This document shows positions 1-64,000 of a DNA stretch of 64,000 bases, piece by piece. The translations under genes were made by a program, and so were the position numbers. Within the stretch, counting starts at the first letter, position 1. Each line of letters starts with the position of its first letter. The stretch is from Polyangium sp. 15x6 (GTDB lineage Bacteria > Myxococcota_A > Polyangia > Polyangiales > Polyangiaceae), in NCBI RefSeq assembly GCF_029960785.1, contig NZ_JASBQE010000066.1:1-64000 (forward strand). Direction: 5' to 3'. A model generated the notes under the pieces. It saw only the letters and a list, made by a program, of their open reading frames with translations, ran no database searches and was not told the DNA's origin.

Positions 1-2
1 GA

Positions 3-707
3 CCAGAAGACGATCCAAACCATTATCAGCCGTCAGGCGACCTGTCCGATATGCACCCTGGCGGCCATGGGAACACGAGCGGCCACGACCTCTTCGACGG
101 GCTCGCGATCGACACCAGCCACCTAGGCGCGCCCTGCCGGCCTGCCGTGGGCGAATGCGACATGGCCGAGACGTGTAATGGAATCTCGACGAGCTGCCCT
201 GCGGATGGGAGCGCGCCCGATGGCACGACGTGCGCCTCCGGGACGTGTATGGGAGGCACCTGCATGAACGCCGCCACGAGTAGCTCGAGTTCGACGAGCA
301 GCAGCACGGGCACGGGTGGCTCCGGCGGGTCGGGCTCCACGAGCAGCAGCACGGGTACGGGCGGCTCCGGCGGGTCGGGCTCCACGAGCAGCAGCACGGG
401 TACGGGCGGCTCCGGCGGGTCGGGCTCCACGAGCAGCAGCACGGGTACGGGCGGCTCCGGCGGGTCGGGCTCCACGGGTAGCTCGGGTGGGGGTGGCGCA
501 AGCTCCGCCGACAGCAGCTCGGGGGCTGGCGGCGAGGACAGCGGCGGCACTGGCGGGCAACAACCGCCCGAGGGAAGCTGCGCCTGCCGCACCGCCGGGG
601 GTGCCTCCAGCCGCTCGAGCAACAGCGCAGGCATCCTCGGCGGAATCGCCCTGGGCCTCCTGGCCTTACGGCGCCGTCACGGCCGCCGGGGTCGGGGCCC
701 GGTCTGA
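3..707 (+). CDS. Secreted Cys-rich surface protein, C-terminal part (5' truncated by window edge)
   Basis: The reading frame is open to the left edge of the window, so the true start lies outside; the ATG at 51 is probably internal. The visible part begins with a disintegrin-like Cys-rich segment (GECDMAETCNG, then SCPADG and PDGTTC) of the type that follows metalloprotease domains in reprolysin-like proteins. A roughly 70-residue Ser/Thr/Gly linker built from four 15-residue repeats follows. The C-terminus has the MYXO-CTERM pattern: a CACR motif, a hydrophobic stretch (ILGGIALGLLAL) and a basic tail RRRHGRRGR, which is the proposed myxobacterial surface-sorting signal. A protease identity for the missing N-terminal part is inference only. 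The gene converges on the next gene with 7 bp between them. Confidence 0.8.
   Translation, partial: PEDDPNHYQPSGDLSDMHPGGHGNTSGHDLFDGLAIDTSHLGAPCRPAVGECDMAETCNGISTSCPADGSAPDGTTCASGTCMGGTCMNAATSSSSSTSSSTGTGGSGGSGSTSSSTGTGGSGGSGSTSSSTGTGGSGGSGSTSSSTGTGGSGGSGSTGSSGGGGASSADSSSGAGGEDSGGTGGQQPPEGSCACRTAGGASSRSSNSAGILGGIALGLLALRRRHGRRGRGPV
294..473 (+). repeat. Four tandem 45-bp repeats coding a Ser/Gly linker
   Basis: Four head-to-tail 45-bp units begin at 294, 339, 384 and 429. Each codes TSSSTGTGGSGGSGS. Units 2-4 are almost identical and unit 1 differs at about two positions, which suggests recent slippage or unequal exchange inside the linker of the surface protein. Confidence 0.9.
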
Positions 708-714
708 ACCCCGC

Positions 715-1740
715 TCACCGCCCGCAGGTCAGCGCCGGGAGGATCTCGTCCTCGATCAGGTGCGTCGTCTGCTGGTGCATACCACGCATGTTGTAGTTCG
801 TGCGGGTCACGACCACCGCCGCGTCGAGCGCCGGGAACATCACCACCGCGTTGCCGCCGTTGCCGCCCATGAACCAGCCCGTCTGCGTGCCGCACGGCGT
901 CTGGTACACCCGCGTCCAGAACAGGTAGCCGTAGTGCTGCTCGGGCATCGCCTCGCGGTGCACCTTCAATGCCGCGTCGACGAAGGCCGCAGGCACGACC
1001 TGCGCTCCGCCCGCCCGGCCGTGCGCGAGCACGAGCCGCGCGAGCGCCGCGAGGTCGCGCGTGCGCAGGCGCAGCCCCCCGCCCGTCATGATCTCGCCGG
1101 TCGGCGATTTCGAGAACTCCCAGCGCGTGATTCCGAGCGGCGCGAACAGGTGCTCCGCCATGAAGCGGTCGATTGGCTGGTGCGCTGCGCGCTGGACGAT
1201 CTGGCCGAGCAGGAACACCCCTGCGGTGCAGTAGTGCCACGGCCCGCGCCGGCTTGCGTCGCGCTGATAGTCCGCGCGCACCGGCAGGTCGACCGCCCAG
1301 CGCGCCCATACCTGCTTCGGGTACATGTTCTCCTCGTTGCCGGGCGATGCATCGTCGTCGTCATTGCAGTCGAGCGCCGACGACATCGTCAACAGGTCCT
1401 CGATCGTAATCGCCGCCTTGCCCGGCTCGTCGTGCGCGAACGGCGCGAGGTCCGACAGGTACGCGAACGCCGGCGCGTCGAGCCCCGACAGCGCGTGGCG
1501 CTCGATCGCGATCCCGACCGCGAGCGCGGTCAACGATTTCGTCGCCGAGCGCGTGTCGTGCAGCGTCTCCGGCGTCGCGTCGGCGAAGTATCGCTCGTAC
1601 TCGACCTGACCGCCGCGCGTGACGAGCACGCTCGTCGTCTTCGGCGCGTCGCCGCGCGTGAGCGCCCCGGCGATGCCGTCGTAGCGCGCCGGGCTGGCGC
1701 CACACCCCCACAGAAACAAGGCGATGAGCAAGATCCACAT
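715..1740 (-). CDS. Serine hydrolase, beta-lactamase class C-like lipoprotein
   Basis: 341 residues. The N-terminus (MWILLIALFLWGC) is a short lipoprotein signal with Cys at residue 13. The SxxK catalytic tetrad is present in TRSATKSLTAL, followed by a YCT motif in the usual YxN position and a glycine-rich MGGNGG segment where HxG/KTG is expected. The family includes esterases, D-aminopeptidases and penicillin-binding proteins, so the substrate cannot be named. The start codon overlaps the lipoprotein signal well and no later start would keep it. The AraC-type regulator gene lies 86 bp upstream on the same strand, so the two may be co-transcribed or functionally linked. Confidence 0.9.
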   Translation of the reverse strand: MWILLIALFLWGCGASPARYDGIAGALTRGDAPKTTSVLVTRGGQVEYERYFADATPETLHDTRSATKSLTALAVGIAIERHALSGLDAPAFAYLSDLAPFAHDEPGKAAITIEDLLTMSSALDCNDDDDASPGNEENMYPKQVWARWAVDLPVRADYQRDASRRGPWHYCTAGVFLLGQIVQRAAHQPIDRFMAEHLFAPLGITRWEFSKSPTGEIMTGGGLRLRTRDLAALARLVLAHGRAGGAQVVPAAFVDAALKVHREAMPEQHYGYLFWTRVYQTPCGTQTGWFMGGNGGNAVVMFPALDAAVVVTRTNYNMRGMHQQTTHLIEDEILPALTCGR

Positions 1741-1826
1741 GCCATCGCCGTGTCATGTCGCGCCCTCCGCGTCTTGTACGCGCGCAACCTCGTGCTCCGC
1801 CTGCGATCCGCGCATGCGGGTCGCAG

Positions 1827-2654
1827 CTAGCCACGGTACTGCCGACGGTACGCCCCCGGGCTCGTCGCGAAACTCCGCGTGAACGTGCGCGTCATGTGGC
1901 TCTGGTCGACGAAGCCGCACGCCGTCGCGATCTCCGCGAGCGGCCGCCCGGTCGTGCGCACCAGCAGCGCCGCGCGCTCGATCCGGCAGCGCCGCACGTA
2001 CTCGCCCGGCGTGCAGCCAAAGAACCGCCGGAACATGCGCGCGAGGTAGACCGGGTGCACCCCCGCCGCCGCCGCGACCTCCGCCATCGTCAGCTCTTCG
2101 CGCGACCGATCGTGCAACACCTCACGCGCCCGCGCGAGCCAGCGCGGCGGTCGCCGCTCCACCGCGTGCGCGCGGCTGAACGCGCCGACCAGCTCCAGGC
2201 ACAGCGCCTCGAGCGCCAGCGCGTCGCCCCCTTGCGCTGCGAACGCCGCGATCCGGTGCGCGATCGCCAGGGCCTGCGGCTCCCACATGCGGATCGCCGC
2301 CTCGCTCGGCGCCGCCACCTCCGCCGCCTCTGCGAAGCGCGCCGCCGATACCGACACGCCCGCAAACCGGCCGCAGTGCTCCGGGAACGTGTCCTCGTGC
2401 GTCGTCCCCGGCGGGTTGTAGATCAGCGCGGGCTCCGCGTGCAGGTGCCCCGCACCACGCGCCGACGACAGATAATGGCCGTCGAGCAGCAAGATGAAGT
2501 GCGCGTCCTCGTGCGTGTGGCGCGCGACCGGCCGCGCCGGATCCGCCGCCGCAATCGAGAGCGAGAAGCCCGCGACGTCGCGACGCACCTCGCGCGTGCC
2601 GAAGAACTCTCCGTGCTGCAGTGTCGACGGAGCTACGGATCCAGTATGCAGCAC
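1827..2654 (-). CDS. AraC-family transcriptional regulator with cupin sensor domain
   Basis: 275 residues with a GTG start. Residues about 30-120 form an AraC-type cupin (HTHEDAHFILLLDG, then NPPGTTHEDTFP). The C-terminal 100 residues carry the two helix-turn-helix motifs of the family (MAEVAAAAGVHPVYLARMF and LAEIATACGFVDQSHMTR). The domain order is that of small-molecule-responsive activators. The likely target is the serine hydrolase gene directly downstream, but the ligand is unknown. The start is uncertain because no strong ribosome-binding site precedes the GTG. Confidence 0.93.
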   Translation of the reverse strand: MLHTGSVAPSTLQHGEFFGTREVRRDVAGFSLSIAAADPARPVARHTHEDAHFILLLDGHYLSSARGAGHLHAEPALIYNPPGTTHEDTFPEHCGRFAGVSVSAARFAEAAEVAAPSEAAIRMWEPQALAIAHRIAAFAAQGGDALALEALCLELVGAFSRAHAVERRPPRWLARAREVLHDRSREELTMAEVAAAAGVHPVYLARMFRRFFGCTPGEYVRRCRIERAALLVRTTGRPLAEIATACGFVDQSHMTRTFTRSFATSPGAYRRQYRG

Positions 2655-3184
2655 CGGGCGTGTAGTGAATCCAAACGGATCGGAAAGTCAAGCACAATTG
2701 CCCCGCGCAGCCCCCGGCTTGCCCTTCGCCTTGTGCCCCATGACCTTCGATTGACCACAGGGTCCGAATGGTGACTCCACCTCGTGACGACCGAGACCTC
2801 GGCCGAACGGGTTCCATGGCCCGGCCACGATCGGGATCCGCGTTGGACAGGCTTGCCAAATGCCGGAGTTCGTGAAAGCGTCGATTAGGCGGTAGGGCGC
2901 TCGACGGAGCCGCACGAGGAGTCATAGGCTGGTCTGGGTCTCGCTTGCCTCGCTGCCTGAGCGCAAGCTCTGCTGGCACACAAGGCATCGAGGCCCCGTT
3001 TACGTGACAAGGGATTGACGCTACATATCTACGCGGCGGGGTCGGCTTACCCCGTTTGTCAGGCATGGCGTGCAGGGTCATCGGTGGGGGATGGTCGGGG
3101 TTTGGACCAGGAGCTCTTACCGGTGGCGCTTCTCGCGCGGGGGGAAGGAGAGGTGGTGCGCCTTCCGGAAGCCAAGGGCGTGGC
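2655..3184. other. Intergenic region between divergent AraC and kinase genes
   Basis: About 530 bp between divergently transcribed genes. It presumably holds both promoters. A 75-codon frame on the minus strand (2688-2915) has no recognisable features. No hairpin or RNA gene was recognised. Confidence 0.5.
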
Positions 3185-6100
3185 ATGTACACTCTGACAG
3201 AGCTGCTTTTCGAGAATAACGGAGTCGCCATTCATCGCGGCCTCAGGAATAGCGATCACCGTCCGGTGGTGGTCAAGACGCTCGATCCGAGGCGGTGCCG
3301 GCCGAGGGATCTCGAGCGCCTGAAGAACGAGTACGAGATTGGCCGGAAGCTCGACATCCCCGCGGTCGCGAAGCCGCTCGCGCTCGAGACGCTCGAGGGC
3401 ATGCCCGCCCTGATCACGGAGGATTCCGGCTGCGAGTCGCTCTGCCGCCTCCTCAGAGCGCCCATGGGCGTGGAGCAGTTTCTCCCCCTCGCGGTTGCCA
3501 TCGCCCAGGCCGTCGCGGAAGTCCACGGCCAGAACCTCGTCCACAAGGATCTCAAGCCTGCAAACATCCTCGTCAATGTAAAGGCCGGCGAGGTGAAAAT
3601 CGCCGATTTTGGGATCGCCTCCCGGCTTCCCCGCGAACCGCAGGCCGCGCAGCCGCTCCGCCTCATCGAGGGCTCCTTGCCCTACATATCGCCAGAGCAG
3701 ACGGGGCGGATGAACCGGGGGATCGACAACCGCTCCGACCTCTATTCCCTCGGCGTGACGTTTTACGAGATGCTGACGGGCAGGCTGCCCTTTCAGGCGA
3801 CGGATCCCCTGGAGTGGGTGCATTGCCATATCGCGCGTTCGCCCTCGCCTCCTCGGGAGGTCGTTCCGTCGGTGCCGGAGGCGCTCTCGGCCATTGTCAT
3901 GAGGCTGCTCTCCAAGGTGGCGGAGGAGCGCTACCAGAGCGCCGCCGGTCTCCGGCACGATCTCGCGCGATGCCTCGCGGCCTGGCAATCGACGAGCCGG
4001 ATCGAGCCCTTTCCCCTGGGGGAGCGAGATGTGGCGGAGCGCTTTCAGACGCCCCAGAAGCTCTATGGTCGCGCGAACGAGCTCTCCGCGCTCCTCGGGG
4101 CCTTCGAGCGGGTGGTCGCCACCGGAAACCCCGAATTCGTGCTGATCTCCGGCTACTCGGGCGTCGGGAAATCGGCCCTGGTGCACGAGCTGTACAAGCC
4201 GATCTTCCGGCAGCAGGGCGTCTTGGTCTCGGGGAAGTTCGAGCAGTACAAGCGCGACATCCCCTATGCCACGATCGTCCAGGCGCTACGGGAGCTCGTG
4301 CTCGAGATCCTCGCCCAGAGCGAGGACCGGATCGATTCCTTTCGGCAGCGGCTGCGGGCCGCGCTCGGGGTGAACGGCCAGCTCATCGTCGACATGATCC
4401 CCCAGGTCGAGCTCATCATCGGCCGGCAGCCGCCGGTTCCGGAGCTGCCCCTCGCCGAGGCGCAGAACCGATTCCACATGGTGTTCCGGCATTTCATCGG
4501 GGTGTTTGCCCGAAAGGAGCAGCCCCTCGCGGTCTTCTTCGACGATTTGCAGTGGGCCGATTCGGCGCGCCTCGGACTCCTCGAGGATCTGATGACCCAC
4601 CCCGAGGCGCGCCACCTCCTCGTCATCGGCGCGTATCGCGATAACGAGGTGACCACCTCGCACCCTCTCGTGTCGTCCCTCGACAAGGTGCGGCAGGCGG
4701 GCGCGCGCGTCTCGAACATCGTGCTCCGCCCGCTCTCCCGAGAGCACCTCGCGGCGCTCGTCAGTGATACGCTCCACTGCCCCCGCGAAGACGCCGCGCC
4801 GCTTGCGAGCCTCGTCCACGAGAAGACGGCCGGTAACCCCTTCTTCGCGATCCAGTTCCTCACCGCGCTTCACGAAGAGCGCCTGATCGAATTCGACACG
4901 CGCGCCGGGGCCTTTCGGTGGGACTCTGCGAAGATCCGCGAAAAAGGTTTCACCGACAACGTGGTCGCCCTGATGGTCGGGAAGCTCGTGCGGCTTCCCA
5001 GGAGCGCCCAGGAAGCGCTGAAGCTGCTCGCCTGTCTGGGAAACACCGCGGAGGTCGCCATCCTCGCAATGGTCCGCGGCCGCTCGGCGGAGGCGTCGCA
5101 TGCGGACCTGTGGGAGGCCGTCCGCGCGGGGCTCATCCTACGCATGGATGGCACGTACAAGTTTCTCCACGACCGTGTCCAGGAGGCGGCCTATTCGCTC
5201 ATCCCCACAGGCGAGCGGGCGGCGGTGCACCTGGAGATAGGCCGGCTGCTCTCGGCGCGCACGGCGCCCGACGAGCTCGAGGAGAGGCTCTTCGAAATCG
5301 TGAACCAGCTCGACCTCGGCGCCGCGCTGATCACGTCGCGGGAGGAGAACGAGCGCGTCGCCGAGCTCAACCTCGTCGCGGGCAAGCGCGCCAAGGCGAA
5401 CGCGGCTTACGCCTCGGCATTGAAATACCTCGCCGCCGGCTCGGCGCTCCTCGCGGAGGAGAGCTGGGTTCGGCGGTACGAGCTCGTCTTCGCGCTCGAG
5501 CTCCACCGGGCCGAGTGTGAGTATTTGACGGGAGAGCTAGCGGCCGCGGAAGAGCGGCTCTCGACGCTCTGGCGCCGCGCTGCGAACCTCGTCGACCTCG
5601 CGGCCGTCACGTGCGCGCGCCTCAACCTTTATACCACCCAGGATCGGACCGACCGCGCCGTCGACGCTGGCCTCCAGTTCCTCCGGCTCATCGACATCGA
5701 GTGGTCGCCGCACCCGACGGCGGAGGAGGTCCAGCGCGAATACGAGCGGATGTGGCAAAAGCTCGGGGGACGGCCGATCGAGGGGCTCATCGACCTGCCG
5801 TCGCTCTCGGATCCGCGCTTTCGGGCGGCGATGGATGTCCTCACGATGCTCGCGCCCCCGGCCACGTTCATCGACAAGAACCTGAGCTGCATCGTCATTG
5901 CTCGTATGACGATCATCAGCCTCGAGCACGGCAACAGCGACGCCTCGTGCTTCGCCTACAGCTGGCTCGGCACGGTCCTCGGACCGCTCTTCGGCGACTA
6001 TGCGACGGGCTTCCGCTTCGGCAAGCTCGGCCTCGATCTGCTGGAGAACCGCGGGTTGCTCCGATTCAAGGCCCGCGTCTACCTGCTCTTCGGCAAGAGC

Positions 6101-8845
6101 ATCAATCCATGGACGAGGCACCTCCGCACCGGCCTGGCGTGCCTGCGGCGCGCCTTCGCCGCGGCGCAGGAGACCGGCGACCTCACGTATGCGTCCTATG
6201 CCAGAAACCAATCCTTGACGCTGCTGCTCGCTGCGGGAGATCCGCTCGGCGAGGTGCAGCGAGAGGCCGAGGACGCACTCGAGTTCGTGCGGAAGGCGAA
6301 GTTCGGCCACGTCGTCGACTCCATCACCGGACAGCTCATGCTCATCCGGGTTCTTCGGGGCAAAACGCTGGATTTCGCCTCCTTCGACGACGCCGACTTC
6401 GACGAGGGTCGGTTCGAGCGGCACCTCGAGAGCGATCCGCGCCTCTCGATTGCCACCTGCTGGTACTGGATCCGCAAGCTGGAGGCGCGCTTCTTCGCGG
6501 GCGATCACGCCTCCGCGGTCGAGGCCGCGTCGAAGGCGGAGCGGCTCCTCTCGACGTTGCCATCATGCTTCGAGCAGGCCGAATACCATTTCCATGGCGC
6601 GCTCGCGCGGGCTGCGCACCTCGACACGGCGCCTGCCTGCGAGCGGCCCCGGCGCCTCACGGAGATCGTCGCCCACCACGAGACGCTCGAGGTGTGGGCC
6701 GACAACTGCCCCGAGAACTTCCGGAACCGCGCCGCGCTGGTCGGCGCAGAGATCGCGCGCATCGAAGGGCGGCACCTCGAAGCCGAGCAGCTCTATGAGG
6801 AGGCCATCCGCTCCGCGCGCGACAATGGGTTCGTCCACAACGAGGCCGTCGCCTACGAGACGGCCGCGCGGTTCTACCGTGCGCGCGGCTTCGAGCTCTT
6901 CGCCGACACCTATCTGCGCGAGGCCCGCGCCCGTTATCTTCGCTGGGGCGCCGACGGCAAGGTGCTGGAGCTCGATCAGCGCTACCCCCGATTGCTGGAG
7001 ACGAAGCCGATCGCGCCTACCACCACCTTCGCGGTCCGACCCGAGCAGCTCGACCTGCTCTCGGTGACCAAGGCCTCGCAGACCATCTCGAACGAGATCG
7101 TCCTCGACAAACTGATACGCACGCTGCTCACGGTCGTCCTCGAGCAGGGCGGCGCGCAGAGGGCTTGCCTCATCCTGTGTCAGGGCAAAAGCCTATCCAT
7201 CGAAGCGGAGGCCGCACTCGAAGAGAGAGGGGCGATGACGAGCTTCCCCGTGACTTCGCCGGAGGATGTCTCGCAGCGCGTCCCCGTGTCGCTCGTCCAT
7301 TACGTGCATCGGACGAAGGAGCGCGTCATCCTCGGCGATGCCGCCGCCGATGCAGGAAAGTTCTCGGGCGACGATTACCTTGCGCGGCACAAGCCCAAAT
7401 CCGTCCTCTGCATGCCCATCCTGAGGCCGACCGAGGTGGTCCATTTCCTCTATCTCGAAAATAACCTCCTCGCCGGCGCCTTCACGCCCGACCGGCTCGT
7501 CGCCCTCGAGCTCCTCGCGACGCAGGCGGCGATTTCCCTGGACAAGGCGCTCCTCCACGGCAAGGAGCAGGCGGCGCGGGCAGCGGCCGAGGAGGCGGAG
7601 CGCCGCGCGGCTTTCCTGGCCGAGGCGGGAGCCATCCTGTCCGAGTCCCTCGATTGCGAAGAGACGTTTGCCCGACTGGGGCGGCTCTGCGTGCGCTCGC
7701 TCTGCGATTGGTGCGTGATCGATATCCTGGAGGGTGACGAGATCCAGCGTATCTCCGGGGCCCACGAGGACGCCGCGAAGGAGCCGCTGCTCGAGGAGCT
7801 GAAGCAGCGCTACCCTCCTCGGATGGATTCCCCTCACCCGGCTGCCACGGTCCTGCGGACCGGGAAGGCGCTCCTGCTCCCCGAGCTCTCCATTGAAGAC
7901 ATCCGGGCTACCTGTGAGGATGACGCGCACACGGAGCTCATCCGCGCGCTGGGGACCCGGACGGGATTGGTGGTGCCGCTCGTGGCGCGCGGGCAAACGC
8001 TCGGGGTGCTGAGCATCGCCTCGTCCGCGCCGGGGCGCCGCTATGGGGACGCCGACCTCGCGCTGGCCCAGGAAGTGGCGCGAAGGGCCGCGATCGCGAT
8101 CGACAACGCGCGCCTCTACCGCAAGACTCAGGAGGCCATCCGCGTGCGGGACGAGTTCCTCTCGGTGGCATCACACGAGCTCAACACGCCGATCGCGTCT
8201 CTCACGCTCGCGTTGCAGTCGATGAGCAGGTCCATCCAATCGGGTCGACTCTCCGACGGACAAGCCGTGGGCAAGCTGGTCGAGCGCGCCTTGCGGCAAG
8301 GGGCGCGCCTGGCTCGGCTGAACGATGATCTCCTGGACGTCTCGCGAATCCACGCGGAGCGGCTCACCCTCGAGCCGGAGGACGTCGAACTCGGGATCCT
8401 CACCCATGACGTGGTCGAGCAACTCACCCTGGATCTGGCGCGGGCCAGGTGCGCGGTCTCGGTACGGGACAGCGCGCCGATCGTGGGACATTGGGATCGC
8501 AGCCGCGTCGAGCAGATCGTCATCAACCTCCTCTCCAATGCGATCAAATTCGGGGCCGGCAAGCCCATCGAGATCTCCCTCTGCGAGGAGGCCGGGATGG
8601 CGCGGCTCGCGGTGACGGATCATGGAATCGGGATCGACCCGGCGAGGCAGGGCCGGATCTTCGAGCGCTTCGAACGCGCCGTATCCAAGAACTACGGCGG
8701 CCTTGGGCTCGGCCTGTACATCAGCCGGACGATCGCGGAGGCGCACGGAGGCACGCTCCGTGTCCAGAGTGAGCCGGACGTGGGATCCACATTCACCCTC
8801 GAGCTCCCATGCGCCGGGCCGACCTTGACCGGACGGATGTCGTAA
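3185..8845 (+). CDS. Hybrid Ser/Thr kinase - AAA ATPase - GAF - sensor histidine kinase
   Basis: 1886 residues from the ATG at 3185. A longer frame begins at 3056, but its extra 43 residues are Gly-rich filler, and MYTLTELLF is a natural kinase N-terminus. Residues 1-270 are a protein kinase with VVVK (K31), HKDLKPAN (D122; HKD replaces HRD) and DFG at 141. An AAA/STAND-type ATPase follows, with Walker A GYSGVGKS at 323-330 and Walker B AVFFDD at about 449-454. A long helical TPR-like region leads to two GAF domains (about 1290-1450 and 1480-1640). The end is a histidine kinase with phospho-acceptor His1664 in SHELNTP, an N box (NLLSNAIKF) and G boxes (DHGIGI, GLGLGLYIS). It has no transmembrane segment, so it is probably cytoplasmic. 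This trifunctional architecture is known from myxobacteria and cyanobacteria. No response regulator is adjacent. Confidence 0.95.
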   Translation: MYTLTELLFENNGVAIHRGLRNSDHRPVVVKTLDPRRCRPRDLERLKNEYEIGRKLDIPAVAKPLALETLEGMPALITEDSGCESLCRLLRAPMGVEQFLPLAVAIAQAVAEVHGQNLVHKDLKPANILVNVKAGEVKIADFGIASRLPREPQAAQPLRLIEGSLPYISPEQTGRMNRGIDNRSDLYSLGVTFYEMLTGRLPFQATDPLEWVHCHIARSPSPPREVVPSVPEALSAIVMRLLSKVAEERYQSAAGLRHDLARCLAAWQSTSRIEPFPLGERDVAERFQTPQKLYGRANELSALLGAFERVVATGNPEFVLISGYSGVGKSALVHELYKPIFRQQGVLVSGKFEQYKRDIPYATIVQALRELVLEILAQSEDRIDSFRQRLRAALGVNGQLIVDMIPQVELIIGRQPPVPELPLAEAQNRFHMVFRHFIGVFARKEQPLAVFFDDLQWADSARLGLLEDLMTHPEARHLLVIGAYRDNEVTTSHPLVSSLDKVRQAGARVSNIVLRPLSREHLAALVSDTLHCPREDAAPLASLVHEKTAGNPFFAIQFLTALHEERLIEFDTRAGAFRWDSAKIREKGFTDNVVALMVGKLVRLPRSAQEALKLLACLGNTAEVAILAMVRGRSAEASHADLWEAVRAGLILRMDGTYKFLHDRVQEAAYSLIPTGERAAVHLEIGRLLSARTAPDELEERLFEIVNQLDLGAALITSREENERVAELNLVAGKRAKANAAYASALKYLAAGSALLAEESWVRRYELVFALELHRAECEYLTGELAAAEERLSTLWRRAANLVDLAAVTCARLNLYTTQDRTDRAVDAGLQFLRLIDIEWSPHPTAEEVQREYERMWQKLGGRPIEGLIDLPSLSDPRFRAAMDVLTMLAPPATFIDKNLSCIVIARMTIISLEHGNSDASCFAYSWLGTVLGPLFGDYATGFRFGKLGLDLLENRGLLRFKARVYLLFGKSINPWTRHLRTGLACLRRAFAAAQETGDLTYASYARNQSLTLLLAAGDPLGEVQREAEDALEFVRKAKFGHVVDSITGQLMLIRVLRGKTLDFASFDDADFDEGRFERHLESDPRLSIATCWYWIRKLEARFFAGDHASAVEAASKAERLLSTLPSCFEQAEYHFHGALARAAHLDTAPACERPRRLTEIVAHHETLEVWADNCPENFRNRAALVGAEIARIEGRHLEAEQLYEEAIRSARDNGFVHNEAVAYETAARFYRARGFELFADTYLREARARYLRWGADGKVLELDQRYPRLLETKPIAPTTTFAVRPEQLDLLSVTKASQTISNEIVLDKLIRTLLTVVLEQGGAQRACLILCQGKSLSIEAEAALEERGAMTSFPVTSPEDVSQRVPVSLVHYVHRTKERVILGDAAADAGKFSGDDYLARHKPKSVLCMPILRPTEVVHFLYLENNLLAGAFTPDRLVALELLATQAAISLDKALLHGKEQAARAAAEEAERRAAFLAEAGAILSESLDCEETFARLGRLCVRSLCDWCVIDILEGDEIQRISGAHEDAAKEPLLEELKQRYPPRMDSPHPAATVLRTGKALLLPELSIEDIRATCEDDAHTELIRALGTRTGLVVPLVARGQTLGVLSIASSAPGRRYGDADLALAQEVARRAAIAIDNARLYRKTQEAIRVRDEFLSVASHELNTPIASLTLALQSMSRSIQSGRLSDGQAVGKLVERALRQGARLARLNDDLLDVSRIHAERLTLEPEDVELGILTHDVVEQLTLDLARARCAVSVRDSAPIVGHWDRSRVEQIVINLLSNAIKFGAGKPIEISLCEEAGMARLAVTDHGIGIDPARQGRIFERFERAVSKNYGGLGLGLYISRTIAEAHGGTLRVQSEPDVGSTFTLELPCAGPTLTGRMS

Positions 8846-8979
8846 ACAGAGAGCTACGGACACGGGGACATCCGAGTGAGCTATCGAGCCATGAAAAAGT
8901 AGGCCGGTCTACCCGCCGATGAACGACGCCGCGGCCTTCAGCCGTGCTCCTCGCGTGCGGCGTGCTAAAAGAGCGCGTC

Positions 8980-9537
8980 GTGACCGAGCGCACTCCGCCG
9001 CGTGAATATGGGTTCATCAGCTGGATCACGCGGTTGGTCCGCGAGCATCGTGGGGAGCTCGTCGGCATTGCGCGGAGGGAGGGGCTCACGGGCACGGATG
9101 CGCTCGACGCCGCGCAAGCTGCGTTCATCACGTTCTTGCGCGTCGCGCACGCGCGCAAGCTGAGTGAGGACTTCGAAGAGAGCCGCAGCCTCCTTGCCGT
9201 GATCGTCAGGAATGAGGCACGAAATCGCCGTCGCAAGCACCACCTGTCGCGCGTCCACCTCGGAGACGAGGAACTTGCCGGGCTCGCCGAGAGCGCGCCG
9301 ACGGTCGAGGACCTCATCCTCGAGGCCGAGGCGCACGTCGCTGCGTTCGGTTGCATCGAGAAGCTCGCGGAAGTCCAGCGGCGCGTCGTCACGCTCCGCC
9401 TCCTCGAGGGCCGCCCGGGGGAGGATGTCGCAGCGTTGCTCGGAATCACCCCCGGCCATGTTGCGGTCCTGCTGCACCGCGCAAAACTCGAGCTTCGTGC
9501 GTGCCTGAGCGAGCCCGACGGCGACGCGGAAAAATGA
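8980..9537 (+). CDS. ECF-type RNA polymerase sigma factor
   Basis: 185 residues from a GTG at 8980 preceded by AAAAGAG at a good distance; an earlier GTG at 8944 would add 12 residues. Region 2 is seen in ALDAAQAAFITFLRVAH and VIVRNEARNRRRKH. Region 4 is seen in VQRRVVTLRLLEGRPGEDVAALLGI and VAVLLHRAKLELR. No anti-sigma gene is adjacent. The next gene, 96 bp downstream on the same strand, is a DUF417 membrane protein that may be its target or its signalling partner. Confidence 0.9.
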   Translation: MTERTPPREYGFISWITRLVREHRGELVGIARREGLTGTDALDAAQAAFITFLRVAHARKLSEDFEESRSLLAVIVRNEARNRRRKHHLSRVHLGDEELAGLAESAPTVEDLILEAEAHVAAFGCIEKLAEVQRRVVTLRLLEGRPGEDVAALLGITPGHVAVLLHRAKLELRACLSEPDGDAEK

Positions 9538-9633
9538 TCCGGCGCGCGTAATCCGTCCCGCGCTCGCGACCTTTACCGGTGAAGCCCGCCTGCCGACCGC
9601 AGCGCGGAGCGGGCACGTAACCGGAGAAGGGAC

Positions 9634-10221
9634 ATGCGCATCGATCTCACGAAGCTCTTTGGCTGGGCCGCGCGGGCGGACCGCGTCGCAATGAACACGC
9701 TCCGTGCCGGGCTCATCGTCGTTCTGGTGTGGATCGGCGCGCTCAAGTTCGTGGAATACGAGGCCGACGGCATCGTCCCGTTCGTCGCGAACAGCCCGTT
9801 CATGAGCTTCTTCTACGATCACCCGGCGCGCGAATACCTGAGCCACATGAACCAGGAGGGCCAGCTCATTGCCGCAAACCGCGCCTGGCACGAGGCGAAT
9901 CACACGTACAGCTTTGCGATCGGCCTGGGTGTCGTCATCGTGGCACTTGGCGTGCTCGTCGCCGCGCACTGGTGGCGGCCGGCGATCGGAGCCGTCGGAA
10001 GCTTCCTCGTCGTAGGGATGTCCTTCGTGACACTCTCGTTCCTCGTCACGACGCCCGAGGCGTGGGTGCCGAGTCTCGGCGACGCCCATCACGGCTTTCC
10101 TTATCTGAGCGGACGAGGGCGCCTCGTGATCAAGGACGTCATCATGCTCGGAGCCGCGCTCGTGACGATGGCCGACTCGGCGAAGGCACATTTGGCGCGT
10201 GCAGACGAGCAACGACGATAG
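9634..10221 (+). CDS. DUF417 (YkgB/RclC-like) inner-membrane protein
   Basis: 195 residues with about four membrane segments (LIVVLVWIGALKFVEYEADG; FAIGLGVVIVALGVLVAAH; IGAVGSFLVVGMSFVTLSF; DVIMLGAALVTMA). The motif WIGALKFVEYEADGI and the ending GRLVIKDVIMLG are typical of DUF417. The family includes E. coli RclC, which is linked to reactive-chlorine resistance; a similar role here is inference. A strong ribosome-binding site (GGAGAAGGG) precedes the ATG. It lies downstream of the ECF sigma gene, which suggests a stress-response unit. Confidence 0.9.
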   Translation: MRIDLTKLFGWAARADRVAMNTLRAGLIVVLVWIGALKFVEYEADGIVPFVANSPFMSFFYDHPAREYLSHMNQEGQLIAANRAWHEANHTYSFAIGLGVVIVALGVLVAAHWWRPAIGAVGSFLVVGMSFVTLSFLVTTPEAWVPSLGDAHHGFPYLSGRGRLVIKDVIMLGAALVTMADSAKAHLARADEQRR

Positions 10222-10398
10222 GCATGCTCGGGCAAGAGAAGCAGGAGACCACCGACGTCTCGTTCGATGAAGCCCAGCCGAGACGCTCCGGTTGGTCGCG
10301 CACGCGGGACGTGACGATCAGGGCTGGCGAGACAAAGATGGCGCTCTTCAAGCTGCACGGATGCGCTCATCCCGGGCGGTGTGGTAGACCCGAGGACG

Positions 10399-11415
10399 AT
10401 GCACGCGCGGATCCGCACGCTCTCCCTGGCCGTCCTCACCTTCGCCCTCGCCGCCTGCGACAAGAGCATCCCGGAGCCCAATCCCGCGGTCCCCCCGACC
10501 ACCATGGGGCCGAAGGCGGTCTCCGGCTCCAGCGCCCCCACGGCGACCGCCGCGGCGTCCCCCGAGCCGGTGCAGCGTATCCCCGCACCGGCAAGGATCG
10601 TCGCCATTGGTGACCTCCACGGCGACCTCGCGGCGACACGCGCGGCGCTCCGGATCGCTGGGGCGATCGATGACAAGGATCGCTGGGTTGGCAAGGATCT
10701 CATGATCGTGCAAACCGGGGACGAGATCGATCGTGGCGACGAGGATCGCGACATCATCGATCTCTTCGAGCGCCTCGCCGACGAGGCCAAACTCACGGGC
10801 GGCGCCGTGATCGCGCTCAACGGCAACCACGAGCTGATGAACGTCCAGCTCGATCTCCGCTACGTGACCGACGACGCATTCAAGGATTTCGTCGGGATGC
10901 CCGGCGTCACGACCACGGATCCGCGCCTCGGGCGTGTGTCGGAGCCGGGCAAGGCGCGCGCCGCCGCATTCCTTCCTGGCGGCCCGTATGCGAGGAAGCT
11001 CGCGAAGCGCAACCTCTTCGCCATCGTCGGCGACACGATCTTCGTTCATGGGGGCATCTCGCCCAAGCACGTTCGTTATGGCCTCGAGCGCATGAACCGC
11101 GAGGCGAGCGCGTGGATGGACGGCTCCGTGAATCATGTGCCCGCGATCATCACCGCAGAGGACGGCCCTGTCTGGCTGCGGCGGTACTCGGCTGCGAGCG
11201 ATCCGGAGGATTGTCGCGTGCTGAAGGAGACCCTGGCGATGCTCTCGGCCAAGCGCATGGTCGTCGGCCACACGGTGCAGCGCGGCGGCATCACCTCGGC
11301 GTGCGACGAGCAGGTCTGGCGCATCGACGTGGGGATGTCGAAGTACTACGGGGGCAAACCCGAAGTCCTGGAGATCAAGGGCGCGGAGGTACGGCCGCTG
11401 CGCGCGGATGGCTAG
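10399..11415 (+). CDS. Calcineurin-like metallophosphoesterase lipoprotein (Shewanella-like phosphatase type)
   Basis: 338 residues from the ATG at 10399, chosen because it begins a lipoprotein signal (LAVLTFALAAC). A GTG at 10381 would add six residues. A Pro/Ala/Ser linker precedes the phosphoesterase domain. The metal-binding blocks are all present: GDLHGD, GDEIDRG, GNHE, then FVHGGI and VVGHTVQRGG. Together they match Ser/Thr-phosphatase-like enzymes of the PPP/Shelph group. The enzyme is expected to be anchored in the envelope and to use Mn/Fe. The natural substrate is unknown. Confidence 0.9.
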   Translation: MHARIRTLSLAVLTFALAACDKSIPEPNPAVPPTTMGPKAVSGSSAPTATAAASPEPVQRIPAPARIVAIGDLHGDLAATRAALRIAGAIDDKDRWVGKDLMIVQTGDEIDRGDEDRDIIDLFERLADEAKLTGGAVIALNGNHELMNVQLDLRYVTDDAFKDFVGMPGVTTTDPRLGRVSEPGKARAAAFLPGGPYARKLAKRNLFAIVGDTIFVHGGISPKHVRYGLERMNREASAWMDGSVNHVPAIITAEDGPVWLRRYSAASDPEDCRVLKETLAMLSAKRMVVGHTVQRGGITSACDEQVWRIDVGMSKYYGGKPEVLEIKGAEVRPLRADG

Positions 11416-11471
11416 CAGCGTCAGGCCGGGAGGGCCTCGCCCAGGCAGCGGGCACCCGTCGGTCCCCCGGT

Positions 11472-11774
11472 TCAGGGTCTCTGGTCGACCTCGCGGGCAC
11501 GCAGCGCCCCATCAGGTTGCACGGTCCCCTCGACCTCGACCCGCCGACCCGCCTTGACATCGGCACAGGTGCCGTCGTCGAACCTCGTGCCAGCGTGCGT
11601 CGCGACCCGCAGGTTCGCCACGGTGAACACCAGGTTTGGGCAGGTTCCGGATACATTTGCAACCGATCCCGTGATCTCGACGTGGTTGTCCTGTGCCCGG
11701 GCGCGCCGGCCCCCAGCGGAGACCAGACACACGAGGCTCGCTGCTGCGAGCAGGAACATCGATTTCGTCCTCAT
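11472..11774 (-). CDS. Small secreted DUF5666-like protein
   Basis: 100 residues starting at MRTKSMFLL, followed by a signal peptide ending near RARAQD. The mature part (HVEITGSVANVSG... GTRFDDGTCADVKAGRRVEVEG) resembles the OB-like DUF5666 repeat, in which a metal or ligand role has been proposed but not shown. A longer frame to 11909 is rejected because it would bury the signal peptide. It stands alone between two convergent or independent genes. Confidence 0.7.
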   Translation of the reverse strand: MRTKSMFLLAAASLVCLVSAGGRRARAQDNHVEITGSVANVSGTCPNLVFTVANLRVATHAGTRFDDGTCADVKAGRRVEVEGTVQPDGALRAREVDQRP

Positions 11775-11964
11775 GCTGTGGAATGCAGCAGGCTCCATGC
11801 CGATCCGGTGTGCGCGCCGGGCGCGGCGGCGCCGCTCGGGGTCGACCGAGGGCACCCCGAGGTTATGAGGCCGCGGGTTCGCTTCGTCGGCAAGCGGCAG
11901 CCTCGACATGCATTCGACCGGCTTTCCGAAGGTACGCCCGACGCCGGCCGCGCGCCGCGTGGAA

Positions 11965-13548
11965 TCACTCGCGGGCGTAGTACGCCACCGAATCCGCCTC
12001 GGGGATCGACACCGTCACCCCGCGCACCTTGCCCCAGGCGTCGCGGCGGAAATCGAACACGTACATGTAGAGGCCGTCGTGCACGAATTGCGCCGGCCCC
12101 AGCGGCAGCAGCGACATCGGCTTGCCCTGGCCCGGCTGCGCGATCTCGACCGCGTCGCCGACGATACGCACCTGGATGGAGTCGTATTCGAAGCTGTCGG
12201 CCAAAGCGCGGCGCAGATCCATCGGCACGGCAGCGTCGAGCCGATAACGGCCGGCGTAGTCCGGAGGCGGCGGCACACGCAGCGCCACGGTGCGCAGCGG
12301 CGGATGCGCGCCCAGGCCGATCGCGTCGGCCAGCGCGTTGCGGATCTCGACGACCAGTTTGCCGCCGCCACTGCCGTTGGTCAGGATCACATAGCCGTCG
12401 CCCGTTTCCGGATACCCTTCCATGAAGGCCAGGTAGCTATCGTTGGCGCCCATGTGGAAGAAATGTCGGCCCACGCCGGTGCCGCCCAGGCGCGGCCCCA
12501 GGCCGAACACGCTCGGCGATACCTCGGTCATCATCGCCATCGCCAGGGGCTGCGGCAGGAAATCGGCGCGGCCCTGATAGCTCTGGATCAAGCCGCCCAC
12601 GAACCGCCCCAGATCGTATGCGCTGGTCCACAGGCCAGACGCCCCGGTCTCGGCGAAACTTTGCCAACCGCGCGGTAATGCCGTCGGTGCGCCGTTGCTG
12701 TCGTGCGCCTTGGCGACCTTGCCGCGCGCGGCCTGCAACGGGCTTTCGAACGTGCTGCGCCGCATGCCCAGCGGCGCGAACACCTGCTCTTCGGCCAACT
12801 GCCGCAGCGACCTGCCGGTCGCATCCTCGATCGCCACCTCTTCGACCGTGATGCCGCCGCCCGAGTAATCGTTGAGCATCCCCGGTGCGTGCTTGAACCG
12901 CACCGCCTCGCCCTTGGCGGGCGCCTGCCCGTCGAGCACCTGCACCAGCGTCGGCAGCGATTCGCCGGGCTGGTAATCCGCGAATCCGTGCACGCCCAGC
13001 CCCGACGTATGCGACATCAGCATGCGCAAGGTCACCCGCGGCTGGGGCACCTCGGCGGAGGCTGGCAGTTTCCAGCGCTTCAGGTAATCGTCGACGTTGC
13101 GGTCCAGCTCGAGTTGTCCCTGCGCGACCAACCGCAGCGTCGTCGCCGCCGTCACCACTTTGCTGATCGACCCGACCGAGAACAGCGTATCGCCATCGAC
13201 TTTGTCCTGCGTGCCGATCTCGCGCACGCCGTAGCCGACCGCCTGCACCACCTCACCATTTCTCAGCACCGCGACCGCCACCCCGGGCACCTTGTAGTGA
13301 CGCATGCGCTCGGCCAACGACCAGCGCGGCGCCGCATCGCTCAGCGCGATCACGTTGGGGCGCAGTCCCTGGTCGAGGGCAGCGAGCGGATTTGGCCCTG
13401 CCGGCGTCTGCGCTTGCGCGGACTCGACCTTCCGCGCCGTGGACGCGGTATCGCTTGGCGTCGTGGCCTCCTTGGTCTTACCGCCGCACGCGGGTATGGC
13501 CAGAAGTGCACAGGCGCACGCCACATGGATTCCCGAGCGGTTCCACAT
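11965..13548 (-). CDS. Serine hydrolase, beta-lactamase class C-like lipoprotein with C-terminal extension
   Basis: 527 residues from MWNRSGIHVACACALLAIPAC, a lipoprotein signal; the frame extends to 13611 but that start lacks one. The SxxK motif is SISK in LFSVGSISKVVTA, the tyrosine motif is YSGGG, and HMGAND sits in the HxG position. About 150 residues after the catalytic domain form a beta-rich extension (YAGRYRLDAAVPM... YMYVFDFRRDAWG), as in D-aminopeptidase and esterase members. It is the second of three class C-like hydrolases in this window. The substrate is unknown. Confidence 0.9.
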   Translation of the reverse strand: MWNRSGIHVACACALLAIPACGGKTKEATTPSDTASTARKVESAQAQTPAGPNPLAALDQGLRPNVIALSDAAPRWSLAERMRHYKVPGVAVAVLRNGEVVQAVGYGVREIGTQDKVDGDTLFSVGSISKVVTAATTLRLVAQGQLELDRNVDDYLKRWKLPASAEVPQPRVTLRMLMSHTSGLGVHGFADYQPGESLPTLVQVLDGQAPAKGEAVRFKHAPGMLNDYSGGGITVEEVAIEDATGRSLRQLAEEQVFAPLGMRRSTFESPLQAARGKVAKAHDSNGAPTALPRGWQSFAETGASGLWTSAYDLGRFVGGLIQSYQGRADFLPQPLAMAMMTEVSPSVFGLGPRLGGTGVGRHFFHMGANDSYLAFMEGYPETGDGYVILTNGSGGGKLVVEIRNALADAIGLGAHPPLRTVALRVPPPPDYAGRYRLDAAVPMDLRRALADSFEYDSIQVRIVGDAVEIAQPGQGKPMSLLPLGPAQFVHDGLYMYVFDFRRDAWGKVRGVTVSIPEADSVAYYARE

Positions 13549-14024
13549 GAGGATCGCGAGCGTACGCGGGGAACGGAATCCGCGCAAGGCACGCAGCGTG
13601 AAACGGCGCACGCCCGGCGTCGATCCGCGGCGTCACTCGAAGGCGCACCACGAGGCGAGCCCCCTTCCGTGGACAAACCCAAAGGCGCGAAGACTCTTCG
13701 CCTATCCTGGGATCGCGAGCAGCACCGGCGCCCTGAACTCAGCGACCAGGGCGACAGGGTCGAGGTCCTCGCCGGGGCCCTCGACGTGGGCACCACCGCT
13801 GCGCCGGAAGCGTGCTCAGCGTCACGGAGGCTGAAATCCAGGCTCATTTGTCCCCAATGAACTTTGTGACGTTCTTGACATAACACACAAAATTATTGTA
13901 CAAGCTTGCTGTGCTTCATCACAGCGCCGTGCTGCTTGAACCTCGCCTCGGAGTCTCCGGACCAGGTGCACCGCTGCAAGGCGCCCGCGTTGGACGACGT
14001 GATCGAATGAATAGGTGAGGACAC
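13549..14024. other. Intergenic region with an AT-rich promoter island
   Basis: The first 300 bp show no coding signal I can assign. The last 150 bp contain a distinctly AT-rich island (13861-13920) with a promoter-like element upstream of the lipoprotein gene at 14025. Confidence 0.5.
13875..13903 (+). promoter_or_regulatory. Candidate sigma-70-type promoter for the pentad-repeat lipoprotein
   Basis: A perfect TTGACA at 13875-13880 is followed, after 16-17 bp of AT-rich sequence, by TGTACA/GTACAA at 13897-13903. The -10 element is weak, but the island stands out from high-GC surroundings and lies about 120 bp before the ATG. Confidence 0.45.
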
Positions 14025-14906
14025 ATGAACCGTTTCGTCATTTTATTGTTGGTTGTGGCTCCCGCGCTGTACGGATGCGCGATGGCGGGCGACGCGGCCG
14101 AGGAGGCCGGGTCGGAGGACGTGGGCACGGCCGAGGACGAGATCAACATCCTCAACTCGCTGCTGCCGAACGCGCTCGTGCCGAACGCACTCGTGCCGAA
14201 CTCTCTCGTGTCGAACGGACTCGCGCCGAGCTCGCTCGTGTCGAATGCGCTCGCGCCGGGCTCGCTCTCGTCGGGCGCGCTGGCCGCGATTCAGGACGCG
14301 GGCCAGGGGGGCGAATACTCTCGGTTGTTCGTCCAGTATGCGGTGAGCTGCGCCTTCACCAGCTCCCAGTCATTCAGCTTCTCCTGGACGGACAGCCTGA
14401 GCGTGGTGCACAATGAAACCTACTGGGGCGCCATCGGGCTCGCGTCTGGTTGGGCGACAGGCTCGCTGTCGCTGGGCGGCCAGCGGGCGGTCACGGCGTG
14501 CCTGGCCGCCAGGACGAACCTCTACGGGACCTCGGTGACGCTCTCGGCCCGTCACCCCACGAATACGGCGCTGGCCACCAGCCCGACGGAGCGGGTTCAA
14601 TACCCCCTCCGGGAGGGGGCTTTCTGGGGCAACCTCTTCCTCGAGACACCGGAGATTTATTCGTGCTACGACCCCAACAACGTGGCGGACGCTCGCAGCC
14701 AGGTCCGATTCTGCGCTGCGGGAGACAACAGCGTTTCGCCGACGGCCTACTGCAGCAACATCGTGAGCGTGGGCGCGTGCTCGGACGAGTGCTTGCTGTA
14801 CAATGATCCAAACCCCTCCCCGGACCCCTACCCGGACGAGCTGGGCTATTTCGAGTGTGACAACAACACCTCCCCCATCACCACGTTCTTCAACATCGCC
14901 ATGTAG
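14025..14906 (+). CDS. Lipoprotein with nine pentad repeats and a Cys-containing C-terminal domain
   Basis: 293 residues. The signal MNRFVILLLVVAPALYGC ends in a lipobox. Residues about 43-88 are nine five-residue repeats of the form N-[AGS]-L-x-[PSA] (NSLLP NALVP NALVP NSLVS NGLAP and so on). The rest (residues 95-293) has paired Cys residues and aromatic motifs (FSFSWTDSL; SARHPTN; EIYSCYDPNN) and matches no domain I can name. A good ribosome-binding site (AGGTGAGG) precedes the ATG. Similar pentad tracts are known in Polyangiales exported proteins of unknown function. It is probably an outer-surface lipoprotein. Confidence 0.85.
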   Translation: MNRFVILLLVVAPALYGCAMAGDAAEEAGSEDVGTAEDEINILNSLLPNALVPNALVPNSLVSNGLAPSSLVSNALAPGSLSSGALAAIQDAGQGGEYSRLFVQYAVSCAFTSSQSFSFSWTDSLSVVHNETYWGAIGLASGWATGSLSLGGQRAVTACLAARTNLYGTSVTLSARHPTNTALATSPTERVQYPLREGAFWGNLFLETPEIYSCYDPNNVADARSQVRFCAAGDNSVSPTAYCSNIVSVGACSDECLLYNDPNPSPDPYPDELGYFECDNNTSPITTFFNIAM

Positions 14907-15041
14907 GGCGTCGGCGGCCAGACCACGAGAGCTGCCGGGCTCCCGCCCGGGACCGACGAACGGGCTTGACGGGCTCGACGCCGCTGCTTTCGGCAATCTC
15001 CATCTTCCCTCCGCGGACAAACCTGGTCTACGTTGGCGGGC

Positions 15042-15866
15042 GTGCCCCGAAAAACCGTTCTTCTCGACCAGGTAGATGCGCAGCTCGTCGACGACGCCGA
15101 GCGTGCGGTACGGGCTGCGAAAGCCCTGCTTCCCGCGCGCCTGACGCGGACCAAGCTCACCCCGGAAGCCAGCGCGGAGCTCGTGCGACAGCTCGTCGCA
15201 CGCGGGCTCGAGCGCGGTCCGAAGTCGATCCGTATTCCCCTCGCGGCGCAGATCGAGAGCCTCCTCCAGGGTGGCGCGCGTGTTCCGCTCAAGGACGTCG
15301 GCAAGCGCGTCAAGGGAGCCACGACGGCTGAAATCAACGCCGCGCTCGGCAAGCTCGCCCGTGAAGGGCGTGCGCGCGTCGTGGTGCGGACGCAGGTGGA
15401 CGTGCTGGTCGGGCCCGACGAACGTGCGCTCGATCCAGCCGAGATCGCGCAGCTTTCGAAGGTGGCGGACCAGCTCGGCAAGACCCTGAAGAAGGCTCGA
15501 GCCAAGGGCCTACCACGCTCGATTTTGCAGGAAGATCTCGCGGCGCTCTTCGCGCCGCTCCAGCCCTCGCATCGTCTCGCCGCAGCCACGCCGAGCGAGG
15601 CCCCTTCGCATCTCGTCGACGAAGCCCTGCGCCGCCTCGAAGATCCGGCGCTCAAGCTCGTGCGCATCCCGGATCTCGTGCGCTCCTTGAGCAGTCGTCT
15701 CCCGCTCGACGCCATCCACCGCGCGCTTGCCGAGGGCGCGAAGGACGGGACGCTCGAGCTGCGGCCGGAAGCCGGCGCGGAGTTCCTGAAGCCCGAGGAC
15801 GTCCCCCTCTGCCCGCCTGGCCCCCGCGGCACCGTCCTCTCCTACGCGAGGCGCGTTTCGCCGTGA
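15042..15866 (+). CDS. Winged-helix DNA-binding protein of a three-gene ATPase/nuclease operon
   Basis: 274 residues from a GTG at 15042; a TTG at 15033 is the alternative, and neither has a strong ribosome-binding site. The N-terminal 60 residues are helical and basic. Residues about 65-125 look like a winged helix (IPLAAQIESLLQGG, then TTAEINAALGKLAREGRARVV). A second helix-turn-helix-like segment lies near the C-terminus (LVRIPDLVRSLSSRLPLDAIHRAL). There is no enzyme motif. Its TGA overlaps the ATG of the next gene (TGATG), so the product is very likely made together with the ATPase and acts as its DNA-binding or specificity partner. That role is inferred from context and fold appearance. 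Confidence 0.8.
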   Translation: MPRKTVLLDQVDAQLVDDAERAVRAAKALLPARLTRTKLTPEASAELVRQLVARGLERGPKSIRIPLAAQIESLLQGGARVPLKDVGKRVKGATTAEINAALGKLAREGRARVVVRTQVDVLVGPDERALDPAEIAQLSKVADQLGKTLKKARAKGLPRSILQEDLAALFAPLQPSHRLAAATPSEAPSHLVDEALRRLEDPALKLVRIPDLVRSLSSRLPLDAIHRALAEGAKDGTLELRPEAGAEFLKPEDVPLCPPGPRGTVLSYARRVSP

Positions 15867-17869
15867 TGGAGAACCCGTTTCAGGCCATCCACGCGGATGC
15901 ATGGGATCCGACGCCCATCGATGTCCCCTCGATCAACGAGCGCGCGAGCTCCCTCGTTCGCGCGCACATCGAACAGCTTCGAGACGCCGGGGCTCGCGAA
16001 GGAACGGCCGCCCGCTCGACGTCGATCCTGCTGCTCGGCCCTGCTGGCATCGGCAAGACGCACCTGTTCACGCGACTGCGCAAGCAGGTGGGTCCACGCG
16101 CCGTCTTCGTGCACACCCGGCCCGAGGTCGGCGTCGATCCGTCGCCCCGACACGTGCTCTCTGCGACGCTGCGTTCGCTCAGGCAGCCGGTGATCCAGCA
16201 GCAACACCGGCAGATCGACGTGATCGTCGGGGCCATGCTCGCGACGCTCGAGGGCGGCCGCCCTCACTTCCCCTTGTCGTTCATCGACGACTGTTCGAGG
16301 CAGCCGCCCGACACGCAGCGCGAGATCATCGAGCGTGCCGTCGCGCGGGCAGAGGATCGTTTTCCAGACACATCCGCGCGATATCTCGAGCACCTCCTGC
16401 GCCTGCCCTTCGCAGACCGTCTGAGCCAGCGTGCGCTCTTCGCGTGGCTCTCGGGCGAGGAGCCGAGCCAGGCGCAGCTCGACATGATCGGCGAGCGCGC
16501 TGCCCTGCGCGAGGACGATCTCATCCTCGCGCTGCGCACCCTCGGCGTGGTGGCGACGTTCGGTGCGCCTATCGTGCTCGTGTTCGATCAGCTCGAGAAC
16601 CTCGCGGAAGAGGAGGGAAAGACGAGCCGGATCATCCGGCACGCGCGCCTCGTGAGCGAGCTCCGCGACACGGTGCGCGGGCTCGTGATCGTGCAGATGG
16701 CGCTCGACGCCGTCTGGATGCAGCGCATCCATCCGGTGCTCCACGCCAGCATGCGGGATCGGCTCGAGGAGAAGATCGAACACCTCGCGCTCCCGACCCC
16801 CGAGGAGCGGCGAGAGCTCATCGAACGCTGGAGGAGCGCGCTGCCCGACAAGAGCAAGCCGTTTCCGCATCCGTTCTCGACGAGACAAGTCGATTCATGG
16901 CTGGTCATGCCGGGAATGACGCCGCGTATGCTGATGCAAAGCTGCGGTGAGGCGTACCAGCGTCGAGCCCTGCCCGAAGCAGAAGAAACCGAGCCCGTCG
17001 ATACCTCCCCGGACGAACGCCTCGAGGTAGCCTGGCAAGAGCTCCTCGGGCGAGCACGGAAGCGAATCGACGAGGCCGCGGCAGAGGCCCAGGGCGTGGC
17101 AGGAGAGAGTGTCCGCGCAGGGCTCCTCGCGGCGCTTTCGGTCGCGCAGGTCAAGGCCGAGACGGGCGAGACGGAAGGGGCTCCTGCGCTGCGCATTCGC
17201 AGGGCCGACGGCGGCTGCGACATGCTCTTCGTGCAGCACGCACACCATACCTCCCTCGCCCGGGTCCTGCGCGCAGCGATCGCGCTCGCCGACGAGCGCA
17301 GGGTCCTGCTCTTGCGCGAGCAAGCGTTCGCGATCCCGCCGACCTGGAAAGAGGTTCACAAGCTCCTCGGCACGTTCACGGGGAAGGCCAATGCTTCGTT
17401 CCTGCCGATCGAACGCGAGGCTCTGGCACGGCTCCTCGCCGTCGAACACCTGCTCGGCGCGGCACGTTCGCAGGATCTGAGCGACGACGTCGGCAGGGGC
17501 ATTCCGTACGACACGGTGATGGACTGGGCCCGGCGCACACTCGGATGCAATGCGTGGAGGCCGGTGGAAGCCCTGCTTTTCGTGGCAACGTTGCCCGTCT
17601 CCGCGCCCCCCGCATCTCCGCCGCCTCCCGCCCATCCCCGAGAGCGCGCAGAGGAAGCATCTGCTCGCGCGACGGCAAAGGCCCCGGCGGACGGTCCGGT
17701 GCTCCGAGAGCTGCGCAAGCTCCGGGTTGCCTCGATCGATCGCCTCGTGCGAGAGGTGCGCGCGTGTGATCCCATGGCCACGCGTGCGACCGTCATGGAG
17801 GAGCTTGCCAAGCTGCCCATCAAGCGCTTCGGCGGCGCGATCGTCGCGCTGGAGGAGCCATGGCGCTGA
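15866..17869 (+). CDS. AAA+/Orc-like ATPase of the three-gene operon
   Basis: 667 residues from the ATG at 15866 (a GTG lies one codon earlier). Walker A is GPAGIGKTH near residue 60 and Walker B is IVLVFDQLENL near residue 237, with Asp-Gln-Leu-Glu as in Orc/KAP/STAND-like P-loop proteins. The C-terminal 60 residues (VLRELRKLRVASIDRLVREVR... ATVMEELAKL) look like a winged helix. A Pro/Ala-rich linker separates this from the ATPase part. It overlaps the upstream gene by 1 nt and the downstream gene by 10 nt. I do not recognise a named family. The architecture recalls ATPases of multi-gene restriction/defence operons such as BREX or DptF-like proteins, without enough identity to assign it. Confidence 0.85.
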   Translation: MENPFQAIHADAWDPTPIDVPSINERASSLVRAHIEQLRDAGAREGTAARSTSILLLGPAGIGKTHLFTRLRKQVGPRAVFVHTRPEVGVDPSPRHVLSATLRSLRQPVIQQQHRQIDVIVGAMLATLEGGRPHFPLSFIDDCSRQPPDTQREIIERAVARAEDRFPDTSARYLEHLLRLPFADRLSQRALFAWLSGEEPSQAQLDMIGERAALREDDLILALRTLGVVATFGAPIVLVFDQLENLAEEEGKTSRIIRHARLVSELRDTVRGLVIVQMALDAVWMQRIHPVLHASMRDRLEEKIEHLALPTPEERRELIERWRSALPDKSKPFPHPFSTRQVDSWLVMPGMTPRMLMQSCGEAYQRRALPEAEETEPVDTSPDERLEVAWQELLGRARKRIDEAAAEAQGVAGESVRAGLLAALSVAQVKAETGETEGAPALRIRRADGGCDMLFVQHAHHTSLARVLRAAIALADERRVLLLREQAFAIPPTWKEVHKLLGTFTGKANASFLPIEREALARLLAVEHLLGAARSQDLSDDVGRGIPYDTVMDWARRTLGCNAWRPVEALLFVATLPVSAPPASPPPPAHPRERAEEASARATAKAPADGPVLRELRKLRVASIDRLVREVRACDPMATRATVMEELAKLPIKRFGGAIVALEEPWR

Positions 17870-19860
17870 GCCCCCAGTCGTTCCCCCGACGCGGCGCCCG
17901 CGAGCTCTCCGTCACCGAGATCCGCAACGCTCTTCGCTGCCCGCGTGTCTTCGCGCTCGGGCGCGCACGTGGCCAGGCCGTCGCTTTCCCGATCGGCGCC
18001 TCGTCCCTGGGCGCGCTCTTCCATCGCATCGCGGAGCGTTTCTCGCGTGAGCTCGAGCGTCCTCCCGAGCCCGTGCGCGCGCTCCCTCCGCATGCGCCGC
18101 GCGAACGTGTAGCAGATGCCCTCTCGGCCTGGCTCCTCGACCACCTCGTGGACGAGCTCGAAGCGAACCCCAGCGCGGCGAGCATGCCCGGCGAGATCGA
18201 CGACCTGGCCGAGGCGCTGCGGGAGCTCGCGCGCTACCTGGCGAAACAAATCGAGGGCACGGGACGCGGGCCGGCGGAGGCTTTGCGTGCGTTCATTCAG
18301 CACGCCGAGCTCGCGGTCGACGCCGTGCTCGACGCGTCCGGGGAAGTACCGGTACGTGTCTCGGGCCGGATCGACGCCGTGTATGGCCGGGCGCGAGGCG
18401 CCGTCGATGTCGTCGAATACAAGCTCACGGACGAGGCCAACCAGGAGCTCGACCAGGCGCAGGTGGCGCTCTACCGTTACCTCTTGCGCTGCGCGCTCGA
18501 TGTCGACGCCGACCCGCTCATCCTGCGCTTCAAACCAGGGCTCATCGAGACGAAGCTCTCGCCGGTGGCTGCGGATGGCATCGTGGAGCGGACCCTCTTG
18601 CCCCTCCTCGGCAATATGGTGAGCTGGTCGGAGCGCCCCGAAAACGCGCCTGCGACCTCGCGCCGGGACCTCTGCCCGACGTGCCCTGTACGATCGGCGT
18701 GTGTCGAGACGTACCGAGACGCGCTCGAACCTCGCGATCAGCCACCTGCGGGCGCAGCTCGCCCCATGCCGGATCCGGCCGGACGACTCACCTTGCCCCC
18801 TCCGCGCGAGCCCATGGGCGCTCCGCCGGACGACTCCGAGGGCATGGCGGAGGCCGAGGCCCTCGCCACGCAAATCGTGGCGCAGCTGAAACGACAGGGG
18901 GTCATCGCGAGCCTTGGCCGAAAGACCGTTGGACCGCGGCTCCTGCGCATCGAGGTCACGAGCCCGCGGCAGCGTGTGGCGCAGCTCGATCGCGCAGCCC
19001 AGGACGTGGAGCATCACCTCGCCGGGTACAACGTGCGGTTCGAGCGGGAGGAGGCGCGGCGATACTTCACGGCCCCGCGGAAGGTGCCGCGCAAGGTCGA
19101 CCTCGAAACCCTGCTCGCGCGCAAAGCCGCATTCTTGCGGGAGCGGCCGGGGCGCTTCGTGCTCGGGGAGGGGCTCGATGGCGAGGTGATCGCCGGGGAC
19201 CTCGCCGACGGAAGCTCGTGCCACTTGCTCGTGGCCGGTCAGACGGGGAGCGGCAAATCGGTTTTCTTGCGTGCCCTCGTCGTCGGGCTTTGTCACTTTC
19301 ATCCGCCGGCAGCCATACGGTTCACGCTGGTGGATCCCAAGCGCGTGACGTTCGGCGGGCTCGCTGCGGGGATCGGCGCGCACCTGGCAGGGCCGATCGT
19401 GCACGATGTGGAGGCGCTTCTCGCGGAGCTCGACGCGCTCGTTTCCGAGATGGAGGAGCGATACACGCTCTTCGAGTACCGGAAGGTGCAGAGCATCGAC
19501 GACTACAATGAGACCGCGCCTGCACCGCTGCCACGGCGGGTGGTCGTGGTGGACGAATTTCAGGACTTGATTGCGTCGAGGGCGACCCGGCAGCCATTCC
19601 TGGATGCGGTGAAGCGCCTCGGGTCGATGGCTCGCGCGGCCGGGATTCACCTCGTGCTGGCCACGCAGCGGCCCGACCGCACGACGGTGCCTGGAGAGAT
19701 CAAAGCGAACCTGGGCGGGAGGGTCGCGCTGCGGGTGCAGGAGGTCGTCAATTCGAGGATCATCCTGGACCAGGGAGGGGCGGAGGAGCTTCTGGGGAAG
19801 GGAGACTTTTACGCCGATCTCGGGCACGGGCTCGTGCGGGGACAAGCGCCGATGGCGTGA
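17860..19860 (+). CDS. PD-(D/E)XK Fe-S nuclease fused to FtsK/HerA-type DNA translocase
   Basis: 666 residues. Residues 1-290 are a RecB/Cas4-type nuclease: H55 in GALFHRIAE, D172 in GRIDAVY, E186-Y-K188 in VVEYKLTD, and the QxxxY-like LDQAQVALYRYLL. Four Cys residues fit a 4Fe-4S cluster as in Cas4/AddB/Dna2: C27, then C272-x2-C275-x5-C281. Residues about 330-420 form a linker domain resembling the alpha domain of FtsK. Residues 440-666 are the motor: Walker A GQTGSGKS at 460-467, VDPKR, Walker B VVVVDEF at 561-567, and ATQRPD. There are no membrane segments and no FtsK gamma domain. GGAGGAG inside the end of the ATPase gene gives an excellent ribosome-binding site. All catalytic residues look intact, so an active DNA-translocating nuclease is predicted. 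Confidence 0.9.
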   Translation: MALSPQSFPRRGARELSVTEIRNALRCPRVFALGRARGQAVAFPIGASSLGALFHRIAERFSRELERPPEPVRALPPHAPRERVADALSAWLLDHLVDELEANPSAASMPGEIDDLAEALRELARYLAKQIEGTGRGPAEALRAFIQHAELAVDAVLDASGEVPVRVSGRIDAVYGRARGAVDVVEYKLTDEANQELDQAQVALYRYLLRCALDVDADPLILRFKPGLIETKLSPVAADGIVERTLLPLLGNMVSWSERPENAPATSRRDLCPTCPVRSACVETYRDALEPRDQPPAGAARPMPDPAGRLTLPPPREPMGAPPDDSEGMAEAEALATQIVAQLKRQGVIASLGRKTVGPRLLRIEVTSPRQRVAQLDRAAQDVEHHLAGYNVRFEREEARRYFTAPRKVPRKVDLETLLARKAAFLRERPGRFVLGEGLDGEVIAGDLADGSSCHLLVAGQTGSGKSVFLRALVVGLCHFHPPAAIRFTLVDPKRVTFGGLAAGIGAHLAGPIVHDVEALLAELDALVSEMEERYTLFEYRKVQSIDDYNETAPAPLPRRVVVVDEFQDLIASRATRQPFLDAVKRLGSMARAAGIHLVLATQRPDRTTVPGEIKANLGGRVALRVQEVVNSRIILDQGGAEELLGKGDFYADLGHGLVRGQAPMA

Positions 19861-19945
19861 GGGCGCTGGCGGGACACGCGCCCGCCGAGCCCAGCATCCA
19901 CGACGTCGCGGAATCGCGCCGAGCGCGCGCCGTTCCGCTTCTGCT

Positions 19946-20524
19946 TCATTCGGCGCCCCCCTTCAGCGCTCGCGCGATGATGGCTTCGACAACCTCGCCC
20001 TTCGCATTGGCGTAGTGCTGCACGTAGCGCCAGGTGCGGGCGGCGAGATCGCGCTTGGTCTCCTCGTAGAGCCGGCGCTCCTCCGGATGGTTTCGGCACC
20101 GATCCCGGAACCCCAGCATCCGCGAGATTTCCTTCGAGCCCACGGTGAAGACGTGCAAGTTCACCAGGGGATTGTCGCCCTTCATCAACCGGTGCTGCTC
20201 CCAGTCCGGCTCTCGTATGTGCAGGCGATAGCCCTGGGCCGTGAGCGCTGGCACGTAGGCGTCTTCGTCTGCCGAATCCGACACCGCCAGCAGAATGTCG
20301 AGGATCGGCTTCGCGCTGATCCCCGGAATGGACGTGGATCCCACGTGCTCCAGCACGAGCGCAGCGTCGCCCAGCGCAGCGCGGATCTTCGCCTCCTCGG
20401 CCGCATACTGCGCCGGCCACGTGGGATCGTAAGGAACGAGGTGAACGGTGGCGTTGTGTGGCGCGATGGTCCCACCGACGCGGACGGCCGCCAGCTCCTC
20501 GTCGGTTTCGAGCTGTTTTGTCAT
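19946..20524 (-). CDS. GrpB/UPF0157 family protein (nucleotidyltransferase fold)
   Basis: 192 residues from MTKQLETDEEL, chosen because AAAGGAG lies about 11 nt upstream; the frame extends to 20578. The family pattern is clear: VHLVPYDPTWPAQYAAEEAKI, EHVGSTSIPGISAKPILDILLAV, and HIREP...HRLMKGDNPLVNLHVF. GrpB proteins have a minimal nucleotidyltransferase fold; their substrates are poorly defined. It converges on the nuclease-translocase gene and is probably unrelated to that operon. Confidence 0.93.
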   Translation of the reverse strand: MTKQLETDEELAAVRVGGTIAPHNATVHLVPYDPTWPAQYAAEEAKIRAALGDAALVLEHVGSTSIPGISAKPILDILLAVSDSADEDAYVPALTAQGYRLHIREPDWEQHRLMKGDNPLVNLHVFTVGSKEISRMLGFRDRCRNHPEERRLYEETKRDLAARTWRYVQHYANAKGEVVEAIIARALKGGAE

Positions 20525-20860
20525 TGCTTTGCCGGCTCCTTTGGGCCGCCAGGATAGCACGGCCGCATCAACCCGCATCGAGGGTCGACCGACCCTGTGG
20601 ACGTGCCGACAAAATTCGCTCCACCGGGCGAGCCAGGCCGAGAACGCGGCATCGCTGTCGGGCTCTCATAGGCTGGGAAAAACCCGCCTCGCCACGTCTG
20701 TTGCCCCTCGGCGCCGAAGGGTGCCGGAAAATGGGGGAGGCTCTGGTTGTGCACGTGGAACGGTTCGGGGAGATGAAGATTCACGGGGACAATGGTTTCG
20801 CGGGGACGGACGATTCACGCTTGGTTGACGCTCCTTCGAGCGTGCGACACGCTCGGAGTG

Positions 20861-21922
20861 ATGCGCGACAAGGGAAACCTCGCTCAAACGGAATTCTGTC
20901 TATTCGCGACTGGTCTCGCACTGGCCATCCATGTATCGGTCGGATGCTCGAGTGACACGGGCGCGGGGAGCAGCAAATCGACGAGCGTCGCTTCCCCGGA
21001 CGCAGGGGGCGGCTCGGGCAGCAGCGGAAGCAGCTCGGCGTCGGGCGGCGGCACCGGTGGATCCGGCTCGGGCAGCAGCGGCAGCAGCTCGGCGTCGAGC
21101 GGCAGCGCCGGTGGATCCGGCTCGGGCAACAGCAGCAGCTCGGCGTCGAGCGGCAGCGCCGGTGGATCCGGCTCGGGCAACAGCAGCAGCTCGGCGTCGA
21201 GCGGCGGTGCCGGTGGATTCAGCTCGGGCAGCAGCTCGGCGTCGAGCGGCGGTGCCGGTGGATTCAGCTCGGGCAGCAGCAGCAGCAGTTCGGCGTCGAG
21301 CGGCGCCGGTGGATCCAGCTCGGGCAGCAGCAGTGGCTCCGGCGGCTCCAGCGGCGGAGGGCCGGTGAAATCTTGCCGTAAGGCATGCAGCGCCGCGGCC
21401 GACTGCACCAAGAGCAGCCTCCCGACGTACAACGCAGACAACTACGATTGTGTCGCGGGCGCATGTGAATACAAGGGCTGCAACTCGTCGGAAGAATGCA
21501 CCGAGCAATTCAAAACCACGTCGGTGTGCGCGCCGAGCCCAGCCCCGTACACCAGCAACCAATGCTACTTCCCGTGTACCACGGTCGACGACTGCTTCCA
21601 TCCGGGTGCCCCTGCGACCAAGGACGCCGACAACTTCGCCTGCGTCGATGGTCTGTGTAGAGACCTGGGCTGTGGTTCCACCCAGGAATGCATCGATGCC
21701 CTCAAGGATCCCGACCTGGTGTGCGCGCAGCTGCCCGACAATCCCCTCAAGAAATGCGTACACAAGTGCAGCGTCGCAGCCGATTGCGCCCCCGCGGGTG
21801 CGCCGCCGACCCTCGACGCAGACAACTTCGTTTGCATGAATGGTCTGTGCAAGGACACGGGTTGCAATTCGGATCAAGAATGCAATGCCACTGGGTCCCC
21901 TACCCCCTACGTATGCCGATGA
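20861..21922 (+). CDS. Lipoprotein with long Ser/Gly repeat linker and three Cys-rich modules
   Basis: 353 residues from the ATG at 20861, which places a signal peptide before the lipobox VSVGC; the frame opens at 20792. A linker of about 120 residues made of Ser/Ala/Gly repeats follows. Three homologous Cys-rich modules then occur, each with C-x3-C...DC, a DADNFxC-type centre (NADNYDC, DADNFAC, DADNFVC) and a GLC+D/KGC-type end. These modules are typical of Polyangiales surface lipoproteins with no known biochemical role. The protein is probably displayed on the outer membrane, the linker acting as a stalk. Confidence 0.88.
   Translation: MRDKGNLAQTEFCLFATGLALAIHVSVGCSSDTGAGSSKSTSVASPDAGGGSGSSGSSSASGGGTGGSGSGSSGSSSASSGSAGGSGSGNSSSSASSGSAGGSGSGNSSSSASSGGAGGFSSGSSSASSGGAGGFSSGSSSSSSASSGAGGSSSGSSSGSGGSSGGGPVKSCRKACSAAADCTKSSLPTYNADNYDCVAGACEYKGCNSSEECTEQFKTTSVCAPSPAPYTSNQCYFPCTTVDDCFHPGAPATKDADNFACVDGLCRDLGCGSTQECIDALKDPDLVCAQLPDNPLKKCVHKCSVAADCAPAGAPPTLDADNFVCMNGLCKDTGCNSDQECNATGSPTPYVCR
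21019..21357 (+). repeat. Degenerate tandem repeats coding the Ser/Ala/Gly stalk
   Basis: About seven units of 42-51 bp centred on the pattern GCAGCTCGGCGTCGAGCGGC and coding SSSASSGxAGG blocks. Unit length varies by whole codons, so the frame is kept. Confidence 0.8.
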
Positions 21923-22055
21923 CGCCATGAGCCCCGCCTCGGGTGTCGACACCCACCGGCTCTGCTCCGAAAACGGGACCGAAAAAACCCTCACGCGCGA
22001 GGCCCGAGCGCCGCCCGATCGAAGTTTCTCGAGCTGCGGGACCGGTGTAGGCGTC

Positions 22056-22946
22056 TCAATTTTGGCAGCCAATGCGTTCGCCATGCAGCGCGATATCGTC
22101 GATCCACGCCGTGAAACCGGGCGGGGCTTGCTGATAGTTCGTCCAGCCGATGCGCACCTCGCTGAAAGCATTTGGAATCTGCGAACCCTCGTAGTTGCCG
22201 GGCCCGTTCGCGATGCTGATCTGCTCGACGTGCACGTCGTCGATGTAGAAGTCGTAGCTCTGCGTCGGCCCGTCGATGTGCCATTCGGCACAATGCCACT
22301 GGTCGTCGAACATCCAGTTGTACTCGCTTCCCTTGCCAAACTCAGCCCCGTTGGGCTGGACGTTGTAGAGATACTGGACGTGAGAGCCGTTGCCGTCGTT
22401 ATTCCAGCCGTCCTTGTCCTCCTTCACGGTATCCACCACGCGGACCTCCTCCGGCCCTGCGGTGGGACCGTCGCCGTAAAGCGCGACGATGGTCGAGTGG
22501 ACGAAGGCATCGGGAACGGGGAGCGCCACCTTGTAGCGAATGCGACCCCAGTGCCCGCTTCCGAGCTTCGAGCCGTCGTGATAGATGCGGCGCTCCCCGT
22601 TGGCAATCGGGCCCAATTTCAACGAATGGGCGCCGCTCACCGCTTCATCGTCGGCGACCGCGGCGGGGTCGCCGTGCTTGGTCCACCCTTGCGGGATCGC
22701 GCCGACCTCGGTGGCCTCGAAATCCTCGCAGATGATGTATTTGCCGGAGGAGCATGAAGCTTGATTCTGGCCGGAGCCGCCGGAGCCACCGCTCCCGCTG
22801 CTGGACGTCGAGCTGCCGCCAGCGCTGCCGGTGCTGTCGCCGCCATTTCCGCCGCCGCCCGAGCTCGAATCCGCGGGGTTTGAGCTGCATCCTGCGTGGA
22901 ATGTGGTCAAGAGGAGCGCGAGGCTACAGGCGTGGACACGATGCAT
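22056..22946 (-). CDS. Lipoprotein with jelly-roll (lectin/glucanase-like) domain
   Basis: 296 residues. The signal MHRVHACSLALLLTTFHAGC is a lipoprotein signal, followed by a 40-residue Ser/Gly linker. The remainder reads as a concanavalin A-like jelly roll of the polysaccharide-lyase/Cip1-like type: CEDFEATEVGAIPQGW, GAHSLKLGP, HWGRIRYKV, then WHCAEWHIDG, YDFYIDDVHV and a closing AWIDDIALHGERIGC. Such domains bind or cleave polysaccharide, but no catalytic residue can be assigned here. It stands alone. Confidence 0.85.
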   Translation of the reverse strand: MHRVHACSLALLLTTFHAGCSSNPADSSSGGGGNGGDSTGSAGGSSTSSSGSGGSGGSGQNQASCSSGKYIICEDFEATEVGAIPQGWTKHGDPAAVADDEAVSGAHSLKLGPIANGERRIYHDGSKLGSGHWGRIRYKVALPVPDAFVHSTIVALYGDGPTAGPEEVRVVDTVKEDKDGWNNDGNGSHVQYLYNVQPNGAEFGKGSEYNWMFDDQWHCAEWHIDGPTQSYDFYIDDVHVEQISIANGPGNYEGSQIPNAFSEVRIGWTNYQQAPPGFTAWIDDIALHGERIGCQN

Positions 22947-23157
22947 TGTTGACCTTCGACTTTCTGCGCGGATGGTCGATCACTCGCCCATTCACCCGTA
23001 AGGCGCGTGATCCTACCCCAGGCCGGCGCCTCGAAGCAACGAGGAGACCTCCGGCCCCTGACCCGGGGCTCCTGTGGTGCTAGCATCCCTGCCTGTAAGT
23101 CACTTCGCCACGTCATCGCATCGTCGCGACGTCACCGAGAAACAACATCAGGCCATA

Positions 23158-23943
23158 ATGCAGTTACTCCGGATCGCAGTTCCCATCATGGCCATTCTGC
23201 TCCCTGCCTGTATGCAGCGAGAGCCTGCGCCGACCCACGCGTCGAGTTCAGGGGACGACTCCAGGCCGTCCGTCGTGGCTCCGAGCCCCCACCTGAAAGA
23301 TGCAGAGCCGGACACGGGGACCGCTGCGCCCGCGACCTCGAAGGTGGAGTCCAGGACGTCACCATGCCCGATGGTGCTCGATGCCGCGAGCCAAGCGAAG
23401 AAGCCATCGCCTCCGCTCACCCGCAAGCCAGACATGGCCGGATTGGTGCGGGAGAGCCTGGCCGGACACCCTCGTAGGGTGCGCCTGCGGTTCCACCACC
23501 CTGTGAGCGTTTCTTCGCTCCCCACGTTCAGTGTGAGTGATTACGAGACGGACGACGTGGTAAAACTGGAGGATGTCGATATCATGATGATACCCTTCGT
23601 ACATGCGGTTTTTCCAAAGCAGTTAATCGATGGTCATTTGTTCGAGCATAGCAAGAGCGCCGGTTCGACGACCTACGTGATGACCGGCTACTTCTCTGGC
23701 CGGCTGCTGGATAAATACGAATAGTTTCAACAACAGTACGGATACGCGATAACACCGGATACGGTGGACGAGGCCGATAGAGAAGATTGGAGGATGAGCC
23801 ATTGGGAGTTCTGTGTGGAATCGTGGTGCGTGATCCCGGATCCCAAGCCGGCATCCCGCCACTACGTTTACCATCCCGAGGAGTACCCGATGTGGTTGAC
23901 GAAGATGCGCAAGGCGGGAGTCGTCTTCTGTCGAGGGGAATGA
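23158..23943 (+). pseudogene. Lipoprotein gene interrupted by an in-frame amber codon
   Basis: The ATG at 23158 starts a lipoprotein signal (LLRIAVPIMAILLPAC). The frame runs to a TAG at 23722-23724 after GRLLDKYE (188 residues). Directly beyond it, the same frame stays open for 72 sense codons to a TGA at 23941-23943. It codes protein-like sequence with two Trp-Cys motifs (WEFCVESWCVIPDP, HYVYHPEEYPMWLTKM). The simplest reading is one gene of about 261 residues with a nonsense mutation. Suppression, readthrough or a sequencing error are alternatives. Function unknown; the base composition is less GC-rich than in the neighbours. Confidence 0.7.
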
Positions 23944-24049
23944 CTTCGCGGCACGTGGTCCCCGTCCGGCCAGCCCGGTCTACGTCGTGACGCTTTCGGC
24001 GAGCGCGGGAGGCATGTAGACTGTCGCGAGGCCAGGGGGGCCGCCCGTC

Positions 24050-25153
24050 ATGCACACCTTCCGTGTCTCTGCGGTCGAACTGTCGTCCAAATCCTTCACC
24101 CCGACCACGCTCGCAGACTCGCTCGCCGCGCGGACGCCGGGCGCCTGTGAGGCGGGCGCAGCCAACCTGGCGAACCTCGTCGAGCCGCGGCCCGTCAAGC
24201 GCGAGTTCCTCGACGCGGCTACGCAGCACGCCTTCGTGGATGCCGTCGCGCTCGCCTTCGCCCAGCACTTTCCGCTGATCCTCTCCCCGGACGACGTGTG
24301 GCTCTGCCTCGCCCAGGGTTTCGCGCTCCACGTGACGCAAAACGCCGAGGCGCTCCGCGGCCGGTTCGTCGGCGGGGAGGGAAAGCCCACGCTGGAGGTG
24401 CGCCGGGACGATTTCGTCAAGGGCTCGCCGGACAATGACTGGCCGGCATGCCTGGCCGCGTTCTCGGACGCCATCGCCGGTCATATCGGAAAGAAACGCG
24501 ACCTCGTCGTGGCCGACTTCTCGACCACCGGCCCCATCGAGCGCGCCGCCTCCGAGATCACGCTGATGGACGCGATGCAGCATTACTTCGTCTACGAGCT
24601 CTCGAGCATGTGCGGGATCCCGGAGATCACCCTGCTCGGGACGACCGAGGACTGGCGCTCGATCCGCCGCCGGGCCGAGGTCTTCACCGAGTTCGACCTC
24701 GGCTTCTGGACGAAGGAGCTGGTGCCGGTCCTGGACCAGTTTGTCGCCGCGTCGAGCGGGCAGGTGGACGAGGCGTTCTGGCAATCGTTTTACAAGCAGC
24801 CGGGTGGATCCGGCGGTCCTTTCATCGGTGGGTGGATCAAGACCCTCTTCCCCTACGTGAACCTGCGCGAGTGGGATGCAGCAGAGCATCGCATCCGCCG
24901 GGTCCTCAGGCGAAACCCATTCCTCACGCGGGCCAAGAATCTCGACCCGGGGCTCAAATCGGGTGATTTCCCGGCCGGGATCTCGGTGGCGCCTTTCCAG
25001 TGGAAGATCGGCGCGCCGCCTGTCGAAGCGCGCTTTCCCATGGAATTGCTCGGCGGTTTCGTGGGCATTTCCCAGGCCCCAGAGAGCCTCGCGCTCCGCC
25101 CGGCCATCGGGTGGGCAGTGCGCGACGCGGTGCAGGCGCAATCCGGTGGCTGA
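24050..25153 (+). CDS. DUF4419 domain protein
   Basis: 367 residues. The family pattern is visible over the whole length: AFVDAVALAFAQHFPLILSPDDVWLCLAQGFALHV, then RDDFVKGSPDNDW, FSTTGPIERAASEITLMDAMQ, and CGIPEITLLGTTEDWRSIRRR. The C-terminal half has a WIKTLFPYV segment. DUF4419 proteins occur in bacteria and fungi and have no established function. There is no signal peptide, so it is probably cytoplasmic. No operon partner is seen. Confidence 0.9.
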   Translation: MHTFRVSAVELSSKSFTPTTLADSLAARTPGACEAGAANLANLVEPRPVKREFLDAATQHAFVDAVALAFAQHFPLILSPDDVWLCLAQGFALHVTQNAEALRGRFVGGEGKPTLEVRRDDFVKGSPDNDWPACLAAFSDAIAGHIGKKRDLVVADFSTTGPIERAASEITLMDAMQHYFVYELSSMCGIPEITLLGTTEDWRSIRRRAEVFTEFDLGFWTKELVPVLDQFVAASSGQVDEAFWQSFYKQPGGSGGPFIGGWIKTLFPYVNLREWDAAEHRIRRVLRRNPFLTRAKNLDPGLKSGDFPAGISVAPFQWKIGAPPVEARFPMELLGGFVGISQAPESLALRPAIGWAVRDAVQAQSGG

Positions 25154-25170
25154 CGCCGAGACAATCCCGC

Positions 25171-25437
25171 TCACGCCTCCGTCCGCCGCTCCTTCTGGCA
25201 GCCACCCCCCATGTCGGACGAAATGTCAACCTCCGATCGCTGGACGGAGCATGCCGCGTCACGATAGACGTGCACCTTGACGGAACACTTCGCGACCGTC
25301 GGCGGATCGCACGAGCAGGTCCCGCACTGCCGCTGATCGTCGACCTGTCCGTAGAGGAGGCAGTTGTCCGGCCAGCCTTCCGAGCACGGTTTGTCGGAAA
25401 GGTTTGTCGGTGTAGGGAAGACGTGGCATGGGGAGGC
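25171..25437 (-). pseudogene. 5'-truncated fragment of a Cys-rich exported protein
   Basis: An 88-codon minus-strand frame ends at a TGA (25171-25173) and is closed upstream by a TAG (25438-25440). It contains no ATG usable as a start. It codes a sequence with eight Cys (KPCSEGWPDNCLLYG, CGTCSCDPP, KCSVKVHVYRDAACS, GGGCQKE). This is the pattern of a Cys-rich module found in myxobacterial lipoproteins. The signal peptide and stalk are missing, so it is read as a gene relic. It overlaps the start of the XRE gene by 10 bp. Confidence 0.6.
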
Positions 25438-25814
25438 CTACGATCTCCGTCGGGAAGGACCCGCCTGTGCCTCGACAAGGAAAAAGCAACGCTCGAGCGT
25501 TTCGTGTCCGGGTGGGTGCCCGCGTCCGTGAGCTGCGCCTGCACCGCGGGATGACGCAGGCGGAGCTCGCGGAAGCGAGCGGCTCGTCCAGGGGGTATTT
25601 ATCGAGCATCGAGCGGGCCCGCGTCAACGCGACGATGATCCCGATCTACCGCATTGCGGCAGCGCTCGATGTCGTGCCGATGTTCATGTTCACAGGTACC
25701 AATGACGACGAATTGTCGCGCGAGTTCGACAAGTCGAGGTATCTTCCGGCACCGGGTGCGACGCGAGTGCTTGGGGATTGGGCGAGAGGAATACAGCGTT
25801 CTTTTCGCTCGTGA
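25428..25814 (+). CDS. XRE-family transcriptional regulator
   Basis: 128 residues. Residues about 25-85 are a Cro/CI-type helix-turn-helix: VRELRLHRGMTQAELAEASG, SRGYLSSIERARVNATM, IYRIAAALDVVPMFMF. The remaining 40 residues form a short unassigned tail. AGGGAAG lies nine nt before the ATG. It is a single-gene regulator of unknown target; the nearest candidates are the DUF4419 gene and its own promoter. Confidence 0.88.
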   Translation: MGRPTISVGKDPPVPRQGKSNARAFRVRVGARVRELRLHRGMTQAELAEASGSSRGYLSSIERARVNATMIPIYRIAAALDVVPMFMFTGTNDDELSREFDKSRYLPAPGATRVLGDWARGIQRSFRS

Positions 25815-26512
25815 GAAACGACTCGACAGCTCCCGCACGAGCGGCTGGTTCTGCTCGGCGCATCCCGTGCAATGACCCCACAAGCGCGGAAGAGTGCGAC
25901 GAAGACACGGACGAGGGCCAGACGGGCCTCCCATGGCGTAGCGCGGCCATCCCGGAGGCGCCCATCCTACCGGGGCCATCCGGGCGCGGAAGCCCTCCGC
26001 TTCCGGGCGCGCGCGTCCGCGCGGAAGCGGAAGCGGGGGCGAAAGGCGTGTCAAAGTTTTCCTCGAGCGTGGTCAAGTGTACGGAATCGCTCGGCCTTTA
26101 GGGCACTCCTGCTTCCGCCCCCGCTCTCCCAGCGATCCTCCCTTCCCCTCCCGCCGGCTCTTTACAGCCTCGTCCCGCCCGCCGATACTCGTCGGGCCAT
26201 GCGGACGGGTGATGTGTTCCTGGCGATGGACCGCGCGACGGGTGCGCTCGTCGCGGGGGGTCCACCCTGCCTGGGCCCACGCTCGTCCAGGCCGAGCAGG
26301 TCGTGCGCCGGCCGCCGGCGAGGGCGGGCTGCCTCGAGGAGCGCCGTGCCGTCGGCGCTCGTGGAGACCAAGGCAGCGTCGACGACCCTCAGGTGGTGCC
26401 CGAGAATGCGCGCACGCTGGAGCTCGCGCGGCAATGGCTCGGCGAGGGCGCGGCTCGAAGCGAGAGCAGCCGCCAGGATGGACGGGTCGGAGGGAAGCGC
26501 GTAAGGAGAACC
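25815..26512. other. Intergenic region, no assignable gene
   Basis: About 700 bp. A minus-strand frame (26162-26542) and several plus-strand frames are open, but none has a convincing domain or start. The region could hold a relic or the leader of the PAS-STAS gene. Confidence 0.4.
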
Positions 26513-27451
26513 ATGAGCACGTCGACGCTGGAGGAGCTGCAAGCCGAGAACGACGCTTTACGGCGAGAGAACCAGGAGCTCCGCCGCCGCATGGAGGAGA
26601 TGTCACGCGACAACGAGGTGCAGAAGCAGCGCATTGCGGATCTTCAATCCAGCGAGCTGATGCTGCAGGCCTTCCTCGACAACACGCCGGCCGTCATGTA
26701 CGTCAAGGACGCCGAGGGACGGTTGGCTCTGACGAACAAGGAGCACGATGTTTTTTTCGGTCAGATCCCCGGGAGCATGCGAGGGAAGACCGATTTCGAC
26801 AATTTCCCTGCGGAGGTCGCCGAGGGCATTCTCGCCTTCGACCGGCAGGTGATGGCCGCCGGGCATGTCTTGCGCAAGGAGGACGAGCTCCCACACCCGG
26901 AGGGCACGCGCACGTACCTCACCATCAAGTTTCCGATCGCCGGCATGCAGGGCATGGATGGCGCGCTCGGCGGCGTCTCGATCGATATCACCCCGATCAA
27001 GGAAGCCGAGGCGGTGCGCGCGGCGGCCCAGGCGGAGATCATCGCCGCGCAGCAGGCCACGATCCGCGAGCTCGCCACGCCGCTCCTGCCCATCGCGGAG
27101 CAGGCGATCCTCCTGCCGATCGTCGGCCTCATCGACGAGGAGCGGGCGCAGCGGATCATCGAGCATCTCCTGCACGCGATCACCGAGCATGGCGCGGAGG
27201 TTGCGATCCTCGACATCACGGGCGTGCGCGCGGTCGACACGCAGGTCGCCGACGCGCTCGTGCGGGCGGCCCAGGGGGTGCGCCTGCTCGGGGCGACCGC
27301 GGTGCTCACGGGGATCCAGCCGTCGATCGCGCGTACGTTCATCGAAATGGGCGCAGACCTCCGCGGGCTCGCCACGCTCGGCACCCTCCAGGAAGGCATC
27401 GCCTTCGCCCTGAAACGTCGAGCCTCCCGCTCGGCGAACGGATCCCGATGA
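26513..27451 (+). CDS. PAS-STAS sensor protein (RsbR-like stressosome type)
   Basis: 312 residues from the ATG at 26513, preceded by TAAGGAG; the frame opens at 26303 without a better start. Residues 5-50 form a coiled coil (LEELQAENDALRRENQELRR). Residues 55-170 form a PAS fold (AFLDNTPAVMYVKDAEGRL, KTDFDNFP, ...GVSIDITPIKEAE). After a helical linker the C-terminal STAS domain follows (PLLPIAEQAILLPIVGLID, ILDITGVRAVDTQVADAL). Thr occurs at the sites phosphorylated in RsbR-type proteins. It probably senses a small signal and feeds a partner-switching pathway, but no RsbS/RsbT-like genes are adjacent. Confidence 0.9.
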   Translation: MSTSTLEELQAENDALRRENQELRRRMEEMSRDNEVQKQRIADLQSSELMLQAFLDNTPAVMYVKDAEGRLALTNKEHDVFFGQIPGSMRGKTDFDNFPAEVAEGILAFDRQVMAAGHVLRKEDELPHPEGTRTYLTIKFPIAGMQGMDGALGGVSIDITPIKEAEAVRAAAQAEIIAAQQATIRELATPLLPIAEQAILLPIVGLIDEERAQRIIEHLLHAITEHGAEVAILDITGVRAVDTQVADALVRAAQGVRLLGATAVLTGIQPSIARTFIEMGADLRGLATLGTLQEGIAFALKRRASRSANGSR

Positions 27452-27485
27452 GGCACCGTCGCAGAGCGCCGAACCGTTCCGCGCT

Positions 27486-28052
27486 CTAGATTTCAGTCGT
27501 GCATACGATCCCGGTGATCGACAGCCCCCAATCGTCGCCGATGTCCCAGCGACGGAGCTCGGCGTCGATGATGCGGAGCGCCTCGTCGGCGTGGCGGAAA
27601 TCGCCGATGCGGCTCGACATGTTCCACTGTTCGAGCGGCGCGTTCGAGTCGGCGCAGGCCCCGAGCCCCAGGGTATGGGCGTTCAGCTCCCCGAGCTTCT
27701 TCCTCATCGCCCCGAGCACCGACCCGCCGATCGCCATGAAGTGCACATTCGGGCACGCGACGGGGTCGGCGTCGGGGGCGTCGCATTCATTCCCACCGCG
27801 ACTGCTGTATTCGATCCGGCGCTTCCCGTGGCCGTGCACGCGAATGTAATACTCCGGGGCGTCCGGATACGAGCCCTTACAGGTCTTCAGCGGCTCGAAC
27901 GAGACCCCTTCGGCGCTCGAGACGAGCGTGATCTGCGAGGGCTGCCCCTTCACGATTGCGACCGGGCAGTCCTCCGCGGCCAAGGGCGGCGGGGGAGGCC
28001 CGCAGCCGACGAAAGCGGCGCACCCCACGAGGACGAGGACGTGAAACCGCAT
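27486..28052 (-). CDS. Lipoprotein of unknown function
   Basis: 188 residues from MRFHVLVLVGCAAFVGC, the lipobox start; the frame opens at 28094. The mature part has an N-terminal PPPP tract, several Cys (DCPVAIVKG; LKTCKGSYPD; GGNECDAPD; VACPNVHF; LGACADS) and a C-terminal DEALRIIDAELRRW helix. No domain is recognised. The stop lies 34 bp from the end of the convergent PAS-STAS gene. Confidence 0.8.
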   Translation of the reverse strand: MRFHVLVLVGCAAFVGCGPPPPPLAAEDCPVAIVKGQPSQITLVSSAEGVSFEPLKTCKGSYPDAPEYYIRVHGHGKRRIEYSSRGGNECDAPDADPVACPNVHFMAIGGSVLGAMRKKLGELNAHTLGLGACADSNAPLEQWNMSSRIGDFRHADEALRIIDAELRRWDIGDDWGLSITGIVCTTEI

Positions 28053-28450
28053 TGTCACGAGCGCTTCGCGCCCGAGGGCTCTTTGTCCGAGCATACCATG
28101 TATTCTCCGGCAGACGTTTCGATGGAACCGTGCACGCGCCGCCCAGGCAGCTATCGTGCCAGCCCGAGGGTCCCCGATTCACCGCACGCCGCTGGCTCCG
28201 ACTCCACCGCCGACACATCGCTGTGGACTTGGAGTTCACTCCCCGCTTCGGTTGTGGACTCCCAGTCGACAGCGCTCGAGGCTGGCTCGCATGCCTGCGC
28301 TCGCGTACGAGTACACGTAGAGCCCGGGGCGGCTGTTTCGCATGGCATGGCGCTCGCAAAGGTGCGGAGCGTGGGACCCGCCAGCGCTGCGCACGCCTCT
28401 CTCATCCCGGATAGGATACCTGCTCCTCGATTCGCCGCGCCTGAAAGCCG
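28053..28450. other. Intergenic region between divergent genes
   Basis: About 400 bp that should contain the promoters of the flanking divergent genes. I see no convincing gene, hairpin or consensus promoter in it. Confidence 0.4.
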
Positions 28451-29677
28451 ATGCTAGGCTCCGACCATGGGAACGATCGACGTCGTGAGATTTCGACGAT
28501 CGCCGTCGCGCTCCTCGCGCACGCCCTATTTTTGAGGCTGTCGCTCCGCGAATCGCCACTTCCGCCCCCGGCATCGCCTCCACCGGCCATCGAGGCTGAT
28601 ACGACGATCGATATCGAGCTCGCAGCGCCGCCCGCGCCCACGCCCGCGCCCACGACCGCGCCCACGACCGCGCCCAGGCCCGCGACCGCGACCGCCCTCG
28701 CCCCCGCGCGCGCTGCCGCTCCCGCACGCGCCGCCGCTCCCGCTCCCGCTCCCGCTCCCGAATCCGCGCCCGCTCCCGAATCCGCTCCCGCTCCCCGTGC
28801 CACCGGGGACGAATACGCCGGCCCTCCGCCCACGAATCCTGGCTCCAGCCTTCCCGGCCTCGGTGCGCCCATCTGGTCCGTTCCCGGCGTCGTCTCTGCG
28901 CCCTCCGCGGGCAAACCCGCGGCAACGACGATTGAAGCGGCTCCCGTCGATCGTGAGGCCGCGAGCCGCGTTCTCTCCGGCACATTGCACTCCCAGGACA
29001 AAGAAAAGGGGATCGAAATCCCTGCCGCCGGCCGCGTCGCGCAGACCGTCGCCTCGGCGGTGCGTGGTTCTGCGGTCAAGGACGCGCGCGCCACGTTCGA
29101 GGTGAAGCTCAGCGCAGACGGGCGTGTCGAAGGCGTCCGGCTCGTCAGCTCCACCGACAACAACGCGAATCACTGGGTGGGCGTCGTCGAGTCCGTGCGC
29201 GCTTCGCTCGACGGCAAGGCGCTGCAAATGGGCTCCGACAAACAGAGCGTCACGGTCGTCGTGAAAGTCGAGTCGAGGATCCAGCTTCCGTCGGGGAGCA
29301 AGGCGCCGGTCACCATCAAGCCCAAGTGCGCCAACGAGGAGATGTTGCGGCTCGCCGCCGCGGCGAGGGAAGCCACGAAGGCGGGCGAGGTGCCCGGCCA
29401 CACTGACGCTCTGGGGCGCTTCATTCCCGACAACGACGCGTTCGACGATGAGATACTCCGGTACTTCTGCATCCCGGTCGGCTTTCGCGGGATAGGGGAT
29501 CTGTCGGACATCGGCGCGCACGAGGTGAACGTCGTGAGTGTCTCGTTCGAGGTCAAACGAACCTGGGAAAAACCATTGCTGCCCGGCGCCCCGAAGCCCA
29601 TCGACCGGCGCGCGCCTTGGTTGCCGGAAGATCCCAAGAAAGCCAAGCCTCCGCAGAAGAAAAAGAAGAGAAAGTAG
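28451..29677 (+). CDS. TonB-like energy-transducer protein with Pro/Ala-rich spacer
   Basis: 408 residues. One N-terminal membrane segment (ISTIAVALLAHALFLRLSL) is followed by a Pro/Ala spacer of about 100 residues with APTPAPTTAP and ESAPAP repeats that could span the periplasm. The segment at about 205-275 (ARATFEVKLSADGRVEGVRLVSS, then ...VESVRASLDGKALQM) resembles a TonB C-terminal fold. The tail is very basic (PPQKKKKRK). TonB proteins couple the proton gradient to outer-membrane receptors. No ExbB/ExbD or receptor gene is adjacent, so the role here is tentative. Confidence 0.75.
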   Translation: MLGSDHGNDRRREISTIAVALLAHALFLRLSLRESPLPPPASPPPAIEADTTIDIELAAPPAPTPAPTTAPTTAPRPATATALAPARAAAPARAAAPAPAPAPESAPAPESAPAPRATGDEYAGPPPTNPGSSLPGLGAPIWSVPGVVSAPSAGKPAATTIEAAPVDREAASRVLSGTLHSQDKEKGIEIPAAGRVAQTVASAVRGSAVKDARATFEVKLSADGRVEGVRLVSSTDNNANHWVGVVESVRASLDGKALQMGSDKQSVTVVVKVESRIQLPSGSKAPVTIKPKCANEEMLRLAAAAREATKAGEVPGHTDALGRFIPDNDAFDDEILRYFCIPVGFRGIGDLSDIGAHEVNVVSVSFEVKRTWEKPLLPGAPKPIDRRAPWLPEDPKKAKPPQKKKKRK

Positions 29678-29745
29678 AAGCCGTTCCGGCGTCGTCGCTA
29701 CGCCTTCCGTGGGAAAAAAGCGCCTGCCGCGCGGGCGATGGTCGC

Positions 29746-31986
29746 TCAGCGCGGACCGCCCAGCTCCTTGACGAAGAACCGGTGTACGTCGTCCTTGTAA
29801 TACTGGAACGCCGATCCCTCGGGGGAATGTGGCTGTCCGGGCATGATGAGCAACTCGAAGTGTTTGCCCTCGCGAATCAGGGCCTCGGCCATGCGCATCG
29901 TCGTGGATACCGACGCGTTCACGTCACTCGTGCCATGCATCATCTTGAGTGCACCACGAAGGTTTCGCGCGAGCGACACGTTGGACCCAGCTTCGTAGCC
30001 AGCTCGATTTTCGTTCACGAGACCCAGATTCGGCTCCATGACGACCGCCTCCTCCTCGAGGGCCCCGGGCGCCCCGGCGTAGCCTGCCTTGAACAGCTCC
30101 GGCGCCGTCAGCATGCCGCGAAGCGCGAAGTAGCCGCCCCAGGAGTGGCCATAAATCCCGACGCGGCTCATATCCATGTAGGGCCGCGTGGTGGCCGCCT
30201 GCCGCAGCCCGGCGACGTGATCGGGGATCTCGGTCTGACCCACCTGCCCATAGTTCGCGTCTTGAAACGCCTTGCTCCGCCCCGGTGTGCCGCGCGCGTC
30301 GAGCACCATGACGACGAACCCCATCTGCGCCAGCGAATTCGCCCACCGCGACTCCTCGGTCCCCACGAAGCTCCAGGGCACGACCGACATCCACGGACCG
30401 GCGTAGATGACGTCGATGACCGGGTAACGCTTTTTCGGGTCGAAGTCCCACGGCTTGTGCAGCACGCCGTACAGCTGGGTCGCGCCATCGGCAGCCAGGA
30501 CCGTGAGGGACTCCGGCGGCGAATAATGCAGGTCCGCGAGCGCGGTCGTGTCCGCTTCGGCGTAGCGGAGCGGGGCCCCGCCGTCGGTCGAACCCACGTC
30601 CCATACCCGCGGTTGCACGCGCGTGGAATGACCATCGATGTAATAGCGCCCCGACGGCGCGAGGGAGATCCGATGGATGCCAGGGTCCGGCGACAACCGC
30701 TTCAAATCGCCCCCGGCGAGGCTCGCGCGATAGAGCAGTCGATCGTAGGGAGCCGCGCTGTCGGCAGAGGCCAGCAGGAAGAGCGCGTCTGCGTTCGGAG
30801 TCACGCCGAGCACTCGATGCACGGGAAACGGGCCGCTGGTGACCTGACGCTCGAGCGTCCCCGCGTAATCGTACAGATAGACGTGCCGAAAGCCGTCGCG
30901 CTCGGACATCCACAGAAAGCGCTTGTTGTCCTCGAGCGGAGTGACCTGCAGCGGCCACCCGTTCTCCACAAAGTCGAGCGCACCGACGAAGCTGCTCGGT
31001 CGGTCCTCGCGCAGCACGAGGCGGGTCTTGCCGGCCTTTGGCTCCACCGCCGAGAGCTCCAGCCGCTTGCCATCGCGGGACAGATGGAGCACCAGCGCTT
31101 CGCTGCCATCGGGGCGCCAGCCCGAAAGCCAATCGTAGGTCTCCCCGGGCGCGGGCGGAACTTGCGTCACGCGGCCGGTCGCAGGCTCGACCACGTAGAG
31201 CTCCGAACGCCTCAAGGGCGTCCCGACCTTGGAATAGGGCACCATCTTCACCCGCTCGATGCCCGTTGCGTATGCGTAATCGACGATCGGTATCTTGTGG
31301 ACGCCGCGCGTGTCATTGCGCCAGACGAGGAGGAACCGACCGTCGGGCGACCACGCCCGCTCGGGGATCTGCCATTCGTAATTCTCTTCCCCGTTCCGCT
31401 CCAGCAGCGTGCCGCCGTCGCTGCCGACCACGGCGAACCCAGATCCGCGCTGGACCGCGATGGTTCGGCCATCGGGAGACAGGTGATGGCTCGCGGACAG
31501 CATCGACGCGGCGCGATCGGTCGGGGCGAGGGCCACGACGCGGCGATCGGATAGCCCGAGCGCGAACGGCCGGCCCTGAAGCTGGAACACAATCCGGCGC
31601 TGATCGGGCGCGAGGCCGGGAGCGAGAACGAAGTCGACGTTCTCCGGTAGCTGGATCTTCTGCCCGACCAGCTGCGAGAGCTGGGCCGAAAGCGCGTCGC
31701 TCGACAGGACGGGTACCATCGTCCGCTGCTGCGCGTCGACCAGGACCCACGTCCCGCGATGCGGACCGACCGCAGACCAGTACACGAACTGATCACGATC
31801 GGGGAGCCATCGCGGCGCGACGAGGGTGTCTCGAATGCGCTCGATGAAGCGGTAATACTTCTCGGCGACGTCGAGTCGCGCTTGCAATGGATCGCCTTGG
31901 GCCGTGGCCGTCGTGGGAGGCGGAGTCGCCGTCGTGGGAGGCTGGCAGCCGAGCACCGCGAACACGAACACGACGAGCAGTCTCAT
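29746..31986 (-). CDS. S9 family (dipeptidyl peptidase IV-like) prolyl oligopeptidase lipoprotein
   Basis: 746 residues from the ATG at 31986, which overlaps the stop of the MocR gene (ATGA). MRLLVVFVFAVLGC is a lipoprotein signal. Residues about 60-480 form the beta-propeller (repeated LSPDGRTIAV, WSPDGRFLLVWR, SLAPSGRYYID). The C-terminal alpha/beta hydrolase carries the Ser in GHSWGGYF, the Asp in MHGTSDVNAS and the His in MPGQPHSPEG. S9B enzymes remove N-terminal dipeptides after Pro/Ala. It is probably periplasmic or outer-membrane bound. Co-transcription with the regulator suggests peptide- or amine-responsive control. Confidence 0.95.
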   Translation of the reverse strand: MRLLVVFVFAVLGCQPPTTATPPPTTATAQGDPLQARLDVAEKYYRFIERIRDTLVAPRWLPDRDQFVYWSAVGPHRGTWVLVDAQQRTMVPVLSSDALSAQLSQLVGQKIQLPENVDFVLAPGLAPDQRRIVFQLQGRPFALGLSDRRVVALAPTDRAASMLSASHHLSPDGRTIAVQRGSGFAVVGSDGGTLLERNGEENYEWQIPERAWSPDGRFLLVWRNDTRGVHKIPIVDYAYATGIERVKMVPYSKVGTPLRRSELYVVEPATGRVTQVPPAPGETYDWLSGWRPDGSEALVLHLSRDGKRLELSAVEPKAGKTRLVLREDRPSSFVGALDFVENGWPLQVTPLEDNKRFLWMSERDGFRHVYLYDYAGTLERQVTSGPFPVHRVLGVTPNADALFLLASADSAAPYDRLLYRASLAGGDLKRLSPDPGIHRISLAPSGRYYIDGHSTRVQPRVWDVGSTDGGAPLRYAEADTTALADLHYSPPESLTVLAADGATQLYGVLHKPWDFDPKKRYPVIDVIYAGPWMSVVPWSFVGTEESRWANSLAQMGFVVMVLDARGTPGRSKAFQDANYGQVGQTEIPDHVAGLRQAATTRPYMDMSRVGIYGHSWGGYFALRGMLTAPELFKAGYAGAPGALEEEAVVMEPNLGLVNENRAGYEAGSNVSLARNLRGALKMMHGTSDVNASVSTTMRMAEALIREGKHFELLIMPGQPHSPEGSAFQYYKDDVHRFFVKELGGPR

Positions 31987-33377
31987 GGCATGACACTCCA
32001 GGGTGAGGTGGGCGATTCGTCGAGCAGCTTCGCCAGGACGGCGAGGCCCCGCTCGAGCTCGTTGCGTGATCTCGCCGCGCCGAGCGAAACCCGAATGGCA
32101 TTGGGCGCGCTTCCCGCGCGGGCCGCGAACAGGTGCGCCGGCCCGATCAACACGTTCCGCGCGGCTGCCTGCTCGACCACCTCCATCGCTCGCCGGTGAT
32201 CCGGAATCCTCATCCAGAGGAAATACGCGGTGGGATGCGCGAGATACGGATATCCCTTCAACATCGCCTCTGCGATCCTCTGGCGGGCGGCGGCTTCGAT
32301 ACGCCGCGCGTCTCGGATGGCTGCTGCCGTGCCGTCCTCGATCCATTGCGTCGCGATCTCGGCCAGCAAGGGCGAGGCCGACCACACCGTTGCTCCGGCG
32401 GCAATCTCGAGGCTGCGTCGAACCTCGCTCGGTGAACGAATGAAGCCGACACGGAGGGCAGGAACCGTCGCCTTCGACAGGCTACCGATGTAGTACGTCG
32501 TCTCAGGGGCGAGCGCGGAAAGCGGCGGCGGCGCGTCGGAGACGAGCGGAGCGAGCGCGCCGTTCTCGATGATCGTGACCCCGTACTCGCGGCAGATCGT
32601 CACGATCGCCCGACGCCGCTCGAGCGGCATGACCGACGTGGTCGGGTTGTGGTTCGTCGGAGTGCAATAAAGCACTTTGGCCCTGCTCGATCGGCATGCC
32701 TGCGCGAGCGCATCGGGGACGAGCCCATCCTCGTCGACCTCGACCGGATGCGTCGGCAGCCGGAGCCACTCTGCGGCGCTGAGCGCTCCGGGATAGGTGA
32801 GCTCCTCGACCAGCACTCCGGTCGTCGTCGCGAGCGCCGACAACAAGATCGCGGTGGCGTGCTGCGCACCGCTGCACACGGTGATCTCATCGGGGGACGC
32901 GGCGACTCCGGTCGAGCCGAGCCAGCGCGCGCCTGCGGCCCGTTGCGCCATGGTACCGCCATGCGACTGGTAGCCGCTGAGCGCGCCGAGGTCCGCGCGC
33001 GAGCTCAGATTCGCGAGTGCAGCAGCGAGCGCGCAGTGTCCGAGATCGCCGGACATGATCGGCGCGGCGGTCGGGCCGAGGTCGATTCGACCCCGGTCGA
33101 GCATGGGCGAGTACGCGTCGCGATCGGTGAGGTCATTCACGAACGTGCCGCTCCCGACCTGGCTACGAACGAGCCCGCGGCGTTCCGCTTCCGCGTACGC
33201 GCGCGTGATGGTTCCCAGCGACGCCCCGACCACGTTCGCGAGCTCGCGGTGCGTCGGGAGTCGGTCTCCAGCGCGCAGCTTGCCGGCGCTGATGTCGGCG
33301 GCGAGCGCATCGACGATCGCCGCGTACAGCGGCGCGCTCGAGCGTCGAAGGCGTGGTCTCCAGGCATGGCTGCGCAT
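31983..33377 (-). CDS. MocR/GntR-type regulator with aminotransferase-like domain
   Basis: 464 residues from the ATG at 33377. The frame opens at 33401, but that start lies within the promoter. Residues 10-80 form a GntR winged helix (LYAAIVDALAADISAGKLRAG, DRLPTHRELANVVGASLGTI). A fold-type I PLP domain follows, with the Schiff-base Lys in YIGSLSKATVPALRVGF and TPTNHNPTT. In the segment that usually reads EDDxYG or ENDxYG this protein has ENGALAPL, so the Asp and Tyr expected to contact the PLP ring appear to be missing. Its TGA overlaps the peptidase ATG, so the two are one operon and probably autoregulated. Confidence 0.93.
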   Translation of the reverse strand: MRSHAWRPRLRRSSAPLYAAIVDALAADISAGKLRAGDRLPTHRELANVVGASLGTITRAYAEAERRGLVRSQVGSGTFVNDLTDRDAYSPMLDRGRIDLGPTAAPIMSGDLGHCALAAALANLSSRADLGALSGYQSHGGTMAQRAAGARWLGSTGVAASPDEITVCSGAQHATAILLSALATTTGVLVEELTYPGALSAAEWLRLPTHPVEVDEDGLVPDALAQACRSSRAKVLYCTPTNHNPTTSVMPLERRRAIVTICREYGVTIIENGALAPLVSDAPPPLSALAPETTYYIGSLSKATVPALRVGFIRSPSEVRRSLEIAAGATVWSASPLLAEIATQWIEDGTAAAIRDARRIEAAARQRIAEAMLKGYPYLAHPTAYFLWMRIPDHRRAMEVVEQAAARNVLIGPAHLFAARAGSAPNAIRVSLGAARSRNELERGLAVLAKLLDESPTSPWSVMP

Positions 33378-33383
33378 CGGGTA

Positions 33384-33417
33384 TGTACTAGTATAGGCCA
33401 AGAAGTGTCATAGTACA
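33384..33417. promoter_or_regulatory. Candidate MocR operator: inverted repeat spanning the promoter
   Basis: TGTACTA (33384-33390) and TAGTACA (33411-33417) form a perfect 7-bp dyad separated by 20 bp. One arm covers the -35 element and the other the downstream edge of the -10 element. The position suits autorepression by the adjacent GntR-type protein. Confidence 0.6.
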
Positions 33418-33418
33418 A
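33390..33418 (-). promoter_or_regulatory. Sigma-70-type promoter of the MocR/S9 peptidase operon
   Basis: Read on the minus strand, TTGTAC (33418-33413) and TATACT (33395-33390) are separated by exactly 17 bp. The expected transcription start, near 33383, leaves only about six nt before the ATG at 33377, so the mRNA may be almost leaderless. Confidence 0.7.
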
Positions 33419-33543
33419 TCTTCTCGATGCCGTACCGTGGGCCAGCGTGGCGCTGTGAGCCGGACGTGCGCGCCGGCTGGCTCGTGCGGGTGCTCGAGGA
33501 ACGGAGCCCGGCCGGGGGTGCCTTCAACGTCGTGAGATGACTT

Positions 33544-34845
33544 CTAGTGCCGCCACGCCAGCCATTCGAGGGCCCGCGTGGCAGCTTCGCGCACCTGTTC
33601 GTTCGGATCACCTTGGACCCGCCGCAGGGTGGCCACCGCCGACGAGACGTGCAGGCGGCCCAGGGCATACGCGGCCTGGCGCCGGACGCGCGGCTCGCCG
33701 TCTTCGAGCGCCAATGTTTCGAGCCGCGGGAGCAATGCATGCCGTCGCGCTCGCCCTTCGACATGGTGGGCCGTCATCGCGGCGGCCTCGCGTATCTGGA
33801 CCGCCGGGTGCGCGAGCGCCTCGGCGAGCGCATCTCCATCCTCGATGGGCGAGAGAAGTGAGAGCACCCCGGCGGCTCGACTGGGCGCGAGTCCATTCGC
33901 CACGGCATCGAGCAGCGGGCGCGGCGAGCGGAGGAGCCGGCGCAACACACGCCCGACCTCCCAGCCGATCCTGAAGTAGAGGTGGTCATGCGAGAGCATC
34001 CGGAGAAGCGGCCCGATGGCCGCCGGATCGCCAATCTTACCGAGCGCCTCCACGGCGATTTCGACGGTTGCGTCCGGCGAGCCCTCGTCGAGGACACGCA
34101 GGAGCCACGGCACGCCTTCGGCGGCGCGCAGATGGCCGAGCGCGCCCAGCGCGGCATTCCGAGCTCGCCCATTCTCACCCGCCTCGCAAGTGCGGAGGAG
34201 CTGCGGTAAAATACGCCGATCACCCGCCCTCGCGCGCAGGGCGAGTTTCCACAGGGGATCCAATGCGGCTTCCGGGAGGGCCGCGAGGCTATCGAGATCC
34301 CGCCGTCCGAGCCTCACGAGGGTCTCCCAGACGATGCCCCCGACGCTGCTCGCGGGGTGGCCGAGCAGCGGGACGAGATGGGGGATGGCGCAGGGATCGC
34401 CGAGATCGCGAAGCAGCCGGATGTTGCATTTGATCTCGGACGTATTGCGGCCGTCGAGCGCTCGCGTGATCACGTCGACGGATGTGGGGCCCGATCGTCG
34501 CGCGATCTCGACGAGATCGGACGTACGGGGACGGGCTCCGAGGGGGAGCGCGAGGGCTGCCTCGAGCGCGGGCCGCCCGAGATCCCCGAGCGCCGTCACG
34601 ATCGCTCGACGAAGCGCCTGGGCGCGAAGGAGCGCCAACCTCGTCTCGGGCATCCACCCGTCGATCGTGCCGCACCATTCCCACGAATCGAAGGTGCGGA
34701 CGGCGAGGTCGTAACGGGTGAGCAGGATCGGAATCGCGGCGAGATCGCGTGTTCGGCCGAGGGCTCGCGCGGCTTTAGGGGCGCGTTCGGGGTCGTCGAG
34801 CATCGCCACGAGCTCGGTGAAGGAAGCGCGGGATCGAGGCGACAT
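33544..34845 (-). CDS. HEAT-repeat protein
   Basis: 433 residues from the ATG at 34845, chosen because AGGA lies eight nt upstream; the frame runs to 35175 but its first 107 residues look non-coding. Nearly the whole protein is built from HEAT/PBS-lyase-like repeats, for example DPCAIPHLVPLLGHPASSV, NAALGALGHLRAAEGVPWLLRVL, VEALGKIGDPAAIGPLLRML and RRQAAYALGRLHVSSAVATL. Such solenoids bind proteins. No enzyme motif or signal peptide is seen, so the partner is unknown. Confidence 0.85.
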   Translation of the reverse strand: MSPRSRASFTELVAMLDDPERAPKAARALGRTRDLAAIPILLTRYDLAVRTFDSWEWCGTIDGWMPETRLALLRAQALRRAIVTALGDLGRPALEAALALPLGARPRTSDLVEIARRSGPTSVDVITRALDGRNTSEIKCNIRLLRDLGDPCAIPHLVPLLGHPASSVGGIVWETLVRLGRRDLDSLAALPEAALDPLWKLALRARAGDRRILPQLLRTCEAGENGRARNAALGALGHLRAAEGVPWLLRVLDEGSPDATVEIAVEALGKIGDPAAIGPLLRMLSHDHLYFRIGWEVGRVLRRLLRSPRPLLDAVANGLAPSRAAGVLSLLSPIEDGDALAEALAHPAVQIREAAAMTAHHVEGRARRHALLPRLETLALEDGEPRVRRQAAYALGRLHVSSAVATLRRVQGDPNEQVREAATRALEWLAWRH

Positions 34846-35138
34846 CGATGTCATCCTAGCAGCTCGTGGGGCGCGTGGTCCTTCACTCGCCCGCGACGCC
34901 GCTTCTCGAGGCGCGAACTTCAGGCCGAGGCTCCCGCGAGGCGCGATGGTGCGCGAATTCCGGGACGCGGTGAATCCGCTCGGGGTCGTGGAGACGCCGT
35001 TCGATTCGGAGGGGGCTGGGCCCGGGCCCGCCGGCGGCGAGCTCGCGGCAGGCACGGCGACAGCCATATGTTCCCGCGGGGGCCTCTGGACCGGACCGGC
35101 GTCACACTTTCGGCATCCCGCGCGACGATGAAGGCCCC

Positions 35139-35993
35139 ATGAAGCCGCCTCACCCGTTCGTGTCTTCGTCGTCACGGTCCACCAAGCGTTTGTTCGTGCT
35201 CATGTTGGTGGCGCTTCCCTGCGCGGCGAGCTGCACGGAGGCGGCACCACAAGGCTCGGCGGCTGCGGGCGCAATCGATGCCGCGGGTTCGGCGAGCGCG
35301 GCGGGCTCCGCGAACGCGAGCGCCTCCGTCCCACCGCCGGGCCCATCCGCGGCGGGAGTTGCCAGCGCCCCCGCGAACCCGGCCGTCGTCGAGACGCTTG
35401 CTGTGCCTGGCGACCTGCCGGCGTCGATCGTGAAGAGCGCGGATGGGCGCCCGCCGCGCATCGTGTTTTTGCCCGGTGTTTGTTCGAACGCGGGCGCCTA
35501 CCTATGGGGTTTTGCGGAAGCGGCGCGTGCGCATGGCGGAGCCGTCGCGATCGACGGCGATCGACCATGTGGTGGTTTGCAGGATTTTCGCAGCATCTCC
35601 TCGGATCCAAAACACGAGGAGCCGCGCATCCAGGCGGCTCTCGCCGCTGCCGGTCACGCGACGCCGGCGTCCGCCGATGTCGTTTTGGTTGGTTATTCGC
35701 TGGGCGCGACGCTCATCGAGAACCTGGTGAAGGCGTCGCCCGATCGGTATCCGCGCGTGGTGCTCATCGGCTCGCCGCACGATCCGCGGCTCGATCGGCT
35801 GAAGGGTGCTCGCGCGGTGGCCACGATGGCCTGCTCGCTCGACGCTCCGCGGCGAATGAAGGGCGCGGTGCGAATGCTCGAAGGGGCGGGCATCAGGTCG
35901 TCGTATTTCGAGATGCCCGGGTGTACCCACGGCAACCTGGCGGAAGGGGATCGTGTGTTTTCGGAGGTGCTCACGTGGATCACGAGCAGCTAG
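35139..35993 (+). CDS. Alpha/beta hydrolase-fold lipoprotein
   Basis: 284 residues. The signal RLFVLMLVALPCAASC has a lipobox. A linker of about 60 residues rich in Ala, Ser and Pro follows. The hydrolase part has an oxyanion-like strand (RIVFLPGVCSNAGAY), the nucleophile elbow GYSLGAT and a late His in PGCTHGNLAEGD. It is a short esterase/thioesterase-like enzyme facing the periplasm or the outside. The substrate is unknown. Confidence 0.87.
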   Translation: MKPPHPFVSSSSRSTKRLFVLMLVALPCAASCTEAAPQGSAAAGAIDAAGSASAAGSANASASVPPPGPSAAGVASAPANPAVVETLAVPGDLPASIVKSADGRPPRIVFLPGVCSNAGAYLWGFAEAARAHGGAVAIDGDRPCGGLQDFRSISSDPKHEEPRIQAALAAAGHATPASADVVLVGYSLGATLIENLVKASPDRYPRVVLIGSPHDPRLDRLKGARAVATMACSLDAPRRMKGAVRMLEGAGIRSSYFEMPGCTHGNLAEGDRVFSEVLTWITSS

Positions 35994-36049
35994 CGGCCTG
36001 AAGGCGACCAGACGAGGCCATCCGCCCCCCTTCGTGTTATGTGCCGTGC

Positions 36050-36565
36050 ATGGGAAGCAACACCACGGCGGTCGCCGTCGACATCGATCGGGTGAAGGCG
36101 GCATGGGGCTCGAACGACGAAAGCCTCCGCGCGCGCGTCCTCTCGGCGCGATACAGCAAGTATCTCGCGACGATCGACGATCCGAGCGCGGGCGCGCTCG
36201 ACGAAATCCTCGCCGGCGCCATCGGCGATCGCGATCCGTCGAAGTATGGCTACGCGGTGGTGGCGTTGATGCACACGCTCGGGACCCGGCTCCAGCGCGA
36301 GGTACGCAGCATGGAGGCGATCTTTGGCATCGACGACGTCGACAGCCCGGACCTCAACTACCCCGACCAAACCTGGCCCGTTCCCATCCCCAACACCCCG
36401 GAGTACCCGCTCGTGACCATCGTCCCCCGGGGCCGGCTCGCGGCGCTCGCCGCCAAGATCCCCGCCGCACACGAAGGCGACGGCGCCGAGTTCATCGAGG
36501 TGCTCACGGGCTGGGTGGCGAAGACCATCGAGCTCGGCGTGGATCTCGTCATCTTCGATTACTGA
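36050..36565 (+). CDS. Hypothetical protein, possibly DUF7691-like
   Basis: 171 residues from the ATG at 36050; a GTG at 36041 is the alternative. The N-terminus (VAVDIDRVKAAWGSNDESL) and the layout recall a family of small bacterial proteins sometimes labelled DUF7691, but the match is only by eye. There is no signal peptide. It has a mixed alpha/beta pattern with Asp-rich turns and ends in a hydrophobic VDLVIFDY. Its 3' end overlaps the convergent RCC1 gene by 17 bp. Confidence 0.7.
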   Translation: MGSNTTAVAVDIDRVKAAWGSNDESLRARVLSARYSKYLATIDDPSAGALDEILAGAIGDRDPSKYGYAVVALMHTLGTRLQREVRSMEAIFGIDDVDSPDLNYPDQTWPVPIPNTPEYPLVTIVPRGRLAALAAKIPAAHEGDGAEFIEVLTGWVAKTIELGVDLVIFDY

Positions 36566-37799
36566 TCCCCGGATCGCGACCCGAGATCGCCACCACCCGC
36601 GGCGCCGCGGTGGGCCCCTTCCCGCTGCCGCTCGACTGGCCCGCTTCGTCCGCGCCCCAGCACACCACGCGCTCGTCCGCGAATGCCGCGCAGGTGTGCG
36701 CCTCGCCGCAGCCGATCGCCTTCGCGCCCGCCGCCGCGGGCACCTCCACCGCCGTCCCTGCGGCCACGGGATCGCCCGTCCCGAGCTGCCCGCGGCGCCC
36801 GTCACCCCAGCAGAACACGCGGCCATCGGCCTTCTGCGTGCACGCGTGCTCCGCGCCCGCGCACAACGCCACCGCGCCCGCCATCCCGGTGACTGGCAGC
36901 GGATCCCTCGTATCGGCGGGCGCCCTCCGGCCGAGCTGGCCACGCGTGTTGCTCCCCCAGCAGAGCACGCCGCCCGCCCCGAGCCCGCACGCGAAGTTTC
37001 GCCCCACCGCGAGCACGGACACCGTCTTGCCGTCGTCCTGCGATCCGGGGTCGCGTTCGGGCTGCCGCGGTGCGAGGCTCGGCGGCCCGAACGGGCAGGC
37101 GACGCGTGGCACGCCGTTGGCATCGCTCAGCGTGCACAGCGCCGACTCGAAGGCAGCGCCACTCGCGGCGTAGACCTTGGGGCAGAGCGTCCCCGACGGG
37201 CACGGCGGCGCGGGGCCGCGGCCGGTGAGGCGAAAGATGTCCATGTCGTGGTGCGCGCCGGTGCACGCCGCGAAGGAGCCGGAATACTCCTCGGACCAGA
37301 AGAAGCACGAGCCGTCGCGCGTGAGCACCGGCTGGGTCTTTTCGTGCTGGATGTGCTCGCCGGCGCGGCCCATCGCGCGCACGAGGACGGGGCTCGGGCG
37401 TTCGAGGCGGGTACCGTCGCCGAGCTGCTCGAGATCGTTCTTCCCCCAGCACCGGATGGCGTCCTCCTGCACGGCGCAGGCGTGATCGGGGCCGGCGCCG
37501 AGGGCCAGCACGCCGCCGAGCCCGTCGCCGCCGCACTGGCCGGAGTCGTTCGTGCCCCAGCAGCGAACCTGACCGCGCGCGGTGAGGAGGCAGGAGAAGG
37601 CGCGGCCGAGGGCCAGCGTGGTGCTCACGGGCTCAGGGGCGCCGGCGGCGGGCGTGGGCTCCGGCGCGGCGGTGGCGGAGGGCGCAGCGAGGGGTGCGGC
37701 GGAGGGCCAGGGTGAGGGGGCGGGAGGGAGAGCGACGGACGGCGGGGGCTCGGAGCGGCAGGCGGCGAGGAGAGCGAAGGCGAAAAGGATGCGGCGCAT
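36549..37799 (-). CDS. RCC1-repeat lipoprotein
   Basis: 416 residues from MRRILFAFALLAAC, a lipoprotein start; the frame opens at 37859. A Pro/Ala linker precedes RCC1-type repeats recognisable by their CWGxNxxGQ cores: VRCWGTNDSGQCG, IRCWGKNDLEQLG, VLCWGSNTRGQLG, VFCWGDGRRGQLG and VVCWGADEAGQ. The repeats should fold as a propeller. The Cys in most cores is typical of exported bacterial RCC1 proteins. It is likely a surface or periplasmic binding protein; the ligand is unknown. Confidence 0.88.
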   Translation of the reverse strand: MRRILFAFALLAACRSEPPPSVALPPAPSPWPSAAPLAAPSATAAPEPTPAAGAPEPVSTTLALGRAFSCLLTARGQVRCWGTNDSGQCGGDGLGGVLALGAGPDHACAVQEDAIRCWGKNDLEQLGDGTRLERPSPVLVRAMGRAGEHIQHEKTQPVLTRDGSCFFWSEEYSGSFAACTGAHHDMDIFRLTGRGPAPPCPSGTLCPKVYAASGAAFESALCTLSDANGVPRVACPFGPPSLAPRQPERDPGSQDDGKTVSVLAVGRNFACGLGAGGVLCWGSNTRGQLGRRAPADTRDPLPVTGMAGAVALCAGAEHACTQKADGRVFCWGDGRRGQLGTGDPVAAGTAVEVPAAAGAKAIGCGEAHTCAAFADERVVCWGADEAGQSSGSGKGPTAAPRVVAISGRDPGISNRR

Positions 37800-37978
37800 G
37801 CTGGTAGATGGAGGGAGAGCGGGAGAGTGTGACGGTGCCGATGGCCTTCGCACGCTCAAACCAGCGCCCGGAGGCGGTTGCGGGCCGGAGGGGCCCGTGG
37901 CCGGCGAGAGGCCGCCGCATGGGAAGCGGCGGAGAGATCAGTCACCCGATCCGCTGGCGCACACGCGGCCCAAAGCCG

Positions 37979-38012
37979 GAAAGGCCCGTTCTCCCCCGAG
38001 AGCGGGCCTTTC
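37979..38012 (-). terminator. Hairpin terminator downstream of the Ig-like lipoprotein gene
   Basis: GAAAGGCCCG (37979-37988) pairs perfectly with CGGGCCTTTC (38003-38012) around a 14-nt loop. It sits 30 bp past the stop of the minus-strand gene. The A/T ends of the stem make it potentially bidirectional. Confidence 0.65.
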
Positions 38013-38041
38013 ACCAAACCTGAATCAGCGCACCTCTGGCT

Positions 38042-38416
38042 TCAGGGCATGATGACGAGGCTCTCGGACTCTTCCTGGCCGCCGAAGCGGGCGGTGATTG
38101 TGACCGTTCCCTCGTCGATCGCTGTCACGAGGCCGTCAGCGGATACGGTGGCGGTCGCCGGGTCGCTCGAGATCCATTCGACACCTGCGTGTCTGGACAT
38201 ATCCCCTTCCGACGTCCCGTCGGAATACATCACCTTCAGCGTGTACTGAAGCGTCTCGCCCTTCTTCATCGAGCTCGTGTCGGGGGTGAGATCGAGGTCC
38301 GCGACCGTCTTGTTGTCCTGCTCGATGCCGTCGGAGTCGTCGTCGCCGCAACCGACGGCGGCAACCATCGACATCGCAGAGAACGCCATGGCGAAAAGCA
38401 TGCAATACGTTTTCAT
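38042..38416 (-). CDS. Small lipoprotein with bacterial Ig-like (BIG2) domain
   Basis: 124 residues from MKTYCMLFAMAF, with a lipobox ending AAVGC; AGGAG lies upstream of the ATG. The mature protein is essentially one BIG2 domain: VADLDLTPDTSSMKKGETLQ, GVEWISSDPATATVSADGL, VTAIDEGTVTITARFGG. Such domains mediate adhesion or act as spacers. It is followed by a clear hairpin terminator, so it is probably a single-gene unit. Confidence 0.88.
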   Translation of the reverse strand: MKTYCMLFAMAFSAMSMVAAVGCGDDDSDGIEQDNKTVADLDLTPDTSSMKKGETLQYTLKVMYSDGTSEGDMSRHAGVEWISSDPATATVSADGLVTAIDEGTVTITARFGGQEESESLVIMP

Positions 38417-39099
38417 TTTTCTTTGCTCCTGGGGGGTTACCCACCCTTTGATGTCCGGCGGTTCGCCATACACGTCGCGTGCCGACGTCGAAGCGGCATT
38501 TTTCCGCCCACGGATGTGCAACTCGTGCCCGGAAATGACGTCACGGGAATCTTTCAGGGTATTCCTCGCGGAAAGCGCCCCCTATGACGGATCCCGACGA
38601 TCTCCCTCATGACGGCGAAGATTCGCAGGTTTCAACCTCGACCCGGCGCAACGCGCCCTCGCCCTGCTCGGTCGGCTGCTTCTGGCGAGCGAAGGAAGAT
38701 GCGCTATGCGGAGTTTCGTCAGCGTGCTCCTGACAAACGGTGACGTTCTGGACGTCGACTCGAGCAGGAGCGTCACGACCGGGAGCGATGCATTCCGTCC
38801 GAGGGAACGACCATGGCCGACCAGCTCCAGCAACTCTCATGGGATGACCTGCGCATCGTCGAGGCGATCGGTGCATGCGACGAGCCATGCCTCTTCTGCA
38901 TTGCCTGCAGCCCGGCCGTCAGGTGCCGAGCCGGTCGCGTTCAGCGAGCGATACGGCGACCGCATTGAATCGCGGCGATCGATGAGCTCCGGCAACCGGG
39001 TCGCGTCATCCGAAAAACCCCAGCGAGGTTCCCTGAGGTTCGACGCCCCTACATTTTCGTGGCCGTCGCGATGCACCGGGTTAGGATGGAGCCCACATC
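38417..39099. other. Intergenic region with a possible LysR N-terminal scrap
   Basis: About 680 bp without a complete gene. At 38813 an ATG starts MADQLQQLSWDDLRIVEAIGA, which resembles the first 20 residues of LysR-type regulators, but the similarity stops there. The first 150 bp should hold the promoter of the Ig-like lipoprotein gene. Confidence 0.4.
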
Positions 39100-40527
39100 G
39101 TGAACAGACGCGATCTTCTCGTCTCTGTGGGCGCAGGTGCCGGCTGGCTGATCGCGGGGGCCGCACTCGGCGGTTGTCGAGCCCGTCCGCGCGAGCCCGC
39201 GAGCAAGGCGGCCGTCGACCCGCCGCCCGTGCTCGAATCGTGGCTGGAACGCTGGTTGGCGGCGTTCAACGATCCGGACCTGGGCGTGTACAAGCGGTTC
39301 GTCGAGACGCTCGCGCCGACGGTGCGCCCGTACGTCGACGACGACCTGGCGGTCCGCGAAATCACCGGCGGCTTCGAGCTGCTGTCGTCGCAGGTGACGG
39401 GTCCGCAGGAGATCACCGCCTGGGTGAAGGATCACGCGTGGGACCGGCGCTCGAAGGTGGTGCTCACCGCCTCGGGCCCGGACAAGCTCGACGACATCGC
39501 CTTCGCCGGCGCTCCTGCCGAGGGGACGATCCAGCGGCTCGACCAGGCGTCGGCCCTCGCCGCGGTGAAAACGAAGTTGGGCGAGGCAGCCCGGGCGGGT
39601 CGCTTCAACGGGGCGGTGTTGATCGCGCGGGGCGAACAGGTGCTCTTCAGCGCGGGCCACGGCTCGGCGAACGACGAACGGGCGCTCCCCGTGACGACGT
39701 CGACCCGGTTTTGCATCGGCTCGATGGGCAAGGTGTTCACGGCGGTGGCGATCATGCAGCTGGTGGAGCAAGGGCGCCTCGGCCTGAGCGACCCGCTGGC
39801 CCGGCATCTACCCGACTACGCCAACCGGAGCCTGGCCGAGCGAGTGACGGTCGAGCAGCTGCTGACCCACACCGGCGGCACCGGCGACATCTTCGGCCCG
39901 CAGTACGACGCGAACGCCGGCGCGCTCGAGACCACCGCCGACCTGGTGCGCTTCTACGGCGCGCGTGAGCCGCTGTTCGAGCCGGGATCGCGGTGGGGCT
40001 ACAGCAACTACGGGTTCGTCCTGCTGGGTGCGATCCTCGAGCGCGTGACGGGCAAGCCGTACGAGGCGGTGTTTCACGAGCGGATCTTCGGGCCCGCGGG
40101 GATGCCGGCGACGTCGCAAGCCTTCGCCTCCTCGCGCGCGACCGCGATGCCGTACACCGGCGCGGGCGCGACCGGGCGCAAGGCCCTGGCGCCCTACGAA
40201 GGGCTCCCCGCCGGCGGCGGTTATTCGACCGTCGAGGACCTGCAGGCCTTCGTCGTCGCCTTGCGCCGCGGGGCGCTGGTCAGCGCAGCGACGCTCGCGG
40301 CCATGACGGCCCCCAGAGTGGTGGCGGGCACGTCGCATTGGGGCCTCGGCCTGGCGGTGCGGACCCGCAACGGCGAGACCTACTACGGGCACGGCGGCAG
40401 CGCCCCCGGGGTCAACGGCGATCTGGCGATCTATCGTGATTACGCGACCGTGGTGCTGTGCAACCGCGGGCACCCGGCCGCCCTCACCGCGGCCGAGTTC
40501 ATCGGTGCGCGCCTGCCCGTGGGGTGA
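39100..40527 (+). CDS. Serine hydrolase, beta-lactamase class C-like, exported
   Basis: 475 residues. The N-terminus MNRRDLLVSVGAGAGWLIAG resembles a Tat signal (RRDLL) and also ends in a lipobox (GGC). Residues 45-140 form a DUF3887/NTF2-like leader domain (LERWLAAFNDPDLGVYKRFV). The hydrolase part has SxxK as SMGK, YSN in GYSNYGFVLLG and HGG in YGHGGSAPGVNG, so all three canonical motifs are intact. It is the most canonical of the three class C-like enzymes here. The substrate is unknown; an esterase or peptidase role is as likely as a beta-lactamase role. Confidence 0.93.
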   Translation: MNRRDLLVSVGAGAGWLIAGAALGGCRARPREPASKAAVDPPPVLESWLERWLAAFNDPDLGVYKRFVETLAPTVRPYVDDDLAVREITGGFELLSSQVTGPQEITAWVKDHAWDRRSKVVLTASGPDKLDDIAFAGAPAEGTIQRLDQASALAAVKTKLGEAARAGRFNGAVLIARGEQVLFSAGHGSANDERALPVTTSTRFCIGSMGKVFTAVAIMQLVEQGRLGLSDPLARHLPDYANRSLAERVTVEQLLTHTGGTGDIFGPQYDANAGALETTADLVRFYGAREPLFEPGSRWGYSNYGFVLLGAILERVTGKPYEAVFHERIFGPAGMPATSQAFASSRATAMPYTGAGATGRKALAPYEGLPAGGGYSTVEDLQAFVVALRRGALVSAATLAAMTAPRVVAGTSHWGLGLAVRTRNGETYYGHGGSAPGVNGDLAIYRDYATVVLCNRGHPAALTAAEFIGARLPVG

Positions 40528-40583
40528 CCACGGCCGCTTCGCAGGTCAGGCGCTGAGGTGTCGAGGAGGCGCTCGCTCCGCAG

Positions 40584-41936
40584 CTACGGCTTCTGCGTCA
40601 CCGCCTGGAGCGCTTGCAGCGACGATAGCAGCGGCTCCGACGCCGGGGCCTCCCATTTCGTGTCCAGGATACCGTATGTCTCCTCGGCGCCGAAGACCCG
40701 GCCGGTGCCGCGCGCTTGCGTCCCGTTCACCGCCCAATACACCCAGTCGATGTCCGCCTCGCTCAAGTACGTTCGGAACGCCGAGAACCAGAACCCTTGC
40801 CCCGTCGCGTCGCTCACGCACGTGGCCGCGTTGTGGCAGGTGCCGAACTCGCCGACGAGCACGGGCGCGGTGAAGGGCTGCCCCTGCGTGAGGATATAGC
40901 CCCACTTGTTGCCGAGCTCCGTCTTGAGCTGCTGATAATCGCCGAGCCCCGCGTGAAACCAGGCATAGTCGTGGGCCGAGTAGACGACCCGACCCGGGAC
41001 GTCGAGCGTGACGGGCAACGTATAAGGCCCCCCGAGGTCGGACCCATAGTTGAGCCCCTCCACGACGATGAGCAGGTTCGGGTTCTGCTTCAGCACGGTG
41101 TTTCCCCCGCGGGTGGCCGCCCCGTGCCAGTCGGTGGCGGGATCGCCCCCGCCCCACACGGGCGTCACGCAGCCGCAGCTCCCGCAGGGGCACTGCGTGC
41201 AGGCCTGGCAGCCGGCTTCGAGCACCGGCCTCGGCTCATTACGAAGATCCGCCGCCACGACCGCCGGCTGCGCCGCGTAGCGCTTCGCGAGGGCCTCCCA
41301 GTGCTTCAGCCACGTGGCCTCCGGGTATTTCGATGTGTACCAGAGACCATTCTGGTCGGTATCGCTGCAGCACCAGTCGGCCTCGCTCACGTGGTTGTCG
41401 AGGATGACCACGAGCCCCTCGTACGCGAGCGCGTCGATCACGGCGTCGAACACCTCGAGCGCCGTCTTGCCCTCGAGCTTCGGGTTGGCGCTGACGACCT
41501 CGTCGGCGACGACCGGGTTCAGTTCGACCATTTCGTTCGACCACGGGAGCCGAACGGCGTTGAAGCCGAGAGCGCGAATGCGCGCGGCGATGGCGCCGAT
41601 ATCCGCGATCTCGAGGCCGGCGGGGACGTAGTCCATCTCCTCGGCGCCGTACCAGTTCACCGCGGCGAACTTGAATCGCTCCCCGGAGGCGTCGAGGATC
41701 CAGCGCCCCTCGGTGTGAAGCGGCAGCGGCGGCAGCGCGTGGCCCGGGGATCCTCCGCCGCCGCCGCTACCGCCGCCCCCATGACCGCCGCCGCCGGCCC
41801 CGCCGGCCCCGCCGGCGCCGCCTGCGTGGTCCGAGCCACCGCTCGACGGATCTTGACCCGCATGGCCGGCCGCGCACCCCGCGGCGGTGGCGAGCAGGAA
41901 ACCTCCGAGAACAGCACACAACCATTCGGATGACAT
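40584..41936 (-). CDS. Glycoside hydrolase family 5 (cellulase-type) lipoprotein
   Basis: 450 residues. Signal MSSEWLCAVLGGFLLATAAGC, then a Gly-rich linker of about 45 residues. The catalytic domain has the GH5 hallmarks: GFNAVRLPWS near the first strands, the acid/base Glu in ADLRNEP, the nucleophile Glu in VLVGEFGT, and the substrate-stacking WVYWAVNG. A Cys-rich insertion (CQACTCQ-like, CPCGSCGC) follows the acid/base strand. It is a secreted or surface-tethered endoglucanase or mannanase; the exact specificity cannot be read from the sequence. Confidence 0.93.
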   Translation of the reverse strand: MSSEWLCAVLGGFLLATAAGCAAGHAGQDPSSGGSDHAGGAGGAGGAGGGGHGGGGSGGGGGSPGHALPPLPLHTEGRWILDASGERFKFAAVNWYGAEEMDYVPAGLEIADIGAIAARIRALGFNAVRLPWSNEMVELNPVVADEVVSANPKLEGKTALEVFDAVIDALAYEGLVVILDNHVSEADWCCSDTDQNGLWYTSKYPEATWLKHWEALAKRYAAQPAVVAADLRNEPRPVLEAGCQACTQCPCGSCGCVTPVWGGGDPATDWHGAATRGGNTVLKQNPNLLIVVEGLNYGSDLGGPYTLPVTLDVPGRVVYSAHDYAWFHAGLGDYQQLKTELGNKWGYILTQGQPFTAPVLVGEFGTCHNAATCVSDATGQGFWFSAFRTYLSEADIDWVYWAVNGTQARGTGRVFGAEETYGILDTKWEAPASEPLLSSLQALQAVTQKP

Positions 41937-41969
41937 TCGATGCTCCCTTGAAAGGTGCGGCTCCGCGCC

Positions 41970-42527
41970 TCACTTGCCCGCAAGGGTCTCGCAGGGCTCG
42001 AGGTTCTTCTCCGCGACCTCGGCCGAGGGAACCCCCTCCATGCCGGTCGTTTTGCAGACGTACTTCTTGCCGCCGATCTCCTTCAGCTTGAAGCCGATAT
42101 ACCCCGTCTTGCCCGCGTTCTCGAACTGGACGATGGCCATGTTCGGGCCCTCCTTCGCCCACTTCTTGAAGGGAAAGAGCACGGTGTCGCCCTCGAAGCC
42201 CTTCTTCAGGGCCGCGAAATCGTCCTTGGCCTCGCTGACGTTGAGCGAGGCCCCGTCGCCGATGTCCACGGTGGCGCTCTTGTGCTGATCGTCGAGGCTC
42301 ATGTCCATGGCGCCCATGCCGCCCGGCCGAACCTTGATCTTGAGGGGCATCGGGGTGAGCTCCACGTCCACGAGCTCGCCCTTGGCCTCGCCCCCCTTCG
42401 GCGCCTCGGCCGCGCCCTTCGCCGCCGGTGCGCCCGAGCCGGCCGGCTTGGCGGCCCCCTCCTCGCCCTTGTTCGAATTGCAGCCGGCCACCGCCAGCAG
42501 CGCCATGACAACCACGAGCTTGCGCAT
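41970..42527 (-). CDS. Lipoprotein of unknown function
   Basis: 185 residues from MRKLVVVMALLAVAGC, with GAGGAGAACAGGG upstream. A linker rich in Ala, Gly, Lys and Pro leads to a compact domain (ELVDVELTPMPLKIKVRPGG, SATVDIGDGASLNVSEAKDDF, YIGFKLKEIGGKKYVCKTTG). No family is recognised. The stop codon lies 33 bp upstream of the GH5 start on the same strand, so the two may be co-transcribed. Confidence 0.83.
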   Translation of the reverse strand: MRKLVVVMALLAVAGCNSNKGEEGAAKPAGSGAPAAKGAAEAPKGGEAKGELVDVELTPMPLKIKVRPGGMGAMDMSLDDQHKSATVDIGDGASLNVSEAKDDFAALKKGFEGDTVLFPFKKWAKEGPNMAIVQFENAGKTGYIGFKLKEIGGKKYVCKTTGMEGVPSAEVAEKNLEPCETLAGK

Positions 42528-42723
42528 CCCTGTTCTCCTCACGGTGTCGCCGGGACCGTCGGGTCGCCGGCGCTCGCCCTAGAGACGGGGAGGCAGGGGC
42601 GCTTTTGCGTTTTTTGTTCGGTGCGACGGACCACGAGCGCGAGCGCCCCAGCAGCCCGTGGAATCATCGTCGCGAGCGCTCCGATGTTCGCCGACGTGAT
42701 GTCGGCCACGCGAGCCCCTCCGG

Positions 42724-43341
42724 CTAGTGAATGCCTTCGGCCGTGAGCGCCGCGCGGACGGCTGGGCGCGCGGAGAGCCGCTCGAGGTATGAGCCAAGCG
42801 TGCCGGGCAGATCGACCCGCAGCAGGTGTCGATACGTTCGCAGCGCGAAGTATGCGTAAGCGTCGAGGATGGTGAACGCGTCGCCGTGGAGGAACGGGCG
42901 ATCGGCGAGCGCCTCGGCGAGCAGGGTGACGCGGCCAGCGAGGCGCTGCGCGGCCCAGCGCTTCGATTCCTCGCTCACATTTGGCATCAGGGTGAACGGT
43001 GCGAAGCCCTTGTGCAGCTCGGTGGCGATGAACTGCAGCCATTCGTCGAAGCGAACGCGCACGAGATTGCCGCGCGGCGGGGCAAGCTTGGCCTCCGGCC
43101 AGGTGTCGGCGATGTAGTTCAGCAAGACCGCTGTCTCGGTCAGCAAGGTGCCGTCCGAAAGCAGCAGCGCGGGCACGTACCCCTTGGGGTTCAAGCGCGC
43201 GAAGTCGTCGCCGTCCGCGGTCTTCTTGCTCCTCAGGTCGACGCGGGCGAGCTCGAATGTCGCGCCGGCCTCGCGAAGCGCGATGTGCGGCGCGAGCGAG
43301 CATACCCCTGGCGTGTAGAAAAGCTTCATGGTCTCGGTCAT
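42724..43341 (-). CDS. Glutathione S-transferase (beta-class type)
   Basis: 205 residues; a second ATG at 43329 is also possible. The thioredoxin-like N-terminal domain begins MKLFYTPGVCSLAPHIALRE, with the Cys characteristic of bacterial beta-class GSTs, and contains NPKGYVPALLL (cis-Pro) and LTETAVLLNYIAD. The C-terminal domain is helical with TILDAYAYFALRTYRHL. It conjugates or reduces electrophilic compounds with glutathione. It is divergent from a LysR gene 66 bp away, a common regulatory arrangement. Confidence 0.94.
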   Translation of the reverse strand: MTETMKLFYTPGVCSLAPHIALREAGATFELARVDLRSKKTADGDDFARLNPKGYVPALLLSDGTLLTETAVLLNYIADTWPEAKLAPPRGNLVRVRFDEWLQFIATELHKGFAPFTLMPNVSEESKRWAAQRLAGRVTLLAEALADRPFLHGDAFTILDAYAYFALRTYRHLLRVDLPGTLGSYLERLSARPAVRAALTAEGIH

Positions 43342-43407
43342 GCCCGCAGTCTAGGTAGCCGCCGCAGCTTGAACAATGAGGATGGATTGATCACTCTGTC
43401 CAGCGCC

Positions 43408-44352
43408 ATGAACAGCCGCCCCGACTTCGCCGCCATCGAAGCCTTCGCTCGCGTCGCCGAGACGGGCAGCTTCCGCGCCGCCGCCCTCGCTCTATCCGCG
43501 CCGGTGTCGACCGTCAGCGTGCAGGTCAGTCGTCTCGAGCGGCGCCTCGGCACCCGGCTGCTCGAGCGCACGACACGGCGCGTCCGCCTGACCGAGGAGG
43601 GGCGTGCGTACCTCGAGAAGGTGCGCGCCGGGCTCGACGCAATCGCCGAGGCGGAGGACGCGGTGTCGTCGCGCGGCAGCGAGGCCCGCGGGCGCCTGCG
43701 GGTGGCCGCGCCGGTCGAGTTCGGGCAAGCGGTGCTCGGGCGCGTACTCGGACGCTACGCGAAGGAATGCCCGGGCGTCGCTGTCGAGATCGAGCTCGTC
43801 TCCGAGCGTGTCGATCCGGTGCGCGACGGCTTCGATGTCGTGATCGAGGTCGAGCCGTGCGACAGCGCGTCGCTCGTGGCGCGCAAGCTCGGCGCGCCCT
43901 CGCGTCGTCGCCTCGTTGCCAGCGCGGACTACCTCGCGCGTCACGGCGTCCCAGCGCACCCGCGCGAGCTTTCGCGGCACACGTGCCTGGTGATGGGCAC
44001 CCGGCGCGAGGCGGCAACGTGGCGCTTCACCCGCGGCGGCACGAAGCTGTCGATCGTCCACCGCCACGCGACCGCGAACAGCTGGGCGCTGCTGCGTGAC
44101 CTCACCGTCGCCGGCTGCGGGATCTGCTGCCTGCCGGACTACCTGGCCGCGCCCGCGATCTCCGAGGGCAAGGTCGAGGAGGTGCTCAACGCGTACACGA
44201 TGCCCGCGGAGCAGATGTACGCGGTGTATCCCCGCAGCCAGCACGTGCCCGCGCGCCTGAGCACTTTCGTCGCGGCGCTGCGCGACTTCCTCGAGGTGTG
44301 GCCTGGCTGCCTGCCCAAGCCGCCTCCGCGGACGTCGGCGGTGGGCGCGTGA
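43408..44352 (+). CDS. LysR-family transcriptional regulator
   Basis: 314 residues from the ATG at 43408 (the frame opens far upstream at 42826). The N-terminal helix-turn-helix is AIEAFARVAETGSFRAAALAL, followed by VSTVSVQVSRLERRLGTRLLERTTR. The effector domain starts near residue 90 (RGRLRVAAPVEFGQAVLG) and is typical of the DsdC/CrgA-like group. It is divergent from the glutathione S-transferase gene and probably controls it. The effector is unknown. Confidence 0.95.
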   Translation: MNSRPDFAAIEAFARVAETGSFRAAALALSAPVSTVSVQVSRLERRLGTRLLERTTRRVRLTEEGRAYLEKVRAGLDAIAEAEDAVSSRGSEARGRLRVAAPVEFGQAVLGRVLGRYAKECPGVAVEIELVSERVDPVRDGFDVVIEVEPCDSASLVARKLGAPSRRRLVASADYLARHGVPAHPRELSRHTCLVMGTRREAATWRFTRGGTKLSIVHRHATANSWALLRDLTVAGCGICCLPDYLAAPAISEGKVEEVLNAYTMPAEQMYAVYPRSQHVPARLSTFVAALRDFLEVWPGCLPKPPPRTSAVGA

Positions 44353-44514
44353 GGGCCGCGCCCACCGCCGAGCGCGCCCTGGAGCGCACGATGGGCGTGC
44401 GGAGCAGCAGCGGATCCTCCAAGAGCAGCTCGGCGAGGCGTACCTCGGTCGGGGCGCTGTACTGGAGCCCGTCGCTTGATGAAGGGTCGACCTCCTGGTA
44501 ATGTTTGGTAATTC

Positions 44515-45417
44515 ATGGTACCATCCCCCTCGCTCGCAGCCGTCTTCCTCGAGGTGCTTGGTGGCGCGTCCACGCGGACCGAAGCCGCAGCACCAGGGCT
44601 CGAAGCGAAGCTCTGCGCGATCCTCGAGGCGGCGCATACAGCGCATCCCGACATTCATGTGGCAGGTGAAACCTTCGCCCGCCACCTGGGGGGGCGCCTC
44701 TCCTCGACACACGAACCACTCGAGGTCCTCGGAACCCTGAACACCAGTGATCTCTACCTCGCTTGCGCGGCCGCGCACGGCAACGGGGCCGCCATCGCAG
44801 AGATCGAGCGCGGCTATTTTTCGTGGCTCCATGCAGCGATGGCGCGCGTCGCCGGGGTCGAGGACAGTAGCGATCTCGTCCAGCTCCTCCGTCAGAAGCT
44901 GTTTGCTGCAGAGCCCGATGAGCTGCCGAAAATCAGCGAGTATGCCGGAATCGGGTCGCTGGGCGCCTGGCTCCGGGTCACCGCCGTGCGCATGGCGCTC
45001 AACGCGCGGCGTGGGCGCAAGCGAGAGGCCGTGCACGTCAACGCGGACGACCGCCTCGATGGACTCGCGACCCACGCGTCCCCCGAGATGGAATATCTCA
45101 AGTCGCGCTACAGGAACGAGTTCAAGTATGCCTTCGAAACGGCGGTCGCAGCGTTGTCAGCGCGTGATCGGAACCTGCTACGTCTCCATTTCATCGATGG
45201 ATTGAACATCGATCAGATCGGGGCCATCCACCGGGTCCACCGTTCGACCGTCGCACGGTGGATTGCGCAGGCGCGGGAGTCCATCCTCCTCGAGACACAA
45301 CGCCTCCTCCGCGAGCGGCTGGGGCTCGACAACGCGGATTTCAACAGTCTGCTCGCCTTGGTCAAGAGTGAGCTCAACCTGAGCATCCACCGGTATCTGA
45401 CGGATGCCGCGCAGTGA
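44515..45417 (+). CDS. Sigma-70 family sigma factor, myxobacterial type
   Basis: 300 residues. The N-terminal 110 residues are not found in ordinary ECF factors. Region 2 lies near residue 140 (ISEYAGIGSLGAWLRVTAVRMALNARR) and region 4 near 220-265 (AVAALSARDRNLLRLHFIDGLNIDQIGAIHRVHRSTVARWIAQAR). The layout recalls a sigma subfamily described mainly from Myxococcota. A Ser/Thr kinase with an anti-sigma-type zinc finger lies 5 kb away, and such pairs are known in this group; a functional link here is inference. The gene follows the LysR gene by 162 bp. Confidence 0.88.
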   Translation: MVPSPSLAAVFLEVLGGASTRTEAAAPGLEAKLCAILEAAHTAHPDIHVAGETFARHLGGRLSSTHEPLEVLGTLNTSDLYLACAAAHGNGAAIAEIERGYFSWLHAAMARVAGVEDSSDLVQLLRQKLFAAEPDELPKISEYAGIGSLGAWLRVTAVRMALNARRGRKREAVHVNADDRLDGLATHASPEMEYLKSRYRNEFKYAFETAVAALSARDRNLLRLHFIDGLNIDQIGAIHRVHRSTVARWIAQARESILLETQRLLRERLGLDNADFNSLLALVKSELNLSIHRYLTDAAQ

Positions 45418-45444
45418 TCTCGTCAGGGCTTCGGGCCGGTCGGC

Positions 45445-46521
45445 TCATGGACACGGGGTCCACCGCGTCTCCAAGGTGTAACTGTCGAGGAAAATCTTGC
45501 CGAATTTCGTCTCCGGGCTGCCCTCTGCATTGCGCGCGGCGACGACGCCTCTCACGCGACATCGCGCGGGGAACTTGTCCCCGGTTTTGCGAAAAATCAC
45601 GTCGACGTTCATGGTGGCCCTGACGACCTCGCGGCCCTCGTACTCTTTTCTCCACTTGTCGAGGACGTAGGAGACCCGCACGATCTGAAGGCCACGAAAC
45701 CAGGAATGAGCCCGCACGAGCTTGTCGATCTCGCGCAAGGTCGCGGGGTCTCCGCTCTCCGATGTCTCGACGTTCGCCGAAAGCTCGGCCTTGAACGCAG
45801 CCTCGCTCGGAACCTTGATGGTCACCGTCCCCTCGGCAAAGATCTCGGTGCGTTTCTCGTCCGCGAGCGTGAGCTTCAGCGTGTTGTCGCCCACGTGCAG
45901 CATGGGGATGATGCGCTTGTGGAACTCCTCCCAGGTCCGCGCCCAGGGTCGATCGCTCTTCAGGTTGTTCGCCCAGACCCCCGCATAGACGCTCGCCGGC
46001 ATGCCCATGTGCGTATCGAACGCCTGCGGACCAACCCCGCCTTGAACCGGCGTGATCGAGTCGCCGTGAAGCTCGACACGGCCGAGCGCCCCGAAATCCG
46101 CACCCTGGATGATCTCATTGTCGGCACAGGCGGCGGGCTCGCCGTTGACCTCTGCGTACAACACGACGAATTTCGGGGCCTCCTCCCCGTAGGCCCCCCC
46201 ATAGGCATGGATGTACAGCGGGTCTCCGAGCGTCCACGTGTCGATCGCGATCGAGGCGTTGCTGGCGTCCGCCTTCAGCGACTTGTTCGCGAAGAGGATC
46301 CGGCGCTGATACGGCGCCGCGACGACAGGAAAGCTCGACTCTTTGGGCTTTTTCGGCTCTTTCGCGGCAGCGGCAGCCTCGGGTGTCGCCGGCTCCTCCT
46401 CCGGGGCATTCGCCTCTCGAATGAGCTCAGCGCCACCGCGAAGGAGGTCAACGCAACCCGGTAGGCACCCGAGACTGACAGCGAGGAGGCAGCTATGCAG
46501 GACACGAGGAAGGAGACGCAT
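45445..46521 (-). other. Probable independent gene inside the fused ORF: lipoprotein
   Basis: 358 codons from the ATG at 46521. MRLLPRVLHSCLLAVSLGC is a complete lipoprotein signal that would make no sense inside one exported protein. The mature part has a Glu/Pro/Ala linker (EEEPATPEAAAAAKEPKKPKE) and then a domain with AIDTWTLGDPLYIHAYGG, GDNTLKLTLADEKRTEIF and CRVRGVVAARNAEG, of unknown family. The ribosome-binding site before this ATG is weak, so translational coupling to the upstream gene is possible. Confidence 0.65.
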
Positions 46522-48540
46522 CGCCGCCACGGTAGCGGAGCGTTGACGAAACGCTAGGCTCTTCCGCTTCCGCCGCAGCACGAGCAAGAGCCCAAGACCG
46601 ATCCAAGGGGCCCCGGTCGCCGATCCGCTACCGACGACGCAGGCGCCGCAGCCACTCTCGCTGGAGGGGATTTCCCCGGTGTCCCCGCCGACGCCCGTGG
46701 TCGAGCTCGTCTCCATCATCCCGCCGGTCCCGGTCGAGCTGCTGCCGCCGACGCCGGTCCCGGTCGAGCTGCTGCCGCCGACGCCGGTCCCGGTCGAGCT
46801 CGCGCTCGACGTCGGTCCCTCGATCTGGCACTCGCCGCCGAGGCAAACCCCGCCTTCGCAAGGCGTGTTGTCCGGCTTGGGGATCGTTGAGCACACGCCC
46901 GTCGCGACATCGCAGGTGCCCGCTTCGTGGCACGGGTCCGGCGCTACGCACGTCACCGGGCTCGCGCCAACGCACGTGCCCGACTGGCACGTGTCTGCCT
47001 GCGTGCAGGCATTGCCATCATCGCACGACGTGCCATCGGCCTTCACCGGATTGCTGGAGCAAACGCCCGTCGCGGGGTCGCACGTGCCCGCTTCGTGGCA
47101 CGGGTCGGGCGCAGCGCACGTCACCGAGCTCGCTCCGGTGCAGATGCCCGCCTGGCAGGAGTCCATCTGCGTGCAAGCATTGCTGTCGTCGCACGCCGTC
47201 CCGTTCGCCACGGGCACGGCAGCGCACAGGCCCGTGCCTGCGTTACAGGCAGCCATGGCGCCGCACGCCGGGGAGAGATTGAGATCGCTCGTTTGCACGG
47301 GCGTGAGTTTATCGAGGATCGTGCCGTCCCCGAGCTCGCCTTCGTTGTTCCACCCCCAGGCCCAGACCGTGCCGTCCGACTTCATCGCCACCGTGTGCCT
47401 GGGGCCCGCTGCCACCGCGGCGAAACCGGTCGGCGCCACCAGCTGCAGTGGCGTAGATCGATTGTTGGTCGTGCCGTCCCCGAGTTGACCGGAATCGTTT
47501 CTCCCCCAGGTCCATACCGTGCCGTTCGACCTCACCGCCACGGTATGGTCTTCGCCCCCCACCACGGCGGTCACGTTGTTCAGCCCGATCACTTGCACGG
47601 GCGTGTGACGCTCGATGCTCGTGCCGTCGCCGAGCTGGCCGGGGGCGTTCCACCCCCAGGCCCAGAGCGTGCCGTCCGACTTCAGCGCGACGCTGTGGAA
47701 GAAACCGGCCGCCACCGCAGTGACACCGCTCAGCCCGCTCACTTGCACGGGTTTGTCTCGGTAAGTGGTCGTGCCGTCGCCGAGACCACCGTGGCTGTTC
47801 TCCCCCCAGGCCCAAACCGTGCCGTCCGACTTCAGCGCAACGGTATGGTACCCTCCGCCGACCACTGCGGTCACGTCAATCAGCCCGCCCACTTGCACGG
47901 GCGTGTGACGATCGATGTTCGTGCCATCGCCGAGCTGGCCGTAGCTGTTCCACCCCCAGGCCCAGACCGTGCCGTCCGACTTCAGCGCAACGGTATGTTG
48001 CCGGCCTGTCGCCACCGCGGCGACGCCGCCAAGGCCGCTCACTTGCACGGGTGTGTGTCGCTCGAGGGTCGTGCCGTCCCCGAGCTGGCCGAATTGGTTG
48101 AACCCCCAGGCCCAGACCGTGCCGTCCGACTTCAGCGCAACGGTGTAAGAGGCGCCCGCCGCCACCGCGATGACGCCGCTCAGCCCGCTCACTTGCACGG
48201 CTGTGTGTCGCTCGAGGGTCGTGCCGTCCCCGAGCTCGCCGTTGCCGTTCCACCCCCAGGCCCAGACCGTGCCGTCCGACTTCAGCGCCACCGTGTGATT
48301 GAAGCCCACGGCAACGTTCACCGCCGCGCAGCGCGCCGGGTTCCCGTCGCAGTTACCCAGGCTGCCCGCGCCCGCCGTCAATGCCGCCTGCGCCTCGGCC
48401 GTTACCTCCGACGACGGACGCGCGGCCTGCCCGCCCCCGTCGCCTCCTGCGCCCATCCCCGGGGAATCGATGCCACAGGCCCCCGCGAGCAAAACGAGCG
48501 GCCCGAGCCATAGCGGGACATTGAATCGATGATTCTTCAC
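45445..48540 (-). CDS. Fused ORF: RCC1-repeat surface protein with MYXO-CTERM, running into a second lipoprotein
   Basis: The frame starts at a GTG (48540) with AGGAGG seven nt upstream and a lipoprotein signal (PLWLGPLVLLAGAC). Seven RCC1 repeats of exactly 50 residues (HTVALKSDGTVWAWG core) form a propeller. Two and a half Cys-rich modules (ACDDSNACTQMDSC, SCDDGNACTQADTC), a GTGVGGSSST linker and a complete MYXO-CTERM tail (ESGCGACVVGS, hydrophobic stretch, RRKRKS) follow. There is no stop: the frame continues for 17 codons into an ATG at 46521 that begins a second lipoprotein signal. The fused product is 1031 residues. Two separate genes joined by loss of a stop, or a one-base indel, is the likely history; a TAG occurs one frame off right after RKRKS. 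Confidence 0.85.
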   Translation of the reverse strand: MKNHRFNVPLWLGPLVLLAGACGIDSPGMGAGGDGGGQAARPSSEVTAEAQAALTAGAGSLGNCDGNPARCAAVNVAVGFNHTVALKSDGTVWAWGWNGNGELGDGTTLERHTAVQVSGLSGVIAVAAGASYTVALKSDGTVWAWGFNQFGQLGDGTTLERHTPVQVSGLGGVAAVATGRQHTVALKSDGTVWAWGWNSYGQLGDGTNIDRHTPVQVGGLIDVTAVVGGGYHTVALKSDGTVWAWGENSHGGLGDGTTTYRDKPVQVSGLSGVTAVAAGFFHSVALKSDGTLWAWGWNAPGQLGDGTSIERHTPVQVIGLNNVTAVVGGEDHTVAVRSNGTVWTWGRNDSGQLGDGTTNNRSTPLQLVAPTGFAAVAAGPRHTVAMKSDGTVWAWGWNNEGELGDGTILDKLTPVQTSDLNLSPACGAMAACNAGTGLCAAVPVANGTACDDSNACTQMDSCQAGICTGASSVTCAAPDPCHEAGTCDPATGVCSSNPVKADGTSCDDGNACTQADTCQSGTCVGASPVTCVAPDPCHEAGTCDVATGVCSTIPKPDNTPCEGGVCLGGECQIEGPTSSASSTGTGVGGSSSTGTGVGGSSSTGTGGMMETSSTTGVGGDTGEIPSSESGCGACVVGSGSATGAPWIGLGLLLVLRRKRKSLAFRQRSATVAAMRLLPRVLHSCLLAVSLGCLPGCVDLLRGGAELIREANAPEEEPATPEAAAAAKEPKKPKESSFPVVAAPYQRRILFANKSLKADASNASIAIDTWTLGDPLYIHAYGGAYGEEAPKFVVLYAEVNGEPAACADNEIIQGADFGALGRVELHGDSITPVQGGVGPQAFDTHMGMPASVYAGVWANNLKSDRPWARTWEEFHKRIIPMLHVGDNTLKLTLADEKRTEIFAEGTVTIKVPSEAAFKAELSANVETSESGDPATLREIDKLVRAHSWFRGLQIVRVSYVLDKWRKEYEGREVVRATMNVDVIFRKTGDKFPARCRVRGVVAARNAEGSPETKFGKIFLDSYTLETRWTPCP
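46724..46800 (-). repeat. 30-bp repeats coding the GTGVGGSSST linker
   Basis: Two complete 30-bp units and part of a third, identical at the DNA level, code the linker in front of the MYXO-CTERM tail. Confidence 0.85.
47270..48319 (-). repeat. Seven tandem 150-bp RCC1 repeats with exact period
   Basis: The conserved block ccccaggcccagaccgtgcc occurs with small changes at 47351, 47501, 47651, 47801, 47951, 48101 and 48251, so every unit is exactly 150 bp (50 codons). The strong DNA identity points to recent amplification or gene conversion. Seven units match a seven-bladed propeller. Confidence 0.92.
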
Positions 48541-48653
48541 GTGAGTTCCTCCTGGAAGCGTTTCGTCGCGAGGATCAGAGTGGTGTCTCCGCGAAGCCCG
48601 TGCGCCCGGGTGTGGGGCTCGACAAACCCAGCGAAGACATCGCCCGTCCGCAT

Positions 48654-50096
48654 TCACTTCAGCACGACGGTCCCGACCGATGCCGTTAGCGACGTCACGC
48701 CGGAGCAGTTGCAGCCATTCAGCGTGTTGATGCGAATGCGACCGGCGCCGCCACCGCCGCCGCCCCTTCCCACGTACTCCGTGCCGCTCAGGCAGTTGTA
48801 GACGTAATCGTCCGCCTGCCCGTCTTGCCCGTTTCCGTCGCCCTTCGATCCCAGGCCGCCGTCGCCCCCGACGGTGTAACCCTGGAGGTCGCAACCCCAG
48901 CCGTCCTTGCCGCTGCCGCCCGAGGCCGCGGTCGTCCCGAGCTTCCCGGCCGAACCGGACGCGCCAATTCCGTGCATATTGCTCGAACCGCCGCCTCCAC
49001 CGCCTCCATTGGCGGCAAGCGTCCCCTTCATGAGGATGCTGGGCGCTTCGAGCAGGATGGCTCCTCCGCTCCCGCCCCCGGCCCCCCCGAACATACCCCC
49101 CGAGGTCCCGCCCGGGGTCCCGCCCCCTCCCCCGGCGTTGATCCCGATTTCGATGGTAATCATCTGTCCGGCGCTGATTTGAAGCGCGCCGCCGCCCAGG
49201 CCGCCCTTGGACGCGCTATCCTGGCCGCTCATGCCCCCGATCAGCGGCACGATGGCGGGCGTCCCCTGCGTGGGTGCCGCCACGGCATTTCCGCCGGTCG
49301 TACCATAACTCCCACCGCTCGCCGACGTGCCGTCGACGTTGTCGTACGTCCAGCCCGTGCCCGCGCCCGGCATGACGTTGAGGGTCCCCACGGTGACGCT
49401 CCTGGTCGCGAAAATGGCGAGCGCGCGCTTGCCCGCGATCGTGAGCGAGTTGATCGTCAGCTCGTCGGCCCGGCAGACGCACACCTCCGGCGAACCGGCC
49501 GGCGCGACCACCTTGCAGTCGCCCAGCACCGAGGGAGTAATGCAGTCGGTCGAGGTGTCGAAGGTGCCCTGGGGCGCCGAGACCACGAGACCGTTCTTCT
49601 CGAGCTGCCCGAGGGTGTCGGCGTTGGAGGGTTCGAGCTCGCAGCAATGGTCCTCGCAGCAGCCCGCGGCGCCGCAATCGACGTCCATCGGCTGGTAGGA
49701 GCACGCCCCGTCCGCGCACGTGCCTATGGATGAATAGGTGCGGAGCGAGCCATCGGCATTGCAGGCGGGCGGAGGCGAGGCATCACAGGTCATCGACGAC
49801 GAGGGGTACTTGCACGCGCCCTCCCAGCAGAGGCCCTGGCTCTCGTACGTGAGCACTGAGAATTCATCGGCGCACGCGGCTGGCGGAGGCTCGTTGCAGC
49901 TCTGCGTATCGCATCCGCCGCCGGCGCCTCCGGCTCCTGCCGCTCCGCCGCCGGCGCCTCCCGCTCCTGCCGCTCCGCCGCCGGAGCCTCCCGCTCCCGC
50001 GGTCCCCCCCGATGCAAAAAGACCATCGCTGCTCCCACAGCCGATCACCGGGATGGCCAAGACCGCTGCAAGGTAAAACCAACGTGAATCGTTCAT
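48654..50096 (-). CDS. Glycine-rich, Cys-containing lipoprotein
   Basis: 480 residues from MNDSRWFYLAAVLAIPVIGC (the frame opens at 50258). A Gly/Ala linker, then a Cys-rich region with paired modules (CNEPPPAACADEF, CWEGACKYP, CDASPPPACNADG, CADGACSYQP) and a CCEDHCCE cluster. The second half is a beta-helix-like, extremely Gly-rich domain (GGMFGGAGGGSGGAILLEAPS, NGGGGGGGSSN) ending in AGRIRINTLNG. Such glycine-rich surface proteins are frequent in Polyangiales, and their function is unknown. It is divergent from the kinase gene 268 bp away. Confidence 0.87.
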   Translation of the reverse strand: MNDSRWFYLAAVLAIPVIGCGSSDGLFASGGTAGAGGSGGGAAGAGGAGGGAAGAGGAGGGCDTQSCNEPPPAACADEFSVLTYESQGLCWEGACKYPSSSMTCDASPPPACNADGSLRTYSSIGTCADGACSYQPMDVDCGAAGCCEDHCCELEPSNADTLGQLEKNGLVVSAPQGTFDTSTDCITPSVLGDCKVVAPAGSPEVCVCRADELTINSLTIAGKRALAIFATRSVTVGTLNVMPGAGTGWTYDNVDGTSASGGSYGTTGGNAVAAPTQGTPAIVPLIGGMSGQDSASKGGLGGGALQISAGQMITIEIGINAGGGGGTPGGTSGGMFGGAGGGSGGAILLEAPSILMKGTLAANGGGGGGGSSNMHGIGASGSAGKLGTTAASGGSGKDGWGCDLQGYTVGGDGGLGSKGDGNGQDGQADDYVYNCLSGTEYVGRGGGGGGAGRIRINTLNGCNCSGVTSLTASVGTVVLK

Positions 50097-50320
50097 CGTT
50101 CGTTCTCTTTTTCCAGGCGCAAGGACACGCACGCAGCGTCCGGCCCGCATGAGCGCGCGCCATACCCACACCACGCGCACGCAGTACTTTCGTCGGGAGC
50201 GCCACTCCAGATCTGGACAGCCGATGCCTCTCGCGCTGATGGACACCGACCTCGGCAACCTGTCGCAAAAAAATCTTCATCCTCCGTCACCTCCGGCCAA
50301 CACAGGCGGAAAGATGGCAA

Positions 50321-50349
50321 TTGTTGCGACACCCACCGCGCTGTAGACT
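50321..50349 (+). promoter_or_regulatory. Candidate promoter of the zinc-finger kinase gene
   Basis: TTGTTG (50321-50326) and TAGACT (50344-50349) are separated by 17 bp. The expected start leaves a leader of about nine nt before the ATG at 50365, and no ribosome-binding site is visible. Confidence 0.5.
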
Positions 50350-50364
50350 CGTCGACGGCTCCCC

Positions 50365-53300
50365 ATGGATTGTATCGACGCAAACACTGTCCTCAAGTTC
50401 GTTCGAGGTGTGCTCTCCGAGCAGGAGGCGACACGAGTCGAAGGGCACATCGATCGATGTGCAGAATGCCGGCGCGCTCTGGTGGAGTTCGCGCGCTCGT
50501 CCCTGTTCCCGGATGAGGTCGGTGCTGCTCCCACCACCGCTCCCCTCGGCGCGCTGGACAGCCATCATGCACCGATACCGGCTGCACTCCTACCGCGCGG
50601 TACGCTCGTCGGACGTTATCTTCTCCTCGATTGCCTCGGCATGGGCGGGATGGGCGTGGTCCACGCGGCCTACGACCCCGAGCTCGATCGCAAAGTGGCG
50701 CTCAAGATCTTGCGCCCCGAGGTCATCGAGCAGCTCGGCGTCGAGGGCTCGAGGGTGCGTATCCTCCGGGAGGCTCAGGCCATGGCTCGCCTTTCGCACC
50801 CGAACGTCATCACCGTTCATGATTGCGGCACGGTGGGAGAGCACGTCTTCGTCGCCATGGAGCTCCTCGACGGACAGACGCTCACGCAATGGATCCGCGA
50901 GCGCCCACGCAAGACACGCGAGGTGCTCGATCGCTTCGTGCTCGCAGGGCGCGGTCTCGCCGCGGCCCACGCGGCTGGGTTGATTCACCGTGATTTCAAG
51001 CCCGACAACGTACTTTGTGGGCATGACGGACGCGTTTGCGTGACCGACTTTGGACTGGCGCGCGCCACGCTGGGTACGACCCCAGGTCCGCAAGAGGAGA
51101 GGGACGAGGAAGTTCTCCCTGCTTTGGATGGCATGCAGCCCACGCGTCTGCTCGCCGCCAACCTGACGCGCAGCGGAGCATTGGTGGGAACACCGGCGTA
51201 CATGGCGCCCGAACAAGTCGAGGGCGACTCGGTCGACGCACGCAGCGATCAGTTCAGCTTCTGCGTAGCGCTGTACGAGGCACTGTACGGCGAGCGCCCC
51301 TTCACGGGCGATACGTACAAGAGCCTGCTCGCGTCCATTTCGCGTGGCCTTCCACGCGCGGCCCCCAAAAGCCGGCGCATTCCGAAGCGCATTCACCAAG
51401 CCCTCCTGCGTGGGTTATCCGCGGAGCCAGCCGAGCGTTTTCCGTCAATGGATGAGCTGCTCTCGGCGCTCACCCACGACCCTCGCGCTCGTCCTCGCCG
51501 CATCGCGCTCCTCGCGGGCACGGCCCTGGCGCTCGGCGCGAGTGTCCTCTTCTCGTTCGCGCGCGAGAAGCACGCGGCAACGCCTCCCCGCCTGTGCCAG
51601 GGCGCCGAGCAAAACCTCGCCAGTGTCTGGGATCAGGCGCGAAAGCAATCGGTGCGTGACGCCTTCCTCGCCACGCGTGTGTCCTTTGCCAGCGACGCCT
51701 GGCAGGGCGTGGAGCGCGCCATCGACGCCTATACATCGAAGTGGGTCGCGATGCACACGGACGCTTGCGAGGCGACACACATGCGCGGTGAGCAATCCGA
51801 GTCCCTGCTCGACCTGCGGATGCAGTGCTTGAAGGACCGGCTCCAGGAGGTCAAGGCGCTCACCACCGAATTCCAGCGCGCGAATGCAAAGACGGTGGAG
51901 AAGGCCGTGGAGGCCGCGGGGAACGTGGCGCCCGTCGAGCTGTGTGCACGCACGGACCTGCTCACGATGCCTGTTCGGCCCCCCAGCGACCCGACGGCGC
52001 GCGCCAAGGTGGACGAGCTGCGCGTCCGTCTCGCCGAGGCCAAGGCGCTCACCCGCACAGGCCAGTACAAAGAGAGCCTCGAGCTCACCCGACAAATCAC
52101 CGAGGAAGCGCGTCTGTTGGGATATCGACCCCTCGAGGCCGAGGCGCTTCTGGAACGCGGCATCCTCGAGCAAAATGTCGATGTCAAGGCATCAGCGCAA
52201 ACGTTTACCGAGGCCGCCCTGGCCGCGGAAGCAGGCCGACATGACCGGGTGGCTGCGCGCGCCCAGATGGAGCTGTTCTATGTCACCGGAGCCCAGCAAG
52301 CGCGTTTCGATGAGGCGATGCCCATCAATCGCGCCGCGCGGGCAGCGCTGGAGCGACTCGGTGGAGACAAGGCGTTCGAGACGGATCTGCTCATGTACGA
52401 AGGACATTCCTTCAGGCAGCAGGGCGACATGATGCAGGCCGTTGACAAGTTCCAGCGTGTCCTCGAGCTACGGCTCGAGATGCTCGGACCAGGCGACATC
52501 AACGTGGCCAGGGCGCATGCAGAATTGGCCACTACGTATCTGAACCAGGGGATACGGTTCAATGAGGCCCACCATGCCCTTCAACAGGCACTCGATATTT
52601 ATGTCAAGGACCTCGGCTCGACACACCCCCGGACCGCGGGGATACGGCGTCGGATCGCGGTGGCACTCTTTGGGAAGTGTCGATACGCGGAGGCCATAAC
52701 ATTACTCCAAAACGCGCTTCCGCTCACGGATCTGTCGTACGGGCAATACAACCGCGATTCTGGCCAAGCCCTGTTCCTCATCGGACTTGCACTCTTCGAG
52801 CAAGGAAAGGCGGAGGAGTCGATTTCTTACGTGAGCCGTGCCCTGGATATCTGGTGGAAGACGCACAATGGCGATACCCCAGCGATCGCGGACGCCATCC
52901 AGGTTCTCGGTCATGCGTACCGGTATACAGGCCAACTGGAAAAAGCGCGAGAATATTGCCAGAGGGCCCTCTCGATCACGGAAGCGAAAATGGGTAAGGA
53001 GAGCGCTCGGCTGGCCTTGGCGACGCATTGTCTGGCCAAGGTCGATACAGAGGAGAAGCTGTATGCGTCCGCGGCTGCTCGCTTCGAGCGTTCCATCCGG
53101 CTGTATGAGAAGGCATCCGCAGTCGAATCCCAGAACGACGCCATCGTTCGCCTCGACTGGGGAGACATGCTGCTCCGCGCCGACAAACCTTTGCAAGCGC
53201 TCCCGCATATCCAGCGTGCGCTCGGCATTATGGAGAAAGTCGGTGGTCATGAACACCCATCCCTTCCCGAGGTGCTAACTCCGATGGGGAGAGCCCTCCT

Positions 53301-53565
53301 CGCGCTGCACCGCCCCAAAGATGCACTTGCGCCGCTCGAACGGGCGCTCGCTCTCTGCGAGGGGCCGACCTGGGAGGGTCGTCCCGAGGTCCTCGCCAAC
53401 GCACGTTTTTCTCTTGCGCGGGCCTTGTGGGAGGGCGGAGGCGATCGCGAACGCGCCCTCACGCTCGCGAATGCGGCGAAGGATGCCTTCGCCCGCTCCA
53501 CGAAAGCAAACATCCCCGAAGCTGCCGAGCTCAATCGATGGCTCGCGACGCGACCGAGGCATTGA
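50365..53565 (+). CDS. Ser/Thr protein kinase with N-terminal zinc finger and C-terminal TPRs
   Basis: 1066 residues. Residues 1-40 are an anti-sigma-type zf-HC2 finger (H28-x3-C32-x2-C35 in GHIDRCAEC). The kinase domain (82-345) has GMGGMGVVH, VALK (K114), HRDFKPDN (D210), DFG (228-230) and MAPEQ, so it should be active. One membrane segment lies at about 379-398 (IALLAGTALALGASVLFSF). The C-terminal half is TPR-rich (repeated AEALLERGILEQ, HAELATTYLNQG and similar). The finger and kinase would be cytoplasmic and the TPRs periplasmic. The finger suggests sequestration of a sigma factor; the sigma gene at 44515 is a candidate partner. Confidence 0.95.
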   Translation: MDCIDANTVLKFVRGVLSEQEATRVEGHIDRCAECRRALVEFARSSLFPDEVGAAPTTAPLGALDSHHAPIPAALLPRGTLVGRYLLLDCLGMGGMGVVHAAYDPELDRKVALKILRPEVIEQLGVEGSRVRILREAQAMARLSHPNVITVHDCGTVGEHVFVAMELLDGQTLTQWIRERPRKTREVLDRFVLAGRGLAAAHAAGLIHRDFKPDNVLCGHDGRVCVTDFGLARATLGTTPGPQEERDEEVLPALDGMQPTRLLAANLTRSGALVGTPAYMAPEQVEGDSVDARSDQFSFCVALYEALYGERPFTGDTYKSLLASISRGLPRAAPKSRRIPKRIHQALLRGLSAEPAERFPSMDELLSALTHDPRARPRRIALLAGTALALGASVLFSFAREKHAATPPRLCQGAEQNLASVWDQARKQSVRDAFLATRVSFASDAWQGVERAIDAYTSKWVAMHTDACEATHMRGEQSESLLDLRMQCLKDRLQEVKALTTEFQRANAKTVEKAVEAAGNVAPVELCARTDLLTMPVRPPSDPTARAKVDELRVRLAEAKALTRTGQYKESLELTRQITEEARLLGYRPLEAEALLERGILEQNVDVKASAQTFTEAALAAEAGRHDRVAARAQMELFYVTGAQQARFDEAMPINRAARAALERLGGDKAFETDLLMYEGHSFRQQGDMMQAVDKFQRVLELRLEMLGPGDINVARAHAELATTYLNQGIRFNEAHHALQQALDIYVKDLGSTHPRTAGIRRRIAVALFGKCRYAEAITLLQNALPLTDLSYGQYNRDSGQALFLIGLALFEQGKAEESISYVSRALDIWWKTHNGDTPAIADAIQVLGHAYRYTGQLEKAREYCQRALSITEAKMGKESARLALATHCLAKVDTEEKLYASAAARFERSIRLYEKASAVESQNDAIVRLDWGDMLLRADKPLQALPHIQRALGIMEKVGGHEHPSLPEVLTPMGRALLALHRPKDALAPLERALALCEGPTWEGRPEVLANARFSLARALWEGGGDRERALTLANAAKDAFARSTKANIPEAAELNRWLATRPRH

Positions 53566-53845
53566 GCTCCTCATCCCTGGGCCCGGCAGTGCCCACGGCC
53601 AAGGACAAGTGCGTGTCACCTCCACGCACGCCATGGTCATCTCCGGCTATCGGGTTCGGCCGACGGGTACGTACTTTCTGCTACGCCCAGCTTCACGACC
53701 GCATGGCGATACTCCGTGAAGATGAGAGCTATGGCTTCCGTGAGCGTCGCGACGGGCAGAAAAAAACACACACGTCGTGACGAGTGCTCCTGAACGACCG
53801 CGCTCTCGCACATGCCCGATGCGCTGGTCTTCAAGAAAGACATCC

Positions 53846-54028
53846 CAGCCATTCGCGTACGGCTTCAGCGTGTTCGGCAAGATCGGCGATCGATTGAAGA
53901 TCCGAATGGACGCGGAGATCGCGGGGAACCTGTTTCGGTCGAGGTTCATCTCCAAAGAGAAGCCGACGCGATGGCGCACGGAGCCAGTGACGGCGAACTT
54001 CGGTGCGTCGCTCCTCTACTGGTTCTGA
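53846..54028 (+). pseudogene. Possible 3' remnant of an outer-membrane beta-barrel gene
   Basis: A plus-strand frame of about 60 codons codes alternating strand-like sequence (FAYGFSVFGKIGDRLKIRMD, EIAGNLFRSRF) ending GASLLYWF with a C-terminal Phe, as in outer-membrane barrels. No matching upstream part is found in any frame. The minus strand is also open here, so the call is weak. Confidence 0.35.
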
Positions 54029-54114
54029 TCCAGGTCAGGTCACGGGCTCGCGGCAGCAGAACGTCGTCGCGTCCGCGAGGAGGACGTAGCCGACCGGTTC
54101 GCTGCCGTGCGGTG

Positions 54115-54384
54115 CAATGTTATGTCGACGATAACCCCGAGTGCCAGACCTCGTACGATTCCTGCCGGGAGGACGCCGTCGTCGGGCTTCAGATGCGCCC
54201 GGTCGACATGGCGTACCTCGAGGCCTGCTCGGCCCGCCGCATGGAATGCATGAATGCCTGGCCCGCGGACAGCTGCTACTCCACCCCCGCGCGGGAGAGC
54301 TGCGTGACGGAGGCGCAGGCGTGCCTGGAGAAGCCGTGCGGCGAGGTCGGGGCGTGCATCCTCGCGGCCTTCGACTTGAATTAG
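54115..54384 (+). pseudogene. 5'-truncated Cys-rich protein fragment
   Basis: About 89 codons with ten regularly spaced Cys (QCYVDDNPECQTSYDSC, CSARRMECMNAW, DSCYSTPARESC, ACLEKPCGEVGAC). The upstream part of this frame is non-protein-like and provides no signal peptide. It is probably the 3' end of a decayed exported-protein gene; a short functional gene with an unseen start is less likely. Confidence 0.5.
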
Positions 54385-54644
54385 ACCGACGGACGCGGCG
54401 CCAAGGCGCGAGCGGCCGAACCGGACGGCAGGCGACCGAGAGGCGGGGGCTCCGCGGGCAGCGCGGGAGGCAGCGCAACAGCCCCACCGGGTGGCAAGTA
54501 GCCTGCGGCGCCGGAGCGTCGACGACGGGCGTCCTGACAAAGACGGCCGGGTTTCCGTTGTCACCCGCATCGAGCTGCGGCTGGTGGAGCTCGGGAGTGG
54601 ATGAGAGGTCGAAGGCGGAGAGGCGCTTGCGGCGCCTCACGGCC

Positions 54645-55400
54645 CTACGGCCCGATCCGAAACCCATTCTGCGCATACACGCCCGATGCCGGCGCCGCCG
54701 TGCCTTCGACGATCACCACGCCGTTCGACGCCGAGAAGCAGACCATCGCATTGCACTTGTCCCCACAATTGCCCTGCGCCGGCGGGATCGCGTGGCCGGC
54801 GCACACGATCGGGCCACCCGACGTCTTGGCCTCGCGCACGAACGTGTAGCCGTTCTCCTGGGTCGGCTCGAACGTCTTCGGCTTCGCCGCGTGCGTGGGG
54901 GGTTTGCGGAGCGCGGCGGTGATGGCAGCGTCGTCGGCGTCGGCGGGGAGGAACCACACGCCCTGGTCCGTGACGGCGACCTGCTTGGGGAGCACGTCGT
55001 CCGGAGACTCGTGAGCGCTGCTGTTGCGGCCGAGCGTGTATTTGAGCTGGGCTACGTCGGCCTTGCCCACCTTGCGCACGTTCCACGGCATGACGAGCAG
55101 CGTGTCGTCGTAGTCAGGCGCCCCCTTCGTGTGATTGAGCAGCGTCCAGCAGGCGCCGCGGCGAACGAGCGGGCCCCACACGGTGCTCTCGGTTTTCAGC
55201 ACCGGCAGCGCCGGCGGGCATGCCATCTTCTGCCCCGCGGCGACGGGCGGGGGCGCCGCCGCAGGCGCGGCCGTGACGCTCGCGACGGGCACCGGAGACG
55301 CCGATGCCACCGTCGCCTCGGGCGCGCCGGCCGGCGGCTGAGGTTCGCCGCCACAGGCTGGGAGCAGAGCGAGGAGCGCGAGCGAGGTGCGAAGGTTCAT
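54645..55400 (-). CDS. Lipoprotein of unknown function
   Basis: 251 residues from MNLRTSLALLALLPAC (the frame opens at 55517). A linker rich in Ala, Pro and Val precedes a domain with Cys pairs (KMACPPALP; RRGACWTLLN; GPIVCAGHA; GNCGDKCNAMVCFSA). No family is recognised. It ends GFRIGP. The position between gene relics gives no functional hint. Confidence 0.83.
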   Translation of the reverse strand: MNLRTSLALLALLPACGGEPQPPAGAPEATVASASPVPVASVTAAPAAAPPPVAAGQKMACPPALPVLKTESTVWGPLVRRGACWTLLNHTKGAPDYDDTLLVMPWNVRKVGKADVAQLKYTLGRNSSAHESPDDVLPKQVAVTDQGVWFLPADADDAAITAALRKPPTHAAKPKTFEPTQENGYTFVREAKTSGGPIVCAGHAIPPAQGNCGDKCNAMVCFSASNGVVIVEGTAAPASGVYAQNGFRIGP

Positions 55401-56060
55401 ATCGGGATGGACGATATCATTCGGTCCCGCCTCTCCCATGGATCCGGTCCCGGAAGCACGATTCCGTCGCGCCGCCGCGAGCAATGGCCTCCCGCGATCG
55501 GCCCCGCAGCCCTGCACCCCTCATCGCGGGGCCTGCAACGTCACTCCGCAGCAAGCGGTTTGCCATAGCCGCCTCAAGTGGCCGAAACTGCAGCTTGGCC
55601 GGTTACCTCCAAACTCTGGCCTGGCGCGAGATCGATTGCATCGTGCGTGGCGCACTTGCCGAACGGGGAGTCTCGTCAGAGACCGAAGCGGCAAACGAAG
55701 GGAAGTTCGATGCGATTCTAGGCATGCGCCTTTCGAGTGCAGACACTTGGCAACTGAAGGAGCTTACTCGGTTGCCCGACGTGCCCGCGCGTAAAAATCA
55801 GAAGGCGGTGAAATCGCCGGACGCTGAGGGTAGAAGCGAAGGCATGGGCGGAGGCCGAGAACGCCGTATGCGTCCTGTGCCCCCATTCTTCCGCTCCGGC
55901 GCTCGACCATGCATCTCTGCGTCTCGGCTTCGCCCTGGATCCGGGTCGAGGGGCGAACGGCCCCCGCGGGGTCCGGGGCAGAGCCCGGCGCGACGCTGAG
56001 AAGTCGTTCGCACGGACAGATATCGCATCGGTATTGACATGAGGCAAGCCCCGGCCGATC
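55401..56060. other. Intergenic region, no assignable gene
   Basis: About 660 bp. A plus-strand stretch near 55630-55790 (GKFDAILGMRLSSADTWQL) reads somewhat protein-like, but it has no start and no family. TTGACA at 56034-56039 lies just before the FG-GAP gene but has no matching -10. Confidence 0.4.
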
Positions 56061-58409
56061 ATGGCCGAAATGCGGTGCTCCTTCCGTGGCATAGGGATCT
56101 CGTTGCTGGCCATCTCCAGCTTGCCCGCAGTCGGCGCGACGGCCGGCGGGTGTGGCGGGTCGCAGGGGCACGTCGAGGATCACCAGGTAAAACCCAGCGC
56201 CACGGAGAGAAAAAGGCCATTCTGTCAGGGCAAGGCCGAAGGCACGGCATGCGACGACGGGGACCTGTGTACCGAAAGCGATACGTGTCGAGCTGGTGTT
56301 TGTCTCGGCGCACGTCCTGTCGTTTGCAACGGAGATGCGAGGTGCGTCGCTGGAGCGTGTGCCGCTCGTCCATGTAAAGGGACCCTGGGGCTCCCTGGGG
56401 TTCCGCTCGTGAACGTGGGTAATGACCCGCATTCCCTCGCGGCTGCGGATCTCGATGGCGACGGCGATCCCGATCTCGCGGTGGCGAACAAGGGCAGCAA
56501 CACGGTGAGTGTGCTCTTCAATCATGGCAATGGCACGTTCGCGGTCAAGGTCGATTATCCCACGGGCAAGGCCCCGAGCTCGGTCATTGCAGGGGATCTG
56601 AATGGTGACAGCAAGCCAGACCTCGTCGCCGCGAACAGCGATGGATCCGAGGTCAGCGTCTTCCTCAACAAGGGTGACGGTACGTTCAAGGCCAAGGCTG
56701 ATTCCCACGCGAGGTGGCACCCCTTCGCGGTGGCGGCGGCGGATCTCGATGGCGACCAAAAGCCCGACCTCGCCAGCGCGAGCAGCGACGGCGTGGCCGT
56801 GCTGCTCAATCGCGGCAATGGCACCTTCGCGGCCGGAGTCGATTACCGCGCGGGCTCCATCCCTTCGGCGATGGCTGTTGTAGATGTCAATCGAGACAAT
56901 CAGCCTGATTTGGCGGTCACGAACAAGGACGACAACAGGGTGACCGTGCTGGTCAACAAGGGCAAGGGCATTTTCGACGACTGGGGAGACTTCGCCACGG
57001 ACGCGGCCCCCGTCGCGGTCGCGGCCGCGGACTTCAACGGCGACGGCAAACAGGACCTCGTTGTCGCCAATTCGCTCGGCAAGACCGTGAGCGTGCTGCT
57101 CAAGAATCCGGGCGCCGGCTTCGCGGCCAAGGTCGATTACGCTGCGGGCTCGAACCCCCGCGCCGTCACGCCGGCGGATCTGAATGGCGATGGCAAACCC
57201 GACCTCGCCGTCGCGAGCGGGATCAGGGCAGGCGTTTTGCTCAACAAGGGGAATGGGACTTTCGGACCCATGATCGATCTCTTCACGAGCGGGCGTCCCA
57301 GCTCGGTCGCGGTGGTGGATCTGAACAGCGACGGAAAGCAGGACCTCGCCGTCGCCAATGAAGGCAGCAATACCGTGACCGTTCTGTTGGGCAAAGGCAA
57401 TGGCGACTTCGCGACGATGGTCGATTACCCTACGGCCTCGGAGCCCGAAAAGGTCGTGATGGCAGACATGAACGGCAATCGCAAGCTCGACCTCGTGGTC
57501 GTGAATCGAAACAGCGTCGGCGTGTTGCTCGACAAGGGGAGCGACGGCTTCCTGCCCGTCGTCGATTATCCCACGGGCGCGAATGCGAGCGCGGTGGAGG
57601 TGGCGGATCTGAATGGCGACGGCAACCCCGACCTCGCCGTCGCGAACCACGACAGCAATACGGTGAGCGTGCTGCTCAATCAAGGCAATGGAAGCTTCGC
57701 GTCCGCCAGGGATTACACGACGAGCCATGGTCCTCTGTCGATCGCGGCGGCGGACGTGACGGGCGACGGCAAGCTCGACCTAGCGGTCGTGAACGGTGAC
57801 AGCGGCAGCTTGAGCCTGCTGACCAGTCGACACGCAGGCGGCTTCGAGCTCGCATTCTATCACTCCACGGGCGCTCGTCCGGCTGCGGTTGCAGCCGCGG
57901 ACTTCAACGGCGATGGGAGGGCGGAATTCGCGGTCGCCAACGCGGGCAGCAATACGGTGAGCATCGTGTCCACTGGCGGCCGTTGGGCGCGCCAGCGCGA
58001 TTACCCCGCAGGTACGGGTCCCGCCGCGATGGCCGTGGTCGACCTGAACGGCGATGCGATGCTGGACATCGCTGTCGCGAATCAATGGAGCTCCAGCGTC
58101 AGCATATTGCTCAACGGCGACAATGGCGCCTTCGCGCCCAAAGTCGACTATGCAACGTGCCATACCCCGCGCTCGGTGGCGGTCGCGGACTTCAATGCAG
58201 ATGGCAAACCCGACCTCGTCGTGGGAAACGGCTCGACGGCGAGCGTGCTGCTGAACAGCGGAAATGGCACCTTCGCCCCCAACGTCGATTACATGAGCTT
58301 GGGTGGCCTTACCGCGGGAGATATCGACGGCGATGGCAGGCCGGACCTCGCCGTCGCGAACCGTGATAAGCGCGGCGTGAGCGTTCTCTTCTCCACGTGC
58401 CTTCCGTGA
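56061..58409 (+). CDS. FG-GAP/VCBS-repeat secreted protein
   Basis: 782 residues. An N-terminal signal (GISLLAISSLPAVGAT, with Cys in AGGC) precedes a Cys-rich module (GTACDDGDLCTESDTCRAG). From residue 115 to the end there are 14 FG-GAP-type repeats of about 48 residues, each with a calcium-loop core such as DLDGDGDPDLAVAN, DLNGDSKPDLVAAN or DFNGDGKQDLVVAN. Fourteen units would fit two seven-bladed propellers. Several loops have lost acidic residues (DVNRDNQPD, DMNGNRKLD). It is probably a secreted, calcium-stabilised surface protein. A second ATG at 56070 is an alternative start. Confidence 0.92.
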   Translation: MAEMRCSFRGIGISLLAISSLPAVGATAGGCGGSQGHVEDHQVKPSATERKRPFCQGKAEGTACDDGDLCTESDTCRAGVCLGARPVVCNGDARCVAGACAARPCKGTLGLPGVPLVNVGNDPHSLAAADLDGDGDPDLAVANKGSNTVSVLFNHGNGTFAVKVDYPTGKAPSSVIAGDLNGDSKPDLVAANSDGSEVSVFLNKGDGTFKAKADSHARWHPFAVAAADLDGDQKPDLASASSDGVAVLLNRGNGTFAAGVDYRAGSIPSAMAVVDVNRDNQPDLAVTNKDDNRVTVLVNKGKGIFDDWGDFATDAAPVAVAAADFNGDGKQDLVVANSLGKTVSVLLKNPGAGFAAKVDYAAGSNPRAVTPADLNGDGKPDLAVASGIRAGVLLNKGNGTFGPMIDLFTSGRPSSVAVVDLNSDGKQDLAVANEGSNTVTVLLGKGNGDFATMVDYPTASEPEKVVMADMNGNRKLDLVVVNRNSVGVLLDKGSDGFLPVVDYPTGANASAVEVADLNGDGNPDLAVANHDSNTVSVLLNQGNGSFASARDYTTSHGPLSIAAADVTGDGKLDLAVVNGDSGSLSLLTSRHAGGFELAFYHSTGARPAAVAAADFNGDGRAEFAVANAGSNTVSIVSTGGRWARQRDYPAGTGPAAMAVVDLNGDAMLDIAVANQWSSSVSILLNGDNGAFAPKVDYATCHTPRSVAVADFNADGKPDLVVGNGSTASVLLNSGNGTFAPNVDYMSLGGLTAGDIDGDGRPDLAVANRDKRGVSVLFSTCLP

Positions 58410-58751
58410 AAGCCGGCCGAGCGGGTGCAGCGACACCTTCCCGGAGATCTAGCGCCGATATCTTGACGGTGACAGTGGACGACGGAAGAGAACACGACCA
58501 GGCAGTCTTCCTCGACGCGCGGAAAGAATGGCTTCGAGGTAGTGAACTGGCGTGACGGCACGAAGGGCCCTCTTTCCGCGTCGTTCGCGGCGATCCGCGT
58601 GCGCGTGAGCAGGTGTTACCCTGGACCCTCCTCTACATCCCTCTTGACGTGCGTCCCAGCACAGTCTTTGATGTCTCGACCGAGCTCGAGGACTGGCATG
58701 ACCTAATCAAGCAGTTGTCCCGCATTCTCCGACTCGAGGAGCGCCACAAGC
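58410..58751. other. Intergenic region with a transposase scrap and an unassigned open frame
   Basis: It contains the IS701-like fragment described separately. It also contains a 60-codon plus-strand frame (58613-58804: LPWTLLYIPLDVRPSTVFDV) that looks protein-like but is too short to place and runs into the AlkD-like gene. Confidence 0.4.
58530..58612 (+). mobile_element. Fragment of an IS701-family (SRSO17) transposase gene
   Basis: One plus-strand frame codes GFEVVNWRDGTKGPLSASFA followed by AIRVRVSR. This is a characteristic segment of IS701-type DDE transposases (WRxGTxGPLSxxFAxxRVR). It is bounded by stops and out-of-frame sequence, and no inverted repeats were found, so it is a relic. 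Confidence 0.5.
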
Positions 58752-59423
58752 ATGACAATGACTCTCGAGGATGCCCTCGCGCAGCTGAAATCTCTCGGCA
58801 ATGAGAAGGTCCGTGCGCAAAACAAGAAACATGGCGCAGGGGACAATCAGTTCGGCGTCCGTCTTGGTGACATACGGAAGCTTGCCGCGAAGGTGAAGAC
58901 CAGCCACCCGTTGGCCATCGCTCTCTGGGACACCGGGAACATCGATGCCCGGCTCCTGGCAATCCTTCTGCTCAAGCCAAACAACCTGTCTCGCGACGAG
59001 ATGGATCGGATGGTGCGATCCGTCGAGTTTGTGCAAGTTGCGGACTGGCTGAATTCCAATGTCGTCAAGAACCACCCCGACAAGGAGTCTCTTCGCCAAT
59101 CATGGATGCAAGATGATCACCCCTGGGCCGCCCGCGCCGGCTGGAGCCTGACGTCAGAGCGCATCGCTAAAAGTCCGGACGGACTCGATCTGCCAGCACT
59201 TCTGGACCGTATCGAGTCTGAAATGGGGAACGCTGCTTCGGAAGTGCAATGGACGATGAATTTCTGCCTTGCAGGAATCGGCATTCACTTCCCGAAGCAT
59301 CGGAAGCGAGCCATTGCCATTGGCGAAAGACTGGGAATCTACCGCGATTATCCAGTTTCCAAGGGTTGCACCTCTCCGTTTGCCCCCATCTGGATCAACG
59401 AAATGGTGCGTCGGCAAAGTTGA
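58752..59423 (+). CDS. DNA alkylation repair protein (AlkD-like HEAT fold)
   Basis: 223 residues. Pattern of PF08713: FGVRLGDIRKLAAKVKTSHPLAIALWDTGNIDARLLAILLL, then VEFVQVADWLNSNVVKN, WMQDDHPWAARAGWSL, and KGCTSPFAPIWINEMVRR at the end. AlkD-like glycosylases remove alkylated bases without flipping them; some family members have other DNA-structure roles. GAGGAG lies about ten nt before the ATG. Its composition is lower in GC than in most neighbours and it sits beside transposase and GST relics, so horizontal acquisition is likely. Confidence 0.92.
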   Translation: MTMTLEDALAQLKSLGNEKVRAQNKKHGAGDNQFGVRLGDIRKLAAKVKTSHPLAIALWDTGNIDARLLAILLLKPNNLSRDEMDRMVRSVEFVQVADWLNSNVVKNHPDKESLRQSWMQDDHPWAARAGWSLTSERIAKSPDGLDLPALLDRIESEMGNAASEVQWTMNFCLAGIGIHFPKHRKRAIAIGERLGIYRDYPVSKGCTSPFAPIWINEMVRRQS

Positions 59424-59564
59424 CCCATCGGGGACACGGTTGACCGCCGCACGGGAAGCGTGCTACGCGCCGAGGAGGCGGAAATCCTGGTTTATTCGTC
59501 CTACACGCGGCCGCGCCGCCCCAGGTGGGCCAACTCCCTCGCCCGAATCGCGTCCCATCGCGCC

Positions 59565-59812
59565 AGCCGTCGCGCCCGTCCCGTCGCCGCTCCAGCCCGC
59601 GCAGCCAGCGCCCGGCCTCCTTGACCATGTTCGGCGCGGCGGGCGTCGGCGTCGTTCACGCCGCCGAATTTGTCGATGAGCTGGATCTCCAACAGCGGCC
59701 GCTCGACGGTGTTGAGCACGGCGAAGCACCATTGCACCACCCGCGTGCGACCTGCGAAGTCGGCCGGGATCAGCCGGCCGGCCTTCTCGGCAAGAACGAA
59801 TTGGTGATTCAT
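59565..59812 (-). pseudogene. Frameshifted, truncated glutathione S-transferase relic
   Basis: Minus-strand codons from 59812 read FVLAEKAGRLIPADFAGRTR, then VVQWCFAVLNTVERPLLEIQ and LIDKFGG. This is the end of a GST N-terminal domain and the start of the C-terminal domain. At about 59629 the homology moves to another frame (MVKEAGRWLRGLERRRDGRD), consistent with one extra base. Both the true N-terminus and most of the C-terminal domain are absent. It is divergent from the P450 gene. Confidence 0.65.
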
Positions 59813-59843
59813 ATCACGAATCGCGCAGAGAATCGCGGTTTGA

Positions 59844-59862
59844 CCTTGACCCAAGGTCAAGG
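59844..59862. promoter_or_regulatory. MerR-type operator upstream of the P450 gene
   Basis: CCTTGACC-CAA-GGTCAAGG is a perfect 19-bp palindrome with a TTGACC -35-like element on each strand. Such sites are typical of MerR-family regulators. It ends 14 bp before the P450 ATG at 59877. Confidence 0.65.
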
Positions 59863-59876
59863 TGCAGAGTGGCGGC

Positions 59877-61112
59877 ATGAACGACACCACGTTGACGGTT
59901 CCCATCCCGCACGGCCTCCCCATGGAGCGCGATGCAGGCCCCTTCGACCCGCCCCGCCAAATCACTCGGCTACGCGAGGCTCGCCCTGTCAGCCCCATGG
60001 TCTTCCCCGACGGTCACGAGGGCTGGCTCGTCACCGGCTACGACGCGGTCCGAAAGCTCATGGCCGACACCCGGTTCAGCTCCCGCCAGGACATCGGCAT
60101 TCTCCACGTGCCGTACGAGGTCCCCGGCATGCCCGCCATCACCGAACCGTCCCCGCAGGTGCCGGGCGTGTTCATCGCCATGGACCCGCCGGACCATACC
60201 CGGCTGCGGAGCAGGCTCACCGGCGCCTTCACCGTCAAACGCATGAAAATGCTCGAAGAGCAGATCATCGATATCGCCGAGCGGCAACTGGACGACCTTT
60301 CGCGCCTTCCCCCGCCGGTCGACCTGGTCAAGGAGTTCGCGCTGCCGGTGCCCTCGCTGGTGATCTGCGAACTGCTCGGTGTCCCCTACACGGACCGGGG
60401 GACCTTCCAGGTCAACTCCGCCAAGTTCTTGGAGAAGGACATTCCGCTCGACGAAAAGATGGCCGCGTACGGCGCATTGACCACGTACCTTTCCGAACTG
60501 GTCACGCGCAAACGTGCCGCCCCCGGCGAGGACATCCTGTCCGACCTGGCCCGCCATGACGACCTCACCGTCGAGGAGCTGACCGGCATCGCCTTCCTGC
60601 TGCTGCTCGCGGGCCACGAGACCACCGCCAACATGCTGGCACTGGGCACCTTCGCACTCTTGGAGCACCCCGAGCAGCTCGCCGAACTGCGCGCCACCCC
60701 GGATCTGCTCCCCGATGCCGTCGAGGAACTCATGCGCTACCTGTCCGTTGTCGACATCCTCTATCGCTACGCCACGGAGGACATCGAACTCGGCGGTGAA
60801 ACAATCCGCAAGGGCTCGACCGTCGTTGTCTCCATGCTGGCCGCCAACCGCGACCCCCAGCGCTTCGACAACCCCGACACCCTTGACATCCGCCGTAAGA
60901 CCCGCGGTCACCTGTCCTTCGGCCACGGCTTCCACCACTGCCTCGGCAACCAACTGGCCCGCATCGAGATGCGTGCCGGTTTCGAGGCACTGCTACGTCG
61001 CTTCCCGACCCTCGAGCTCGCCGTCCCCGCCGGCGAAGTGAAACTCAAGACCAACATGCAGATCTACGGCGTCCACGAGCTGCCGGTCACCTGGACGGAA
61101 ACGGCCCGGTAA
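59877..61112 (+). CDS. Cytochrome P450 (actinomycete-type)
   Basis: 411 residues from the ATG at 59877; a GTG at 59862 would add five residues but lies in the operator. I-helix LLLLAGHETTANM, ExxR in EELMRY, and the haem loop FGHGFHHCLGNQLA with Cys355 as axial ligand are all intact. The overall pattern (REARPVSPMVFPDG, FIAMDPPDHTRLRS, FTVKRM) is that of soluble CYP105/107-like enzymes of actinomycetes. It needs a ferredoxin and reductase; neither is adjacent. Taken with the MerR site, the palindrome downstream and the MerR gene, transfer from an actinomycete is likely. The substrate is unknown. Confidence 0.95.
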   Translation: MNDTTLTVPIPHGLPMERDAGPFDPPRQITRLREARPVSPMVFPDGHEGWLVTGYDAVRKLMADTRFSSRQDIGILHVPYEVPGMPAITEPSPQVPGVFIAMDPPDHTRLRSRLTGAFTVKRMKMLEEQIIDIAERQLDDLSRLPPPVDLVKEFALPVPSLVICELLGVPYTDRGTFQVNSAKFLEKDIPLDEKMAAYGALTTYLSELVTRKRAAPGEDILSDLARHDDLTVEELTGIAFLLLLAGHETTANMLALGTFALLEHPEQLAELRATPDLLPDAVEELMRYLSVVDILYRYATEDIELGGETIRKGSTVVVSMLAANRDPQRFDNPDTLDIRRKTRGHLSFGHGFHHCLGNQLARIEMRAGFEALLRRFPTLELAVPAGEVKLKTNMQIYGVHELPVTWTETAR

Positions 61113-61152
61113 AACCGTCCGCCGAGCGCGTGGCCTGTGTGGGAACGCGCCT

Positions 61153-61223
61153 TTAGGGCCTGTCTTGTGGATCATTCCGGTGGGCGGCGAAGTACCAACG
61201 CAGGTCCACAAGACAGGCCCTAA
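61153..61223. repeat. 71-bp palindrome resembling paired IS ends
   Basis: TTAGGGCCTGTCTTGTGGA (61153-61171) is matched perfectly by its complement TCCACAAGACAGGCCCTAA (61205-61223) around a 33-bp centre. The GGGCCTGTCTTGTGGATC motif resembles terminal repeats of IS5-family elements common in Streptomyces. It may be a MITE or the scar of an excised element, and may also act as the P450 terminator. Confidence 0.6.
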
Positions 61224-61616
61224 GCCCCGCGGCCGCGACCCAATCCGTGCGCTCAGTCCTCGTCAACCGCGCAGCGCCTTGGCTTGGGCTCGCCATGGTC
61301 GCCGTGGGCGTGGGGACCGCCGTCGCGCAAAGGCGGCGTCAGGGCTAGCGCCGAGGAAACGCCTCGAACACCCCGCTGGATCGCGCGTCCAGCCTGCATC
61401 CGCGGCGCTGGCATGACCTGCGTCATGCGCGCATAGGGCGCAGCCCGTACCATTTTGCGGGATAGGCGCCTGGTAGCAATATGATCTCGCGTACAAAACC
61501 CCTGGCGACGTTGCGGGACTGCCGAGGAGCCTCCGTGGACATCGCACACGGCCGGGCGCAGGCGTGCGCGTCGGATCCCGTCCTCATGGAAGAGGCCGGC
61601 GAAAGAGGTGACTGCA
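61224..61616. other. Intergenic region, no assignable gene
   Basis: About 390 bp between the palindrome and the cytochrome gene. A minus-strand frame ending HAHGDHGEPKPRRCAVDED could be a short relic. No promoter consensus is clear. Confidence 0.35.
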
Positions 61617-62936
61617 ATGCGTTGGAATAGACTTGCAGCCGTGCTGTTCACGGCGACGATCGCCGCTGCTTCGAGCTGCGAGAGCAGTGAGCCCGAGCCC
61701 GTCGACGAGGCACAGCAGCCGGTCTGCAGCAAGGAGGACCCCGTCGTCGAGGACGCGCGCGTGGCCATCAACAATGGGCGACAAACCTTCCGGTTCGATA
61801 CCTTCGGTGACGAGGCGTTCTGGGGCGGCCAGCTTCGATTGCACGAAACCATCAACAACCTGACCCCCGTCCAGGCGCTCGGCCTCGGCCTCAAGGTGGA
61901 CGTCGAAGCATTGCCCAAGCCGCTCCAGCTCAAGATCAAGAAAGGCCAGGTCGACCTCAACTCTGCGGCGACCACGCTCGCGCTGCTCAGGTTGAACGCG
62001 GTGGTCGGCGTGACCGGGTTCTTCGACGGGAAGGACACGCTCGTCTCGGTGGGCATTCAATGCGCGCTCTGCCATTCGACCGTGGACGACTCCTTCTCTG
62101 CTGGCATCGGCAAGCGCCAGGACGGCTGGCCAAACCGCGATCTGAACGTGGGCGCCATCATCGCTTCGGCGCCCACTGTGGCGCCGCTCGCCGACCTGAT
62201 CGGGCTCACCGAGGCCGAGCTGCGTACGGTGCTCGTGAACTGGGGCGTCGGAAAATTCGACGCCGAGCTGATTCTGGATGGTAAGACCGAGAACGCGACC
62301 GGAGGTTCGGCGGCCACGCTCATCCCCGCGGCGTTCGGCCTCCCCGGCGTCAACCTCCACACGTATACGGGCTGGGGCTCGGTCACGCACTGGAACGCGT
62401 TCGTCGCGAATCTCGAGATGGGAGGGCAAGGCATTTTCTTCGACCCACGTCTCGACGACGCGGCCAAGTTCCCGATCGCCGCGGCAAATGATTTCGACGA
62501 TGTCCGCGATCCTGTGGACCGCATCACGCCGAAGCTCGCGGATTTGCATTTCTACCAGCTCGCGCTCGAGGCGCCGAAGCCACCTGCCAACACCTTCCAG
62601 CCTGCGGCAGCCAAGCGTGGCAAGGACGTCTTCAACGACCCGCAGAGGGGGGATTGCGCGCGCTGCCACGTGCCGCCGATCTTCACCGAGCCCGGGTGGA
62701 ACATGCACACGCCGGCGGAGATCGGAATCGACGCCTTTCAGTCGAACCGATCGCCCGACGAGCGCTACCGGACCACACCGCTTGGTGGGCTCTTCACGCG
62801 GAAAAAAGGCGGCTTCTATCACGACGGTCGCTTCGCCAACCTCGGCGAAGTGGTCGACCACTACGAGTCCGTTTTCAACCTGAACCTGTCGCCAGGCGAC
62901 AGGGCCGACCTCATCGAGTACTTGAAGTCGCTCTGA
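61617..62936 (+). CDS. Exported di-haem c-type cytochrome (cytochrome c peroxidase/MauG-like group)
   Basis: 439 residues from the ATG at 61617 with AGAGGT upstream (the frame opens at 61608). The signal ends in a lipobox-like AAASSC. Two haem-binding CxxCH motifs are present: CALCH near residue 149 and CARCH near residue 347. Other landmarks are GQLRLHETINNLTP, LPGVNLHTYTGWGSV and the late PLGGLFTRKKGGFYHDGRFANLGEVVDHY, typical of the di-haem peroxidase/MauG superfamily. It probably acts in electron transfer or oxidation at the envelope. The partner is unknown. Confidence 0.9.
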   Translation: MRWNRLAAVLFTATIAAASSCESSEPEPVDEAQQPVCSKEDPVVEDARVAINNGRQTFRFDTFGDEAFWGGQLRLHETINNLTPVQALGLGLKVDVEALPKPLQLKIKKGQVDLNSAATTLALLRLNAVVGVTGFFDGKDTLVSVGIQCALCHSTVDDSFSAGIGKRQDGWPNRDLNVGAIIASAPTVAPLADLIGLTEAELRTVLVNWGVGKFDAELILDGKTENATGGSAATLIPAAFGLPGVNLHTYTGWGSVTHWNAFVANLEMGGQGIFFDPRLDDAAKFPIAAANDFDDVRDPVDRITPKLADLHFYQLALEAPKPPANTFQPAAAKRGKDVFNDPQRGDCARCHVPPIFTEPGWNMHTPAEIGIDAFQSNRSPDERYRTTPLGGLFTRKKGGFYHDGRFANLGEVVDHYESVFNLNLSPGDRADLIEYLKSL

Positions 62937-63132
62937 CCGGGGCTCGGAGCGGGGCGACCGCTCCCCCACTTCCGCTTCGTCGAACCCTCAGCCCATCACG
63001 GCGCCAATCGTCCGTGTCCTCCACGGCGCGCGAGCCCCAACGCGATCGCGCCGGCCCGCTCGTCGGCGGTGGCCCCTCCTTCGTGGCGCTCGCGCGTTCG
63101 ATGGCCCGGCGGTGGCGGCCGATCGGCCGCCG

Positions 63133-63912
63133 TCATTGATTCGGAATGGGCACGCCCGCGGAGCGGAGTTTCTTCTCGACCAGCTTCGTCAGCCTCGCCC
63201 AGGCCGGTGCCCGGTTTTTCCCGTAGCGGCTGATCATCCCGTACCGGGCGTCGGCGTCGTCGCTGCGGCCTTGGAGGCTGGTCAGGATCGCCAGCAGCCC
63301 GGGGTTTTCGAGGAAGTGATCGACCGTGGCGTTCGCGAGCTCCTCGATGCGCGGGTCGTCCGGCGCCCAGGCCGCGGCCTCCCAAGAGCGCTTGGACAAC
63401 TCGACGAACTTGGTGTCGCCGAGTGCGCGCTCGACCTCGGTGAGGTAGTCGTCGAAGCCTTCAGGGACCAGCGCCCTGGTCAGCACCAGGCCGTCCCGGA
63501 TGGCCGCAATGTTCTCGGCGCTCAGCCCGAAGTCGGGCAGCCGGTCCAGGAACGCACGTGCCCGGTCGGGCAGCAGGACGCCGTCGCCGTCGGCGAGCCG
63601 GTGCAGCATGTCGCGTCGGGCGATCAGGTCCTCGATCCGTTCGGTGAGGCGCCGCTGGACGTCGGCGATGGCGGCGGCGAACTGCTCGGCGTCGGCGTCC
63701 AGCATCGGTCCAATCTCGGCCAGCGGCACACCTGCGGCGGCCAGCGTCCGGACCTGGACCAGCCGGAGCAGCTCGGCCGATCCGTATCGTCGGTAGCCGG
63801 AGCTGTCGCGCCGTGGTTCGTCGACGAGCCCGTGCTTGTGGTAGTGCCGCACGGTCTTCACCGTGACCCCGGCGAACGCCGCCGCCTGGCTGATCGTGAC
63901 GCCGTTGCTCAT
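63133..63912 (-). CDS. MerR-family transcriptional regulator (actinomycete-type)
   Basis: 259 residues. The N-terminal 70 residues form the MerR winged helix: TISQAAAFAGVTVKTVRHYHKHGLVDEPRR, then GYRRYGSAELLRLVQVRTLAAAGVPLAEI. A dimerisation helix (RRLTERIEDLIARRDMLHRL) and a long effector-like domain (LVPEGFDDYLTEVERALGD, ENPGLLAILTSLQGRSDDAD) follow. The whole pattern is that of Streptomyces-type MerR proteins. The operator at 59844-59862 is a candidate target. A reading frame ends four nt before its start on the same strand, so it may be the second gene of an operon. Confidence 0.95.
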   Translation of the reverse strand: MSNGVTISQAAAFAGVTVKTVRHYHKHGLVDEPRRDSSGYRRYGSAELLRLVQVRTLAAAGVPLAEIGPMLDADAEQFAAAIADVQRRLTERIEDLIARRDMLHRLADGDGVLLPDRARAFLDRLPDFGLSAENIAAIRDGLVLTRALVPEGFDDYLTEVERALGDTKFVELSKRSWEAAAWAPDDPRIEELANATVDHFLENPGLLAILTSLQGRSDDADARYGMISRYGKNRAPAWARLTKLVEKKLRSAGVPIPNQ

Positions 63913-63916
63913 CGGC

Positions 63917-64000
63917 TCAGCCGACCCGCTGCTGGTAGTGCGCCTTGTCTTCGACCGGCACCATGCCGGACCAGGCCTGGTTTGCTGAGTTTGTCGCGTT
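63917..64000 (-). CDS. C-terminal end of an ORF cut by the window edge
   Basis: A minus-strand frame is open from the window edge to a TGA at 63917-63919, four nt before the MerR start. It reads QAWSGMVPVEDKAHYQQRVG. The WSGMVPVED part resembles the N-terminus of actinomycete alpha/beta hydrolases, so this may be an internally deleted gene. The visible part is too short to decide. Confidence 0.35.
   Translation of the reverse strand, partial: NATNSANQAWSGMVPVEDKAHYQQRVG

What the first reader, a model, noticed from the sequence alone, without database searches (positions are those of the whole stretch)
15042..19860. Overlapping three-gene operon: winged-helix protein, Orc-like ATPase, and Fe-S nuclease fused to an FtsK/HerA motor
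Seen: three genes overlapping by 1 and 10 nt, with an ideal ribosome-binding site for the third inside the second. The third protein joins a complete Cas4/AddB-like nuclease (H55, D172, E186/K188, four Cys) to a complete FtsK/HerA motor. The first two proteins carry winged-helix-like segments, and the second also has an intact P-loop ATPase. Known: HerA/FtsK motors with nucleases, or with AAA ATPases, are the cores of several anti-phage systems (DptFGH, SIR2-HerA, BREX-type operons) and of end-resection machines (NurA-HerA). Inference: this is a self-contained DNA-sensing and DNA-degrading or processing system that I cannot match to a named one. It could be a new defence module or a repair/recombination complex.
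Basis: partly seen in the sequence, partly recalled or inferred. Interest (0 to 1): 0.85.

Follow-up and report, generated by a model that had tools for sequence, protein, structure and literature searches.

The report
Three-gene DNA-capturing nuclease-motor operon
Three overlapping bacterial genes encode a DNA-binding protein, an origin-recognition-like ATPase and a DNA pump fused to a DNA-cutting enzyme; together they probably seize and shred invading DNA, and they look like an untested variant of a class of defence systems predicted by computer in 2024.

Summary
In detail: g1 (15042-15866), g2 (15866-17869) and g3 (17860-19860) overlap by 1 and 10 nt. g1 is modelled as three winged-helix units. 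g2 is an Orc/Cdc6-type AAA+ ATPase with a nuclease-like but catalytically bare domain and a terminal winged helix in the model. g3 joins an Fe-S-type PD-(D/E)XK nuclease to an FtsK motor; active sites are invariant in 15 aligned sequences. In the order, g1 precedes 21 of 21 examined close g2 homologues and g3 follows 17; the four without g3 form one clade whose g2 also lacks most of the terminal winged helix. A cyanobacterial conjugative plasmid has the same layout. Close g2 occurs in 22 of 183 genomes and one copy carries an internal deletion, so it is not housekeeping. It resembles the 'Orc/CDC6-coupled HerA/FtsK capture' systems predicted in 2024 (PMC10853773): three defining features met, four inconclusive, one not testable. 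The Fe-S-type nuclease fused to the motor is not mentioned in that paper's main text where I searched. Best reading: ATP-driven capture and degradation of invading DNA. Defence is inferred: the neighbourhood test was uninformative, and gene order in the genus is too scrambled to show mobility. Relatives swap the motor (HerA for FtsK) or sit beside a caspase gene.

The parts
15042..15866 (+). g1: small, fast-evolving protein of three winged-helix-like units (about residues 13-66, 65-127, 187-272); predicted DNA-recognition subunit
   Evidence: middle unit Z 10.4, rmsd 1.6, 60 aligned to 3pqk_B; last unit Z 8.5, rmsd 1.7, 63 aligned to 8s0e_7; first unit from secondary structure only
15866..17869 (+). 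g2: Orc/Cdc6-type AAA+ ATPase (residues 1-370), nuclease-like alpha/beta domain without catalytic residues (about 413-534), C-terminal winged helix (about 608-667)
15866..16975 (+). AAA+ module of g2 (Walker A GPAGIGKTH 58-66, Walker B FDQLE 240-244, sensor-2-like TPR 352-354)
   Evidence: motif names recalled
17102..17467 (+). inactive-nuclease-like domain of g2 (residues 413-534)
   Evidence: helix-strand-strand-helix-strand-helix-strand order; no conserved acidic/lysine catalytic set; no confirming fold match
17687..17866 (+). C-terminal winged helix of g2 (residues 608-667); its second half is missing from the four homologues that lack g3
17860..19860 (+). g3: PD-(D/E)XK nuclease with four Cys (Fe-S type) fused to an FtsK-type DNA translocase; no membrane segment, nothing after the motor
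17902..18702 (+). PD-(D/E)XK nuclease domain with C27, C272, C275, C281 (residues 15-281)
18838..19857 (+). FtsK-alpha-like region and FtsK/SpoIIIE motor of g3 (residues 327-666)
17851..17859 (+). ribosome-binding site for g3 inside g2 (ggaggagcc before ATG)
   Evidence: sequence

Best explanation
The three genes make one ATP-driven machine that recognises, captures and degrades invading DNA. Step 1 (inferred): the multi-winged-helix g1 and the terminal winged helix of g2 bind DNA or a DNA structure. Step 2 (inferred from fold): g2 assembles as an Orc/Cdc6/TnsC-like ATP-dependent ring or filament on DNA and acts as the licensing switch; its bare nuclease-like domain is a binding or sensing module, not a cutter. 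Step 3 (inferred): g2, through its terminal winged helix, recruits g3. Step 4 (catalytic residues shown, activity inferred): g3 forms an FtsK-like pump that reels in double-stranded DNA and feeds it to its N-terminal Fe-S-type PD-(D/E)XK nuclease. The likely use is defence against plasmids, conjugative elements or phages.
For: Domains and catalytic residues. Folds: the top rows for g2 are TnsC, Cdc6 and Orc proteins (Z 13.6-15.5, in a second look at Foldseek's own matches); g1 winged helices. Unit: g1 directly before g2 in 21 of 21 examined close loci and g3 directly after in 17 of 21; overlap of 1-4 nt in 18 of 20 g1-g2 pairs and of 4-46 nt in 15 of 15 g2-g3 pairs (starts chosen by script). 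Link between g2's terminal winged helix and g3: g3 and the second half of the winged helix are both missing in the 4 members of one clade; their genomes give no other hit that includes the nuclease. Accessory: close g2 in 22 of 183 genomes of the order; one congener has an internal deletion through g2 and g3. Mobile in one case: same layout on the conjugative plasmid of Pseudanabaena sp. PCC 7367. Defence-type relatives: nuclease kept with a HerA-type motor in L085; Orc-HerA fusion beside a caspase/death-like-domain gene in L080; Orc-like ATPase beside TIR and macro-domain genes on a Synechococcus plasmid. The same class was predicted to act against invaders (PMC10853773).
Against: No experiment. 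Known defence genes were not demonstrably enriched around it (76 neighbours against 76 controls; the families shown for both are mostly protein-kinase-type models); the window's own neighbours were not scanned. In the g3 tree the second family's copies stay outside the first family's, which fits inheritance and loss; in the g2 tree they fall among them, but without strong support (94/95 and 63/73). Sharp cassette edges within the genus mean little, because other genes there also move singly. p97-type AAA proteins reach Z 13.0-13.6 against g2, so the Orc assignment stands out only modestly. The nuclease-like reading of g2's middle domain has no fold-search support. The co-loss of g3 and the winged helix is a single event, and two of those four genomes are only 77% and 91% complete.
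Confidence: 0.62

Rival explanations
1. A DNA repair or end-resection complex (a functional analogue of NurA-HerA or AddAB): g3 resects broken ends, g1 and g2 load it at the break.
For: A motor plus a four-Cys PD-(D/E)XK nuclease is the AddB/Cas4/NurA-HerA style of machine (analogy recalled).
Against: No close g2 in 161 of 183 genomes of the order (72 of the 183 are below the 90%/5% quality line, so some absences may be gaps), broken in one congener, on a plasmid in another phylum, fast-evolving recognition subunit (26-38% identity to g1 in 16 of 20 homologues).
Confidence: 0.17
2. A function of mobile elements themselves: plasmid or integrated-element segregation, transfer or inter-element competition, with the chromosomal copies being remnants.
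For: Layout on a conjugative plasmid; FtsK-type motor; patchy distribution.
Against: Neighbours of the chromosomal copies were not scanned for integrases or relaxases.
Confidence: 0.13
3. A chromosome maintenance factor derived from FtsK, for example clearing of replication or segregation intermediates.
For: The motor's best match among solved structures is FtsK (E 1.2e-61), and 7 of 15 members show a weak FtsK-alpha match.
Against: No membrane segment in g3 (highest 19-residue hydropathy 1.45) and nothing after the motor; an FtsK-like protein is encoded separately in the same genome; dispensable.
Confidence: 0.08

Closest known systems
Orc/CDC6-coupled HerA/FtsK capture systems (predicted; Rakesh, Aravind, Krishnan, PMC10853773)
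   Same: Orc/CDC6 AAA+ with an extra nuclease-like domain before a terminal winged helix (models), FtsK-type motor with a weak alpha region, active nuclease, separate multi-winged-helix gene
   Different: Here the active nuclease is a four-Cys, Fe-S-type PD-(D/E)XK enzyme fused to the motor in a fixed three-gene overlapping operon; a term search of the paper's main text finds no Cas4 or RecB, and its iron-sulfur passages concern DndC and DndA. Its figure 7 and supplement were not seen.
DndFGH / SspFGH (DptFGH)
   Same: Three genes; g3's motor resembles the C-terminal motor of SspH (E 5e-59); the multi-winged-helix partner recalls DndG
   Different: DndH averages 1700 residues with eight domains (PMC10853773); g3 has 666 and a different nuclease; no DndF, DndG, SspF or SspG match for g1-g3 or the 19 g2 sequences. 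Phosphorothioation genes were not searched for.
NurA-HerA
   Same: DNA pump plus nuclease (recalled)
   Different: No NurA match; nuclease fused, FtsK-type rather than HerA-type motor
AddB / Cas4 nucleases
   Same: PD-(D/E)XK with one N-terminal and three C-terminal Cys (pattern recalled for AddB and Cas4)
   Different: AddB is a helicase-nuclease subunit and Cas4 a CRISPR adaptation enzyme (recalled); here the partner is an FtsK motor
BREX-related capture (BRC) systems, PMC12839542
   Same: ORC/Cdc6 ATPase with HerA/FtsK motor
   Different: BRC has seven components including PglZ (passages); the operon has three genes and no PglZ among them. Neighbours were not scanned for PglZ.

Membership tests
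Orc/CDC6-coupled HerA/FtsK capture system | Orc/CDC6-type AAA+ ATPase | tested here: met
   AAA_16; top structural rows are TnsC, Cdc6, Orc (Z 13.6-15.5), p97 and DnaA follow at 12.9-13.6
Orc/CDC6-coupled HerA/FtsK capture system | inactive nuclease domain between AAA+ and terminal winged helix | tested here: inconclusive
   Right position and secondary structure, no conserved catalytic residues in 23 sequences, one of 19 fragments hits pPIWI_RE_REase at 0.0068; no fold match confirms it
Orc/CDC6-coupled HerA/FtsK capture system | C-terminal winged helix on the ATPase | tested here: inconclusive
   helix-strand-helix-helix-strand-strand at 611-662 in the model; profile reaches the arginine repressor at E 0.066 only; no separate fold search
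Orc/CDC6-coupled HerA/FtsK capture system | HerA/FtsK motor | tested here: met
   15 of 15 members match FtsK_SpoIIIE; Q603 invariant
Orc/CDC6-coupled HerA/FtsK capture system | FtsK-alpha domain on the motor (one subset) | tested here: inconclusive
   7 of 15 members match FtsK_alpha at E 0.05 or better, best 0.0022; g3 itself 0.018, below the curated cut-off
Orc/CDC6-coupled HerA/FtsK capture system | active nuclease in the operon | tested here: met
   catalytic residues invariant in 15 of 15 aligned sequences; activity itself not testable
Orc/CDC6-coupled HerA/FtsK capture system | nuclease belongs to one of the two families named in the paper | not testable with these tools
   the second family is not named in the text read; figure 7 and supplement not held
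Orc/CDC6-coupled HerA/FtsK capture system | extra gene with 2-4 winged helices related to DndG/SspB/FokI (a subset) | tested here: inconclusive
   three winged-helix-like units; kinship to DndG/SspB/FokI not shown
DndFGH / SspFGH | large multidomain DndH with companion DndF and DndG | tested here: not met
   g3 is 666 aa and matches only the motor part of SspH; no DndF/DndG/SspF/SspG match
NurA-HerA | NurA nuclease and HerA motor | tested here: not met
   nuclease is PDDEXK_1, motor is FtsK_SpoIIIE; only weak HerA matches
Cellular FtsK/SpoIIIE | membrane segments and C-terminal gamma domain (recalled) | tested here: not met
   no hydrophobic segment; protein ends after the motor

The most novel reading that the evidence does not exclude
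A stand-alone 'capture and shred' immune machine in which an origin-recognition-type ATPase with a multi-winged-helix partner licenses a DNA pump carrying its own Fe-S nuclease, and in which the same ATPase chassis is re-used with other motors (HerA) and other outputs (caspase with a death-like domain, STAND-WD40), so that one DNA-sensing core serves both DNA degradation and cell suicide.
Probability: 0.3. Interest if true: 0.75.

Novelty: new variant of a known kind. Interest (0 to 1): 0.55.

Why it matters
As far as my searches of the open-licence PubMed Central library show (listings, two papers looked into), the class exists only as a prediction. This operon is a compact example: three genes, about 4.8 kb, all active sites intact, natural variants that lack the third gene and a natural deletion. 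That makes the proposed capture mechanism directly testable in a laboratory host, and the variants tell which contact to examine first (terminal winged helix of g2 with g3).

Tried and rejected
Tried without gain: sequence search of g2 in solved structures (no match); profile searches of g2, g1 and g2's tail (nothing convincing); viral contigs with the g2 profile (no relative among 600 capped candidates); phage and plasmid records. Defence-model scan around 15 relatives against controls from some of the same genomes: 76 neighbour proteins of 100 aa or more within 6 kb (all that the script listed), and 76 of 132 control proteins (eight of the 15 control regions, less two proteins of those). In both, the families shown are mostly protein-kinase-type models (top model 9 of 76 and 4 of 76 members); only the first 25 of 141 and of 39 families are shown, so the test is inconclusive. 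The larger number of families on the neighbour side (141 against 39) may reflect the extra kinases or something unseen. Empty-site search with the window's flanks in five congeners: flank pieces lie scattered, no clean empty site. I first read the sharp cassette edges shared by four congeners as mobility; the control with other parts of the window shows that genes of this genus move singly anyway, so I dropped that inference. Trees: the g3 tree gives no sign of transfer between the two families, the g2 tree only a weakly supported one. The DndG/SspB/FokI family did not appear in the g1 fold list, and no nuclease fold appears among the 50 rows for g2; neither absence excludes kinship. Duplicated records (L004 with L062, L005 with L065) and the fragment L006 were left out of the locus counts; L006 stayed in the g3 alignment and tree. 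L077 was left out of the overlap counts because its g2 is frame-broken, and L064 out of the g2-g3 count because of its deletion.
Full report
What is there. Three genes on the + strand, g1 15042-15866, g2 15866-17869, g3 17860-19860, overlap by 1 and 10 nt. A strong ribosome-binding site for g3 lies in the end of g2. The genome (13.4 Mb, 275 contigs, 98% complete by the table) has one copy and, separately, an FtsK-like protein on another contig. The nearest named relatives are two Polyangium genomes (g3 95% and 92% identical).

g3. Pfam gives PDDEXK_1 (E 4.4e-22, residues 15-281) and FtsK_SpoIIIE (E 3.3e-34). In g3 and 14 homologues (50-95% identity) the nuclease residues H55, D172, E186, K188 and Q201, four cysteines (27, 272, 275, 281) and the motor's Walker motifs are invariant. 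All these nuclease residues and cysteines are also aligned in the cyanobacterial homologue. Among solved structures the profile is closest to FtsK (2iuu, E 1.2e-61). There is no membrane segment and nothing after the motor. Three divergent homologues (L078, L081, L084) keep the H, D, E and K but lack the cysteines. That the cysteines hold an Fe-S cluster is inferred from the AddB/Cas4 pattern (recalled).

g2. The model (mean pLDDT 85) has an AAA+ module whose best structural neighbours are TnsC, Cdc6 and Orc proteins (Z 15.5, rmsd 3.6 and 3.4 over 241 and 239 residues for the first two rows; p97-type proteins reach Z 13.0-13.6, which re-ranks Foldseek's own matches). After it comes an alpha/beta domain (about 413-534) whose element order resembles a PD-(D/E)XK core; no catalytic acidic/lysine set is conserved across 23 sequences. 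Fold searches do not confirm that domain. A winged helix closes the model (608-667; secondary structure only).

g1. Three winged-helix-like units in the model (mean pLDDT 87 but pTM 0.56, so their mutual arrangement is unsure). The middle unit aligns with ArsR/MarR-type domains (best Z 10.4, rmsd 1.6, 60 residues), the last with a winged helix of the human OCCM complex (chain 7 of 8s0e, Z 8.5, rmsd 1.7, 63 residues). The first unit is read from secondary structure.

Unit and distribution. In the order, 33 of 183 genomes have a g2 match at E 1e-5; 22 are close (E 1e-38 or better) and 11 distant. 111 of the 183 pass the 90%/5% quality line and 19 of these have a match. I examined 21 of the 22 close loci, the window included (G313, split over contigs, was not fetched). 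g1 lies directly upstream in 21 of 21; g3 directly downstream in 17 of 21. Of these 17, one g3 is cut by a contig end (G061), one g2 is frame-broken (G241; error or decay) and one locus has an internal deletion (G309). g1-g2 overlap by 1-4 nt in 18 of 20 measurable pairs (gaps of 5 and 27 nt in two) and g2-g3 by 4-46 nt in 15 of 15, with starts chosen by script. In a phylum sample, 17 of 188 genomes match g3 at E 1e-30, but only 5 of them include the nuclease; 12 match the motor only. A class sample with the g2 profile gave 6 of 144, of which four were already known and two are distant partial matches. Within the genus, 3 of 5 other genomes have the close operon (one with the deletion), one has the divergent version and one has no g2 match and only an FtsK-like match for g3.

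A natural dissection. Four genomes (G244, G271, G301, G303) keep g1-g2 without g3 next to it; they form one clade in the g2 tree (support 100/99), keep the ATPase motifs, and their g2 proteins end before the second half of the terminal winged helix. A search of these genomes with g3 finds no hit reaching upstream of residue 263, that is, FtsK-like motors in three and nothing in G244 (G301 is 77% and G244 91% complete). This co-loss is one evolutionary event, but it suggests that the terminal winged helix serves the coupling to g3.

Beyond the phylum. The plasmid pPSE7367.01 of Pseudanabaena sp. PCC 7367, typed as conjugative, carries the same layout: 266 aa, 680 aa and 688 aa, the last two overlapping by 1 nt, the first two 50 nt apart. 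g3 is 30% identical over its length; g2 matches the family profile over 527 columns (E 1e-13); the first gene matches g1 only very weakly (probability 2%), so its identity rests on position.

Relatives that swap parts. Among nine distant loci fetched (8 of the 11 genomes), four have a separate g3-like gene after g2 (L078, L081, L084, L085). L085 keeps the same kind of nuclease (29% identity; cysteines, H, D, K and Q aligned, D in place of E186) but has a HerA-type motor. In the other five the g2 homologue is 1044 residues or longer; for L080 I showed that it is fused to a HerA-type motor, for the rest this is inferred from length. L080's next gene is a caspase with a bacterial death-like domain (Peptidase_C14 E 4.7e-19, bDLD3 E 2.7e-28); L086's is a WD40 protein and L082's an AAA_16/NACHT-type protein. 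A Synechococcus plasmid has a remote Orc-like ATPase (24% identity over residues 50-320) next to TIR and macro-domain genes.

What it is. PMC10853773 (outline, passages and two parts of the text read) describes mobile neighbourhoods that couple Orc/CDC6 ATPases, with an inactive nuclease domain before a terminal winged helix, to HerA/FtsK motors, active nucleases and, in a subset, proteins of 2-4 winged helices; it proposes that they intercept invader DNA during segregation, transfer or packaging. PMC12839542 (outline and passages) repeats the idea and adds BRC systems. Of the class's features listed in the membership test, three are met (ATPase type, motor, active nuclease residues), four inconclusive (inactive nuclease domain, terminal winged helix, FtsK-alpha, kinship of g1), one not testable (which nuclease family); none was tested and failed. 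A term search of the first paper's main text finds no Cas4 or RecB, and its iron-sulfur passages concern DndC and DndA; figure 7 and the supplement were not available, so I cannot say whether this exact architecture is in their data. PADLOC 2.0.0 gives g3 motor-type matches (SspH, mad8, HerA) and weaker nuclease-type ones (Cas4, DruK), and g2 only weak matches such as Avs2 and mad8.

Mechanism. Shown: domain content, intact active sites, conserved order, co-loss of g3 with part of g2's terminal winged helix, dispensability. Inferred: a DNA-bound g1-g2 assembly recruits g3, whose pump feeds DNA to the fused nuclease; the target is invading DNA. I put 0.62 on this as a whole; that the three proteins act together on DNA I would put near 0.9.

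Results against. No defence-gene enrichment could be shown. The g3 tree does not need transfer between families; the g2 tree hints at it only weakly. Cassette edges in the genus are uninformative because synteny is scrambled.

Noticed in passing
L080:8007-18333 (similar layout in L079): Orc-like ATPase fused to a HerA-type motor (1044 aa in L080), followed by a caspase with a bacterial death-like domain and a 1271-aa protein; its L079 counterpart (1280 aa) matches RNA polymerase alpha-CTD and sigma-70 region 4. A possible suicide branch of the same ATPase family.
   Followed up: partly
L085:4349-11201: Three-gene layout in which the four-Cys nuclease is joined to a HerA-type instead of an FtsK-type motor, followed by a gene with a weak DO-GTPase2 match.
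   Followed up: partly
L073, L074, L075, L076: g1-g2 pair without g3 in one clade, g2 lacking most of the terminal winged helix but keeping ATPase motifs.
   Followed up: yes
L064:7183-10816: Copy in a congener with an internal deletion (window equivalent 17122-18315) that removes the end of g2 and the start of g3.
   Followed up: yes
L168:8389-12355: Synechococcus elongatus plasmid: Orc-like ATPase with an N-terminal exonuclease-type (RNase_T) match, followed by TIR and macro-domain genes.
   Followed up: partly
window:3185-8845: 1886-residue gene, kinase-like by its first residues (not scanned), with several full-length or partial relatives in each of three congeners.
   Followed up: no
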